Below, piece by piece: positions 1 through 34,909 of a DNA stretch of 34,909 nt; position 1 is the first letter of the stretch, and every line of letters begins with the position of its first letter. The translations under genes and the position numbers were made by a program. This DNA is from Patescibacteria group bacterium. Lineage in GTDB: Bacteria > Patescibacteriota > Patescibacteriia > Patescibacteriales > BM507. The stretch lies in assembly GCA_027858235.1 (NCBI GenBank), contig JAQIDC010000027.1:1-34909 (forward strand). The letters run 5' to 3'. The notes beneath the pieces are model-generated. The model had not been told where the DNA came from, ran no database searches, and worked only from the letters and a program-made list of their open reading frames with translations.

Positions 1-800
1 AAATTAAAAAATATAATACTATCATTATTATTAATTCTAGAACTTTTATCATCTCCAATTTCAGTTGGTTTTATGTATTCATCAGACTCCCCTTTGTTAT
101 AGGACTGACTTATTGCGTCTTTAGCACAAGAAATTTTATTAGCTTCCCCTAAAACTAAGACATCATAGGCCTTCTCTGTCCTGGCCCAGGACTTTTTTCT
201 ATCCATCCCATAAAAACGCCCCATGATTGTAGCTATTTTTTCATTCTTTTTTAATTTTGACTCAAGCTCATGCACCAAATTAAGAGAAGCATATTTAGGT
301 GAATCCCTTCCGTCAGTGAATAAATGTAGATATACTTTTTTTACTTTTTTACGTCTAGTGAGTTCAAGTAATGCTTGCAGGTGACCTGGGTCACTATGCG
401 GACTCATTCCATTCGAGAGAAGCCCCATTATATGTAGATTGGATTTATTTTTCCTTGCATGATTTATAGCCTCAAGAAAAGCAGCGTTTTTATAAAAAGT
501 TCCATTTTCTATTGATTTACTTACTTTCACAACATCTTGCTTTACAGATCTCCCTGATCCAATATTCATATGGCCCGCTTCACTATTCCCTACTTGTCCC
601 TCAGGAAGACCAACATGTTTTCCGTGAGCAAAAATAGAAGTGTTGGGATATTTTTTAAGTAAAGAATCATAAAACGGAGTATGAGCCTGCGTTATGGCAT
701 TCCCTTTACCTGGCTTATTTATCCCCCATCCATCAAGAATAATTAAAATTAAAGGTGATAATATTTTTTTTGTCCCAAGAATATTTTTTTTACTTGTCAT
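1..800 (-). CDS. gpmI: 2,3-bisphosphoglycerate-independent phosphoglycerate mutase, partial (C-terminus off window)
   Basis: Interconverts 3- and 2-phosphoglycerate in lower glycolysis using two Mn2+ ions in the cytoplasm. About 266 N-terminal codons are readable from an ATG at 800; the family is usually about 510 residues, so roughly half is present. Visible landmarks are the metal-binding 'LDGWG' (Asp23), the catalytic-serine motif 'GNSEAGHMNIGSGR' (Ser73), 'TDGRD', 'GRFYGMDRKKSW', and a final 'IFFN' that begins the next conserved block. It is the last visible gene of the pgk-pseudopilin-eno-gpmI operon, with only 10 bases between the eno stop and this start. Identification is firm; completeness cannot be judged. 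Confidence 0.95.
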   Translation of the reverse strand, partial: MTSKKNILGTKKILSPLILIILDGWGINKPGKGNAITQAHTPFYDSLLKKYPNTSIFAHGKHVGLPEGQVGNSEAGHMNIGSGRSVKQDVVKVSKSIENGTFYKNAAFLEAINHARKNKSNLHIMGLLSNGMSPHSDPGHLQALLELTRRKKVKKVYLHLFTDGRDSPKYASLNLVHELESKLKKNEKIATIMGRFYGMDRKKSWARTEKAYDVLVLGEANKISCAKDAISQSYNKGESDEYIKPTEIGDDKSSRINNNDSIIFFN

Positions 801-810
801 AAACTTAATA

Positions 811-2076
811 TTAAAATTCTCCTTTTAATTTCATTTCAATTTCCATTAAACGATTGTACTTAGCAAGCCTCTCGCTTCGAGACAAAGATCCAGATTTTAT
901 ATAGTCAGTCCCCAGGGCAACTGACAAATCCGCAATAAAAGTATCCGTAGTCTCACCACTCCTATGAGAAGCCATTGTTTTCAATCCATGTTTCTGAGCA
1001 AGCAAAACACATTCAACAGTTTCCGTTATGCTCCCAACTTGATTTGGTTTTACAAGCAAGGCATTAGCCGCTTTTTCTTTTAAACCCTGCCTTAGTCTTT
1101 TTATATTTGTCACAAATAAGTCATCACCTATCAAGAGCATATGTCCTCCTAGTTCCTTATTTAGCTCTCGCCAGCCTTCCCAATCATCTTGTTCGAGACC
1201 ATCTTCAATGGCAATTATAGGAAACTTTCTAAACCATTCATTATAAAGACCAATTAAATCATTTTTGGTGAATTGAGATTGGTCTAATTTGAAAATATAT
1301 TTTTTATTTTCTCGGTTGTAAAATTCGGAAGCACCAACATCCATTCCAAGACCAATATCCTCTCCTGGTTTAAATCCAGCATTTATAATTGCGGCTATTA
1401 TTAATTCTATAGCCTGAACTGAAGAATAAATATCAGGAGCATAGCCACCTTCATTTCCAACATCAGTATCCATGCCAGCTTTTTTTAGAACCCTACCTAA
1501 TTCATGAAAAATTTCCGCCCCCATTCTAATCTTTTCGGCAACACTAGTATCACGAAGTGGTAAAATCATAAATTCTTGAAAATCAAGATTTGTATCTGCA
1601 TGCGACCCTCCATTAAATATATTAAATGAAGGAGTTGGTATTTTAAAATTTTTATCAAGTTCAAACACATCCGCTAGATGCTCATACAGTTCTACTCCCC
1701 TATCCAAGGCGGCGGTTCTTGCGGCGGCCATTGAGACAGAAAGGATTGCATTTGCTCCAAGATTTTTCTTATTTTCACTTCCGTCTAAATCAATCATTGT
1801 TTGGTCTATGTTTTTCTGGTCACCTACATCAAATCCACTCAAAGCTTTATTTATTTTTGTATTTACATTTTCCACTGCTTTCAAGACCCCCTTACCTTCA
1901 TATCTTTTTTCATCACCATCACGCAACTCCCAGGCCTCATGAATACCTGTCGAGGCTCCTGATGGTACACTAGCTTTTGCCCAAACCCCGTTTTCTAGAA
2001 TTATCTTAGTCTCAAGCGTAGGATTTCCTCTCGAATCTAGAATTTCTCGTGATTTTATTTCTTTTATTTTTGTCAT
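811..2076 (-). CDS. eno: Enolase
   Basis: Dehydrates 2-phosphoglycerate to phosphoenolpyruvate; Mg2+-dependent cytoplasmic enzyme. The 421 residues are close to the usual 430. Visible features: N-terminal 'KSREILDSRGNPT', mobile catalytic loop 'SGASTG' (39-44), 'FNGGSHAD' with His159, Glu168, 'GNEGGYAPD' (Glu209), metal ligands Asp246, Glu291 and Asp318, catalytic Lys343 in 'LLVKPNQVGS', and 'SHRSGETTD' (370-378). The block around Asp246 reads 'MDVGASEFY' where Ala usually follows Val, a mild departure. The ATG at 2076 gives the canonical N-terminus. It lies 15 bases after the pseudopilin stop and 10 before gpmI, so it is co-transcribed with both. Confidence 0.98.
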   Translation of the reverse strand: MTKIKEIKSREILDSRGNPTLETKIILENGVWAKASVPSGASTGIHEAWELRDGDEKRYEGKGVLKAVENVNTKINKALSGFDVGDQKNIDQTMIDLDGSENKKNLGANAILSVSMAAARTAALDRGVELYEHLADVFELDKNFKIPTPSFNIFNGGSHADTNLDFQEFMILPLRDTSVAEKIRMGAEIFHELGRVLKKAGMDTDVGNEGGYAPDIYSSVQAIELIIAAIINAGFKPGEDIGLGMDVGASEFYNRENKKYIFKLDQSQFTKNDLIGLYNEWFRKFPIIAIEDGLEQDDWEGWRELNKELGGHMLLIGDDLFVTNIKRLRQGLKEKAANALLVKPNQVGSITETVECVLLAQKHGLKTMASHRSGETTDTFIADLSVALGTDYIKSGSLSRSERLAKYNRLMEIEMKLKGEF

Positions 2077-2091
2077 ATTTATATTATTTAA

Positions 2092-2652
2092 TTATTTATA
2101 TAAAACTAGTATTATATCATCACATCCATAAGATCCAGCTCCACCAGTTGGAGCTCCTAATCCATCCGGACCATAAGAACCGATTACCACTGCATCGACA
2201 CAGAGTAAATTTGTACATTCACAAGGATCACCGTTAGCGTCTATTCTATAATCCGTATCAAAAAAATACTCATACCCCCAAGGATCAAGATCAAATGGAT
2301 TCATATAAGGTCCAGACCAACCAAGAAAAGCACCTCCATTAGAATTTAATCCTCCTGCTCCTCCAATAAAACTATTTAGACAAGTGTTTGAACTAGCATC
2401 CACTCCACAAAGCTCGTTATTTGCAGTGCTGCCTATTTGTTTTGGCTGTTGGTCTCCTGGCCAACGCGTAGTGTCGGCCTCCAAAATATCAATAGCTTTT
2501 CTAATTTCTGAAATATCACTAATAGCTTTTGTGATTTTTGCATTTTTTCTAGCAGAATTAACGGCCACCGTTGCCAAGGTGGAAAGAATTCCAATAATTG
2601 TTATAACCACAAGTAATTCAATTAGGGTAAATCCATTCCTTTCTCTAGACAT
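2092..2652 (-). CDS. Type II secretion/type IV pilus major pseudopilin-like protein (GspG-like)
   Basis: Prepilin of 186 aa with a very short leader: 'MSRERNG' is followed by the processed end 'FTLIELLVVITIIGIL', with Glu at mature position 5. This is the type III signal cleaved and N-methylated by PilD, and the hydrophobic helix (8-30) anchors it in the membrane. The C-terminal half has GspG-like marks: 'WSGPYM', 'DPWGYEYFFD', and an acidic 'DANGDPCE' segment that could bind calcium. Six cysteines in the globular part could form disulfides. Oddly, it sits between pgk (5 bases upstream) and eno (15 bases downstream), inside a glycolysis operon. The pilin class is certain; whether it serves secretion, a pilus or DNA uptake is not. 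Confidence 0.9.
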   Translation of the reverse strand: MSRERNGFTLIELLVVITIIGILSTLATVAVNSARKNAKITKAISDISEIRKAIDILEADTTRWPGDQQPKQIGSTANNELCGVDASSNTCLNSFIGGAGGLNSNGGAFLGWSGPYMNPFDLDPWGYEYFFDTDYRIDANGDPCECTNLLCVDAVVIGSYGPDGLGAPTGGAGSYGCDDIILVLYK

Positions 2653-2657
2653 AAAAA

Positions 2658-3824
2658 CTATTTTTTTACTATTCCCAAAAGACCGGGCATAGTCTCACCT
2701 CCTAAGTATGAAAGCATTGCCCCACCTCCAGTTGAAACCCAATCAACATGATCTTGCATTTTTGTCTTCTTAAGAGCTTCTACTGTTTCTCCTCCTCCAA
2801 CAACACCAAAAGTCCTACCTCCTGATCTTGAGGCAATAATCTGACCTATAGCCATGGTCCCAACTCGAAAACGAGGGCTTTCAAACATGCCCAATGGACC
2901 ATTCCAAATAATTGTTGCCGATCTTTTAATATAGCTAGAAAAAAGTTTTATTGTTTCTGGCCCTATGTCTAGAGCAGAATCTTCTTCTCCAATTTCGCTA
3001 ATTTTTTTAACACTTATTTTTTCTGTTACAAGATTTTTTACAAGGACATCAACTGGTAATAGTACTTTCCCGGATTTATATCCCTTGGCAAATTTCAAGC
3101 TGTCCCTGTCGACCAGAGATCTCCCAACATCGAATCCTCTAACTAATAAAAAATTATTAGCAAGTGCTCCTCCTATTAGTATTTTATGAGCCTTGGGATA
3201 GAGTTTTTTCACAAGAGTTGTTTTTGATCCAATTTTTGAACCGCCCATAACTACTATCAATGGTTTTTTCGGTATTATCACCTTGTTAAGATTCTCTATC
3301 TCTTTCTCAAGAAGCAAGCCAGCGAATGAAGGTAAATAATTTTTTATAGCTGATACCGAAGCATGCGCTCGATGAGACACAGCGAAAGCGTTGTTCACAT
3401 AAATATCGGCAAGCTTCGACAGGTCTTTAGCAAATTTTTTAGAATTCTTTTCCTCTCCCTTGTTAAATCTCAAATTATCAATAAATACTATATCACCATT
3501 TCGCATTTTACTCACTGCAGTCCCAGCCTCCATTCCAAAAACACCTGGAACAAAATTTATTCTCTTGCCGAGCAATCGTGACAATCTAGTTACAACCGGA
3601 GCTAAACTATATTTTTCATTATATTCCCCTCCTGGCTTTCCTAGGTGGCTTGTTATTATAATTTTTGCATTATATCTTTGCAAATACCGAATTGTTGCCA
3701 GACCGGCTGTAATTTTAAAATCATCACGAACTACACCATTCTTTATGGGCACATTAAAATCAGCTCTCAAGAAGATTTTTTTTCCAGCTAAGTCTTTATA
3801 TTTTCTAATTGACAATATGGTCAT
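2658..3824 (-). CDS. pgk: Phosphoglycerate kinase
   Basis: Transfers phosphate from 1,3-bisphosphoglycerate to ADP; cytoplasmic glycolytic enzyme. The 388 aa match the bacterial family (about 390). Visible: substrate-site signature 'FLRADFNVP' (18-26), 'TSHLGKP', 'GGSKIGSKTTL' (the family usually has GGAKVSDK), 'NGPLGMFESPRF', and the C-terminal nucleotide loop 'GGGETVEAL' with 'VSTGGGAMLSYLGG'. The ATG at 3824 lies about 20 bases after a strong extended -10, so pgk is the first gene of the operon. The gap to the pseudopilin is 5 bases. Confidence 0.97.
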   Translation of the reverse strand: MTILSIRKYKDLAGKKIFLRADFNVPIKNGVVRDDFKITAGLATIRYLQRYNAKIIITSHLGKPGGEYNEKYSLAPVVTRLSRLLGKRINFVPGVFGMEAGTAVSKMRNGDIVFIDNLRFNKGEEKNSKKFAKDLSKLADIYVNNAFAVSHRAHASVSAIKNYLPSFAGLLLEKEIENLNKVIIPKKPLIVVMGGSKIGSKTTLVKKLYPKAHKILIGGALANNFLLVRGFDVGRSLVDRDSLKFAKGYKSGKVLLPVDVLVKNLVTEKISVKKISEIGEEDSALDIGPETIKLFSSYIKRSATIIWNGPLGMFESPRFRVGTMAIGQIIASRSGGRTFGVVGGGETVEALKKTKMQDHVDWVSTGGGAMLSYLGGETMPGLLGIVKK

Positions 3825-3843
3825 AAATCAAATATTTCTATAT

Positions 3844-3849
3844 ATTATA
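3844..3849 (-). promoter_or_regulatory. Extended -10 promoter of the pgk operon
   Basis: On the minus strand the sequence reads TGTGTTATAAT, a perfect TATAAT preceded by TGT. The -35 region is poor, as expected for an extended -10 promoter. The start site would fall about 12 bases before the pgk ATG, leaving almost no leader. Confidence 0.7.
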
Positions 3850-3868
3850 ACACATTTGGTCCAAAAAT

Positions 3869-3897
3869 AAAAAAATTCTACTTAGTAGAATTTTTTT
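3869..3897 (-). terminator. Intrinsic terminator after the HtrA-like gene
   Basis: Perfect inverted repeat: arms 3871-3881 and 3885-3895 with a 3-base loop, flanked by A on one side and T on the other so it can work in both directions. It lies 8 bases after the stop of the gene ending at 3905 and isolates that operon from pgk. Confidence 0.85.
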
Positions 3898-3904
3898 ATT
3901 TCAT

Positions 3905-5059
3905 TTATTTTAGTTCAGCTAATATCGCCCTTATCTGCAACTCCTCTGTTCCTCTCAATAAACCAAACTCCACTTCGTCACCAGGAGCATAGGTCATTAT
4001 AATTTTTGCTAAACTATTATTCTTATTAAGTTCTGCCCCGTCAATATATTTAATTATATCACCAATTTTTATACCTGCTTCAAACCAAGGGAGCAAAGAG
4101 CTTTTTGGAGAAGGATTTACAAGGGCTCCTGATTCTTGAAAATTTTTGTTTTCTGTATCACTGCTAATAAAATACGAGAGGTCAGCGTAGTCCAATCCAA
4201 GGCTCGGCCTAGAAATAACTCCTTTTTCGAACAGGCTATCCACCACTACATTAAAAACCCTGGAAGGAATCAATTCTCCTTTTTTATTTATAAACATCAC
4301 AATACGTCCTGATACATCAAAAATAAATGAAGAGTTAAAGTTTTCACTTAGGTCGTCAACTAATTTAATTTTATCATAATAAAAATCAGAAGATATAGAC
4401 AGATAGTTTCCAGAATCTCGCACGGATGACACTGTGCTCAAATATGTATCTCCTGCTAGGGTTAAGCCCAAAGCTGTCTCTCCAGTATTTAGGCTATCTT
4501 GACTAGCCATGTTTAGAACTGCTAAATCTCTGGCATTAATATGCAAGAAAATATAATTAGTAGACGGATCTATTTCAATTTTATCAATCGTGTAAATTTT
4601 CTTATCATTACCGATAACCACATATTTTCCCATATTCAATTGTTTGTTTTTACCAACAAATTCGAGATGGTTAAGAGCGTCTGTTACAATCCATCCATCA
4701 CTTGTAACAATTAAACCTGCTCCCAGTTCATCGCCTATTTTGTAAAAAGAATCCAAATCAATCATCTCCTTTTTTGTGCTAGTGGCTTTCTTTTGGTAAA
4801 TTCCCACCAAGCTTACATTAACTAGTGAAATAGTCTCATTAATTTTTTCATCTTGAGCAACGACAACCTTCTTTGCTCCGCTAATAACAACGTTTGGTTT
4901 ATCTAAATTTCCATTTACAAAGTTGAGTTCTCCAAAAAAAGCTGAACTTGTTCCAAAGTACGATCTGACAGTCAGACTCCCCACAATACCAGCGACCAAG
5001 CCAAAAAGTGTTGATAATAAAACAATTACTACAATTCCATTTTTATTTTTTTCAATCAT
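3905..5059 (-). CDS. HtrA/DegP-like membrane-anchored trypsin-fold protein with PDZ domain, probably catalytically inactive
   Basis: 384 aa: a signal-anchor helix (9-32), a trypsin-like domain (about 70-275) and a C-terminal PDZ domain (about 282-384, with 'GIKIGDIIKYIDG' and 'APGDEVEFGLLRG'). The HtrA framework is clear: 'GAGLIVTSDGWIVTD' matches GSGxIxxxxGYxxTN. The triad is not. The His position is Leu129 (a His lies two residues later), the Asp position in 'DPSTNYIFLHI' is Asn168, and the GNSGGP loop reads 'FNSSFIF', keeping only Ser243. I infer a pseudoprotease that binds peptides or partners through its PDZ at the outer face of the membrane. It ends a four-gene unit, 4 bases after the preceding membrane protein, and is followed by a terminator. 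Confidence 0.85.
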   Translation of the reverse strand: MIEKNKNGIVVIVLLSTLFGLVAGIVGSLTVRSYFGTSSAFFGELNFVNGNLDKPNVVISGAKKVVVAQDEKINETISLVNVSLVGIYQKKATSTKKEMIDLDSFYKIGDELGAGLIVTSDGWIVTDALNHLEFVGKNKQLNMGKYVVIGNDKKIYTIDKIEIDPSTNYIFLHINARDLAVLNMASQDSLNTGETALGLTLAGDTYLSTVSSVRDSGNYLSISSDFYYDKIKLVDDLSENFNSSFIFDVSGRIVMFINKKGELIPSRVFNVVVDSLFEKGVISRPSLGLDYADLSYFISSDTENKNFQESGALVNPSPKSSLLPWFEAGIKIGDIIKYIDGAELNKNNSLAKIIMTYAPGDEVEFGLLRGTEELQIRAILAELK

Positions 5060-5063
5060 AAAT

Positions 5064-5822
5064 TTATACCCACCTTGAAGTTAATAATACTAAAATAATA
5101 CTCACAAATCCAAAACTAAAATATAGCTTTACAGTTCTCGGATTCAAACTGTCTTTCAAGTGGTGTCTAGAAAGACCCATTATAATATAATACCCAATTG
5201 CCAAAACAAGACCAGATATCTTATAGGTAACTGGCAAGAAATAAATAGACCAAGCAAGCTCCATCATAACAAGACAAACAATCAAAACATAAAATAGGGC
5301 TATATTATATTTTATTTTATTTATATACATCACCGAATAGACAATCATGGCCAAAAATACCACAAAGACAATCATTAATATCCAGACAGGAAAACGTAAG
5401 AAAGATTGCAAGCCATAAACTGACGATGCCATAAAGAACACTAAAATAAAATTACCAAATATTGTAATATTATTCAAGGAGTCTCCCCTGTCAACGCCAG
5501 AAAAAAAGGAACGGAGAGTTCTAAAATAAAAATATAAAATAACGGAATTTACAAGAAGCAGTAAATGAGGCCTTAAATAATCCATTTCCATCATCAGATA
5601 AGTAACAAAGCTAATTTCTAACAGAATTGGAAATATCAAAAAAATATACCATTTTATATCAAGGTCACCTCGAACTTTAATATTTTTAACTGAAAAAAAT
5701 ACCAAGAATAAAATAACAAACAAAATATAAAATATATTTCCAATATTATATACAAAATATTCCAAGAGAAGAAAAATCAACAAGGGGGAAAGTCTGAACA
5801 AAAATGATAAATAATATGTCAT
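5064..5822 (-). CDS. Polytopic membrane protein of unknown function
   Basis: 252 aa from the ATG at 5822, 5 bases after the stop of the upstream gene; a TTG at 5840 would overlap that gene by 13 bases and is less likely. About seven or eight hydrophobic helices cover nearly the whole protein, starting 'YYLSFLFRLSPLLIFLLLEY'. Short polar loops carry 'SGVDRGDS' and, near the end, 'GLSRHHLKDSLNPRT', followed by a last helix. No enzyme motif is recognised. Tight spacing on both sides places it in the same unit as the lipoprotein and the HtrA-like protein, so a role with them in the envelope is likely but unproven. Confidence 0.75.
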   Translation of the reverse strand: MTYYLSFLFRLSPLLIFLLLEYFVYNIGNIFYILFVILFLVFFSVKNIKVRGDLDIKWYIFLIFPILLEISFVTYLMMEMDYLRPHLLLLVNSVILYFYFRTLRSFFSGVDRGDSLNNITIFGNFILVFFMASSVYGLQSFLRFPVWILMIVFVVFLAMIVYSVMYINKIKYNIALFYVLIVCLVMMELAWSIYFLPVTYKISGLVLAIGYYIIMGLSRHHLKDSLNPRTVKLYFSFGFVSIILVLLTSRWV

Positions 5823-5827
5823 ATCAA

Positions 5828-6256
5828 TTAATTTAGCCAAAGGTTATCCTGGCCAATTTTTTCTATTTCCAACTGAAAGTCGCTATCCAAAATAAAATTA
5901 TTCTCGATGATTCTATCTATTGTTACAACTAGACTTAAATGAAAAGCCCTATACTCATCAGGAACAACCAATGACATCAAGCTATTTTTTATCCCAGTCA
6001 ACTTTTCATCAACGTTTATTTCCTCGGTGCTTGAGGCGACTAAATTAGCATCATCTTTTAATTGAAAATAAATACCCCTTACTTTCTCCTGATAAGTACT
6101 CTCAAGCATTGCCAAGTCTACTTTTTCAATTTTTATTTCTTCTTTCACCACTTTTTCATTTGGCATCTCAATCTCCTTGGAAGCTATAACCAGATAAACA
6201 ATTAGAAAAAAAGAGAAAGAAGCGAGTGCAATTAATATCTTTTCTTTATTTTTCAT
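5828..6256 (-). CDS. Single-pass membrane protein of unknown function
   Basis: 142 aa: an N-terminal helix (7-25, 'ILIALASFSFFLIVYLVIA'), then a charged, mostly helical extracytoplasmic region rich in Glu and Lys ('EKVVKEEIKIEKVD'), with no cysteines. The C-terminal 60 residues look amphipathic ('LTGIKNSLMSLVVPDEYRAFHLSLV'). No family recognised. It starts 8 bases after the lipoprotein stop and precedes the polytopic protein by 5 bases, so it is an operon partner. Confidence 0.75.
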   Translation of the reverse strand: MKNKEKILIALASFSFFLIVYLVIASKEIEMPNEKVVKEEIKIEKVDLAMLESTYQEKVRGIYFQLKDDANLVASSTEEINVDEKLTGIKNSLMSLVVPDEYRAFHLSLVVTIDRIIENNFILDSDFQLEIEKIGQDNLWLN

Positions 6257-6264
6257 ATTTTATA

Positions 6265-8550
6265 TTAATTATTATTTATAATCTCAAAATCATCTTTTTT
6301 CTCGAGGCTGAGCTCTAGCTTATTCACTTCATCAGAACTAGTCAAAGAATTAATTTTTAAGTACTTGTCTGAAACTGTATACAAAACATCGTTGATATAT
6401 AAACTTCTCTTTACACTTGCATCATAATAACCATAACCATTCCAATAATACTGTTTCCCTTCAAGTTCTCCTTCCTCGAAGTGACTTATTCTTTCTTTTA
6501 ATTCAACGCTGTCTTTTTTAATATCAAACCAAAGAGCTCCTCTAAAATTTATTTTTCCATATCTATTCTCCCCTTCTACCTCTCTGAGCGTAGCGGGTAT
6601 CACAAGTAAATTTTTATCAGATGAAAACAAAAAGGCCTTATGGTCGTTTAGGGCAATTGAATCACTACCAACTCCTCCAATGATTATGCTGTCAGCTTCT
6701 TTCGGATTTGCAACATCTGAAACATCAAACAAAGATATTTTAAGTCCACCGGTCACCACTCTTTCATATTCATTCAGCTTTGCATCCTTACCTATTCCAA
6801 TCAAAGTTGTCTCGTCATAGGGGTGCAGGTAATTAGAAAATCCAGGTATCTTAAGCTCTCCCAATACTTTTGGATTACGCGCGTCACTTAAGTCAATCAC
6901 AAACAAAGGATCAGTTTGCTTAAATGTAACAAGATAAGCTCTGTTTTGCATAAAACGAACCGAATAGATTCTTTCATCTGGGGCCAAATCTTCAAGAGCG
7001 CCAACTTGTTTTAAATCTTTGTCCAAGACATACAAATTACTATAAGATTCATTTGATCCATCGTCAAAACGAGACCAAGTTCTATTTTTTGTTGTTGCGA
7101 TTCTAAAATATCCCTTGTTCTCATCCATTGAAAATTGATTTAAAACATGTCCAGTTACTTCGCCCGATGTCTTGTATTCAATGTCAGAACCATTAATTTC
7201 TACTTTATGAATCACGGTTTTTTCTAATTCTTTTGAAATATCTTCATACTTCTTTTTCATTTCTTCCTCGACTTGTTTTTCAAGTTTTTCCTGCTCATCG
7301 TCTGGGAGACTTTGTATATATCTTTCAAGAATAGCAGAAATTTTTCGAATCTTCTCACTATCACTCAATATAAATTCCTCAACCAAATCTATCGCAACTA
7401 TTTTATCTGCTTCTTTTTGAGGTAATTTCGGAACCAAAATCTCCTTGGTCATCTCCATCACTAATTGCTCTTCGCTTATATATTTTGTATAGGTAATGTA
7501 AATATTACTCTCTGAAACATACATATTTTGGTTATCAGAAAGAATATAAACCTCTCTCTCCACGTCAGAATTAATATTTGCCAAATCAACAACATTTACA
7601 CTAGAAAAATTATATCTATTATAAGGAATATCAAAATAATAAACATCTGGCATAATGCATTTTTCAGCTGTGCAGGCCGTGTCAACTCCATCTTCCAAAA
7701 CCCTAGGCAAGATTGGTTCACCATCAATATAATAATTATAAGTATTAGTTACAAAATAAACATAATCACCAATCATTCTAGAATTTGCATAAGACCCCTC
7801 AAAACGAATATCTCTTAATTGACTAGGTTCAGACCTATCACTGATATCAAAAATCTTAAAATAAGTATAGGATGAATTTCTTCTAAAACTCTGACTATAC
7901 GTTTCTTTTGAAACTTGAAAATCTTCCCCAAAAACAACAAGTTTGTTTTTATTTATATAAATATTTTTTGGACTAGATTCAAATTTTATTTTTGATACTA
8001 TTTTAGCCTCGCTTGCTGGACTTGCCTTTATAATAAAAAGTTCATTTTGAGTAAGTGAATATATATAATCACCGTCAGTTTTTACAATATCAGATTCATC
8101 CACTCCTTCCACCTGAACATTTGTTTGTGAAAAATCATTTTCACCTTCTGCTGAACCAAGGCCAGGTGCTGTTGGAACCGCTTGTGGAGCTGATTTTAAC
8201 ATCATGCCGTCAGTTGCCATTTCAGCTACTTCCATTCCCCCAAAAGAAGAATCAGCAAAAACCATATCACTTCGATAATAATTTTCACCTGAATTAACTT
8301 GGCTATTTTCTAAAAATTCTTTCAACTCTTCTGGATTATCAAACTTTTTTATCTCAGACTGACTAGCCAATATATTTTCTATAGTTTTTGACCCAGAATC
8401 AGTTTTTATATTTTCTGTAACTTTTTCTGTTGGTTTAATATTATTTTCCGGTTGAACAGTCGTCGGGTTTTTGCTCAATGAAAAAGAGCAGGCGCTTAGA
8501 ACAAAAGTTAGAGCTAAAAATAGTATGAATAATTTAAGATTTTTTTGCAT
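6265..8550 (-). CDS. Secreted lipoprotein with beta-propeller domain (Beta_propel family)
   Basis: 761 aa. Lipoprotein signal 'LFLALTFVLSAC' places the lipidated cysteine at 21, followed by a low-complexity linker to about 60. The signature 'VEGVDESDIVKTDGDYIY' (148-165) opens the C-terminal beta-propeller domain known from archaea and bacteria (Pfam Beta_propel). Several blades can be seen as 'ADSIIIGGVGSDS'-like and 'LFVIDLSDARNPKVLGEL' repeats. A charged coiled-coil-like insert ('DEQEKLEKQVEEEMKKKYED') interrupts the propeller around residues 415-435. It should sit on the outer face of the cytoplasmic membrane. It is the first gene of the four-gene unit ending with the HtrA-like protein. 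Family function is unknown; a binding or scaffold role is inferred. Confidence 0.9.
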   Translation of the reverse strand: MQKNLKLFILFLALTFVLSACSFSLSKNPTTVQPENNIKPTEKVTENIKTDSGSKTIENILASQSEIKKFDNPEELKEFLENSQVNSGENYYRSDMVFADSSFGGMEVAEMATDGMMLKSAPQAVPTAPGLGSAEGENDFSQTNVQVEGVDESDIVKTDGDYIYSLTQNELFIIKASPASEAKIVSKIKFESSPKNIYINKNKLVVFGEDFQVSKETYSQSFRRNSSYTYFKIFDISDRSEPSQLRDIRFEGSYANSRMIGDYVYFVTNTYNYYIDGEPILPRVLEDGVDTACTAEKCIMPDVYYFDIPYNRYNFSSVNVVDLANINSDVEREVYILSDNQNMYVSESNIYITYTKYISEEQLVMEMTKEILVPKLPQKEADKIVAIDLVEEFILSDSEKIRKISAILERYIQSLPDDEQEKLEKQVEEEMKKKYEDISKELEKTVIHKVEINGSDIEYKTSGEVTGHVLNQFSMDENKGYFRIATTKNRTWSRFDDGSNESYSNLYVLDKDLKQVGALEDLAPDERIYSVRFMQNRAYLVTFKQTDPLFVIDLSDARNPKVLGELKIPGFSNYLHPYDETTLIGIGKDAKLNEYERVVTGGLKISLFDVSDVANPKEADSIIIGGVGSDSIALNDHKAFLFSSDKNLLVIPATLREVEGENRYGKINFRGALWFDIKKDSVELKERISHFEEGELEGKQYYWNGYGYYDASVKRSLYINDVLYTVSDKYLKINSLTSSDEVNKLELSLEKKDDFEIINNN

Positions 8551-8609
8551 AGAATTTTATTTTAAAATAATGAAATTTTATTTTTTTATACTAACTTTTG
8601 TCATTATTA

Positions 8610-8658
8610 TTCCCCTCTATGAGAGGGGTGGCAGCTTTGCTGACGGGGTGTGTTTTCG
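8610..8658. repeat. Repeat family A, copy 1
   Basis: Copy of an element built as TTCCCCTCT, a short spacer, AGAGGGGTG, a variable part, then GGGGTGTGTTT. The CCCCTCT/AGAGGGG arms form a hairpin. Other copies lie at 23496, 24203 and 25493, the second and fourth inside genes. It occupies the gap between dtd and the lipoprotein gene. Confidence 0.85.
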
Positions 8659-8720
8659 TTTTATTTTTTGTCACGTTTCTTTCGTTAACCCACTACACAC
8701 CTCCCGCTACGCGTACTCCT

Positions 8721-8810
8721 ACCCCAGGGCGCCCGAGCGAAGCGACAAAGTGCTCTTGGGGTGCACACTCTTTCGCTTATCAGCGACGACCCAGGTCGGT
8801 CTCTCTTGTT
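8721..8810. repeat. Repeat family E, copy 1 (with ACCCCAG hairpin)
   Basis: Starts with ACCCCAG, pairs with CTTGGGGT around 8754-8761, and ends with the perfect palindrome CGACCCAGGTCG (8787-8798) and TCTCTCT. The same ordered blocks recur at 14917-14967. With family A it fills the roughly 300-base gap 8551-8858, where I see no gene. Confidence 0.7.
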
Positions 8811-8858
8811 TCACAATTCACCTTCTTCACCTTGTCTCAAGAGGAGATTTTTTCATAT

Positions 8859-9296
8859 TTATATATCAATTATTATCGTAACTGGTCCATCATTAATTAA
8901 TTCTACTTGCATATCCGCTCCGAACTTTCCTGCTTCAACTTTTATATTTTTCTCTTTCAAAATAGTAACAAATTTCTCGTAAAAAGGGATAGCCTTTTCT
9001 GGTCTAGCCGACTCAATAAAACTTGGCCTGTTCCCCTTTTTCGTATCGCCATATAAAGTAAATTGAGAAACAACTAAAATCTCTCCTTCAGTATCTTCTA
9101 AAGATAAATTCATTTTTTCTTCACTATCTTCAAATATACGCAATTTCAAAATTTTGTCGGCCATCTTCTCTATCATTTTTTCCGTATCATCAACGTGAAC
9201 TGCAAAAAAAACCAATAAACCTTTATCAATTTTTCCAATAATACTGTCGTCAACACTCACCTGAGCACTAGACACTCTTTGAATAACTGCTCTCAT
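8859..9296 (-). CDS. dtd: D-aminoacyl-tRNA deacylase
   Basis: Hydrolyses D-amino acids (and glycine mischarged on tRNA-Ala) from tRNA, a cytoplasmic proofreading enzyme. 145 aa, the family length. Both active-site motifs are intact: '[17 protein letters not shown]' and 'NDGPVT' with the Gly-cisPro pair. I chose the ATG at 9296, which gives the canonical '[13 protein letters not shown]' start 1 base after the preceding stop; a TTG at 9305 would add three residues. Third gene of the pilT unit. Confidence 0.96.
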
Positions 9297-9297
9297 A

Positions 9298-9627
9298 TTA
9301 TTCAAACATTTTAGTAGCCTCTATTTCCTCCCATTCACCACTATCTTCATCCAGTTTATAAACATCTAATCTACCATTCTTTTCAGTTTCACTATATACA
9401 TATTGAACATTTGTTTCAGAACCTATTCTTCTGGTGTAGGATGTTTTTTTATCTAGAATAACTGGCCTCAAAATAAACTCTAAGCGCATCTTTCCAAGAG
9501 GTCCCTTAAATTCTATAAATTTAATATCAACTCCTCCTTCTTCATCGTCATGATCAGACCCCTCATCCAGTACTTCGAAAGTATCCTTAATATGACCAAC
9601 TGTTTGTTCCCATTTATCTTCTTGCAT
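9298..9627 (-). CDS. Conserved-looking small acidic protein, unknown
   Basis: 109 aa, strongly acidic, soluble, no signal peptide and no cysteine. It has an N-terminal acidic stretch ('[12 protein letters not shown]'), then a beta-rich core ('[25 protein letters not shown]') and a second acidic tail. I do not recognise a family. It lies between pilT (9 bases) and dtd (1 base) and is clearly co-transcribed with them. Confidence 0.8.
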
Positions 9628-9636
9628 ATATTTAAA

Positions 9637-10680
9637 TTAATAATAAGTAGCATGAGTCTCCATATCCCTCCTTCTATTTGTTGCAGTCACCTCACTTATA
9701 AGACCCCTCCTTAGTAGATCATCTACTGACTTATTCATTGTTTGCATTCCTATATTAGAACTTGTTTGTATTGTTGAATTAATTTGTTCTATTTGATTGT
9801 TTTTAATTAAATTAGAAATTGCGTTATTATTTATCAATATTTCTCTAGCTGCAACCAATCCCCCTCCTCTTTTTGGCAAGAGTTGTTGGGATACAACACC
9901 ACGCAAGACTCCAGAAAGTTGGTTAGTGATTTGATTCTGATACTCTGTTGGAAAATAATCAATAATACGAGAAACTGTTTCAGCAGCGGTTGATGTATGG
10001 AGTGTAGATAAAACTAAATGACCTGTTTTGGCAGCGGTCAAAGCAGCTCGAATAGTTTCTTTGTCTCTCATCTCTCCAACCATTATAACATTTGGATCTT
10101 GTCTTAGAGCATATTTGAGAGCGGTAGAAAAATCTTTTGTATCTCGACCAAGCTGTCTCTGTTCTACTATACTTTGTTTGTCAGTAAAAATATATTCTAT
10201 CGGATCCTCAACAGTGATAATATGCGCTCTTCTCTCTTTGTTAATAATATCAAGCATAACAGCCAGAGTCGTTGATTTCCCAGCCCCAGAAGGTCCCGTC
10301 ACAAGAAGAAGCCCATCTTTAAGGTGAGTTAATTCATAGATAATTGGATTCAAATCAATTTCTTGTGGAGTTGGTATCTTATTCAAAACCAATCTAGCCG
10401 AAAGACCCATATGAGCCTCCTGATAATGCAAATTAACCCTAAATCTATTATTATAAAACTCCAGAGAAAGATCAATGTCCTTTTCACTTTCAAATTTATC
10501 CCTTGTTCCTTTGTCAATCGAAGCAAAAATAGCATGCCTGAGCTCCCCAGCAGGAATTTCATCATTCTCCAATCGATGCAATTCTCCCGCTATTCTCAGC
10601 GAAGGAACAGCCCCCTCAACTAAATGAAGATCCGAAGCACCCCTATCAATAGCCTGCTTAAAATAATACGCTAAATTCAT
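9637..10680 (-). CDS. pilT: Type IV pilus retraction ATPase PilT
   Basis: Hexameric ATPase at the inner face of the membrane that powers pilus disassembly and twitching. 347 aa, the usual PilT length. N-terminal PAS-like domain begins 'ASDLHLVEG' (15-23). Walker A 'GPSGAGKST' (129-137), Asp box 'VEDPIEY' (157-163), Walker B 'NVIMVGEMRD' (197-206), and His box 'GHLVLSTLHT' (220-229) are all present. The C-terminus carries the usual 'RRGLISEV' region. No pilB or pilC is in the window, but two pilin-like genes are (2092 and 28040). First gene of a unit with its own extended -10 promoter. Confidence 0.95.
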   Translation of the reverse strand: MNLAYYFKQAIDRGASDLHLVEGAVPSLRIAGELHRLENDEIPAGELRHAIFASIDKGTRDKFESEKDIDLSLEFYNNRFRVNLHYQEAHMGLSARLVLNKIPTPQEIDLNPIIYELTHLKDGLLLVTGPSGAGKSTTLAVMLDIINKERRAHIITVEDPIEYIFTDKQSIVEQRQLGRDTKDFSTALKYALRQDPNVIMVGEMRDKETIRAALTAAKTGHLVLSTLHTSTAAETVSRIIDYFPTEYQNQITNQLSGVLRGVVSQQLLPKRGGGLVAAREILINNNAISNLIKNNQIEQINSTIQTSSNIGMQTMNKSVDDLLRRGLISEVTATNRRRDMETHATYY

Positions 10681-10704
10681 AAATTAAAAAATAATTTCCT
10701 AGTT

Positions 10705-10734
10705 ATTATAACATTAATTAATCTCTTGTAGCAA
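10705..10734 (-). promoter_or_regulatory. Promoter of the pilT unit
   Basis: Minus strand: TTGCTA (10729-10734), 18-base spacer ending TGT, then TATAAT (10705-10710). The extended -10 is complete. The start site would be about 18 bases before the pilT ATG. Confidence 0.7.
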
Positions 10735-10740
10735 ATAAAA

Positions 10741-10766
10741 AATCGCCACATTATTCGGTGGCGATT
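10741..10766 (-). terminator. Intrinsic terminator of the 98-aa gene
   Basis: Nine-base perfect arms AATCGCCAC (10741-10749) and GTGGCGATT (10758-10766), 8-base loop, followed on the minus strand by TTTTTATTTGC. It separates the 98-aa gene from the pilT promoter. Confidence 0.88.
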
Positions 10767-10808
10767 AAATTTATTTTTCAAAACAATTGATATTTCTTCC
10801 TCGGGAGA

Positions 10809-11105
10809 TTACTCAATTCTAGAATTTTTTTTCAAAGTAAAATATTCTTGAACTCGATTTTTGTCTTCGACCCCCCTGTCCTGCTCAATGCAAGATAGAA
10901 AATTCAGCTTTTCCTCAAGCTTCATATGCATATTTAATGCTGTAAAAAAAGCAAATTCATTATCGCTTTTTTTACTATCCAATATGGAGTAAACCCTTTC
11001 AAAAAAAGACCTCGGACTTTCATTCATTGTCCTTATAAGCGAATAGGCAAGCTGTTCTATGCTAGAAGACAAATGAATAATAGCGTAACATGCTGCTGAT
11101 TGCAT
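10809..11105 (-). CDS. Small stand-alone protein, unknown
   Basis: 98 aa. The start is set by a strong Shine-Dalgarno GGGGAGGTG, 5 bases before the ATG at 11105 (a TTG at 11120 lies inside that site and is rejected). Starts 'MQSAACYAIIHLSSSIEQLAYSLI', a helical region, with further helices around 'FFERVYSIL' and 'MKLEEKLNFLSCIEQD'. Three cysteines (6, 72 and none paired nearby by motif), no signal peptide. It is monocistronic, with its own promoter 50 bases upstream and a strong terminator. I do not recognise a family. Confidence 0.75.
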   Translation of the reverse strand: MQSAACYAIIHLSSSIEQLAYSLIRTMNESPRSFFERVYSILDSKKSDNEFAFFTALNMHMKLEEKLNFLSCIEQDRGVEDKNRVQEYFTLKKNSRIE

Positions 11106-11154
11106 TTTGCACCTCCCCAATTTCCAAAGTTATAGTTAAAAAAGATCCAACAAA

Positions 11155-11183
11155 ACACTAACAAAATTACTATAAATAGTCAA
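11155..11183 (-). promoter_or_regulatory. Promoter of the 98-aa gene
   Basis: Minus strand: TTGACT (11178-11183), 17-base spacer ending TGT, TAGTGT (11155-11160). Leader of about 40 bases before the ATG. Confidence 0.6.
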
Positions 11184-11194
11184 GTTTAATGAAC

Positions 11195-11566
11195 TTATTT
11201 AAATATCCCAGATGTCTTCAAAGCAAAAACAACTTCTCCAACAATATTCTCCTCCGATACTCTATATTCATCCACAAAAGTTGAATTATCACCTTTTGTT
11301 ATAAAATATCCGAATTCTTTCCCCATCACCCTATGAACAATAATCACTGACCTCGTTGGGTCATAAAAAGCAATAATCTTATTCTTGTAGTCACTAATAT
11401 TGTTATTTTTAACTAAAACAATGTCATTTTTATAAATAACCGGATTCATTGAATCAGATACTATTAAATAAAAAAACTGATAATTATTGAAAATTACAGG
11501 AATTAACAAAATAAATATTATCAATATTTCTAAAATAATTATTTTTGTTTTTAGATTCTTTTTCAT
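11195..11566 (-). CDS. Signal peptidase I, SipW/ER type
   Basis: Membrane-bound serine protease that removes signal peptides. 123 aa, shorter than typical. One N-terminal helix (9-27), catalytic Ser39 in 'VSDSMNP', and the general base is His78 in 'VIIVHRV' rather than Lys, which marks the SipW/ER-type (S26B) branch. 'TKGDNSTFVDE' (90-100) is the conserved box D. There is no C-terminal helix. It overlaps the upstream gene by 4 bases (ATGA), so the two are translationally coupled. SipW-type enzymes often process a dedicated set of surface proteins; the substrate here is not shown, though the upstream partner and the secreted 635-aa protein beyond the IS are candidates. Confidence 0.9.
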   Translation of the reverse strand: MKKNLKTKIIILEILIIFILLIPVIFNNYQFFYLIVSDSMNPVIYKNDIVLVKNNNISDYKNKIIAFYDPTRSVIIVHRVMGKEFGYFITKGDNSTFVDEYRVSEENIVGEVVFALKTSGIFK

Positions 11567-12174
11567 TTCACTTTTATTAGTTCGTATGGAATATTTAGCT
11601 CATCAAGATAAAGTAAAAAGCCTTGAATTAATTCCTTGTAAGTTTCGCTTGAATAATATATCTCAATTTTTTCAGACTGATACTGTTTAATTAATTTATC
11701 AATAACTTGAGTTTCTGCCTCACTATTACAAAAAGGTCTGTGACTAATTTGAGAATTATTATAGATATCTTTGTTTATTTCGGCTGGCCAATTTTTTAGA
11801 CAAAAATTACCTGGTATCAAAACATTATTTTCATTAGCAATCAAACTAAGAAAATTATTATTAGTTATTTCCGAATAGTGCTTTTGAATACCAGAGATTA
11901 ATAGTAAAGACTCATTAGGTGAGGCAGAATAATTATTAACAAAATCATAAACCTTCTTGTCTATGCCAATAATATCGCCAATAATTATTTTATAGGGCCT
12001 ATCTTCGTTCGGGATAACCCTATATTTAATTCCGCCAGTTATTTGAACAATTTCCTTATTATTAATAGTATTAAAATAATCCAATCTCAATATAATAATT
12101 TTATAAGACAATATTGCTATTACTACAAATAATAGAATTATAATCAAATTTTTTCTATTTATTTTATTCCACAT
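11563..12174 (-). CDS. Single-pass exported protein of unknown function
   Basis: 203 aa from the ATG at 12174; longer readings start inside the IS-end hairpin and are rejected. An N-terminal helix (about 9-26, 'LIIILLFVVIAILSYKIIIL') is followed by an extracytoplasmic domain with two cysteines about 26 residues apart ('GNFCLKNWP', 'RPFCNSEAETQVIDKL'). Very AT-rich coding, rich in Asn and Ile. No family recognised. The 4-base overlap with the signal peptidase suggests a shared job. Its upstream region is now the IS right end, so its native promoter may have been displaced. Confidence 0.75.
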   Translation of the reverse strand: MWNKINRKNLIIILLFVVIAILSYKIIILRLDYFNTINNKEIVQITGGIKYRVIPNEDRPYKIIIGDIIGIDKKVYDFVNNYSASPNESLLLISGIQKHYSEITNNNFLSLIANENNVLIPGNFCLKNWPAEINKDIYNNSQISHRPFCNSEAETQVIDKLIKQYQSEKIEIYYSSETYKELIQGFLLYLDELNIPYELIKVK

Positions 12175-12290
12175 ACATAAATAATAGCACAAAAAGAGGT
12201 AAATGACCTCCTCCCCGGGATTCGCTAGCGCTACTCCCGGGGTTTCCAACACGGCTCATGATAATTCAAGATCAAGAAGTCATGAAAGCC

Positions 12291-12719
12291 TCAGAACAAT
12301 TTTGTTGTCTGGGGCTTTTCTTTTTCACCTTGCCATTTTATATAACGTCTGACCTGTTCCTCGTTTAGGCCTACTGTTGACGAAAAATATCCCACACTCC
12401 AGATGCCGTCCCAATCGAGGTACATTTCACGAATGAATTTAAATTTCTTCCTTAGATATATGCTAGAGTTTGATTTTAATTTTTGGACGGCCTCTGACAC
12501 GGCCATATTTGGTGGTATTTCTATTTGCAAATGGACATGATCTTGATCTGTGTTCACGATATAGATATGGAGTGTGGGATATTTTTTTACAGTATTAAAA
12601 AGACTAGTGATTAGTTCATCTTTAACATAATCTTTCAACCATTTTCTACGGTGTTTCGTGCCCCAGACTATATGATATTGATGTTTGTATGCACAGTGGC
12701 TTAGACTTTGGATTCTCAT
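12291..12719 (-). CDS. tnpA: IS200/IS605 family Y1 transposase TnpA
   Basis: Single-strand DNA transposase of the HUH class, 142 aa. It carries the HUH motif 'HVH' (61-63) in 'TDQDHVHLQIEIPP', and the catalytic tyrosine Tyr126 with Gln130 in 'VRRYIKWQ'. N-terminus 'YHIVWGTKHRRKWL' and 'GYFSSTVG' are family typical. The frame is intact, so it may be active. No TnpB accompanies it. Near its stop a hairpin (AAGCCCCAGA pairing TCTGAGGCTT with one mismatch) could end the transcript. Confidence 0.93.
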   Translation of the reverse strand: MRIQSLSHCAYKHQYHIVWGTKHRRKWLKDYVKDELITSLFNTVKKYPTLHIYIVNTDQDHVHLQIEIPPNMAVSEAVQKLKSNSSIYLRKKFKFIREMYLDWDGIWSVGYFSSTVGLNEEQVRRYIKWQGEKEKPQTTKLF

Positions 12720-12725
12720 GAGAAC

Positions 12726-12766
12726 AGCCTAACACATGAATAATATATAATAAAGTTTGTTAGGCT
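12726..12766 (-). promoter_or_regulatory. Hairpin masking the tnpA ribosome-binding region
   Basis: Perfect 9-base arms AGCCTAACA (12726-12734) and TGTTAGGCT (12758-12766), 23-base AT loop. On the mRNA the 3' arm ends 6 bases before the tnpA ATG and includes the only purine run (TTAGG), so it should reduce translation, as in IS200. Confidence 0.65.
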
Positions 12767-12858
12767 CGGCCATTCATCCCCGGACATCGGCGACTAAGGT
12801 GGCTACGAGAGTTGCTTTCTAGACGGCCTCTTGTCCGGGGTTTCCTGGGTATTAAAAA

Positions 12859-12892
12859 AGAAGCTAAGTTTCCAATTGGAAACTTAGCTTCT
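12859..12892 (-). terminator. Strong intrinsic terminator of the 635-aa gene
   Basis: Perfect 34-base palindrome: 15-base arms 12859-12873 and 12878-12892 around AATT, flanked by A6 and, on the minus strand, T6. It lies 18 bases after the stop at 12910. Confidence 0.9.
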
Positions 12893-12909
12893 AAAAAATT
12901 TATATTTTA

Positions 12910-14817
12910 CTATTTCAAGTTATTCAATTCTTCAACGTAAACATCTATTTTTTCTTGCCATTCATCATCTATTTCTAACTCTGGGTAAAGATATGATCTA
13001 AGACCGTGATAGAATCCATATGTAACAAATATATAGCTTTCTTTCTCATCACTTGAGACATGCAAATTACCCTCATCAAACTCTAGATCAATGCTATCTT
13101 TATGCTTTATATGCGAGTATACATTATCTCTCTTCTCTACTTTACTGAGAACATCCCCCTCTATCGAGCTACTTGCATATGATATAGATAGCTCCTCCAT
13201 TCTAAATTCTCTTTCTTCGGAGGTAATTATGGAAATTTGATCCAACCAATGTTTCTCTGTCCAGATTATTTTTATTCTCAAGGTACCACTATTCGTATTA
13301 TCTATTGCCTCTTTTAAACTTATGTAGGAATCAGTTTGTAATTCACGAGGGTGAACCATACTATACTCTTTATATTCACCGTTTTCTTCAAAGAAAATAA
13401 TGAAAGAAGCTCTAGCGCTTGCCTTATTTGGATCTGGAATTATCGGCAACGGGGTTGATCCCCATGAGCTCAATGAAAGATAAGTTTCTTTATCTTTTAA
13501 ATCTCTGATATCAATATTAAGCTCAATATAATCATCCAAATTTGCATATAAATTTTCATTGTCTTTTGAGCTTATTTGAGATAGACACTCAATCCTTTCT
13601 GAAGTTTCTTTAAAAAAATAGCAAGAATTAACAAGGCCTTTTTCTTCCATCTTTTTTATTGTCTTGATGTTATTACTTCGATTTTCTACTATTAATTCAG
13701 AATCTTTATTATGTAGAACCCTTATCAGTTTTATTTCATCAAAATGAGATTCTTCTGGCTCCATTTCTTTTATCCTTAGCTTTAATTTACCGTCCTCAAT
13801 ACTTGGATTATTTGACAAAATATAATTATCAACTGGTCTATTCCTTCTTTGACTATCAATACTACTAAAATCGTTTAATTCTAAAAGTGAATTTTCATAA
13901 TAATCAACTGCTTCGTCATAAGTATTCCCCCAGAATGTTGCCAAGACATCATTTTCGATAAAGTAATTACCAGATATATTAGCAAAAAGATATGGAGTAG
14001 AACCACAATCCTCAATCCAGTTTATACTTCTACAATAATTATTAAAACAGTCATAAGTAACGCGTTCAAGGGGGACAGGACAAGTAATTATATTAACAGA
14101 TGCGATATAATTATTTGTATTACACTCAGAATCCAAAGTACACACACCCGGCGATGATACTACTGATGGTGTTTCACAGCCAACCGAGCCATCTGAATTT
14201 ATAGCACTAATGAATTTCCCAGCTGTACAAGAATCAACAACCCTTCTCTGAACAGAATCTACATCAGTATCAGTATACAACAAACTTCCATCTTCAATCT
14301 CACTAGTTCCCACTGCCCCTTCTACAATCTCAGAAGAACCAACAGAATCAGCCGCAAGCTCAGAGCTATCTATTGATCCATCCTCAATACGATCTCCATT
14401 CAACATCCCATTTAACCAACCAGGGATTGTTAAATTCCCAGTATCATCTATATTCATGATTTCACTTCCATCACTATAAAATCGATAATAATCATCTGAA
14501 TCGCTATCATCATCAATAGTAAAATTCATCCCCCAACCTTTAGCATCTATATTAATAGAACCATCAGCAGCATTCAAAACATTAGAATAAATTTCACCAT
14601 CAATAGTTAAATCTAGAGATACGTCTAAATCATTATTAACAGTTAAGGGACCGTTCTTTGTTTGGCCTGCAAGCCCAGTATTAATTGGTGGATCTATATT
14701 CCCTCCAGGAGGTCCAACACTCGGTGCCGACCAAGAAGCAAAAAGAGATTGTAGGGAGATAGAAAGCCCAAGAACCAATACTATAGTGATAATAAATCTA
14801 AGTTGAGATTTTAACAT
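12910..14817 (-). CDS. Large secreted surface protein, Patescibacteria-type N-terminus, unknown
   Basis: 635 aa. Signal peptide (hydrophobic 8-26) ends near 'LFASWS'. Next come 'SAPSVGPPGGNIDPPINTG' (30-48) and 'GPLTVNNDLDV', a pattern I associate with surface proteins of this lineage. Residues about 55-135 look like a short beta 'collar', then 'RIEDGSIDSSELAADSVG', 'SSEIVEGAVGTSEIEDGS' form 8-10-residue repeats like those in tail-fibre or adhesin stalks. A cysteine-rich patch follows (about 193-270; C-x-D-S-E-C). The C-terminal 350 residues are charged and globular, unknown to me. Monocistronic, with its own promoter and a very strong terminator. Adhesin or stalk is inference. Confidence 0.8.
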   Translation of the reverse strand: MLKSQLRFIITIVLVLGLSISLQSLFASWSAPSVGPPGGNIDPPINTGLAGQTKNGPLTVNNDLDVSLDLTIDGEIYSNVLNAADGSINIDAKGWGMNFTIDDDSDSDDYYRFYSDGSEIMNIDDTGNLTIPGWLNGMLNGDRIEDGSIDSSELAADSVGSSEIVEGAVGTSEIEDGSLLYTDTDVDSVQRRVVDSCTAGKFISAINSDGSVGCETPSVVSSPGVCTLDSECNTNNYIASVNIITCPVPLERVTYDCFNNYCRSINWIEDCGSTPYLFANISGNYFIENDVLATFWGNTYDEAVDYYENSLLELNDFSSIDSQRRNRPVDNYILSNNPSIEDGKLKLRIKEMEPEESHFDEIKLIRVLHNKDSELIVENRSNNIKTIKKMEEKGLVNSCYFFKETSERIECLSQISSKDNENLYANLDDYIELNIDIRDLKDKETYLSLSSWGSTPLPIIPDPNKASARASFIIFFEENGEYKEYSMVHPRELQTDSYISLKEAIDNTNSGTLRIKIIWTEKHWLDQISIITSEEREFRMEELSISYASSSIEGDVLSKVEKRDNVYSHIKHKDSIDLEFDEGNLHVSSDEKESYIFVTYGFYHGLRSYLYPELEIDDEWQEKIDVYVEELNNLK

Positions 14818-14848
14818 ATTATTTTAAAAAAATATTAAATGTACTTTT

Positions 14849-14877
14849 ATTATAACATTATATATCATGTAGCACAA
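14849..14877 (-). promoter_or_regulatory. Promoter of the 635-aa secreted protein gene
   Basis: Minus strand: TTGTGC (14872-14877), 17 bases ending TGT, TATAAT (14849-14854). The -35 lies inside a small block of the heptamer repeat found again at 15154. Confidence 0.75.
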
Positions 14878-14887
14878 AACATGTAGC
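14867..14887 (-). repeat. Three inverted heptamers of the 15154 array
   Basis: Reverse complement reads GCTACAT GTTTTGT GCTACAT, three units of the heptamer family in opposite orientation to the main array. Confidence 0.85.
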
Positions 14888-14916
14888 ATCGAATATAGTG
14901 AATATTGTAATTTGCA

Positions 14917-14967
14917 CCCCAGAGCACCCTCTCTTACTTCGTAACGACCCAGGTCGGCCTCTCTCAC
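14917..14967. repeat. Repeat family E, copy 2
   Basis: Shares CACCCCAG, CTTCGTAACGACCCAGGTCGG (split here: palindrome CGACCCAGGTCG at 14945-14956) and CCTCTCTCA with the copy at 8721. No coding potential. Confidence 0.7.
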
Positions 14968-15010
14968 TTTATCATCTCGAGCTTATCTAATTAATAGTTT
15001 TTTTCATCTA

Positions 15011-15148
15011 TGTCATCTTGAGCGAAGTGCTAACGTGGCCGAAAAATCCCTTTTTGTTTTGACTAAAATATTAATCATATTCCCAAAGGGATTTCTCAAT
15101 TTCGCTCCGCTACATTCCCCGCATGCTGACGGGGCAGGCGAAATGACA
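15011..15148. repeat. Repeat family B, copy with TGTCAT/ATGACA ends
   Basis: Begins TGTCATCTTGAGCGAAG and ends GCGAAATGACA, so the outer ends are inverted. Inside, AAATCCCTTT (about 15044) pairs with AAAGGGATTT (15085-15094). Together with the E repeat and the array it fills the 14818-15336 gap, which holds no gene. Confidence 0.7.
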
Positions 15149-15153
15149 GGTAT

Positions 15154-15342
15154 GTTACATGTTTTGTGTTACATGCTACATGTTTTGTGTTACATGCTAC
15201 ATGCTTTGTGTTACATGCTTTGTGCTATGTGTTACATGTTTTGTGTTACATGTTTTGTGTTACATGTTTTGTGTTACATGCTACATGCTTTGTGTTACAT
15301 GTTCTGTGCTATGTGTTACATGCTTTGTGTTTTGGGTTACAT
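15154..15342. repeat. 27-unit heptanucleotide array
   Basis: The 189 bases divide with no remainder into 27 heptamers starting at 15154. GTTACAT occurs 12 times, GTTTTGT 5, GCTTTGT 4, GCTACAT 3, GCTATGT 2... with single variants GTTCTGT and GTTTTGG making the rest (counts by eye; one class may be off by one). All fit GYTNNNK. GTTACAT occurs every second or third unit, giving 14- and 21-base higher-order periods. The last unit overlaps the stop codon of the VanZ-QueH gene on the other strand. Confidence 0.92.
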
Positions 15343-16254
15343 GCCCCTCCTCTTCTCCGCATCAGCCAAAGAAAACTCGCAACCACAATAATCCTGTCTA
15401 TATAAGTCTAGTTTTCTGGACATTTCGGCTGCTTTTTTAAATCCGTCTTGCTTTTTAAAGTCTCTTTCCAAAAAACCAAGCTCGTACTTACGTCCCAAGT
15501 CTTGACCAAATTTCATAATTGCTTGAGCATTTTTATGAGGGCTTGTTGTTAAGGTTGTAGCAAAATAATGAAAACCATTTTCAGAAGCATAACGAGCAGT
15601 TTCCTCCAATCTTTCTCGATAACACATCATACACCTCTCTCCCTTTTCCGGGTCAGTCTCATGACCACTAACCATTTCTCTCCATTTTTTATGATCATAG
15701 CCACCGATGATAACTTTTATTTTATACATCTTTGCCACTTTTTTTATTTCTTCGAGTCTCTTTTCATATTCACGTAAAGGAAAAATATTTGGATTATAAA
15801 AATATAGAGACACCCTAAACTCTTTCCTTAAAACCTCACTCACATAAACCCCACAACCAATACAACAAATATGTAGGAGCAAGCTTGGTTTAGGAGAATT
15901 ATTTATAAAATAGGCATAAAGCATAGCTAGTGCTGCTCCAGCAATTCCAAATAATAAATCATACTCATCAACTGTCCTTCCCGGAACATAGGCCTGAACT
16001 ATTTCGAGAGAGAAAGAGTAGAGAGAAGAAAATAGAAAAGCATACTTTAAGGCACTCAAAAACTCCTTATTCTTGTCAATTAGTAAATATTGAAAAATTA
16101 AATATGCAAAAATTCCAAAAAGAATAAAATGAACTCCTTTATCATAATAAGTTATTTCGTGCGTTTCAAACTCTTTCATGGGAAAAGTTAAAAGAATAAG
16201 GATCAATAATCCCCAAAGAAAGGTGTACAACAATTTAGAACTCTTTTTTTTCAT
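15337..16254 (-). CDS. queH: Fusion of VanZ-like membrane domain and epoxyqueuosine reductase QueH
   Basis: 305 aa in two parts. Residues 8-116 are a VanZ-like domain with four helices and its full signature: 'YYDKGVHFILFG' (36-47) and 'SLEIVQAYVPGRTVDEYDLL' (82-101). Residues 124-305 are a complete QueH, which reduces epoxyqueuosine to queuosine in tRNA: 'LLHICCIGCG' (Cys130, 131, 134), 'FYNPNIFPLREYEKRL', 'CMMCYRERL' (Cys208, 211), and 'YRQDYCGCEFS' (Cys290, 292), the Fe-S and iron ligands. No frameshift separates the parts; the linker is only 'INNSPKPS'. It starts directly after the stop of the WecA-like gene (TAAATG), so translation is coupled. Its stop TAA comes from the adjoining heptamer repeat. 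Confidence 0.9.
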   Translation of the reverse strand: MKKKSSKLLYTFLWGLLILILLTFPMKEFETHEITYYDKGVHFILFGIFAYLIFQYLLIDKNKEFLSALKYAFLFSSLYSFSLEIVQAYVPGRTVDEYDLLFGIAGAALAMLYAYFINNSPKPSLLLHICCIGCGVYVSEVLRKEFRVSLYFYNPNIFPLREYEKRLEEIKKVAKMYKIKVIIGGYDHKKWREMVSGHETDPEKGERCMMCYRERLEETARYASENGFHYFATTLTTSPHKNAQAIMKFGQDLGRKYELGFLERDFKKQDGFKKAAEMSRKLDLYRQDYCGCEFSLADAEKRRGM

Positions 16255-17325
16255 TTATTTTTTATTTTCAATTATTCTAAAAGTAAAAACTAGACTTAGC
16301 ATTAAAAGTATTAATAAGCCAAGAGCATAAATTTTTCCAACACTTTGCAAAAAAACAGCGCTCATCCCGAAAAGAAGTGACAAAGAATAGAATATTAAAA
16401 CAGTTTTTCTCTGTCCTATTCCTAGGTCATACAATCTAAAATGCAGGTGTTTTCTGTCGGCAAAACGAAATGGATTTTTCCCAGAAGCTATTCTTCTTAT
16501 AATGGTCCAAACAACATCTAGTATCGGAACGCCCATAACTAATAGAGCTATGGCTATCTTCCCACCAGAAATTATAGCCAGTATCCCCAAAAGAAAGCCG
16601 AGCAAAAGTGAGCCTCCCTCACCCAAAAATATTTTAGCGGGATGCCAATTGAATATCAAAAATCCAAGACATGCGGCAAACAATGTTAATGATGCAACAG
16701 CAATATCTGGCTGATAATATTTAGAAGTCAAGGTAAAAATAAATATTATAAAAGCACCAATTGCCGTAATCCCAGTTACAAGCCCGTCCATTCCATCAAG
16801 AAGTTTGGTGGTATACATCATTCCAAGCAACCAAAGAAAGATAAACACATCAGAAAGGACTGTAAAATACAAATTTTGTCCCCAAAGGTTAAACAAAAAT
16901 ATTTTCAAACTATCAAAATAAAGATACCCCCCGAAAGGATTGGTTATCTTCTCTATACCAACACCTCCAAAAATAACCAATAAAATTGCAATTGCTGGGA
17001 AAATAAATTGTTTTTTTGGACTTAGACTATACTTATCATCTAGGAAGCCTCCTATCATCAACACCACACCCCCTAAAAATACCCCCAACCAATGACTAAA
17101 TTCTAAATCACCAGACAGTAGTTTATCTCTAAAAATAAAAGCCACTACAAAAAATGACAAAAATATAGCCACCCCTCCCAGAAGAGGAACACTACCTTTA
17201 TGAATTTTTCTCTCGCTATTTGCTATATCAACAATATTTAGCTTTATAGCTATATTTTTCACTAAAATTGTAAAAAATATTGAAAGAAAAAATGTTATTA
17301 AAAATATGAAAAAATATGAAATCAT
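16255..17325 (-). CDS. WecA/TagO-like polyprenyl-phosphate sugar-1-phosphate transferase (GT4 MraY family)
   Basis: Starts lipid-linked glycan synthesis by moving a HexNAc-1-phosphate from UDP-sugar to undecaprenyl phosphate. 356 aa, about ten helices. Motifs: 'VPLLGGVAIFLSF' (46-58), 'GGFLDDKYSL' (Asp96, Asp97), 'TTKLLDGMDGLVTG' (172-185; usually NxxN-DGLDGL, here TK in place of the first Asn), 'FNWHPAKIFLGEGGSLLLGF' (225-244; usually MGDSGS, here Glu for Asp), and 'DRKHLHFRL' (290-298), the HLHHRL box of WecA/TagO rather than MraY. Cell-surface polymer synthesis fits the neighbouring genes. Confidence 0.88.
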   Translation of the reverse strand: MISYFFIFLITFFLSIFFTILVKNIAIKLNIVDIANSERKIHKGSVPLLGGVAIFLSFFVVAFIFRDKLLSGDLEFSHWLGVFLGGVVLMIGGFLDDKYSLSPKKQFIFPAIAILLVIFGGVGIEKITNPFGGYLYFDSLKIFLFNLWGQNLYFTVLSDVFIFLWLLGMMYTTKLLDGMDGLVTGITAIGAFIIFIFTLTSKYYQPDIAVASLTLFAACLGFLIFNWHPAKIFLGEGGSLLLGFLLGILAIISGGKIAIALLVMGVPILDVVWTIIRRIASGKNPFRFADRKHLHFRLYDLGIGQRKTVLIFYSLSLLFGMSAVFLQSVGKIYALGLLILLMLSLVFTFRIIENKK

Positions 17326-17362
17326 TGACTAAAAGATTAACTTTATTTATAATAATTTGCAA
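17325..17362. promoter_or_regulatory. Two overlapping opposed promoters (83-aa gene and WecA-like gene)
   Basis: Plus strand: TTGACT (17325-17330), 17 bases, TATAAT (17348-17353), serving the 83-aa gene. Minus strand: TTGCAA (17357-17362), 17 bases, TAATCT (17334-17339), serving the WecA-like gene with only 8 bases from -10 to ATG. The polymerase footprints overlap fully, so the two should exclude one another. Confidence 0.6.
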
Positions 17363-17393
17363 GGATCCCAACCCATCATCTTTAGGAGGTAAA

Positions 17394-17645
17394 ATGGAAA
17401 AAAATCCGCTAGAAAAGATTGAAGAAAAATTGCACCATGCAAAAACTGTTCTTTTAATTACCGACGGTAAAGAAAAACCCCAAAAGAAGGCTATCAATCT
17501 CTTAAGGAAAGAGGTCTCTTTCTTAACTACAGTTAGTTCTACCAATAGGTCAACAAAGACTAAAATGACTAAAAATTCATTCGATTTGATTCTCGGTCAT
17601 CGAGGAGGATATTTCATCCCTCACCCCAATCATAGCACCGTCTAG
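17394..17645 (+). CDS. Small stand-alone protein, unknown
   Basis: 83 aa, start fixed by AGGAGGT at 17384-17390 just before the ATG at 17394. Basic and soluble. A helical start 'PLEKIEEKLHHAKTVLLITDG' is followed by 'KPQKKAINLLRKEVSFLTTV', a Thr/Lys-rich stretch and a His-rich end 'GHRGGYFIPHPNHSTV'. No family recognised. Opposite strand to its neighbours, with its own TTGACT-TATAAT promoter and a GAAA-loop terminator; typical of a well-expressed single gene. Confidence 0.7.
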   Translation: MEKNPLEKIEEKLHHAKTVLLITDGKEKPQKKAINLLRKEVSFLTTVSSTNRSTKTKMTKNSFDLILGHRGGYFIPHPNHSTV

Positions 17646-17665
17646 TTTTCAAAATAAAAATCAAG

Positions 17666-17690
17666 GGCGTATTGAAAAATACGCCTTTTC
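17666..17690 (+). terminator. Terminator of the 83-aa gene (GAAA tetraloop)
   Basis: Stem GGCGTATT (17666-17673), loop GAAA, AATACGCC (17678-17685), then TTTTC. The complement may also serve the DUF4012 gene, whose stop is at 17690. Confidence 0.85.
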
Positions 17691-20248
17691 TATTCCTCCA
17701 AAAGAACCGCCCAGTATTTATCTCTATTTAGCACACCTCGCATATTCCATCCCCTATCAACTAAATTATCATCAACTCCGTATGACCAAACAATTTTTTG
17801 TTTACCTTCAATATTTAGTGATGATGAAATAATATCATTATTTGTTCCTGATTGTTTTTGAACCATTAAGGAGTACGGGGCGAGTTTGTTTTTACTTCCA
17901 TTAAATGATTCCACTAATTTTTCAAAAAAACCTTTTTCTATTTCTTCTTCAAAATTAATTTTAAAAGGTAACTTGTATTTTATAGAAACGATAACAGTTT
18001 CTCCTGGATTAACCCATGCCCAATTAGCGAATACTGTTTTACCAGAATCTACATATACTTTAGTCCAAGAATCTGTGTCTACATATGCCTCTCTCTCAGC
18101 AATCAAATCTTCATCAATCTTCCAAGTATCCTCAGGTTCTCCAAAAAGTTCTTCATCAATTGGCCAGAACCCGCGAGCTTTAATCAATTCGCTACCAAGG
18201 GGAACATAAAATCGCATCCATGAATTGTTCCTCACCCCTGTAAATAGGTCGCCTTTTACCCCAGCATGTCTTCTCTCAACTGTAACGGTATCATATATCT
18301 CTCCATCATCAGATATTTCAACATTGTGCATTATTTTCTGCTCTATCACTCTATCACTTTTCCCTCCTGCAATATTAGTATTCACAACCATTAAATAATC
18401 AGACACCGCATCTTCGACTTCTCCGCTCCACGAATATTCTCTTGCTTTGTTTTGCAACTCCTCATCTTCAAAATAGAATAATATCTGTTTTTCATTTAGA
18501 GTCTTAAGTAAAGCTTTTGAAAAATCAAAAAGATTATCTTTATTCAGTCTTTCGGGTAGTTCTTCAAATATTTTATTCATTAAATCACCAATTATTTTTT
18601 TTGGTTTTTTTGTTAAATCTGGTTTTTGTTCAGCTAGACTCTGAGTTTCAATCCAAAAATTTTCACCATCAATTATGATCCCGTAATCACTACTCATATC
18701 AATCGGACCAATCACACCCAAAATATCTTCAACAACAGTAGGGGTCAAACTAATTACTCCATCGACAGAAGGACCCCCACTACGCTCGTAAAACCACATC
18801 AACTTTTGAGCAGTTTTTTTGAAATCAGGCCACCAATTAGCATCCCAAAAATGCCACAAGGGATTAACGAGATGCAAGGGCTCAGGGGCAATAATAAATT
18901 CTTTCAAGCCAGCTTCCGTATCATAGCTCCCACCACCTGGAACTTCCATATTTTTTATTTCTCCATTTGAAAAATCAACCAAAGCATAACTACCGATGAA
19001 ACCACCACTAGCTCTTAGTTCTGAGTTGTTTTGAAAAACAAAAAGATATCGTTTATCTAAATCTCCACCAAGAAAAGTGATCAATTTTTCAGATAGATCA
19101 TAAATCTCCAGTAAAGCCGGTTCGGCTTTGACAAGGGACTCTCGGACTAAAATTATTTTATCTTTATGCTCATCGGGCAAAAGATCAATATCTATCTTTT
19201 CTAATATGCCGTTTAATTGCAAAACATTTTCTCGAGCTAGGCCAATATTTAGATTAAACTGTCTTATAGAATCCATTAAAGACTGTTCTTCAGAAAAAGC
19301 ACCAATCGCCATAGAAAAATTATCACCAATTTCTGTTCCCAAAATACCTGCTTCAATTATATTTTTTCCTTCTGAGGCCAGTTTTATTTTTTGATTTGGG
19401 ACTAGGGACGCTAAGAAAAAAAGGCCATTATTTATTTTTTCGAGTTCAATCTTAATGGCCAACAAATCGTCACTAGCACGGACAAACCCATTCTGAGCAC
19501 CAGTAAAATCGAGCTCTGAGGCAGATTGTGAAGCAGACTTTAGATTTGATACAGCGTCCTCGGATGCTCCCAAAACCATTCCTTTCACACTCAATATATC
19601 CAAATCTTTATAAGAATCAAAAAATTTAAGAGGAAGAGAGAAAATAAGAAGCACTAATGAAAAATAAAAAACTTTTTTAAAATAATTAGCGGAGAATACA
19701 GGTTTTGGAGTTTTTCTAAATAAACTTGATAAGATATTTTTAAAACTAAATCTTTTCCTTTCTGGCCCTTTTTTTACAACATTTCCCAAAATCTTGTCTC
19801 CCGGAATATGCGCTGACTCTCCCCAGCTTATAACTCTCTTTTCTTTCTTTTCTGTCTTTTTATTGCCAGAGAATAAATTGCCTTTTAGCTTGCTAAGTAT
19901 TGCTTTAGTTGAAAAATAGAAAAAACGCAAAACAAAATGAACTGCCCATGTAAATATTTTTGAGAACTTAAATACTATTTTTAAAATTGGATAAAAGGCA
20001 ACACTTTTTAAGCTTTTCTTTTGATTTTCGCTAATTGCGAAAACTCTTGTTTTTGGTTTAAAAAGCTTGTTCAAAATTGGTAATATTTTTGAAAAAAAAC
20101 TCAAATATCCTTTTCTGTCTTTCTTTTTGTTCTCTTGCTCTTCTTTTTCCTCTAATTCTTCAATTTCACTTTTTAATTCAACCAAAAAACGCGATGGTTT
20201 ATCGCTATTGGAAAAACTATTATTATTTTTATTTATTTTTATTCGCAT
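17690..20248 (-). CDS. DUF4012 domain membrane protein
   Basis: 852 aa. A long basic cytoplasmic N-terminus (1-190) includes a charged coil 'VELKSEIEELEEKEEQENKK', then one clear helix (about 193-208, 'VFYFSLVLLIFSLPLKFF') and a large extracytoplasmic region. The DUF4012 core is recognised around 395-520 from 'YLFVFQNNSELRASGGFIGS', 'PLWHFWDANWWPDFKKTAQ', and 'VDGVISLTPTVVEDILGVIG'. The family is common in Patescibacteria and Actinobacteria near glycan genes; some annotators link it to LytR-CpsA-Psr-like ligases, but its reaction is not established. Neighbours here (WecA-like, GT4, GT39-like) support a role in surface polymer assembly. Confidence 0.88.
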   Translation of the reverse strand: MRIKINKNNNSFSNSDKPSRFLVELKSEIEELEEKEEQENKKKDRKGYLSFFSKILPILNKLFKPKTRVFAISENQKKSLKSVAFYPILKIVFKFSKIFTWAVHFVLRFFYFSTKAILSKLKGNLFSGNKKTEKKEKRVISWGESAHIPGDKILGNVVKKGPERKRFSFKNILSSLFRKTPKPVFSANYFKKVFYFSLVLLIFSLPLKFFDSYKDLDILSVKGMVLGASEDAVSNLKSASQSASELDFTGAQNGFVRASDDLLAIKIELEKINNGLFFLASLVPNQKIKLASEGKNIIEAGILGTEIGDNFSMAIGAFSEEQSLMDSIRQFNLNIGLARENVLQLNGILEKIDIDLLPDEHKDKIILVRESLVKAEPALLEIYDLSEKLITFLGGDLDKRYLFVFQNNSELRASGGFIGSYALVDFSNGEIKNMEVPGGGSYDTEAGLKEFIIAPEPLHLVNPLWHFWDANWWPDFKKTAQKLMWFYERSGGPSVDGVISLTPTVVEDILGVIGPIDMSSDYGIIIDGENFWIETQSLAEQKPDLTKKPKKIIGDLMNKIFEELPERLNKDNLFDFSKALLKTLNEKQILFYFEDEELQNKAREYSWSGEVEDAVSDYLMVVNTNIAGGKSDRVIEQKIMHNVEISDDGEIYDTVTVERRHAGVKGDLFTGVRNNSWMRFYVPLGSELIKARGFWPIDEELFGEPEDTWKIDEDLIAEREAYVDTDSWTKVYVDSGKTVFANWAWVNPGETVIVSIKYKLPFKINFEEEIEKGFFEKLVESFNGSKNKLAPYSLMVQKQSGTNNDIISSSLNIEGKQKIVWSYGVDDNLVDRGWNMRGVLNRDKYWAVLLEE

Positions 20249-20337
20249 GAGGAATAATTTCTAATATTAGTATTTTACCCTTTTACCAACCAAAAAACAA
20301 GCAAATTTTTCAACAATAATTCAAAATTACCCACCAC

Positions 20338-20366
20338 TTGACAAAAATTATAAAATATGCTATTCT
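20338..20366 (+). promoter_or_regulatory. Promoter of the 154-aa gene
   Basis: Perfect TTGACA (20338-20343), 17 bases ending TGC, TATTCT (20361-20366), an extended -10. Leader of about 75 bases before the ATG. Confidence 0.8.
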
Positions 20367-20447
20367 TTTATAATGATCGTTAAACAATTTTTGTATGCTA
20401 CCTATTGATAAGATAAGAAAAACTAACCACATTCCAGGGAGGAAACC

Positions 20448-20912
20448 ATGTCAGTAACACAAATTACTATCAATAATGAAGCTATCGCCCCAGAAAACAC
20501 TATCAAGAACTTCAAAGATATTCTCTACGTAGAAGAGGTTTCAGTAAAAGTACCGAAAATATCACAGCACATGAATAAAATCCCGGCTCACCCCATTCTC
20601 GTCGACGGAAAAGTCGGGGAAGTTCAAGAGAACTGGATGAATGGCTTTGTTATCCAAGGCTCAAAAGTAATTCTGTATCGCCACTACTACAACATTAGCA
20701 AGTCTAATATTGGGAAAAATATTACGGCGACCGTAAAAGTCATTAAAAAAGAAATGCTTGACGGACAGCTCTTCACCCTAGTTAATGTCATTCACACCCC
20801 GGGTGTCATTGGCACAAAGACCATGAAGTTTGTCCGAGGCAACGTCGAATTTGGAGTCGAAATAATCGGCACTGATACGAAGATCTGTTTCCAGGACATA
20901 CAAAAAAATTAA
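20448..20912 (+). CDS. Stand-alone 154-aa protein, unknown
   Basis: Strong Shine-Dalgarno AGGGAGG (20436-20442) before the ATG. Soluble, no signal peptide, mostly beta by appearance ('VSVKVPKISQHM', 'NGFVIQGSKVILYRHYYNIS', 'ITATVKVIKKEMLDGQLFTL', 'VRGNVEFGVEIIGTDTKICF'). One cysteine. It uses many C-ending codons (ATC, AAC, TTC, GTC, CTC), unlike its AT-ending neighbours, which suggests high expression or recent acquisition. Divergent from the DUF4012 gene and convergent with the GT4 gene. Strong promoter and terminator bracket it. No family recognised. Confidence 0.8.
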   Translation: MSVTQITINNEAIAPENTIKNFKDILYVEEVSVKVPKISQHMNKIPAHPILVDGKVGEVQENWMNGFVIQGSKVILYRHYYNISKSNIGKNITATVKVIKKEMLDGQLFTLVNVIHTPGVIGTKTMKFVRGNVEFGVEIIGTDTKICFQDIQKN

Positions 20913-20925
20913 ACAAGAAAAAAAT

Positions 20926-20954
20926 AAAGCCCGATAGCAAAAACATCGGGCTTT
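20926..20954. terminator. Bidirectional terminator between the 154-aa and GT4 genes
   Basis: Arms AAAGCCCGAT (20926-20935) and ATCGGGCTTT (20945-20954), 9-base loop, T6 on the plus strand and TTATTTTTTT on the minus strand. It serves the two convergent genes. Confidence 0.9.
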
Positions 20955-20982
20955 TTTCTATGGAAATATTTAATTGCCAGAA

Positions 20983-22140
20983 CTACAACATATCTAAAAC
21001 TTCCTTCGTCTCTTCAGCACAAGATACCCAAGAATATTTTTTTATCTGCTCCCTTCCTTTTTCTACCAAACCTTCTCTTATCGCTGGATTATTGAATATT
21101 ATTTTAATCAATTCCACTAACTCTTCTCTATTTTCTGGATTAAAATATTTAACTGCATCACCCAGGACTTCTGGCATGCTTGCTGCGTTCGAGCTTATAA
21201 CTGGACAGTCATTAGCCATGGCCTCTAACGGTGGTATTCCAAACCCTTCATACTTTGACGGGAACACATAAGCCATCGCCCCTTGAAATAAATATTGAAG
21301 CTCATCATCTGGAACATAACCAGGAAAAATTGTTTTTTTACCATCAGATCCATTCGGCTCGTTTTTCAACTTAATCTCTTTTAACCTCTTGAAAAAATAA
21401 TCTTCTTTACCGACAAGAACTAAGTCAATTTTTAGGTCGCCCAATTCTCTGTAGTAAACATCCATTAACCATTCAAGATTTTTGTGGGGATAGGCATTCC
21501 CAACATACAAAAGATAAGGCTTTTCTATCTTGTATTTATCTAGTGTTTTTATAATGTTTTCTGGAGCTGACTCCCCTTCAATCAATCTTTGTGAAACTCC
21601 TTCAAGGGTGACAATTACCTTATCAGAATCAATGGAAAAGTTTTCCAGAATATCCTTTTTTGTAAATTCTGAAACGGCAATAATTTTTTTTGATTTTTTT
21701 ATAGCCAAATCCAGAGAAAGCCTGTATGCTTTATTTTTTATTTTATACAAAAGTGGAGAAAGTTTGGTGGCTCGCAGACTTGGAAATTTTATTAAAATAA
21801 GATCATGAATTGTCACCACGAATTTTGTAGGACAAAATAAGGGAACATTAAAATGATGAAAATGCATTAAATCAATTTTTTCACGCCAGATATAATAAGG
21901 CATCAAAATTTGCTCTAACATAGTATACCATCGAACGTCAGCTAACACTTTCCTTGCGCGAGGATTATTAGTCTTGAAAGAATCAAAATTTTCTTTGCAC
22001 AAAAAAATAACATATTCATTGTACCCGTCAATATTCAAAAGATTATCAACAACCTCTTGAGTGTAACGACCAAGTCCCTTTCCAACTGGTCCATAGAAAC
22101 GAGCATCAATGCCTATTCTTTTATGTTTTTTATTATCCAT
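20983..22140 (-). CDS. Glycosyltransferase family 4 (GT-B fold)
   Basis: Cytoplasmic-face retaining glycosyltransferase, 385 aa. N-terminal domain 'IGIDARFYGPVGKGLGRYT' (9-27), 'DLMHFHHFNVP' (90-100) and 'TIHDLILIKFP'. C-terminal nucleotide-sugar domain: 'LYVGNAYPHKNLEWLM' (211-226), 'YVPDDELQYLFQGAMAYVFP' (275-294), and the E-x7-E motif 'EGFGIPPLEAMA' (Glu298, Glu306). A mannosyl- or rhamnosyltransferase of a surface glycan is plausible; the sugar cannot be told. The ATG follows an extended -10 by only 6 bases. Confidence 0.93.
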   Translation of the reverse strand: MDNKKHKRIGIDARFYGPVGKGLGRYTQEVVDNLLNIDGYNEYVIFLCKENFDSFKTNNPRARKVLADVRWYTMLEQILMPYYIWREKIDLMHFHHFNVPLFCPTKFVVTIHDLILIKFPSLRATKLSPLLYKIKNKAYRLSLDLAIKKSKKIIAVSEFTKKDILENFSIDSDKVIVTLEGVSQRLIEGESAPENIIKTLDKYKIEKPYLLYVGNAYPHKNLEWLMDVYYRELGDLKIDLVLVGKEDYFFKRLKEIKLKNEPNGSDGKKTIFPGYVPDDELQYLFQGAMAYVFPSKYEGFGIPPLEAMANDCPVISSNAASMPEVLGDAVKYFNPENREELVELIKIIFNNPAIREGLVEKGREQIKKYSWVSCAEETKEVLDML

Positions 22141-22146
22141 AATTCA

Positions 22147-22152
22147 ATTATA
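22147..22152 (-). promoter_or_regulatory. Extended -10 directly before GT4 gene (leaderless transcript)
   Basis: Minus strand TGCTATAAT, then TGAATT, then the ATG. With 6 bases between hexamer and start codon, transcription should begin at or within a base or two of the ATG. No Shine-Dalgarno site is possible. Confidence 0.65.
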
Positions 22153-22166
22153 GCACATGCTAAGAG

Positions 22167-22200
22167 AGACCTCCGATGTCCTCGAAGACATCGAAGGTCT
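22167..22200. repeat. Repeat family C, copy 1 (hairpin)
   Basis: 14-base arms AGACCTCCGATGTC (22167-22180) and GACATCGAAGGTCT (22187-22200) with one mismatch, followed by ACGCACAT. Related copy at 25211. It lies between two glycosyltransferase genes and could also stop the upstream transcript, though no T run follows. Confidence 0.75.
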
Positions 22201-22207
22201 ACGCACA

Positions 22208-24193
22208 TTATTTAGTTTGGATGTTTTCTATCCTTTCATCTTTCACCTTTTCACTTTTAACTATTCTATACAGCGTAAAATCACCAGTAACTCTCTGGAC
22301 CTCTTCAATCCTCAAATCAAACTCAGCCAACCTCCTTGAATTTAAATATTCAACATCCTTCTCTGGCAAAGTAAAATTATAATAATAAACAGGCAAATGT
22401 TTAACCATCCTAGAATACCTTTCAACCATTGCCTTGTCATCAAAAAGCCCAACAACAACTTTTCTTTCAGGAAATAAAAGCTTGTCATGATAGAGAGTAA
22501 TTATCACAGAATTACCTTCAGTTAGGTCTAGAACTTTTCTCGCCTCAGCGCTTGCCTTCACCTGCTTTTGAGCAACATAAATCAACCCTTCTTCAGAGCC
22601 ATACAAAACAAACTGGATTGAAGTAAATGAAACAACTGCAAGGAAAATAGCCACAATCCCCCATTTTATATAGTCTTTTCTAATTCGATAATTTAAAAAT
22701 TTAGTAACCTTAAGTTTTTGTGAAAATGGCCAAGCAATAAATTGTCCGACTGATAACACCAATATTGAAACCATTGGAAAAGCACCTAGATAAACTGGGA
22801 GCCAATAACGAGTGTAGGAGTTACCAATTGTAAAACTATTTGGGTCTGGGTTATCAGTGAAGCCCCAAGACCCATAGTAAATAATTAAGATAAAAGAAAT
22901 AGTAAAATAAGACAAAATATATAGGAAATATTTTTTGCGCCAATTTTCAATTGCTCTGTAGAGGAAAATAAAACCACCAAGCAGTGCTGGCCAAAAAATT
23001 AGGGGAAACATATATACAAAATAATGTTGGAAACGATGGAAACTTTGTCTTGGTTGCAAACCAAAATAGAAAAAGCTATCTTTAAGTGTTTCAAGAGGTC
23101 CTCTGGCTTTCGAAACTTCTCCACTCAATGTTGATTTAACTATATCAGAACTAGCTTCTTTGATATTTATAATAGACTGATTCATTTCCGAATATCCACC
23201 AAGCAATGGATTGGAATATAATATCGTATTATAATAAAACATCGGGAGCATGGCCAAAAGAAGAAAACCAACAAAAATTAATAATTTTAATAATCCCACT
23301 TTCCTAAAATTAAAAATCCATAAAATAATAAAAATAGGAGCAATCCACATCAATTCAGACGTCCGAACAATCACAGCCAAACCAACAAAGAAGCCGGTGA
23401 GTGCTGAATAGAAAAGATATAAAAAGTTTTTATATTTTGGGAAGGAAACAAATTCTTTAAACCAACTTACTGTCCATTTTTTAAATCTTTTAAATATTCC
23501 CCTCTCGAGAGGGGTGCCCGTATGGGCGGGGTGTGTTTCTACTTTTGCTTTTGTCATCCTCGCGAATGCGGGGATCCAGAAATTATTTAATTTAGAAACA
23601 ACTTGCCACCATTTTGCATTATTTTTCTTCTTAGAATGGCCGTCCACCATCATCAAAGAATAATAAAATCCAATCACAAGAAAAACCGTAAACAAAACAT
23701 TATGAAACATACTTCTAGCGCTATAGTAAGTATAGACTGGGAAAAATACCAAAAGAATACTAGAAACTAGGGCAATATTTTTGTTAAAAAGTTTCTTAAT
23801 CAGGAGATAATAATAAATAATTCCGATAGAGGCAAAAAGTGGAGTAAGATAAGGAATTATTTTAAAAGTTGTAAACTTCACTATTGTCCCAAAAATTAAA
23901 ATAATACCCAAAAAAGAGACTGGCTTTATTTCCCCATGATCGCTTCGAAAACTCCTCGGTCGCATCACATCATCAACATAAAGATTAAACTTTTCATAAA
24001 TAGTCAAAGTCCCCTCCTGACCATAAAGTTTCGTCAAAATATAATTAGCAGTCTCATCTGGTGATAGCCATTTAACAAAATTACTATCTTGAGTGGTAAA
24101 ATTAAAACTACTTACAGCAAAAAAGAAAACAAACGAAAACAGGACAACTATTGCGCCATAGATAAAAGATTTATTTTTAAAAATGTTTTTCAT
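22208..24193 (-). CDS. GT39/PMT_2-like membrane glycosyltransferase with repeat-derived insert
   Basis: 661 aa, about ten or more helices, GT-C fold. The first outside loop carries 'KWLSPDETANYILTKLYG' (41-58), where Asp-Glu is the catalytic-type pair of the PMT_2/ArnT-like family that uses polyprenyl-phosphate sugars. 'YYSARSMFHNVLFTVFLV' (156-173) follows. Residues 206-234 are read from two intergenic repeats (families F and A): 'WIPAFARMTK' then 'THPAHTGTPLERGIF', in the cytoplasmic loop after 'MMVDGHSKKKNNAKWWQ'. The frame stays open, so the protein may be functional. Last about 120 residues form an extracytoplasmic tail. Confidence 0.8.
   Translation of the reverse strand: MKNIFKNKSFIYGAIVVLFSFVFFFAVSSFNFTTQDSNFVKWLSPDETANYILTKLYGQEGTLTIYEKFNLYVDDVMRPRSFRSDHGEIKPVSFLGIILIFGTIVKFTTFKIIPYLTPLFASIGIIYYYLLIKKLFNKNIALVSSILLVFFPVYTYYSARSMFHNVLFTVFLVIGFYYSLMMVDGHSKKKNNAKWWQVVSKLNNFWIPAFARMTKAKVETHPAHTGTPLERGIFKRFKKWTVSWFKEFVSFPKYKNFLYLFYSALTGFFVGLAVIVRTSELMWIAPIFIILWIFNFRKVGLLKLLIFVGFLLLAMLPMFYYNTILYSNPLLGGYSEMNQSIINIKEASSDIVKSTLSGEVSKARGPLETLKDSFFYFGLQPRQSFHRFQHYFVYMFPLIFWPALLGGFIFLYRAIENWRKKYFLYILSYFTISFILIIYYGSWGFTDNPDPNSFTIGNSYTRYWLPVYLGAFPMVSILVLSVGQFIAWPFSQKLKVTKFLNYRIRKDYIKWGIVAIFLAVVSFTSIQFVLYGSEEGLIYVAQKQVKASAEARKVLDLTEGNSVIITLYHDKLLFPERKVVVGLFDDKAMVERYSRMVKHLPVYYYNFTLPEKDVEYLNSRRLAEFDLRIEEVQRVTGDFTLYRIVKSEKVKDERIENIQTK
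23496..23580. repeat. Repeat families A (copy 2) and F inside the GT39-like gene
   Basis: 23496-23538 is family A (ATTCCCCTCTCGAGAGGGG, then GGGCGGGGTGTGTTT). 23551-23580 is family F (GTCATCCTCGCGAATGCG, then GGGATCCAGA), which is the widespread bacterial repeat that encodes WIPAFAGMT-like peptides. Both are in frame. Confidence 0.88.
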
Positions 24194-24202
24194 ACCTTTT
24201 AA

Positions 24203-24254
24203 TTCCCCTCTCGAGAGGGGTGCCGAAGCGTTAGTGAAGGTGGGGTGTGTTTCG
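24203..24254. repeat. Repeat family A, copy 3
   Basis: TTCCCCTCTCGAGAGGGGTG then GGTGGGGTGTGTTTCG, about 10 bases upstream of the GT39-like ATG. It therefore forms most of that gene's 5' leader. Confidence 0.85.
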
Positions 24255-24350
24255 CCACTTAATTCCCGTTATCCTAGCAAAAAAAAACGATAAAAGCAAG
24301 ATTTTATCGATATTCTTTGTTTTATTTATAATTACCTCCCCTCTCCTCTC

Positions 24351-24579
24351 TGTCATCCTGGAACGAAGCGCTAGCGAAGTGATAGGATCTCGTTCATAAA
24401 AATTAGATTCTATCGGTCGCTCAAGCTCTCTCTCTTTTCATTCTGAAACGGATCCGCCAGCTGGCGGAGAAGTAGATAGGATCCCTCATCCCCTTGTCAT
24501 CCTGGAACGGAATACTAGTGGAGTGATAGGATCTCGCTCGTGGAGTTAGATTCTATCGCTAGCGCTCCAGAATGACAAG
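24351..24579. repeat. Repeat family B, two tandem copies
   Basis: TGTCATCCTGGAACG starts at 24351 and again at 24495. The second copy ends GCTCCAGAATGACAA at 24578, complementary to its start. Shared interior: GTGATAGGATCTCG and TTAGATTCTATC. The first copy contains the perfect palindrome TCCGCCAGCTGGCGGA (24453-24468). No gene in 24255-24580. Confidence 0.85.
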
Positions 24580-24580
24580 G

Positions 24581-24864
24581 TTATATATTTACCATTATAT
24601 CATCCCAATTTTTATTTTCTCCTTCAATTAATTCAATCTTTTTTCTTCTAAGTAAATTTTTTATCTGCTTCTCCCTCGCGATGGCATTCTGAATGTAGTC
24701 AAAAACTTCATAATATACTATTTTATTAATATTATATTTAGCCGTAAAACTGTCTTTATTTAACTTGTTTTTATGTTCCCATTCACGTTTTATTAAACTT
24801 CTTGTCACTCCAGTATATAAAACGGTATTGTTTTATTTGTTGCTATATAGATATAATATTTTTG
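24581..24864 (-). pseudogene. GIY-YIG nuclease-like gene, frameshifted and 5'-truncated
   Basis: The readable 3' part 'LYTGVTRSLIKREWEHKN' to 'NWDDIMVNI' matches the UPF0213 single-domain GIY-YIG family ('GVT..L..R..EHK', 'YYE', 'AI.REKQIK...R'). Upstream in another frame the missing start 'QKYYIYIATNK' can be read (24864 down to 24832). The frames meet at an A run at 24831-24834: one extra A would restore 'YYIYIATNKNNTVLYTGV'. No in-frame ATG precedes it because a family B repeat begins at 24881. A second B repeat abuts the stop codon. I read it as a decayed gene; a sequencing error in the A run is possible. Confidence 0.75.
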
Positions 24865-24880
24865 ATCCTTAATAATTTCG

Positions 24881-25023
24881 TTGTCATCCTGGAACGGAAC
24901 GCTAGTGAAGTGATAGGATTTCTCGTCACTTTGTCACCCTGGAGCGCCAGCGATAGGGTCTCGTTCGTGGAATTAGATTCTATCTGTCTCCGCCAGCTGG
25001 CGGATCCTCTCCAGAATGACAAG
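24881..25023. repeat. Repeat family B, copy 3
   Basis: TTGTCATCCTGGAACG at 24881 and TCTCCAGAATGACAA ending at 25022 form inverted ends. Interior GTGATAGGAT, TTAGATTCTATC and palindrome TCCGCCAGCTGGCGGA (24989-25004). It borders the 5' end of the GIY-YIG remnant. Confidence 0.87.
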
Positions 25024-25049
25024 AAAAATGATAATTTTTTAACAAAACA

Positions 25050-25125
25050 AGAAGCTAAACTTTTAATTATTTCCTTTCTGGACTCCCGCCTTCGCGGGGA
25101 TGAAAAAGGAAAAAGCTTAGCTTCT
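25050..25125. repeat. Three-tier hairpin: terminator-like stem with family F repeat in its loop
   Basis: Outer arms 25050-25064 (AGAAGCTAAACTTTT) and 25111-25125 (AAAAGCTTAGCTTCT) with one mismatch. A middle TTCCTTT/AAAGGAA stem and an inner CCCGC-CTTC-GCGGG stem belong to a family F copy. The outer stem resembles the terminator at 12859 (AGAAGCTAAG arms). Confidence 0.7.
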
Positions 25126-25210
25126 ATTATATGAGAATATAGTTTTTTTAAAGGGTTTTGCATGGGGGCAAAGAAATATTTGAGATTTTTATATTACTAA
25201 ATATAGCCAA

Positions 25211-25256
25211 AAGACATGCGATGTCTTTAAGGACTTCGGAGGTCTACACGCATAAG
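25211..25256. repeat. Repeat family C, copy 2
   Basis: AAGACATGCGATGTCTT palindrome (25211-25227), then AAGGACTTCGGAGGTCTAC, matching the right half of the 22167 copy. It lies about 45 bases before a leaderless start. I see no gene in 24883-25301. Confidence 0.65.
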
Positions 25257-25289
25257 ACAAACTCTATACCTTGCATATTATAAATATGC

Positions 25290-25295
25290 TACAAT
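25290..25295 (+). promoter_or_regulatory. Extended -10 directly before the 667-aa gene (leaderless transcript)
   Basis: TGCTACAAT followed by TTAGAC and the ATG at 25302. Same geometry as the GT4 gene: 6 bases from hexamer to start codon. No good -35 at the usual distance. Confidence 0.65.
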
Positions 25296-25301
25296 TTAGA
25301 C

Positions 25302-27305
25302 ATGAAAATAAATATACAAAAAATAACGCTTTGGGATGTTTTTATCATTCTGAACTTAATCTCCTTTTTTGGGGCAGTAGTTTACAGACTATATAAACTA
25401 AATAATCTTGGAATACTCATCACTATTTTTTTAGCGACTGGAGGATTTTTATTATTCCAAAAATTACAAGTGAAAGAAATCAGCGACAATAAAAACACAC
25501 CCCACCCTACGGGCACCCCTCTCAGAGAGGGGAATATTAAAAAACTTTTTTCTATTCTCTTTTCTCTTCAAAAAAAATCTAGAATAGTTTTTTTAATAAC
25601 ATTTTTATATACATTCCTTTTTGCTAACTCTCTCTACATCTTATTTAGCAATGCAACCGACAAATCAATAATCAGTCCTTGGCAAGTTATTCCTCCTTAT
25701 TTTTTTATATTCTATATACTTTCTCTCCTCACTCTCATCCTCATCACAAAAAAAAGCAGTCAAAGAGTATCCTTGTTTTTTATTTCCGCTCACTTCTTTT
25801 TATCATTTTCTATTGCCATGATTATTTACAAAATTGGCTATGGCTTTGACCCATTCATTCATGAGGCCACAATGGATATAATCAAAGAAAAAGGATTTGT
25901 CGATCCTAAACCTCTCTATTATTTAGGGCAATATAGTTTAATTATCATTTTAAACAAAACACTTTTTATTCCAATTGCTTTTTTAAATAAATTTTTAATT
26001 CCCATCCTCGCTTCAATTTTTCTTCCAAAAGTTATTTTTGAATATCTAAATAGTCGTTTTGAAAACAAAACTATTTCTTTCGTTTCTATTATTGCTCTTT
26101 TAATACTTCCTTTTTCATTTTTTATTATGAGTACTCCGCAAAATTTTGCCTATCTTCTTTTGATTATAATTATTATAAAATCACTAAATATTAAAAATTA
26201 TCATGACTTAGCCTTCATATATCTCCTATCTCTAGTGGCCCTTGTAACACAGCCAGTCGCTGGCATCCCTGCCTTCTTATTTGTAGTTTCATTAAATATT
26301 TACCACTCTGAAATAAAATTTAGGAAAATATTTCTTAGTATCATCTTCATCTTGATGGCAACTGCTCTTCCTCTTTCTTTTTATTTGTTTGAAAAAACCC
26401 CAGACTCTCAAGTGGGTATAACAAATAATTTTCTACCAAGTCTAGTATCTACTATTTCAAATACTTCAACCAATTCGGCATCATTTTTTATTCCAAAGCA
26501 AGACAACTTTATTTATAACTTCATCTATCTTTATGGTTTTAATATCAAACTAATAATATTTTTGTTATTTTTATCTGGTTTTTTTATTTCTTTGAGATAT
26601 AAAAAAGAGTGTAAAATATTTATACACTTCTTTTTTGCTTCTCTCTCTATATTTATTGCCTACCTTTTCACTTCTTCTCTTAGTTTTTCATTCTTGGTTG
26701 AATATGAAAGAAATAATTTTTCTAACAGAATCTTATTAATTTCTTCTTTTTTTCTCCTCCCCTATATTCTTTTGTCATTTTATACTTTTTTCTACAGACT
26801 TAAATCTACCAGCAAGGCAATTCAAGCACCTATCTTTATTTTTCTCTTAATTCTTGTCTCTACTTCTCTCTATCTCTCTTATCCTCGTTTTGACAAAAAC
26901 CATAATTCGCATGGTGTTTCAACTAGCGTTTACGACATCGAAGCTACAAAATGGATTGAGGATAATAATAAAAGACAATATCTAGTCTTGGCCAATCAAC
27001 AAGTAAGCGCGGCTGCTCTCAAAAACTTCGGATTTAATAAATACTTTAGTGGTGGAATATTTTACTATCCAATTCCTACATCAAGCCCACTTTATAATTA
27101 TTATCTCGATATGGTATATGACAGACCAAGTAAAGAAAATGCTCTTAAGGCGATGAACCTACTCAACATAAATGAAGTATATTTTGTATTAAACAAATAC
27201 TGGTGGGCTTTCCCAAAGATTCTTGACGAGGCTAAAATAGAAGCTGATTCTTATAAGAGTTTTGGAGATGGAGAAGTTTATGTTTTTAAATATACGAGAG
27301 AATAA
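25302..27305 (+). CDS. Polytopic membrane protein, GT-C-glycosyltransferase-like, unknown
   Basis: 667 aa, about twelve helices and a C-terminal soluble tail (about 560-667, 'YDIEATKWIEDNNKRQYLVL', 'NEVYFVLNKYWWAFPKILDEA'). The overall plan (helices, then a soluble tail) and 'GYGFDPFIHEATMDIIKEKG' (about 180-199), whose Asp in the first large loop could be a catalytic residue, resemble GT-C transferases of surface glycans; no family is proven. Residues 65-78 'NTPHPTGTPLREGN' are read from a family A repeat in a cytoplasmic loop. Only large plus-strand gene in this region, with a leaderless promoter. Confidence 0.7.
   Translation: MKINIQKITLWDVFIILNLISFFGAVVYRLYKLNNLGILITIFLATGGFLLFQKLQVKEISDNKNTPHPTGTPLREGNIKKLFSILFSLQKKSRIVFLITFLYTFLFANSLYILFSNATDKSIISPWQVIPPYFFIFYILSLLTLILITKKSSQRVSLFFISAHFFLSFSIAMIIYKIGYGFDPFIHEATMDIIKEKGFVDPKPLYYLGQYSLIIILNKTLFIPIAFLNKFLIPILASIFLPKVIFEYLNSRFENKTISFVSIIALLILPFSFFIMSTPQNFAYLLLIIIIIKSLNIKNYHDLAFIYLLSLVALVTQPVAGIPAFLFVVSLNIYHSEIKFRKIFLSIIFILMATALPLSFYLFEKTPDSQVGITNNFLPSLVSTISNTSTNSASFFIPKQDNFIYNFIYLYGFNIKLIIFLLFLSGFFISLRYKKECKIFIHFFFASLSIFIAYLFTSSLSFSFLVEYERNNFSNRILLISSFFLLPYILLSFYTFFYRLKSTSKAIQAPIFIFLLILVSTSLYLSYPRFDKNHNSHGVSTSVYDIEATKWIEDNNKRQYLVLANQQVSAAALKNFGFNKYFSGGIFYYPIPTSSPLYNYYLDMVYDRPSKENALKAMNLLNINEVYFVLNKYWWAFPKILDEAKIEADSYKSFGDGEVYVFKYTRE
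25493..25537. repeat. Repeat family A, copy 4, in frame inside the 667-aa gene
   Basis: Reverse orientation relative to 23496 but the same relative to the coding frame reversed: AACACACCCCACC, ACGGGCACCCCTCTC, AGAGAGGGGAATATT. Encodes 'NTPHPTGTPLREGN'. Confidence 0.88.
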
Positions 27306-27350
27306 TTTCTAAACACTAAATTCTAAACTCTAAACAAATTCAAAAGTTTT
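27306..27350. repeat. Repeat family H, half copy
   Basis: Left half of the CTAAATTCTAAACAAAT hairpin family, ending with the core AAATTCAAAAGTTTT. The right arm is missing. Confidence 0.7.
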
Positions 27351-27355
27351 AAAAT

Positions 27356-27443
27356 AATCAGTAGATTCTGAACTGCGCCGTTTAAGCCACTTTGTGACTA
27401 CGGGAGACATCGCTCACACGCGAGCCATTTCAGAATGACTTTG
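27356..27443. repeat. Repeat family G, copy 1
   Basis: About 88 bases from AATCAGTAGATTCTGAACTG to CAGAATGACTTTG, with an inner CACTTTGTGACTACGGGAG and CGCTCACACGCGAGCC. Nearly identical copy 357 bases downstream. Confidence 0.9.
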
Positions 27444-27463
27444 TTAAATCTATTTATTTTTTT

Positions 27464-27594
27464 CTGTCATTCCAAACTTGATTTGGAATCTTCGTATTAT
27501 TTTAATTTTGGATACGGAACGATAATAGAGCGATAGGATCTCTTTCGTTGGATTGGATTCTATCTCCGCCAGTTGGCGGATTCCAGAATGACAG
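27464..27594. repeat. Repeat family B, copy 4
   Basis: CTGTCATTCCAAACTTG at the start, TTCCAGAATGACAG at the end, shared GCGATAGGATCTC and GGATTCTATC, and TCCGCCAGTTGGCGGA (27565-27580). Confidence 0.82.
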
Positions 27595-27600
27595 GAAAAA

Positions 27601-27640
27601 AATAGGGTACTCTATAGGGTACTCTATAGAGTACCCTATT
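27601..27640. repeat. Triple GGGTACTCTATA palindrome
   Basis: AATAGGGTACTCTATA (27601-27616) pairs perfectly with 27625-27640. An alternative perfect 20-base palindrome lies at 27617-27636. The two folds share the right arm and exclude each other. Confidence 0.85.
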
Positions 27641-27712
27641 CTCTTAACAAATGTCATTCTGAACTTGTTTATTGCGGGGATTCTTAATCTTCATATTATT
27701 TTAATTCTTGAT

Positions 27713-27799
27713 AATCAGTAGATTCTGAACTGCCCCGTTTAAGCCACTTTGTGGCTACGGGAGACATCGTTCACACGCGAGCCATTCAGAATGACTTTT
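27713..27799. repeat. Repeat family G, copy 2
   Basis: Matches 27356-27443 with a handful of substitutions (e.g. TTTGTGGCTACGGG for TTTGTGACTACGGG). Confidence 0.9.
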
Positions 27800-27828
27800 T
27801 TATTTATTTATTTTTCATGTCTCACTAT

Positions 27829-27964
27829 GTCATCCTGCCTGTCCCGTCATTTGCGGGAGAACGGAACGCTAGTGGAGCGATAGGATCTCTTTCGTTGAAT
27901 TAGATTCTATCACCCCAGGAGTACTTTGTCGCTCCACTCGGGCGCGCTACGCTCCAGAATGACA
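27829..27964. repeat. Repeat family B, copy 5, with E-like tail
   Basis: TGTCATCCTGCCTGTCCCG start and CTCCAGAATGACA end, shared GCGATAGGATCTC and TTAGATTCTATC; the interior CACCCCAGGAGTACTTTGTCG resembles family E. The 27306-28039 gap contains repeats only. Confidence 0.82.
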
Positions 27965-27986
27965 ACAAATTTGATTTAAAATAAAA

Positions 27987-28017
27987 TATCCCAGCGATTT
28001 TAATAATCGCTGGGATA
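27987..28017 (-). terminator. Terminator of the pilin gene
   Basis: 13-base perfect arms 27987-27999 and 28005-28017, 5-base loop, then TTTTATTTTAAA on the minus strand. Confidence 0.88.
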
Positions 28018-28039
28018 ATTGTTCATTTGAAATACCATA

Positions 28040-28375
28040 TTATTGAGCGCTTACTTCGATAAATAGAAGTGCTGTGGTATTAAACTCAAATTTACCACCA
28101 CTTAGAGTAAGGAGTTTTCCAGAAGGCAAATGCTTAGCAGTATCAATTACAATAGTAATTTCTAAATCAGTTTTTTCACCATCTTTATCGATATAGCTAA
28201 CAACCCCCACGGCGGTTCCTGCTTTTACATAAAGATTATCGCTGTTTATTGCTTTTTCTCGCTCATTTCTTTCCTTATACCTAGAATATTGAGGAACAAC
28301 AATAGAAGCTAAAATAACTAAAATACCCACAACAAGACATAGCTCAATCAAAGAAAATCCTTTTTGATTTTTCAT
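28040..28375 (-). CDS. Type IV pilin-like protein
   Basis: 111 aa from the ATG at 28375, chosen because GGGAGAG lies 8 bases upstream and it gives a proper prepilin leader 'MKNQKG' before 'FSLIELCLVVGILVILASIVVP' (Glu5 of the mature form). The C-terminal domain is small and beta-rich ('TDLEITIVIDTAKHLPSGKL', 'GKFEFNTTALLFIEV') with no cysteines outside the helix. Substrate of a prepilin peptidase outside the window; possibly the fibre or a minor pilin served by PilT (9637). Follows the 144-aa gene in a two-gene unit. Confidence 0.88.
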   Translation of the reverse strand: MKNQKGFSLIELCLVVGILVILASIVVPQYSRYKERNEREKAINSDNLYVKAGTAVGVVSYIDKDGEKTDLEITIVIDTAKHLPSGKLLTLSGGKFEFNTTALLFIEVSAQ

Positions 28376-28415
28376 TATTTTCTCTCCCTTTCTGGTAAGA
28401 TTAAATAGCAATTTA

Positions 28416-28850
28416 CTATATTTTAGTTCTTGGAATATTTATATTCAAACCTAAGTTTCTATTTAACACTTGGCAAAATTGAATTTTTAATTCCACCTTT
28501 CCTACGAACCTTATCCTGATCGGTCCTTCAGATTTTGTTTCTTTATGATTTTTCCTAAATTCTGTTCTGCTTTTGAAAAACTTGTTTGCTAACCCTAAGA
28601 AATAATCATGAAAAATTTTATACTCAAATTCTTGTAAACTAAAATTTTTTCTAGAATTTTTAACTTCGATTCTGATTGACTCTCTTGGACCATTCAACAA
28701 AACAAGCGAGTATTCTGTTTTGTTATTAGAAAGCAACAAATGAAAATTTATTTCAGTATTTTCAATACAGATAGAACCAATTAATGATTTTTTATCAGGA
28801 GAATATTGAATCTCCTCTTCCAAGCGAACTTCTACAGTTTTCTCTTTCAT
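28416..28850 (-). CDS. Unknown 144-aa protein in operon with pilin
   Basis: Good Shine-Dalgarno AAGGAG 9 bases before the ATG at 28850. Soluble, beta-rich and charged: 'VEVRLEEEIQYSPDKKSLIG', 'IRIEVKNSRKNFSLQEFEYK', 'IRIRFVGKVELKIQFCQVL'. No signal peptide. It resembles PilZ-type folds loosely in length and charge but has no RxxxR-DxSxxG motif, so I do not assign it. Promoter TTGACA-TATATT precedes it, and it is followed by the pilin. Confidence 0.75.
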   Translation of the reverse strand: MKEKTVEVRLEEEIQYSPDKKSLIGSICIENTEINFHLLLSNNKTEYSLVLLNGPRESIRIEVKNSRKNFSLQEFEYKIFHDYFLGLANKFFKSRTEFRKNHKETKSEGPIRIRFVGKVELKIQFCQVLNRNLGLNINIPRTKI

Positions 28851-28917
28851 AGCCAGACTCCTTTTTATATTGTCAAAAAACTAATTATAAAATTAGGTGG
28901 TGTTTCACCAATTGCAA

Positions 28918-28946
28918 AATATATCATAAAAATTAATAACTGTCAA
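28918..28946 (-). promoter_or_regulatory. Promoter of the 144-aa/pilin unit
   Basis: Minus strand: TTGACA (28941-28946), 17 bases ending TGA, TATATT (28918-28923). About 60 bases of leader. Confidence 0.82.
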
Positions 28947-28950
28947 GACA

Positions 28951-28977
28951 AAAAAACCAGCAGTTTGCTGGTTTTTT
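28951..28977. terminator. Terminator of the isc operon
   Basis: Perfect 12-base arms AAAAAACCAGCA (28951-28962) and TGCTGGTTTTTT (28966-28977), loop of 3. It lies directly upstream of the next promoter. Confidence 0.92.
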
Positions 28978-29013
28978 ATATTTTTCTGAAATAAATATTC
29001 TAGAATTATTAAT

Positions 29014-30261
29014 CTATTTTGTTATCCCTGGCAAATTTGGTGCCATGTCTTTCAATCTTTTAATAATTGGTGGCAACACTTTCAAGACTCTTTTTACTTC
29101 CGCTTCGGTATTATATTTTCCAAATGTAAAACGAATAGACGAATGGGCTATTTCTTTTTTAATCCCCATGGCAAGAAGAACACTTGACGCTTCTAGCCGA
29201 GCGGAGGCGCAAGCAGAGCCAGTGGCAACTGCCACTCCCTCCAAATCAAGCGCAATCAATATCGATTCTCCTTCAATCCCTGGGAAAATAAAATGAGCAT
29301 GTGACGGCACAGATTTTTCTCTATCGGTTGTCAAACTAGCTCCTGGGATAGACTTCAAAACCCCTTCAACAAACATGTCTCTAAGACGAGCTATTTTTTT
29401 ACTATTATTTTCAATATTTTTTTCAGTCAATTGAGCAACAGCCTCACCAATTCCAACTATTCCTGAAACATTTAGAGTTCCGCTTCGTTTATCCATTTCT
29501 TGATGTCCTCCAAGTTGAACCGCTCGCAAAGGAATACCAGTCCTTACATAAAGTGCTCCAATTCCTTTTGGTCCGTATATTTTATGGCCAGACATTGAAA
29601 GCATATCCACATAATTCCAAACGACATCAGAGTTTAGATAATTTATCGCTTGAGTTGCATCTGTATGAAAATAAATTTGCTGAGGACGCTCTCCACGTTC
29701 AGATATTCTTTTCTTCTGCCAATCTTTTTGTTTGCGTTCATTTATCTTTTTAATATTTTTTCCTATCGCACGTATAGGCTGTATTGAACCAATCTCACTA
29801 TTTACATGCATTACAGAAACTAGCAAAGTATTGTCTTGGACTGCATCTAGCAAATCATTAGCATTTACAATGCCTTTTTTATTTGGTTTCAAATACCTTA
29901 CCTCAATCAAGCCATCTCGGACCAACCTCTCAATCGGCTCCAAAGTAGCTGGATGTTCAATTTCTGTTGTTATAATGTGAGGCTTTTTAAAACCTCTAGC
30001 AAGAAATGAATTAACAAGCCCAAAAATGGCCAAATTATTAGCTTCAGTTGCACCTGATGTAAAAAATATTTCAGAAAAATCACAATTAAGAAAATCGGCA
30101 ATTTGTTTGCGTGATTTATCAACTGCAATAATTGCCTCTCTCCCGAAAGAATGAAGAGAAGAAGAATTTCCATAAACATCAGAAAAATATGGAATCATTT
30201 TTTCTAATACTTTTTTGTCAACCGGAGTGGTTGCACTATGATCTAGATATATTGGTTTCAT
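29014..30261 (-). CDS. iscS: Cysteine desulfurase
   Basis: PLP enzyme that takes sulfur from cysteine for Fe-S and tRNA thiolation. 415 aa. 'YLDHSATTPV' (5-14), 'FTSGATEANNLA' (67-78), His103 in 'EIEHPA', PLP-binding Lys227 in 'SMSGHKIYGPKG', and persulfide Cys351 in 'ATGSACASARLEAS'. A basic insert of about 22 residues (175-196, 'ERKQKDWQKKRISERGERPQ') replaces the short loop before 'YFHTDATQA'. Last gene of the operon. Confidence 0.97.
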   Translation of the reverse strand: MKPIYLDHSATTPVDKKVLEKMIPYFSDVYGNSSSLHSFGREAIIAVDKSRKQIADFLNCDFSEIFFTSGATEANNLAIFGLVNSFLARGFKKPHIITTEIEHPATLEPIERLVRDGLIEVRYLKPNKKGIVNANDLLDAVQDNTLLVSVMHVNSEIGSIQPIRAIGKNIKKINERKQKDWQKKRISERGERPQQIYFHTDATQAINYLNSDVVWNYVDMLSMSGHKIYGPKGIGALYVRTGIPLRAVQLGGHQEMDKRSGTLNVSGIVGIGEAVAQLTEKNIENNSKKIARLRDMFVEGVLKSIPGASLTTDREKSVPSHAHFIFPGIEGESILIALDLEGVAVATGSACASARLEASSVLLAMGIKKEIAHSSIRFTFGKYNTEAEVKRVLKVLPPIIKRLKDMAPNLPGITK

Positions 30262-30269
30262 ATGTTTTT

Positions 30270-30400
30270 AAATTCTAAATACTAAGCACTAAATTCTAAA
30301 CAAATACAAAATTACAATCCATAAAATTCAAAACAGTTTTGAATTTATTATTTTAAATATTCGAATTTGTTTAGAGTTTAGAATTTCGGGCTTAGGGTTT
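30270..30400. repeat. Repeat family H between nfu and iscS
   Basis: Left arm AATTCTAAATACTAAGCACT with AAATTCTAAACAAAT; right arm ATTTGTTTAGAGTTTAG with GAATTTCGGGCTTAGGGTTT. The core AAATTCAAAAC (30324-30334) and GTTTTGAATTT (30336-30346) pair perfectly around one base. Fills the whole intergenic gap. Confidence 0.85.
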
Positions 30401-30405
30401 AACAA

Positions 30406-30636
30406 TTACGCATTAATAACTTCTGTAACCTGAGGAATAGCTTTTACTATGGTTGCTTCTATCCCCTGTTTCAAGGTAATTTGTGACATTGGGCAAGTAG
30501 CACACATCCCAACGAGACTAACTATCAATACTCCTGTTTTTTCATTAAAATCAACAAATTCAACATCTCCTCCATCCATCTGAAGTTGAGGTCTTATTTT
30601 TTCAAGTTCGTCGTTTATTTGTTTTTTGATATCCAT
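30406..30636 (-). CDS. NifU C-terminal-type Fe-S carrier (Nfu)
   Basis: 76 aa: a bare Nfu domain, 'IRPQLQMDGGDVEFVDF' (14-30) and the cluster-binding 'CATC' (Cys45, Cys48) followed by 'PMSQITLKQGIE'. Two subunits share a 4Fe-4S cluster passed from the IscU scaffold to clients. Lies between iscU and iscS. Confidence 0.95.
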   Translation of the reverse strand: MDIKKQINDELEKIRPQLQMDGGDVEFVDFNEKTGVLIVSLVGMCATCPMSQITLKQGIEATIVKAIPQVTEVINA

Positions 30637-30641
30637 AATAT

Positions 30642-30742
30642 TAAATTCTAAATTCTAAGCACCAAATCCTAAACAAGATCAAAATTCTAAATAGTTTTTG
30701 TAATTTGAATTTGTTTAAAGTTTATATTTTAGGGCTTAGGTT
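30642..30742. repeat. Repeat family H between iscU and nfu
   Basis: TTAAATTCTAAATTCTAAGC, CCTAAACAAG on the left and AATTTGTTTAAAGTTTATATTT, split as TTTGTTTAAAG and AGGGCTTAGGTTTTA on the right. Its right end merges with the iscU stop codon. Confidence 0.8.
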
Positions 30743-31111
30743 TTATTTTTCTTTTTTATAATTTTCAATAGCCTCCTGAAGAGCATCAATCCCAAGCATG
30801 GAACAGTGAATCTTTGCTGGCGGTAAATCACCGAGAGCCTTTACTACTTCGTCCTTTGTAATACTATTGGCTTTTTCAAGAGTAGCTCCTTTAGCTAAAT
30901 CGGTCATAGCGGAGGTAACAGCAATCGCAGCTGCGCAACCAAATGTTTCAAATTTAATGTCATCAATTTTATCGTCCTTAACCTTGAGATAAATTTTCAT
31001 AACATCACCACAGGCCATATTGCCTTTTTCACCAACAGCATCAGCATTTGTCATTCTACCTTGGTTGTGTGGATTTTTAAAGTGTTCGATTACTTTGTCT
31101 GTGTATATCAT
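30743..31111 (-). CDS. iscU: Fe-S cluster assembly scaffold IscU
   Basis: 122 aa. Cluster ligands Cys34 ('MACGD', with Asp36), Cys59 ('GCAAAI') and Cys103 ('KIHCSML') are all present. N-terminal 'VIEHFKNPHNQG' is family typical. The HscA-binding LPPVK motif reads 'LPPAK' (96-100), and no hscA/hscB is nearby. Co-transcribed with nfu and iscS. Confidence 0.97.
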   Translation of the reverse strand: MIYTDKVIEHFKNPHNQGRMTNADAVGEKGNMACGDVMKIYLKVKDDKIDDIKFETFGCAAAIAVTSAMTDLAKGATLEKANSITKDEVVKALGDLPPAKIHCSMLGIDALQEAIENYKKEK

Positions 31112-31215
31112 GTTTTTAGAATTATGAATTTAGAATTATGAAGCATGAATTTGAATTTTTTGTTAAAAAATTATGTAAAACTTTTTCTTAACTATATTCA
31201 TTATTCATGATTCAT
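31112..31215. repeat. H-like hairpin between ykuD-TSP3 gene and iscU
   Basis: Same design as family H but with a different word: GAATTATGAA / GAAGCATGAAT on the left and ATTCATTATTCATGATTCATG on the right (positions 31197-31217). AT-rich imperfect stem filling most of the gap. Confidence 0.6.
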
Positions 31216-31230
31216 GATTCCATATTCTGG

Positions 31231-31965
31231 CTAATATATATTCACCTCTGTCCCAACTTCCGTCAGGTTGTAAATCCTCTCAGCAGCTTCCATCCCAACC
31301 CTCACACATCCATGTGAGACAGGGGTTCCAAGGTGATCCTCTCCTTCTCTATAACCACTCGGCCAAATTGGTAACTCATGTATTCCGTATTTACCGTCAG
31401 GAGTAAGTGCCATCCAATACGGCATCCAGAGTCCATAAGACGACCAAGCTTTCGGATGTTTATTTTCTATGTGGAATTGTCCTTTTGGGGTAGTGTCATA
31501 AATTCCACTAGAGACTGGCGTCTCAAACATTAATACTCCTCCCATAAAATAATAAAGTTTTTGAGAATAAATACTTATGTCGATTCTTTTTTCTAGTTTC
31601 GCGCCACCATTGAGTAGTGGGTCATAGCCTCCATGAACTTCCCCTCCATCTGAAAAACCATCACCATCTGTATCACTATTTCCTATATCTGTTTTAAAGT
31701 TCAATTCCATCTTGTCGGATAAACCATCGCCATCAAAATCACTATCTTCCAATCTAAGAGGTTTTGCCTCAAGTGGTGTATAACCAGTAGTCAATTCAAT
31801 CCAGTCACTATACCCATCTCCATCGGTGTCACTTAAGTTTGGATTGGTTTTATAAATTTCAATTTCGTCTCTATCAGGAACTCCGTCAAAATCTGAATCC
31901 ACTAAACCATTCGCCAAAACAATACCAGGAAAGAACATGAATAAGGCGACAAGCAAATATCTCAT
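31231..31965 (-). CDS. Secreted L,D-transpeptidase (YkuD) with thrombospondin type 3 calcium repeats
   Basis: 244 aa from the ATG at 31965, 1 base after the Rrf2 stop; a GTG at 31980 is an alternative. Signal peptide 'YLLVALFMFFPGIVLANG', then four to five acidic TSP3-type repeats (about 22-115, e.g. 'DTDGDGYSDW', 'DFDGDGLSDK', 'DTDGDGFSDG') that bind Ca2+. The YkuD domain (about 125-244) has His196 in 'GIHELP' and the catalytic 'SHGCVRV' (His218, Cys220, Arg222). It makes 3-3 peptidoglycan cross-links or attaches proteins. Its place between rrf2 and iscU is unexpected. Confidence 0.93.
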   Translation of the reverse strand: MRYLLVALFMFFPGIVLANGLVDSDFDGVPDRDEIEIYKTNPNLSDTDGDGYSDWIELTTGYTPLEAKPLRLEDSDFDGDGLSDKMELNFKTDIGNSDTDGDGFSDGGEVHGGYDPLLNGGAKLEKRIDISIYSQKLYYFMGGVLMFETPVSSGIYDTTPKGQFHIENKHPKAWSSYGLWMPYWMALTPDGKYGIHELPIWPSGYREGEDHLGTPVSHGCVRVGMEAAERIYNLTEVGTEVNIY

Positions 31966-31966
31966 A

Positions 31967-32368
31967 CTACAAAAGTTCACTTAATTTAAAATTCACCAAA
32001 GTATCGTTTACAGCTTTTTGCAATCGAGATAATACTTTCACAGCTCCGCAAGCACCATTGACGTCACAATTAACTACACCCGTATCACTAACACAGCGGA
32101 AATATGAGATATCTCCCTCAAGTGTTTTCACAATATCGAGAATGCTAATTTCTTCTGGTTTTCTTGTTAAAGAATAACCGCCATTAGTTCCCCTTTCTGA
32201 TTTCACCAATCCAGCTTTTTTAAGCTTAGAAAATAGTCTTTCAAGATAACTGAGTGATATTTTCTCTTCATGAGCTATTTTTGCCAAAGACAAAGAACCC
32301 TCTTTGCTATTTTTAGCCAAATTTATCATGGCCCTAATTCCGTATGTAGATTTGGTTGAAAATTTCAT
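31967..32368 (-). CDS. Rrf2-family Fe-S-sensing regulator (IscR-like)
   Basis: 133 aa. Winged helix-turn-helix 'LSLAKIAHEEKISLSYLERLFSKLKKAGLV' region (26-55), wing 'SERGTNGGYSLTRKPEEISI', then three cysteines (92, 101, 107) in 'RCVSDTGVVNCDVNGACG', spaced for a 2Fe-2S cluster as in IscR. First gene of the isc operon, so it likely represses its own operon when the cluster is loaded. A palindrome overlaps the start site of its promoter. Confidence 0.94.
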   Translation of the reverse strand: MKFSTKSTYGIRAMINLAKNSKEGSLSLAKIAHEEKISLSYLERLFSKLKKAGLVKSERGTNGGYSLTRKPEEISILDIVKTLEGDISYFRCVSDTGVVNCDVNGACGAVKVLSRLQKAVNDTLVNFKLSELL

Positions 32369-32380
32369 TCTTTCTTAATT

Positions 32381-32397
32381 CCTACTAGCTAAGTAGG
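32381..32397 (-). promoter_or_regulatory. Probable Rrf2/IscR operator
   Basis: Minus strand CCTACTTAGCTAGTAGG: 6-base inverted arms around TAGCT, flanked by ATA and AAT. Spacing and ends recall IscR type-1 sites (ATAxxYGACT...AGTCRxxTAT). It begins about 8 bases after the -10, covering the start site. Confidence 0.65.
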
Positions 32398-32404
32398 TAT
32401 TAAC

Positions 32405-32432
32405 AAGATATCATATTTAACAATATTGTCAA
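32405..32432 (-). promoter_or_regulatory. Promoter of the isc operon
   Basis: Minus strand: TTGACA (32427-32432), 16 bases ending TGA, TATCTT (32405-32410). Confidence 0.8.
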
Positions 32433-32454
32433 ATTACTTTAAATACGCAATCTA

Positions 32455-32486
32455 TTGACACAAATCCCCTATTCCTGTAATATAAT
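32455..32486 (+). promoter_or_regulatory. Promoter of the secE operon
   Basis: TTGACA (32455-32460), then TAATAT at a 17-base spacing (32478-32483) overlapping TATAAT at 20 (32481-32486). It diverges from the isc promoter, about 23 bases apart. Confidence 0.78.
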
Positions 32487-32497
32487 AGTAGTTAAAT

Positions 32498-32524
32498 AAA
32501 CGTGCCCAAGTGGCCGTTTTTATT
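32498..32524 (+). promoter_or_regulatory. Terminator-like hairpin in the secE leader
   Basis: AAACG-T-GCC and GGCCGTTT pair over 8 base pairs with one bulged T, loop CAAGT, then TTTTTATTT. It starts within about 10 bases of the predicted start site, 20 bases before the secE ATG, so it could attenuate the operon. Confidence 0.6.
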
Positions 32525-32542
32525 TACTTAATTTTAAAATAT

Positions 32543-32728
32543 ATGATGAAACTAATAAACTACATCAAGGCCTCTATTCTAGAGATGAAAAAAGTTACTT
32601 GGCCTACAAAAAAAGAAACAGTTGACTATACCGTTCTGGTTATTGGTGTAAGTCTTGCAGTGGCCGCATTTTTGGGTGGTCTTGATTTTATATTCCAAAA
32701 AGGTTTAGAGACGTTTCTTCTAGGCTAA
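32543..32728 (+). CDS. secE: Preprotein translocase subunit SecE
   Basis: 61 aa, the single-helix bacterial form. 'ILEMKKVTWPTKKETVDYT' is the conserved amphipathic segment, followed by one membrane helix 'VLVIGVSLAVAAFLGGLDFIF'. It clamps SecY in the membrane. ATG at 32543 (or the next codon, also ATG); a longer reading upstream would include the leader hairpin and is rejected. First gene of secE-nusG-rplK-rplA. Confidence 0.95.
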   Translation: MMKLINYIKASILEMKKVTWPTKKETVDYTVLVIGVSLAVAAFLGGLDFIFQKGLETFLLG

Positions 32729-32755
32729 TTTCTTAAAGAAAATAAATATTTTAAT

Positions 32756-33301
32756 ATGGCAAAACAAACACTAAACCAGGGAAGAAGATGGTATGTTATT
32801 CATACTTACTCTGGATATGAAGAAAACGTTGCTCAGAATCTTAGACAAAGGATTGAGTCAATGGATATGGATGATAAGATTTTTAACATCTTAATTCCTA
32901 TTGAGAAAAAAATTAAAATCAAAAATGGTAAAAGAAAAGTAACTGAGGAAAAGATATTTCCAGGTTATATCATGGTAGAAATGGTTGTGAATGATGACTC
33001 TTGGTATGTTGTTCGAAACACTCCAAATGTAACTGGATTTATCGGAACAGGAACAGTCCCAACCCCAATATCTGAAAAAGAGGTTAAAGATTTGCAAAAG
33101 AGAATGGGTGTTGAAGAACCTAAATTCAAAATTGATATCACTGTAAATGCTCCTGTTACTATCATTGACGGACCTTTCAAAAATCTTGAAGGAAAAGTTG
33201 TTAACGTTGACGAAGCGAAAGGAAAAGTCAAGGTTTTGGTATCAATGTTTGGTCGTGAAACACCAGTAGAACTAGATTTTTTACAAATAAAGAAAATATA
33301 A
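32756..33301 (+). CDS. nusG: Transcription elongation/antitermination factor NusG
   Basis: 181 aa. N-terminal NGN domain ('WYVIHTYSGYEENVAQNL', 'EKIFPGYIMVEM', 'NTPNVTGFIG') binds RNA polymerase; C-terminal KOW domain 'VTIIDGPFKNLEGKVVNVD' (about 132-150) binds S10 or Rho. 27 bases after secE, the standard arrangement. Confidence 0.97.
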   Translation: MAKQTLNQGRRWYVIHTYSGYEENVAQNLRQRIESMDMDDKIFNILIPIEKKIKIKNGKRKVTEEKIFPGYIMVEMVVNDDSWYVVRNTPNVTGFIGTGTVPTPISEKEVKDLQKRMGVEEPKFKIDITVNAPVTIIDGPFKNLEGKVVNVDEAKGKVKVLVSMFGRETPVELDFLQIKKI

Positions 33302-33310
33302 AAATTAAAT

Positions 33311-33431
33311 AAAACCCTAAATCCTAATATCTAAATCCTAAACAAATCAAAAATTCAAAATAATAAAAAAGTTTTGAATTTAAAATATTATAAAATTGTT
33401 TAGAATTTAGAGCTTCTTATTTCGGATTTAT
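33311..33431. repeat. Repeat family H between nusG and rplK
   Basis: Left arm AAACCCTAAATCCTAATATC, TAAATCCTAAACAAAT; core AAATTCAAAAT and GTTTTGAATTT; right arm ATTGTTTAGAATTTAGAGC, TTATTTCGGATTT. It takes up the entire nusG-rplK gap except the last few bases before the rplK ATG. Confidence 0.85.
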
Positions 33432-33438
33432 TAAAGTT

Positions 33439-33861
33439 ATGGCTAAAGAATTATTAACAAAAATTAAATTACAAATAACAGGAGGACAAGCTAATCCAGC
33501 TCCTCCAGTCGGTCCTGCTCTAGGGCAACACGGACTAAATATCCAAGAATTCTGTACAAAGTTTAATGATGCAACTAGAGACAGAATGGGAGACGTTGTC
33601 CCAGTAGAAATCAGTGTTTATGCTGACAGATCATTTGACTTCACAATGAAGACATCTCCAGCAGCAGTTATGCTAAAAAAGATTGCTAGTCTAAAGAGTG
33701 GTTCTGGTAAACCAAATACAGAAAAAGTTGGCTCTATAACTACAGCTCAATTAAGAGAAGTGGCTGAAGCAAAGCTCCCAGACCTAAACACAAACGATGT
33801 AGACCAAGCAATGAAAATTATTGCCGGCTCAGCAAGACAAATGGGATTAGAAATAAAGTAA
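33439..33861 (+). CDS. rplK: 50S ribosomal protein L11
   Basis: 140 aa, standard length. N-terminal '[25 protein letters not shown]' region with the Pro-rich linker, '[15 protein letters not shown]', and C-terminal rRNA-binding domain ending '[13 protein letters not shown]'. Part of the GTPase-associated centre of the large subunit. Confidence 0.98.
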
Positions 33862-33888
33862 TAAGTAAATAATCAGTAATATACCCAA

Positions 33889-33936
33889 CCAGGTCGCTTT
33901 GCGGCTAGTCGGGTGACTCGCTCACCCGCGAGTCAA
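33889..33936 (+). repeat. G-related structured element between rplK and rplA
   Basis: Core TCGCTTTGCGGCTAGTCGGG matches the family G core (CCACTTTGTGGCTACGGG). Two 7-base stems compete: CGGGTGA (33910-33916) with TCACCCG (33922-33928), or GACTCGC (33915-33921) with GCGAGTC (33928-33934). Both cannot form at once. Confidence 0.75.
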
Positions 33937-33997
33937 AGTAATAATTATAAAATAATTGTGGGAGATATTAAAATATCGTAGTACCACGAAAAAAACT

Positions 33998-34648
33998 ATG
34001 GAATTAGATAAAATGAAATTGCACTCTATCGACGAGGCAGTAAAACTAACAAAGGAATTATCAAAAACTAAATTCGATTCATCTGTAGAAATGCACATCA
34101 GACTTGGAATTGACACTCGTAAGGGTGATCAACAAATCAGAGGAGCAGTCAGTCTTCCCCACGGAACAGGAAAAACAGTTAGAGTCGCTGCCTTTGTATC
34201 AGCTGAAAAAATTGATGCTTGCAGGAAAGCAGGTGCTGACTTAGTTGGAAACGAAGAATTAATCGACGAAATCAAAAGAACAGAAAAAACTGATTTTCAA
34301 GTTGCCGTAGCTGAACCTGCTATGATGAAAAATCTAGCTAAAATTGCTAAAATTCTTGGAACTAGAGGACTTATGCCTTCTCCAAAAAATGAAACAGTAA
34401 CTCTAACTCCTGAAAAAGCTGTTGAAGAACTGAAAAAAGGTAAAGTTTCTTATAAAAATGATGACACTGGAAACATTCATGTTTCAATCGGAAAAATTTC
34501 ATTTGACGATGCTAAGTTAATTGAGAACTTCAATACATTACTCGAAGCTATCAAAAAAGCAAAACCATCATCTTCAAAAGGAATCTATATCAAAAACGTT
34601 TCAATGAGCTCAACAATGGGCCCTGGAATCAAAGTTTCAATTGGATAA
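33998..34648 (+). CDS. rplA: 50S ribosomal protein L1
   Basis: 216 aa from the ATG at 33998; a TTG at 33956 would add 14 residues of no L1 character. 'SVEMHIRLGIDTRKGDQQIRG', split as 'EMHIRLGIDTRKGDQ' and 'IRGAVSLPHGTGKTVRVA', 'LGTRGLMPSPK' and 'KGIYIKNVSMSSTMGPG' are diagnostic. The N-terminus is about 15 residues shorter than in E. coli. L1 is absent from some CPR groups, so its presence narrows the lineage. Confidence 0.96.
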   Translation: MELDKMKLHSIDEAVKLTKELSKTKFDSSVEMHIRLGIDTRKGDQQIRGAVSLPHGTGKTVRVAAFVSAEKIDACRKAGADLVGNEELIDEIKRTEKTDFQVAVAEPAMMKNLAKIAKILGTRGLMPSPKNETVTLTPEKAVEELKKGKVSYKNDDTGNIHVSIGKISFDDAKLIENFNTLLEAIKKAKPSSSKGIYIKNVSMSSTMGPGIKVSIG

Positions 34649-34664
34649 TACTACTTTAAATAGA

Positions 34665-34694
34665 AAAAAACCGGCTCAACAGAGTCGGTTTTTT
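34665..34694 (+). terminator. Terminator of the secE-rplA operon
   Basis: Arms 34665-34677 and 34682-34694 (AAAAAACCGGCTC / GAGTCGGTTTTTT, one G-T pair), loop AACA. No rplJ-rplL follows. Confidence 0.9.
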
Positions 34695-34752
34695 GATACA
34701 ATATTTATGCACCTTATTTTAATATAGCACATTTTTAACTTTTTGTCAATGG

Positions 34753-34781
34753 TTGTCTAATCCCCTCTCTACTGTTAAAAT
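34753..34781 (+). promoter_or_regulatory. Promoter of the deaminase gene
   Basis: TTGTCT (34753-34758), 17 bases ending TGT, TAAAAT (34776-34781), extended -10. Leader of about 25 bases. Confidence 0.65.
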
Positions 34782-34811
34782 ATATCTAGTATTAAAACTT
34801 AAATTCACTAT

Positions 34812-34909
34812 ATGAGCGAAATTAAAAGCTATAAAATAAAAAGACTTACTTGGGATGAGACTTTTATGAATCTTGCTATTATTACCTCAAAAAGGACTGC
34901 CTGCAAGTT
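34812..34909 (+). CDS. Probable dCMP/cytidine deaminase family protein, partial (N-terminus only)
   Basis: 32 codons from the ATG at 34812 to the window edge: 'RLTWDETFMNLAIITSKRTACK'. The W-x-E-x-F-M-x-x-A-x10-C pattern is the start of ComEB-type dCMP deaminases, where the Cys opens the zinc-site region. These convert dCMP to dUMP for thymidylate supply. The catalytic HxE and PCxxC lie beyond the window, so the call is provisional. Confidence 0.7.
   Translation, partial: MSEIKSYKIKRLTWDETFMNLAIITSKRTACK

Follow-up and report, generated by a model that had tools for sequence, protein, structure and literature searches.

What is an exactly phased array of seven-nucleotide units doing between two genes of a Patescibacteria genome, and where did it come from? 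The array lies in the 34,909-nt stretch of DNA analysed here (the window), which is contig 27 of a 72-contig, 1.43-Mb genome (Table 1). An earlier note, made from the letters alone, had described 189 bases that divide into 27 heptamers without remainder, nearly all beginning with GTT or GCT and drawn from a small vocabulary. The division is exact, all 27 of 27 units begin in one of these two ways, and seven words occur: GTTACAT (11 copies), GTTTTGT (5), GCTTTGT (4), GCTACAT (3), GCTATGT (2), GTTCTGT and GTTTTGG (1 each). Columns 1 and 3 of the heptamer are invariant, and columns 2, 5 and 6 are two-base mixtures related by transitions. The higher order of 14 and 21 bases that the note had seen is also present: self-match values are 0.59, 0.70, 0.80, 0.62 and 0.75 at lags 7, 14, 21, 28 and 35, respectively (approximately 0.16-0.40 at the remaining lags), and TRF detects the array with periods of 14, 21 and 35. 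None of the 26 pairs of adjacent units is identical, and the eleven copies of GTTACAT never adjoin (P ~0.001 by word shuffling). Thus, if the array grew by slippage, it did so by blocks of at least two units.

All three plus-strand frames are open, as previously described. The minus strand is the sense strand of both flanking genes and contains stops in every frame (8, 3 and 5). A coding repeat is therefore excluded, as the array is intergenic and its sense strand is closed throughout. The minus-strand words are of the AYRNARC type (ATGTAAC, ACAAAAC, ATGTAGC, ACATAGC). One stop codon per unit was considered as a general design and dropped; it fits many sense-strand AYRNARC words, but not, for example, GGGAACA. 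Rfam and tRNA scans of the window returned no matches.

Table 1. Positions of the repeat arms and neighbouring features in the window.
Feature	Positions	Strand	Remarks
Y1_Tnp (IS200-like) transposase gene	12291..12719	-	CCCCGGG-type hairpins in flanks, REP/RAYT-like; no heptamers in flanks
635-aa ORF	12910..14817	-	No Pfam match; next gene on strand; ORF start 43 nt from short arm
Short inverted partner arm	14860..14887	-	GCTACAT GTTTTGT GCTACAT plus degenerate GATATAT, on minus strand
Spacer between arms	14888..15153		No detectable IVP remnant
TGTCAT...ATGACA palindromic repeat inside spacer	15011..15148		Different repeat family, probably nested; read from sequence
27-unit heptamer array (long arm)	15154..15342	+	Consensus GYT-N-Y-R-T; AYRNARC on minus strand, the mRNA-sense strand
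VanZ-QueH fusion gene	15337..16254	-	Pfam QueH 1.9e-65

The three inverted heptamers that the note had placed about 270 bases away, at 14867, are real. These units (14867-14887, extendable to 14860) lie 266 nt from the long array, and the pair occupies the junction between queH and the gene for the 635-aa ORF. There is no rRNA in the window. The stop codon of queH (TAA, 15339-15337) falls inside the terminal heptamer of the array, and the encoded protein ends shorter (EKRRGM) than its 74% identical counterpart in the sister species G001 (EKRRKARESK), which lacks an array at queH. The palindromic family found in the spacer was also seen at the gatC-gatA junctions of five other genomes (G009, G013, G032, G039 and G047; loci L273, L286, L285, L297 and L287, respectively), and is a second palindromic family in the same gene-junction niche as the heptamer elements.

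The words of the array are not private to this locus. The genome-wide count of GYTNNNK heptamers that the note had proposed gives 56 matches to a four-unit pattern against 2 for the reversed pattern, although these matches overlap and many come from the window array alone. A profile scan identified approximately 30 separate arrays in a 358-kb sample of the genome, with 0 in a Markov control. In a scan of periods 2 to 30, period 7 accounts for 65 segments; outside the multiples of 7, no period has more than 27. Other genomes have 28 (G011) and 22 (G015) period-7 segments; in G015, as in G005, runs of N add one count or more to each period. Bulk intergenic DNA shows peaks at lags 7 and 14 in most sampled genomes of the order and coding DNA does not. 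These genome statistics rest on stretches that were partly picked around arrays, and the stretches not so picked (G005, the first three of G015, G020 and G039) likewise show the lag-7 excess. Of the named records that share a 22-mer, those with a group name are Patescibacteria/Buchananbacteria MAGs, from which the host phylum is deduced. The array consists of tandem degenerate 7-nt words of a kind dispersed in intergenic DNA, which is how a heptanucleotide STRR is defined. The note had worried about an artefact confined to one assembly; this is unlikely, because dozens of loci use these words and another species of the genus carries an orthologous pair of arrays. In G039, period-8 arrays were found beside those of period 7, some of them with inverted partners (L085, L086).

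Arrays often form inverted pairs, with AYRNARC words in the 5' arm and GYTNYRT words in the 3' arm; pairs with loops of 0-40 nt were identified in G060, G062, G010 and G011. The five ORF-less stems tested all form long hairpins on folding, with z from -4.5 to -9.5. In a test of RNA versus DNA action by mismatch asymmetry, G.U and A.C mismatches in stems number 100 and 79 (p=0.13). Arrays lie at gene borders: 53 of 155 are no more than 10 nt from a stop codon, where 36 are expected and 48 is the maximum in 500 random placements. Distances from arrays to start codons are also short, but ORF starts are simple calls.

A protein family accompanies these arms. IVP/S23 (PF05635) is the four-helix-bundle protein of 23S rRNA intervening sequences (IVSs), and its genes lie between inverted tandem-heptamer arms. 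Most of the 30 PF05635 loci identified in the order and three further genomes are flanked directly, at start and at stop, by such arms, the words of which differ from one locus to another. Across 70-nt flanks, the mean best lag-7 score is 14.6 for 28 IVP genes versus 7.1 for 1074 control ORFs, with values of 4-6 at the other lags compared (range 4 to 12), and inverted complementarity of the flanks is above the control 99th percentile in 15 of the 28. Because some genomes of this first set had been noticed for their arrays, the test was repeated phylum-wide with 29 IVP genes picked by HMM score alone (161 of 287 genomes carry IVP). Here the lag-7 score is 13.5 versus 3.6-5.3 at other lags, and complementarity is at least 12 in 17 of 29 cases. 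In 9 of 21 cases, against 2.1 expected, the arm words of an IVP gene are matched best by ORF-less arrays from the genome that carries it. Some arms are wholly private, with all nine-mers (25/25 at L199 of G060, 37/37 at L197 of G015) found nowhere else.

Two further observations concern genes beside or between arms. An IVP gene precedes the same oxidoreductase-subunit gene in three families (L186, L187, L198, L267), with different arm words where inspected, apparently reflecting vertical persistence with arm turnover. A gene for an RNA-methyltransferase-like protein (148 aa; L098, 13832-14278) has very long inverted heptamer flanks (complementarity score 56) and is possibly cargo.

The gatC-gatA junction, compared among 30 genomes, shows the repeat in several states. 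It is empty (6-21 nt) in G041, G017, G023 and G033, and contains an IVP gene between heptamer arms in G000, G001 and G031, the last with a stop within the IVP frame. An ORF-less inverted hairpin occurs in G005 (mirrored TTATAAC, CCATAAC, TCATAAC) and, by eye, in G035, G051, G015 and G029. Single arms are present in G006, G024, G045 and G004, and a remnant in G040. In G020 the arms enclose a different ORF, encoding a GxxExxY (PDDEXK_3) protein. Six ORFs of this family were compared; at the gat locus their flanks are inverted to differing extents, and the lag-7 score is not raised. The flanks of the GxxExxY ORFs near gatC-gatA (L275, L276, L277, L289, L296) are seemingly built of words of about 8 nt in this small sample, so that the period may go with the ORF family. 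Of the marks of a MITE (terminal inverted repeats, target-site duplication and a cognate transposase), inverted arms were observed; no transposase was identified, and no target-site duplication was noticed by eye at the gatC-gatA junctions. No relatives of IVP or GxxExxY proteins were confirmed in viral contigs, and no IVP was found among phage records.

We conclude, with a probability of roughly 0.7, that the window array represents one arm of a hairpin element dispersed through the genome; this copy lacks the ORF, and full members carry IVP. The IVP gene with its inverted heptamer arms probably defines a class of hairpin elements. IVP ORFs were identified inside the element at, for example, G000:C72, G062:C24, G039:C18 and the gat junction of G031. 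The window copy has none, and a six-frame hmmsearch of its spacer with the IVP HMM gave no match. Given this spacer and the very unequal arms, membership of the window copy rests on its words, their orientation and its position.

Some of the same features could instead indicate a regulatory array that binds protein or RNA and marks a UTR regulon independently of any mobile element, its 7-nt spacing being read by a protein, possibly IVP itself. Units have invariant positions, arrays at several loci are located by eye in the 3' UTR, after the stop codon and ahead of a hairpin resembling a terminator, and the heptamers of Beggiatoaceae have been proposed as sites for translational regulators (PMC4679880). 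That a single orthologous junction can be empty, carry IVP, lack the ORF or keep one arm nevertheless speaks against a conserved regulon, as do the near absence of clean arrays from the sister species and the variation of words among loci and genomes with pairing kept. We consider this reading unlikely.

Among 60 genomes of the order, the number of heptamer matches, counted with two patterns, correlates with the number of IVP genes (Spearman rho 0.64, p=3e-8). Over 20 family means the value is 0.71 (p=4e-4). Throughout this comparison, phylogeny is handled through the family means alone and the pattern detects only some word sets. None of the 17 IVP-free genomes exceeds 5 matches (median 1), and the median for the 43 IVP-bearing genomes is 15. 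Exceptions are G001, with four IVP genes yet almost no clean arrays, and G010, in which arrays are present and no IVP gene was detected at 90% completeness. Genome size and the number of Y1 transposases are further correlates of heptamer load; in a joint rank regression, IVP has the largest effect (t 3.6, against 2.2 and 1.8 for the other two).

The association with IVP bears on a plain satellite explanation, in which slippage enlarged a short repeat that had arisen by chance at the 3' end of queH, with neither an element nor a function behind it. Tandem arrays of this kind can grow by replication slippage, and the self-similarity at 14, 21 and 35 nt and the inequality of the arms are what such growth could leave. 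This account is improbable, given that about 30 other loci share these words, which also appear in inverted pairs, at gene borders and in other genomes; slippage alone neither copies words to distant inverted pairs nor ties them to IVP genes. The note had proposed slippage with selection or a periodic binding target, and is partly supported: from the lag peaks and unequal arms, multi-unit slippage plausibly made this copy long, but the array is not a free-standing satellite. That the elements are REP-like palindromic repeats driven by a Y1 (IS200-like/RAYT) transposase is very improbable, for despite their palindromic, extragenic character, the Y1 gene in the window and the correlation of Y1 number with load (rho 0.53), the single Y1 gene in the sampled loci has other hairpins in its flanks and IVP is the stronger predictor.

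A hairpin element can be outlined as follows. A full member comprises a 5' arm of tandem degenerate heptamers, an IVP/S23 gene and an inverted 3' heptamer arm that closes the stem. It fills the junction between two genes and usually reaches from a few nucleotides past one stop codon to a few nucleotides ahead of the start codon that follows. Hairpins without an ORF and single arms would be derivatives or remnants of it. The window pair is probably such a derivative, its IVP gene lost or never present, with the right arm probably lengthened to 27 units by multi-unit slippage. By analogy with 23S rRNA IVSs (PMC4990558), the arms may pair as RNA and be cut by RNase III, and phasing by heptamers would allow them to grow or shrink and still pair again in register. 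Copies without an ORF could be deletion derivatives that spread in trans via IVP or another enzyme. The note had recommended a search for a protein with matching tandem recognition, which pointed the right way; IVP/S23 was found as an associated family, whose members may bind the heptamers.

The same architecture recurs at IVP genes of cyanobacterial plasmids. Matches in a plasmid search with the IVP protein were all cyanobacterial (Nostoc, Trichormus, Calothrix, Scytonema, Anabaena and others), and the four-helix-bundle genes include examples with heptamer arms, such as GGGAACA / TTCCCTG in Nostoc (lag-7 mean 22.8, n=11). In an enlarged set of 21 (20 cyanobacterial and one from Bacteroidota, a duplicate Calothrix copy removed), lag-7 averages 17.9, compared with 6.1 around 82 genes of the neighbourhood (p=3e-5). 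Flank complementarity is also above that of neighbouring genes (p=1e-6); some genes of this set use 8-nt units and some lack clear arms. A match from Azospirillum is a 23S rRNA IVS (LSU match 1792-4990 of L313), and its arms are heptamers: CAGAGGA CGGATGA CAGAGGA CGGAGGA on one side and CAGAAGA CGGATGA CAGAAGA CAGAGGA on the other. The IVP family has solved structures, among them XCC0516 (2GSC) of Xanthomonas campestris, a species for which heptamer repeats have been published. Some cyanobacterial four-helix-bundle genes were seen in CRISPR operons (L305, L314, L315): in two species the gene separates cas6 from cas4 (type I-D), and in a type III-B operon it lies between cas10 and a gene of the cmr3 family.

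It is tempting to go further, tentatively and with the odds against us, and to regard IVP/S23 with inverted heptamer arms as one widespread mobile class, in which the protein acts on phased stems and spreads ORF-less copies in trans. The arms of 23S IVSs, together with the heptamers of cyanobacteria, Beggiatoaceae, Bacteroidetes and Xanthomonas, would then all be its products. Heptanucleotide repeats have long been known in cyanobacteria, where they are used as fingerprints. Such repeats were described separately in Beggiatoaceae and Xanthomonas without a known source, and the S23/IVP protein of 23S rRNA IVSs is without a known function. The association ties these two questions together and makes them testable: does IVP recognise or move stems of 7-nt words? 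A family of repeats by which gene junctions are shaped in many Patescibacteria also emerges from the analysis. The window array itself is a degenerate member, and its interest lies in the family to which it leads. We found no literature that joins heptamers to IVP; coverage was mostly of papers outside subscription, and priority is hence uncertain.

Xanthomonas, the source of XCC0516, has heptamer arrays. These GGGNATC words, found there and in Nostoc, were read as sequences that form G-quadruplexes and are unconnected with mobile elements; like the arrays described here they are intergenic and some are inverted (PMC4692102). TAACTGA repeats occur in Beggiatoaceae, Cyanobacteria and Bacteroidetes, with horizontal spread suspected and 'no mechanism is evident' (PMC4679880). 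They resemble the present family as intergenic tandem sets of heptamers beside start codons at many loci, and differ in having one fixed word and in being described as direct repeats. A search of both papers for four-helix and S23 wording gave no match. In the Nostoc trnL intron, the P6b stem is built of the 7-nt words TDNGATT and NNTGAGT (PMC4476775). Cyanobacterial STRRs and this stem share with our elements tandem degenerate 7-nt words and the building of stems from complementary words; the STRRs differ in phylum and in words, those of the window being unlike the sets in PMC4476775 and PMC4692102.

The closest comparison is with IVSs of 23S rRNA. IVS/IVP elements are known in rRNA, for example from Coxiella burnetii, with function and mobility described as unclear and a selfish origin as suspected (PMC4990558). 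rRNA insertions of CPR bacteria carry IVP ORFs (PMC11270868). IVSs are like the present family in having an IVP/S23 ORF in the loop of a terminal-inverted-repeat stem. Unlike rRNA IVSs, the elements here occupy junctions of protein-coding genes, are present in many copies per genome and mostly lack an ORF, and the window copy, itself without an ORF, has one arm of 27 units and a partner of 3-4 units 266 nt away. Arms built of heptamers are not mentioned for IVSs in the passages of PMC4990558 consulted, but the Azospirillum IVS identified here has them.

Follow-up and report, generated by a model that had tools for sequence, protein, structure and literature searches.

The window, that is, the whole 34,909-nt stretch analysed here, is contig C27 of a Falkowbacteria-like patescibacterial genome (G000) of 1.43 Mb in 72 contigs. 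Its minus strand carries at 22208..24193 a gene for a PMT_2/GT39-like GT-C glycosyltransferase of 661 aa, recognised from Pfam, a structural model and a motif. The Pfam profile PMT_2 (PF13231) matches the protein with E=5.8e-08, and its AlphaFold model (pLDDT 82 overall) has PDB matches to the GT-C enzymes OST, AglB, ArnT and ALG9/ALG12, so that both profile and fold place the gene in GT39/PMT_2. The SPDE motif is unchanged across 29 aligned sequences. Between predicted helices, the protein has a K/R-rich loop at about residues 185-255 (23427..23639, minus strand), defined by low model confidence and by its variable length in orthologues. The pLDDT of this loop is ~48-72, mostly near 50, compared with 86-98 for most of the core. 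In GT39 enzymes, the helix preceding the corresponding loop runs toward the cytoplasm. Because the loop is K/R-rich and follows this helix, it is likely cytoplasmic, as the earlier note had called it, with the side judged on the positive charge of the loop and on the topology of the GT-C family.

Two short repeats of different families, termed F and A, lie within this loop and are read in frame. The F element at 23496..23538 (plus strand; pattern matches and repeat copies) is built as CCCCTCTC-GAGAGGGG-TG-CCCGTATGGGC-GGGGTGTGTT, and its minus-strand reading contributes ..THPAHTGTPLERGIF to the protein. Separated from it by 14 nt, the A element at 23553..23579 (plus strand; pattern matches) is a REP-like palindrome, GTCATCCTCGCGAATGCGGGGATCCAG, with the minus-strand reading WIPAFARMT. 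The F and A segment reads in the host frame as FWIPAFARMTKAKVETHPAHTGTPLERGIF, and the reading frame is uninterrupted over the whole 661 aa, insert included. In shuffles of the window, 0-0.01 matches were expected for each of the F and A patterns, compared with two found for each. When the 120-nt region was compared with 298 kb of its own genome, 11 other stretches matched it, with a best E of ~1e-12. These data confirm that A and F stand next to each other, in frame, inside a GT39-like gene. The 111-nt minus-strand region, folded alone, gave z = -3.1 relative to shuffles. A known structured RNA was considered and rejected, as the Rfam search of window positions 22000-26000 returned no match. 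No target-site duplication was detected for A or F in the window.

The glycosyltransferase loop in orthologues

We compared the loop with those of 89 GT39 orthologues, using residues 177 and 264 of the window protein as anchors. The orthologues have 18-80 aa between these anchors, compared with 88 aa here, which makes the window loop the longest of the 90 sequences, and neither A nor F occurs between the anchors in any of the 89. The orthologue of the only same-genus genome (G001) is 25 aa shorter, with 74% and 65% identity on the two sides of the loop; the exact insertion junction cannot be placed against it because the loop itself is unconserved between the two. The result that would have spoken against insertion, a segment conserved among distant homologues, was not found, and the proposal that the elements insert is supported by their absence from the orthologues.

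In three further orthologues, this loop holds dispersed repeats of unrelated families, all of them in frame. In G005, the insert is a 131-bp element with the ends GGGACTGTC/GACAGTTCC; it has 27 matches in that genome, and the loop copy is the only one in a long open frame. The G084 insert, 99 nt net, has further copies in G084, G073 and G045, is flanked on both sides by TAAA, and faces a near-identical empty site in the congener G073. The insert in G048 starts with GTCATTGCGAG and ends with CTCGCAATGAC. Terminal repeats are carried by the G005 and G084 elements, and F and A are without target-site duplications in the window. None of 81 gene copies (80 named loci and the window) is frameshifted. 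Since unrelated repeat families have inserted independently in three other genomes, the tolerance of the loop, which the earlier note had only suggested, is demonstrated directly. At a different place in the protein, the C-terminus of the GT39 protein at locus L233 apparently enters a repeat (HVSGFPPSRE); the window's genome has an exact match of 26 nt.

Families F and A and their in-frame copies

F elements are ~45 bp long and A elements ~27 bp. The F consensus reads A(A/T)T-CCCCTCTTGAGAGGGGTG-[second hairpin, variable]-CGGGGTGTGTT. In 61 copies drawn from four genomes, we counted 42 different versions of the second hairpin; its longest stem averages 4.4, compared with 3.5 in shuffles, and the palindrome is retained in many of these copies but not in all. 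With a fixed spacer in the pattern, F had seemed scarce and grouped in the window; this artefact was rejected, as relaxed patterns gave 17 distinct copies for inspection in the genome to which the window belongs. Family A is rare in these 1.43 Mb and has 3 copies. Further copies in the window are an F immediately 5' of the glycosyltransferase start codon (24202..24252, plus strand; repeat comparison), an intergenic A (25076..25104, minus strand; pattern match) and an intergenic F (8609..8655, plus strand; pattern and ORF list) overlapped by a 136-aa ORF that is probably spurious. The window also holds other repeats: tandem 7-nt units (TGTTACA/TGTTTTG-like) at 15132-15364, adjoining the ORF at 15337-16254; a 76-nt direct repeat, 96% identical, at 27354-27429 and 27711-27786 in a repeat-rich intergenic region; and another abundant intergenic family, GTCATCCTGGAACG...GTGATAGGATCTC, at 24339-25024 and 27514-27914.

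Across 111 genomes of the order, mostly draft metagenome assemblies, the F pattern matches 15 genomes (94 matches in G039) and the A pattern 52 (114 matches in G013), and a reversed control pattern has zero matches. Neither pattern matches anywhere in the same-genus genome G001. Named relatives include Candidatus Falkowbacteria and other Parcubacteria/Patescibacteria metagenome assemblies. Family A is found in head-to-head pairs ~50 bp apart in G070, G047 and G020, and composite F-in-F units occur at L449 (genic) and L450 (intergenic).

The earlier note had both families otherwise lying between genes. This does not hold for F, and the correction is limited to F. The conserved divergent neighbour gene (25302..27305, plus strand; homologues and alignment), which encodes a membrane protein of 667 aa and has homologues in 54 of the 60 genomes searched, contains a second in-frame F at 25494..25535 (minus strand), identified by its identity to the glycosyltransferase copy and its in-frame span, and read as NTPHPTGTPLREGN. 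The two in-gene copies, at 23496 and 25494, are each other's closest relatives, with 85-88% identity over 60-68 nt. When the insertion sites in homologues were compared by hand, the insert region of the neighbour gene was gapped in relatives. The C-terminal turn of the neighbour protein is a recurrent site as well, with apparent DKGGEG and PSQGEG types spotted by eye. A third host is a 660-aa LTD-domain protein on contig C16, with F in frame in an acidic linker.

A search of the genome for repeat-encoded strings, along the lines that the earlier note had proposed, returned additional in-frame copies, of F in the neighbour gene and the C16 protein, and of other families in isoleucyl-tRNA synthetase (IleRS) and a 280-aa protein. 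The IleRS, encoded on contig C55, gains 34 residues, PVIASEAKQSQETADEFNKQGLKERDRHVADTPRDD, from a repeat family other than F and A. The same-genus IleRS matches it up to residue 215 and resumes at 252 with 6 nt between the two blocks, which is a clean empty site, and other Falkowbacteria have different repeat-like inserts at the same hairpin, for example of the PLDKGGEG and ELSSEASELSS types. At locus L318 (G011, contig C69), a Nudix-like domain of ~140 aa sits in this repeat-taking hairpin (residues ~215-252 in the window's genome). A separate length difference was seen in the IleRS of G015, G031, G039 and G048, where residues 528 and 535 are separated by 186-211 additional aa that may be an intein, a domain or stacked repeats.

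We counted an F copy as genic when its open frame extended for at least 60 aa on both sides. By this measure, G039 has 16 genic copies out of 33 (at least one of them, L430, probably lying upstream of the true start codon), G015 has 8 out of 16 and the window's genome 3 out of 17; none of the seven inspected in G040 is genic by a 50-aa criterion. The G039 hosts, in which domains were recognised, include DNA polymerase I, LeuRS, MetRS, MurC, MurD, a second Mur ligase and RecQ, as well as MgsA, an E1-E2 ATPase, a POR-type oxidoreductase and FemAB. For LeuRS, the alignment alone is no proof of insertion because solved structures have a linker of comparable length. All six combinations of orientation and phase are represented among the 27 genic F copies (9, 7 and 3 antisense; 6, 1 and 1 sense), so no particular peptide is selected across them. 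Family A in G047 is mostly intergenic, with three copies inside one UvrD-like helicase (L416:1207-4881, contig C18), where the three in-frame A copies are accompanied by a tandem KEKEGMT stretch.

Proposed mobility of the repeats and their tolerance in proteins

It is very likely that F and A are mobile repeats and that the segment in the GT39-like protein is a tolerated in-frame insertion; the interpretation of the earlier note, of inserting elements and a tolerant loop, is supported. F and A would be short, non-autonomous, hairpin-forming repeats of REP/MITE-like character that copy to new sites in the genome. Genic copies would survive where the frame is preserved and the additional residues fall in a permissive loop or turn at the protein surface, and at 23496-23580, A and F together would have lengthened the disordered GT-C loop by ~28 residues (25 net compared with the same-genus orthologue). 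Movement was presumably by transposition. The frame bias would result from selection rather than from a frame-guided insertion mechanism, which is the simpler reading, and the insert is probably neutral for the enzyme.

The copies might instead have spread through recombination or template switching between short palindromes, by gene conversion or slippage, without transposition. The mutual closeness of the two in-gene F copies of the window, which lie only 2 kb apart, the second hairpin that alters its sequence yet often stays palindromic, and the lack of target-site duplications for F and A all point this way. However, F is absent from the same-genus genome and has 94 matches in another, the composite F-in-F units recur at a second place, and the G084 insertion is a clean 99 nt between TAAA tetranucleotides. 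We therefore regard recombination as possible but rather unlikely as the main route. It is doubtful, to a greater degree, that the insertions were recruited as useful, with their peptides altering or regulating the enzyme under positive selection. Recurrence at the same sites, namely the GT39 loop in four genomes and the IleRS hairpin and the neighbour C-terminal turn in several each, would fit such recruitment, but it is compatible with plain tolerance of a surface turn. Moreover, the peptide sequence of the repeats is arbitrary, because unrelated families, frames and orientations are used, and a Rickettsia palindromic element (RPE) in guanylate kinase was neutral to slightly harmful (PMC2229807). 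That the loop is ordinary fast-evolving coding sequence resembling intergenic repeats by chance or low complexity accords with its high variability in all orthologues, but was rejected as highly improbable on the shuffles and the multi-copy matches, and it leaves GC-rich repeat-like palindromes in an AT-rich gene unexplained. An artefact of assembly or binning, conceivable as the sequences are mostly draft metagenome-assembled genomes, is just as hard to credit for elements below 160 bp that lie in frame within otherwise intact conserved genes of many independently assembled genomes.

Rickettsia and Wolbachia provide the best-known examples of palindromic inserts in frame, and the mobile, tolerated repeats proposed here behave as RPEs do, a likeness in mode of action that carries no claim of sequence homology. 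Like RPEs and the Wolbachia palindromic elements, F and A are short dispersed palindromes found both between genes and in frame in unrelated conserved genes. They are multi-copy hairpin repeats (17 F copies in the own genome, 94 matches in G039); they leave their hosts unbroken (GT39, the neighbour and the C16 protein here, PolA, LeuRS, MurC and others in relatives); and empty sites exist, in the 89 GT39 orthologues and, precisely for other families, at IleRS and in G073 opposite G084. In R. conorii, nearly half of the RPEs lie inside ORFs (PMC10969869; RPEs are reviewed there and in PMC2229807). Unlike RPEs, which measure ~105-150 bp compared with ~45 bp for F and ~27 bp for A, the repeats described here belong to several unrelated families, use many frames and orientations, and occur in a different phylum. 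A further resemblance is that of A to REP/REPIN elements, as a short GC-rich palindrome that is paired head to head ~50 bp apart in some relatives; REPs are described as extragenic, unlike the in-gene A and F. Bacterial MITEs such as Correia/NEMIS, ERIC and RU-1/2/3 are small and non-autonomous, with ORFs fused in frame to genes (PMC2229807). The G005 and G084 loop inserts look MITE-like, whereas F and A in the window are without clear terminal inverted repeats and target-site duplications.

We found no report of in-frame palindromic inserts in Patescibacteria in the open-access papers searched, and one may exist elsewhere. The outcome known from Rickettsia and Wolbachia is now seen in this group, with unrelated families, in core enzymes and repeatedly in the same loops. 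With about half of the F copies of G039 and G015 in frame, many of them in housekeeping genes, it is fairly probable that Falkowbacteria harbour a class of very short, frame-tolerant palindromes that invades coding sequence proteome-wide. If so, these repeats would continually supply new protein loops to genomes that are small and reduced. Such inserts form a natural map of where essential proteins tolerate insertions, have consequences for the annotation and phylogenetics of Patescibacteria genomes, and open to testing the way in which mobile palindromes give rise to new segments of proteins.

A Y1 (IS200-like or RAYT-like) transposase acting in trans is a plausible, though unproven, candidate for mobilising F and A. 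Y1 transposases are abundant in the own genome, as in the REP/REPIN and RAYT systems, where the likeness extends to a RAYT as mobiliser only as a candidate. Eleven Y1 loci were found, among them the IS200-like gene of the window at 12291..12719 (minus strand; Pfam PF01797, E=1.5e-28), which is of the candidate type. Linkage of F and A to this gene was considered and discarded, as a scan of its flanks found neither. Among the Y1 loci, only the gene pair on contig C32 has A and F nearby, for F at about chance level, and the others have no convincing F or A copy in their vicinity. An A copy precedes one predicted Y1 gene by ~53 nt. On contig C32, a 46-bp perfect palindrome lies in frame inside two Y1 genes (HFRRPTSKALDVGRLK; L048:12776-12821 and 14661-14706).
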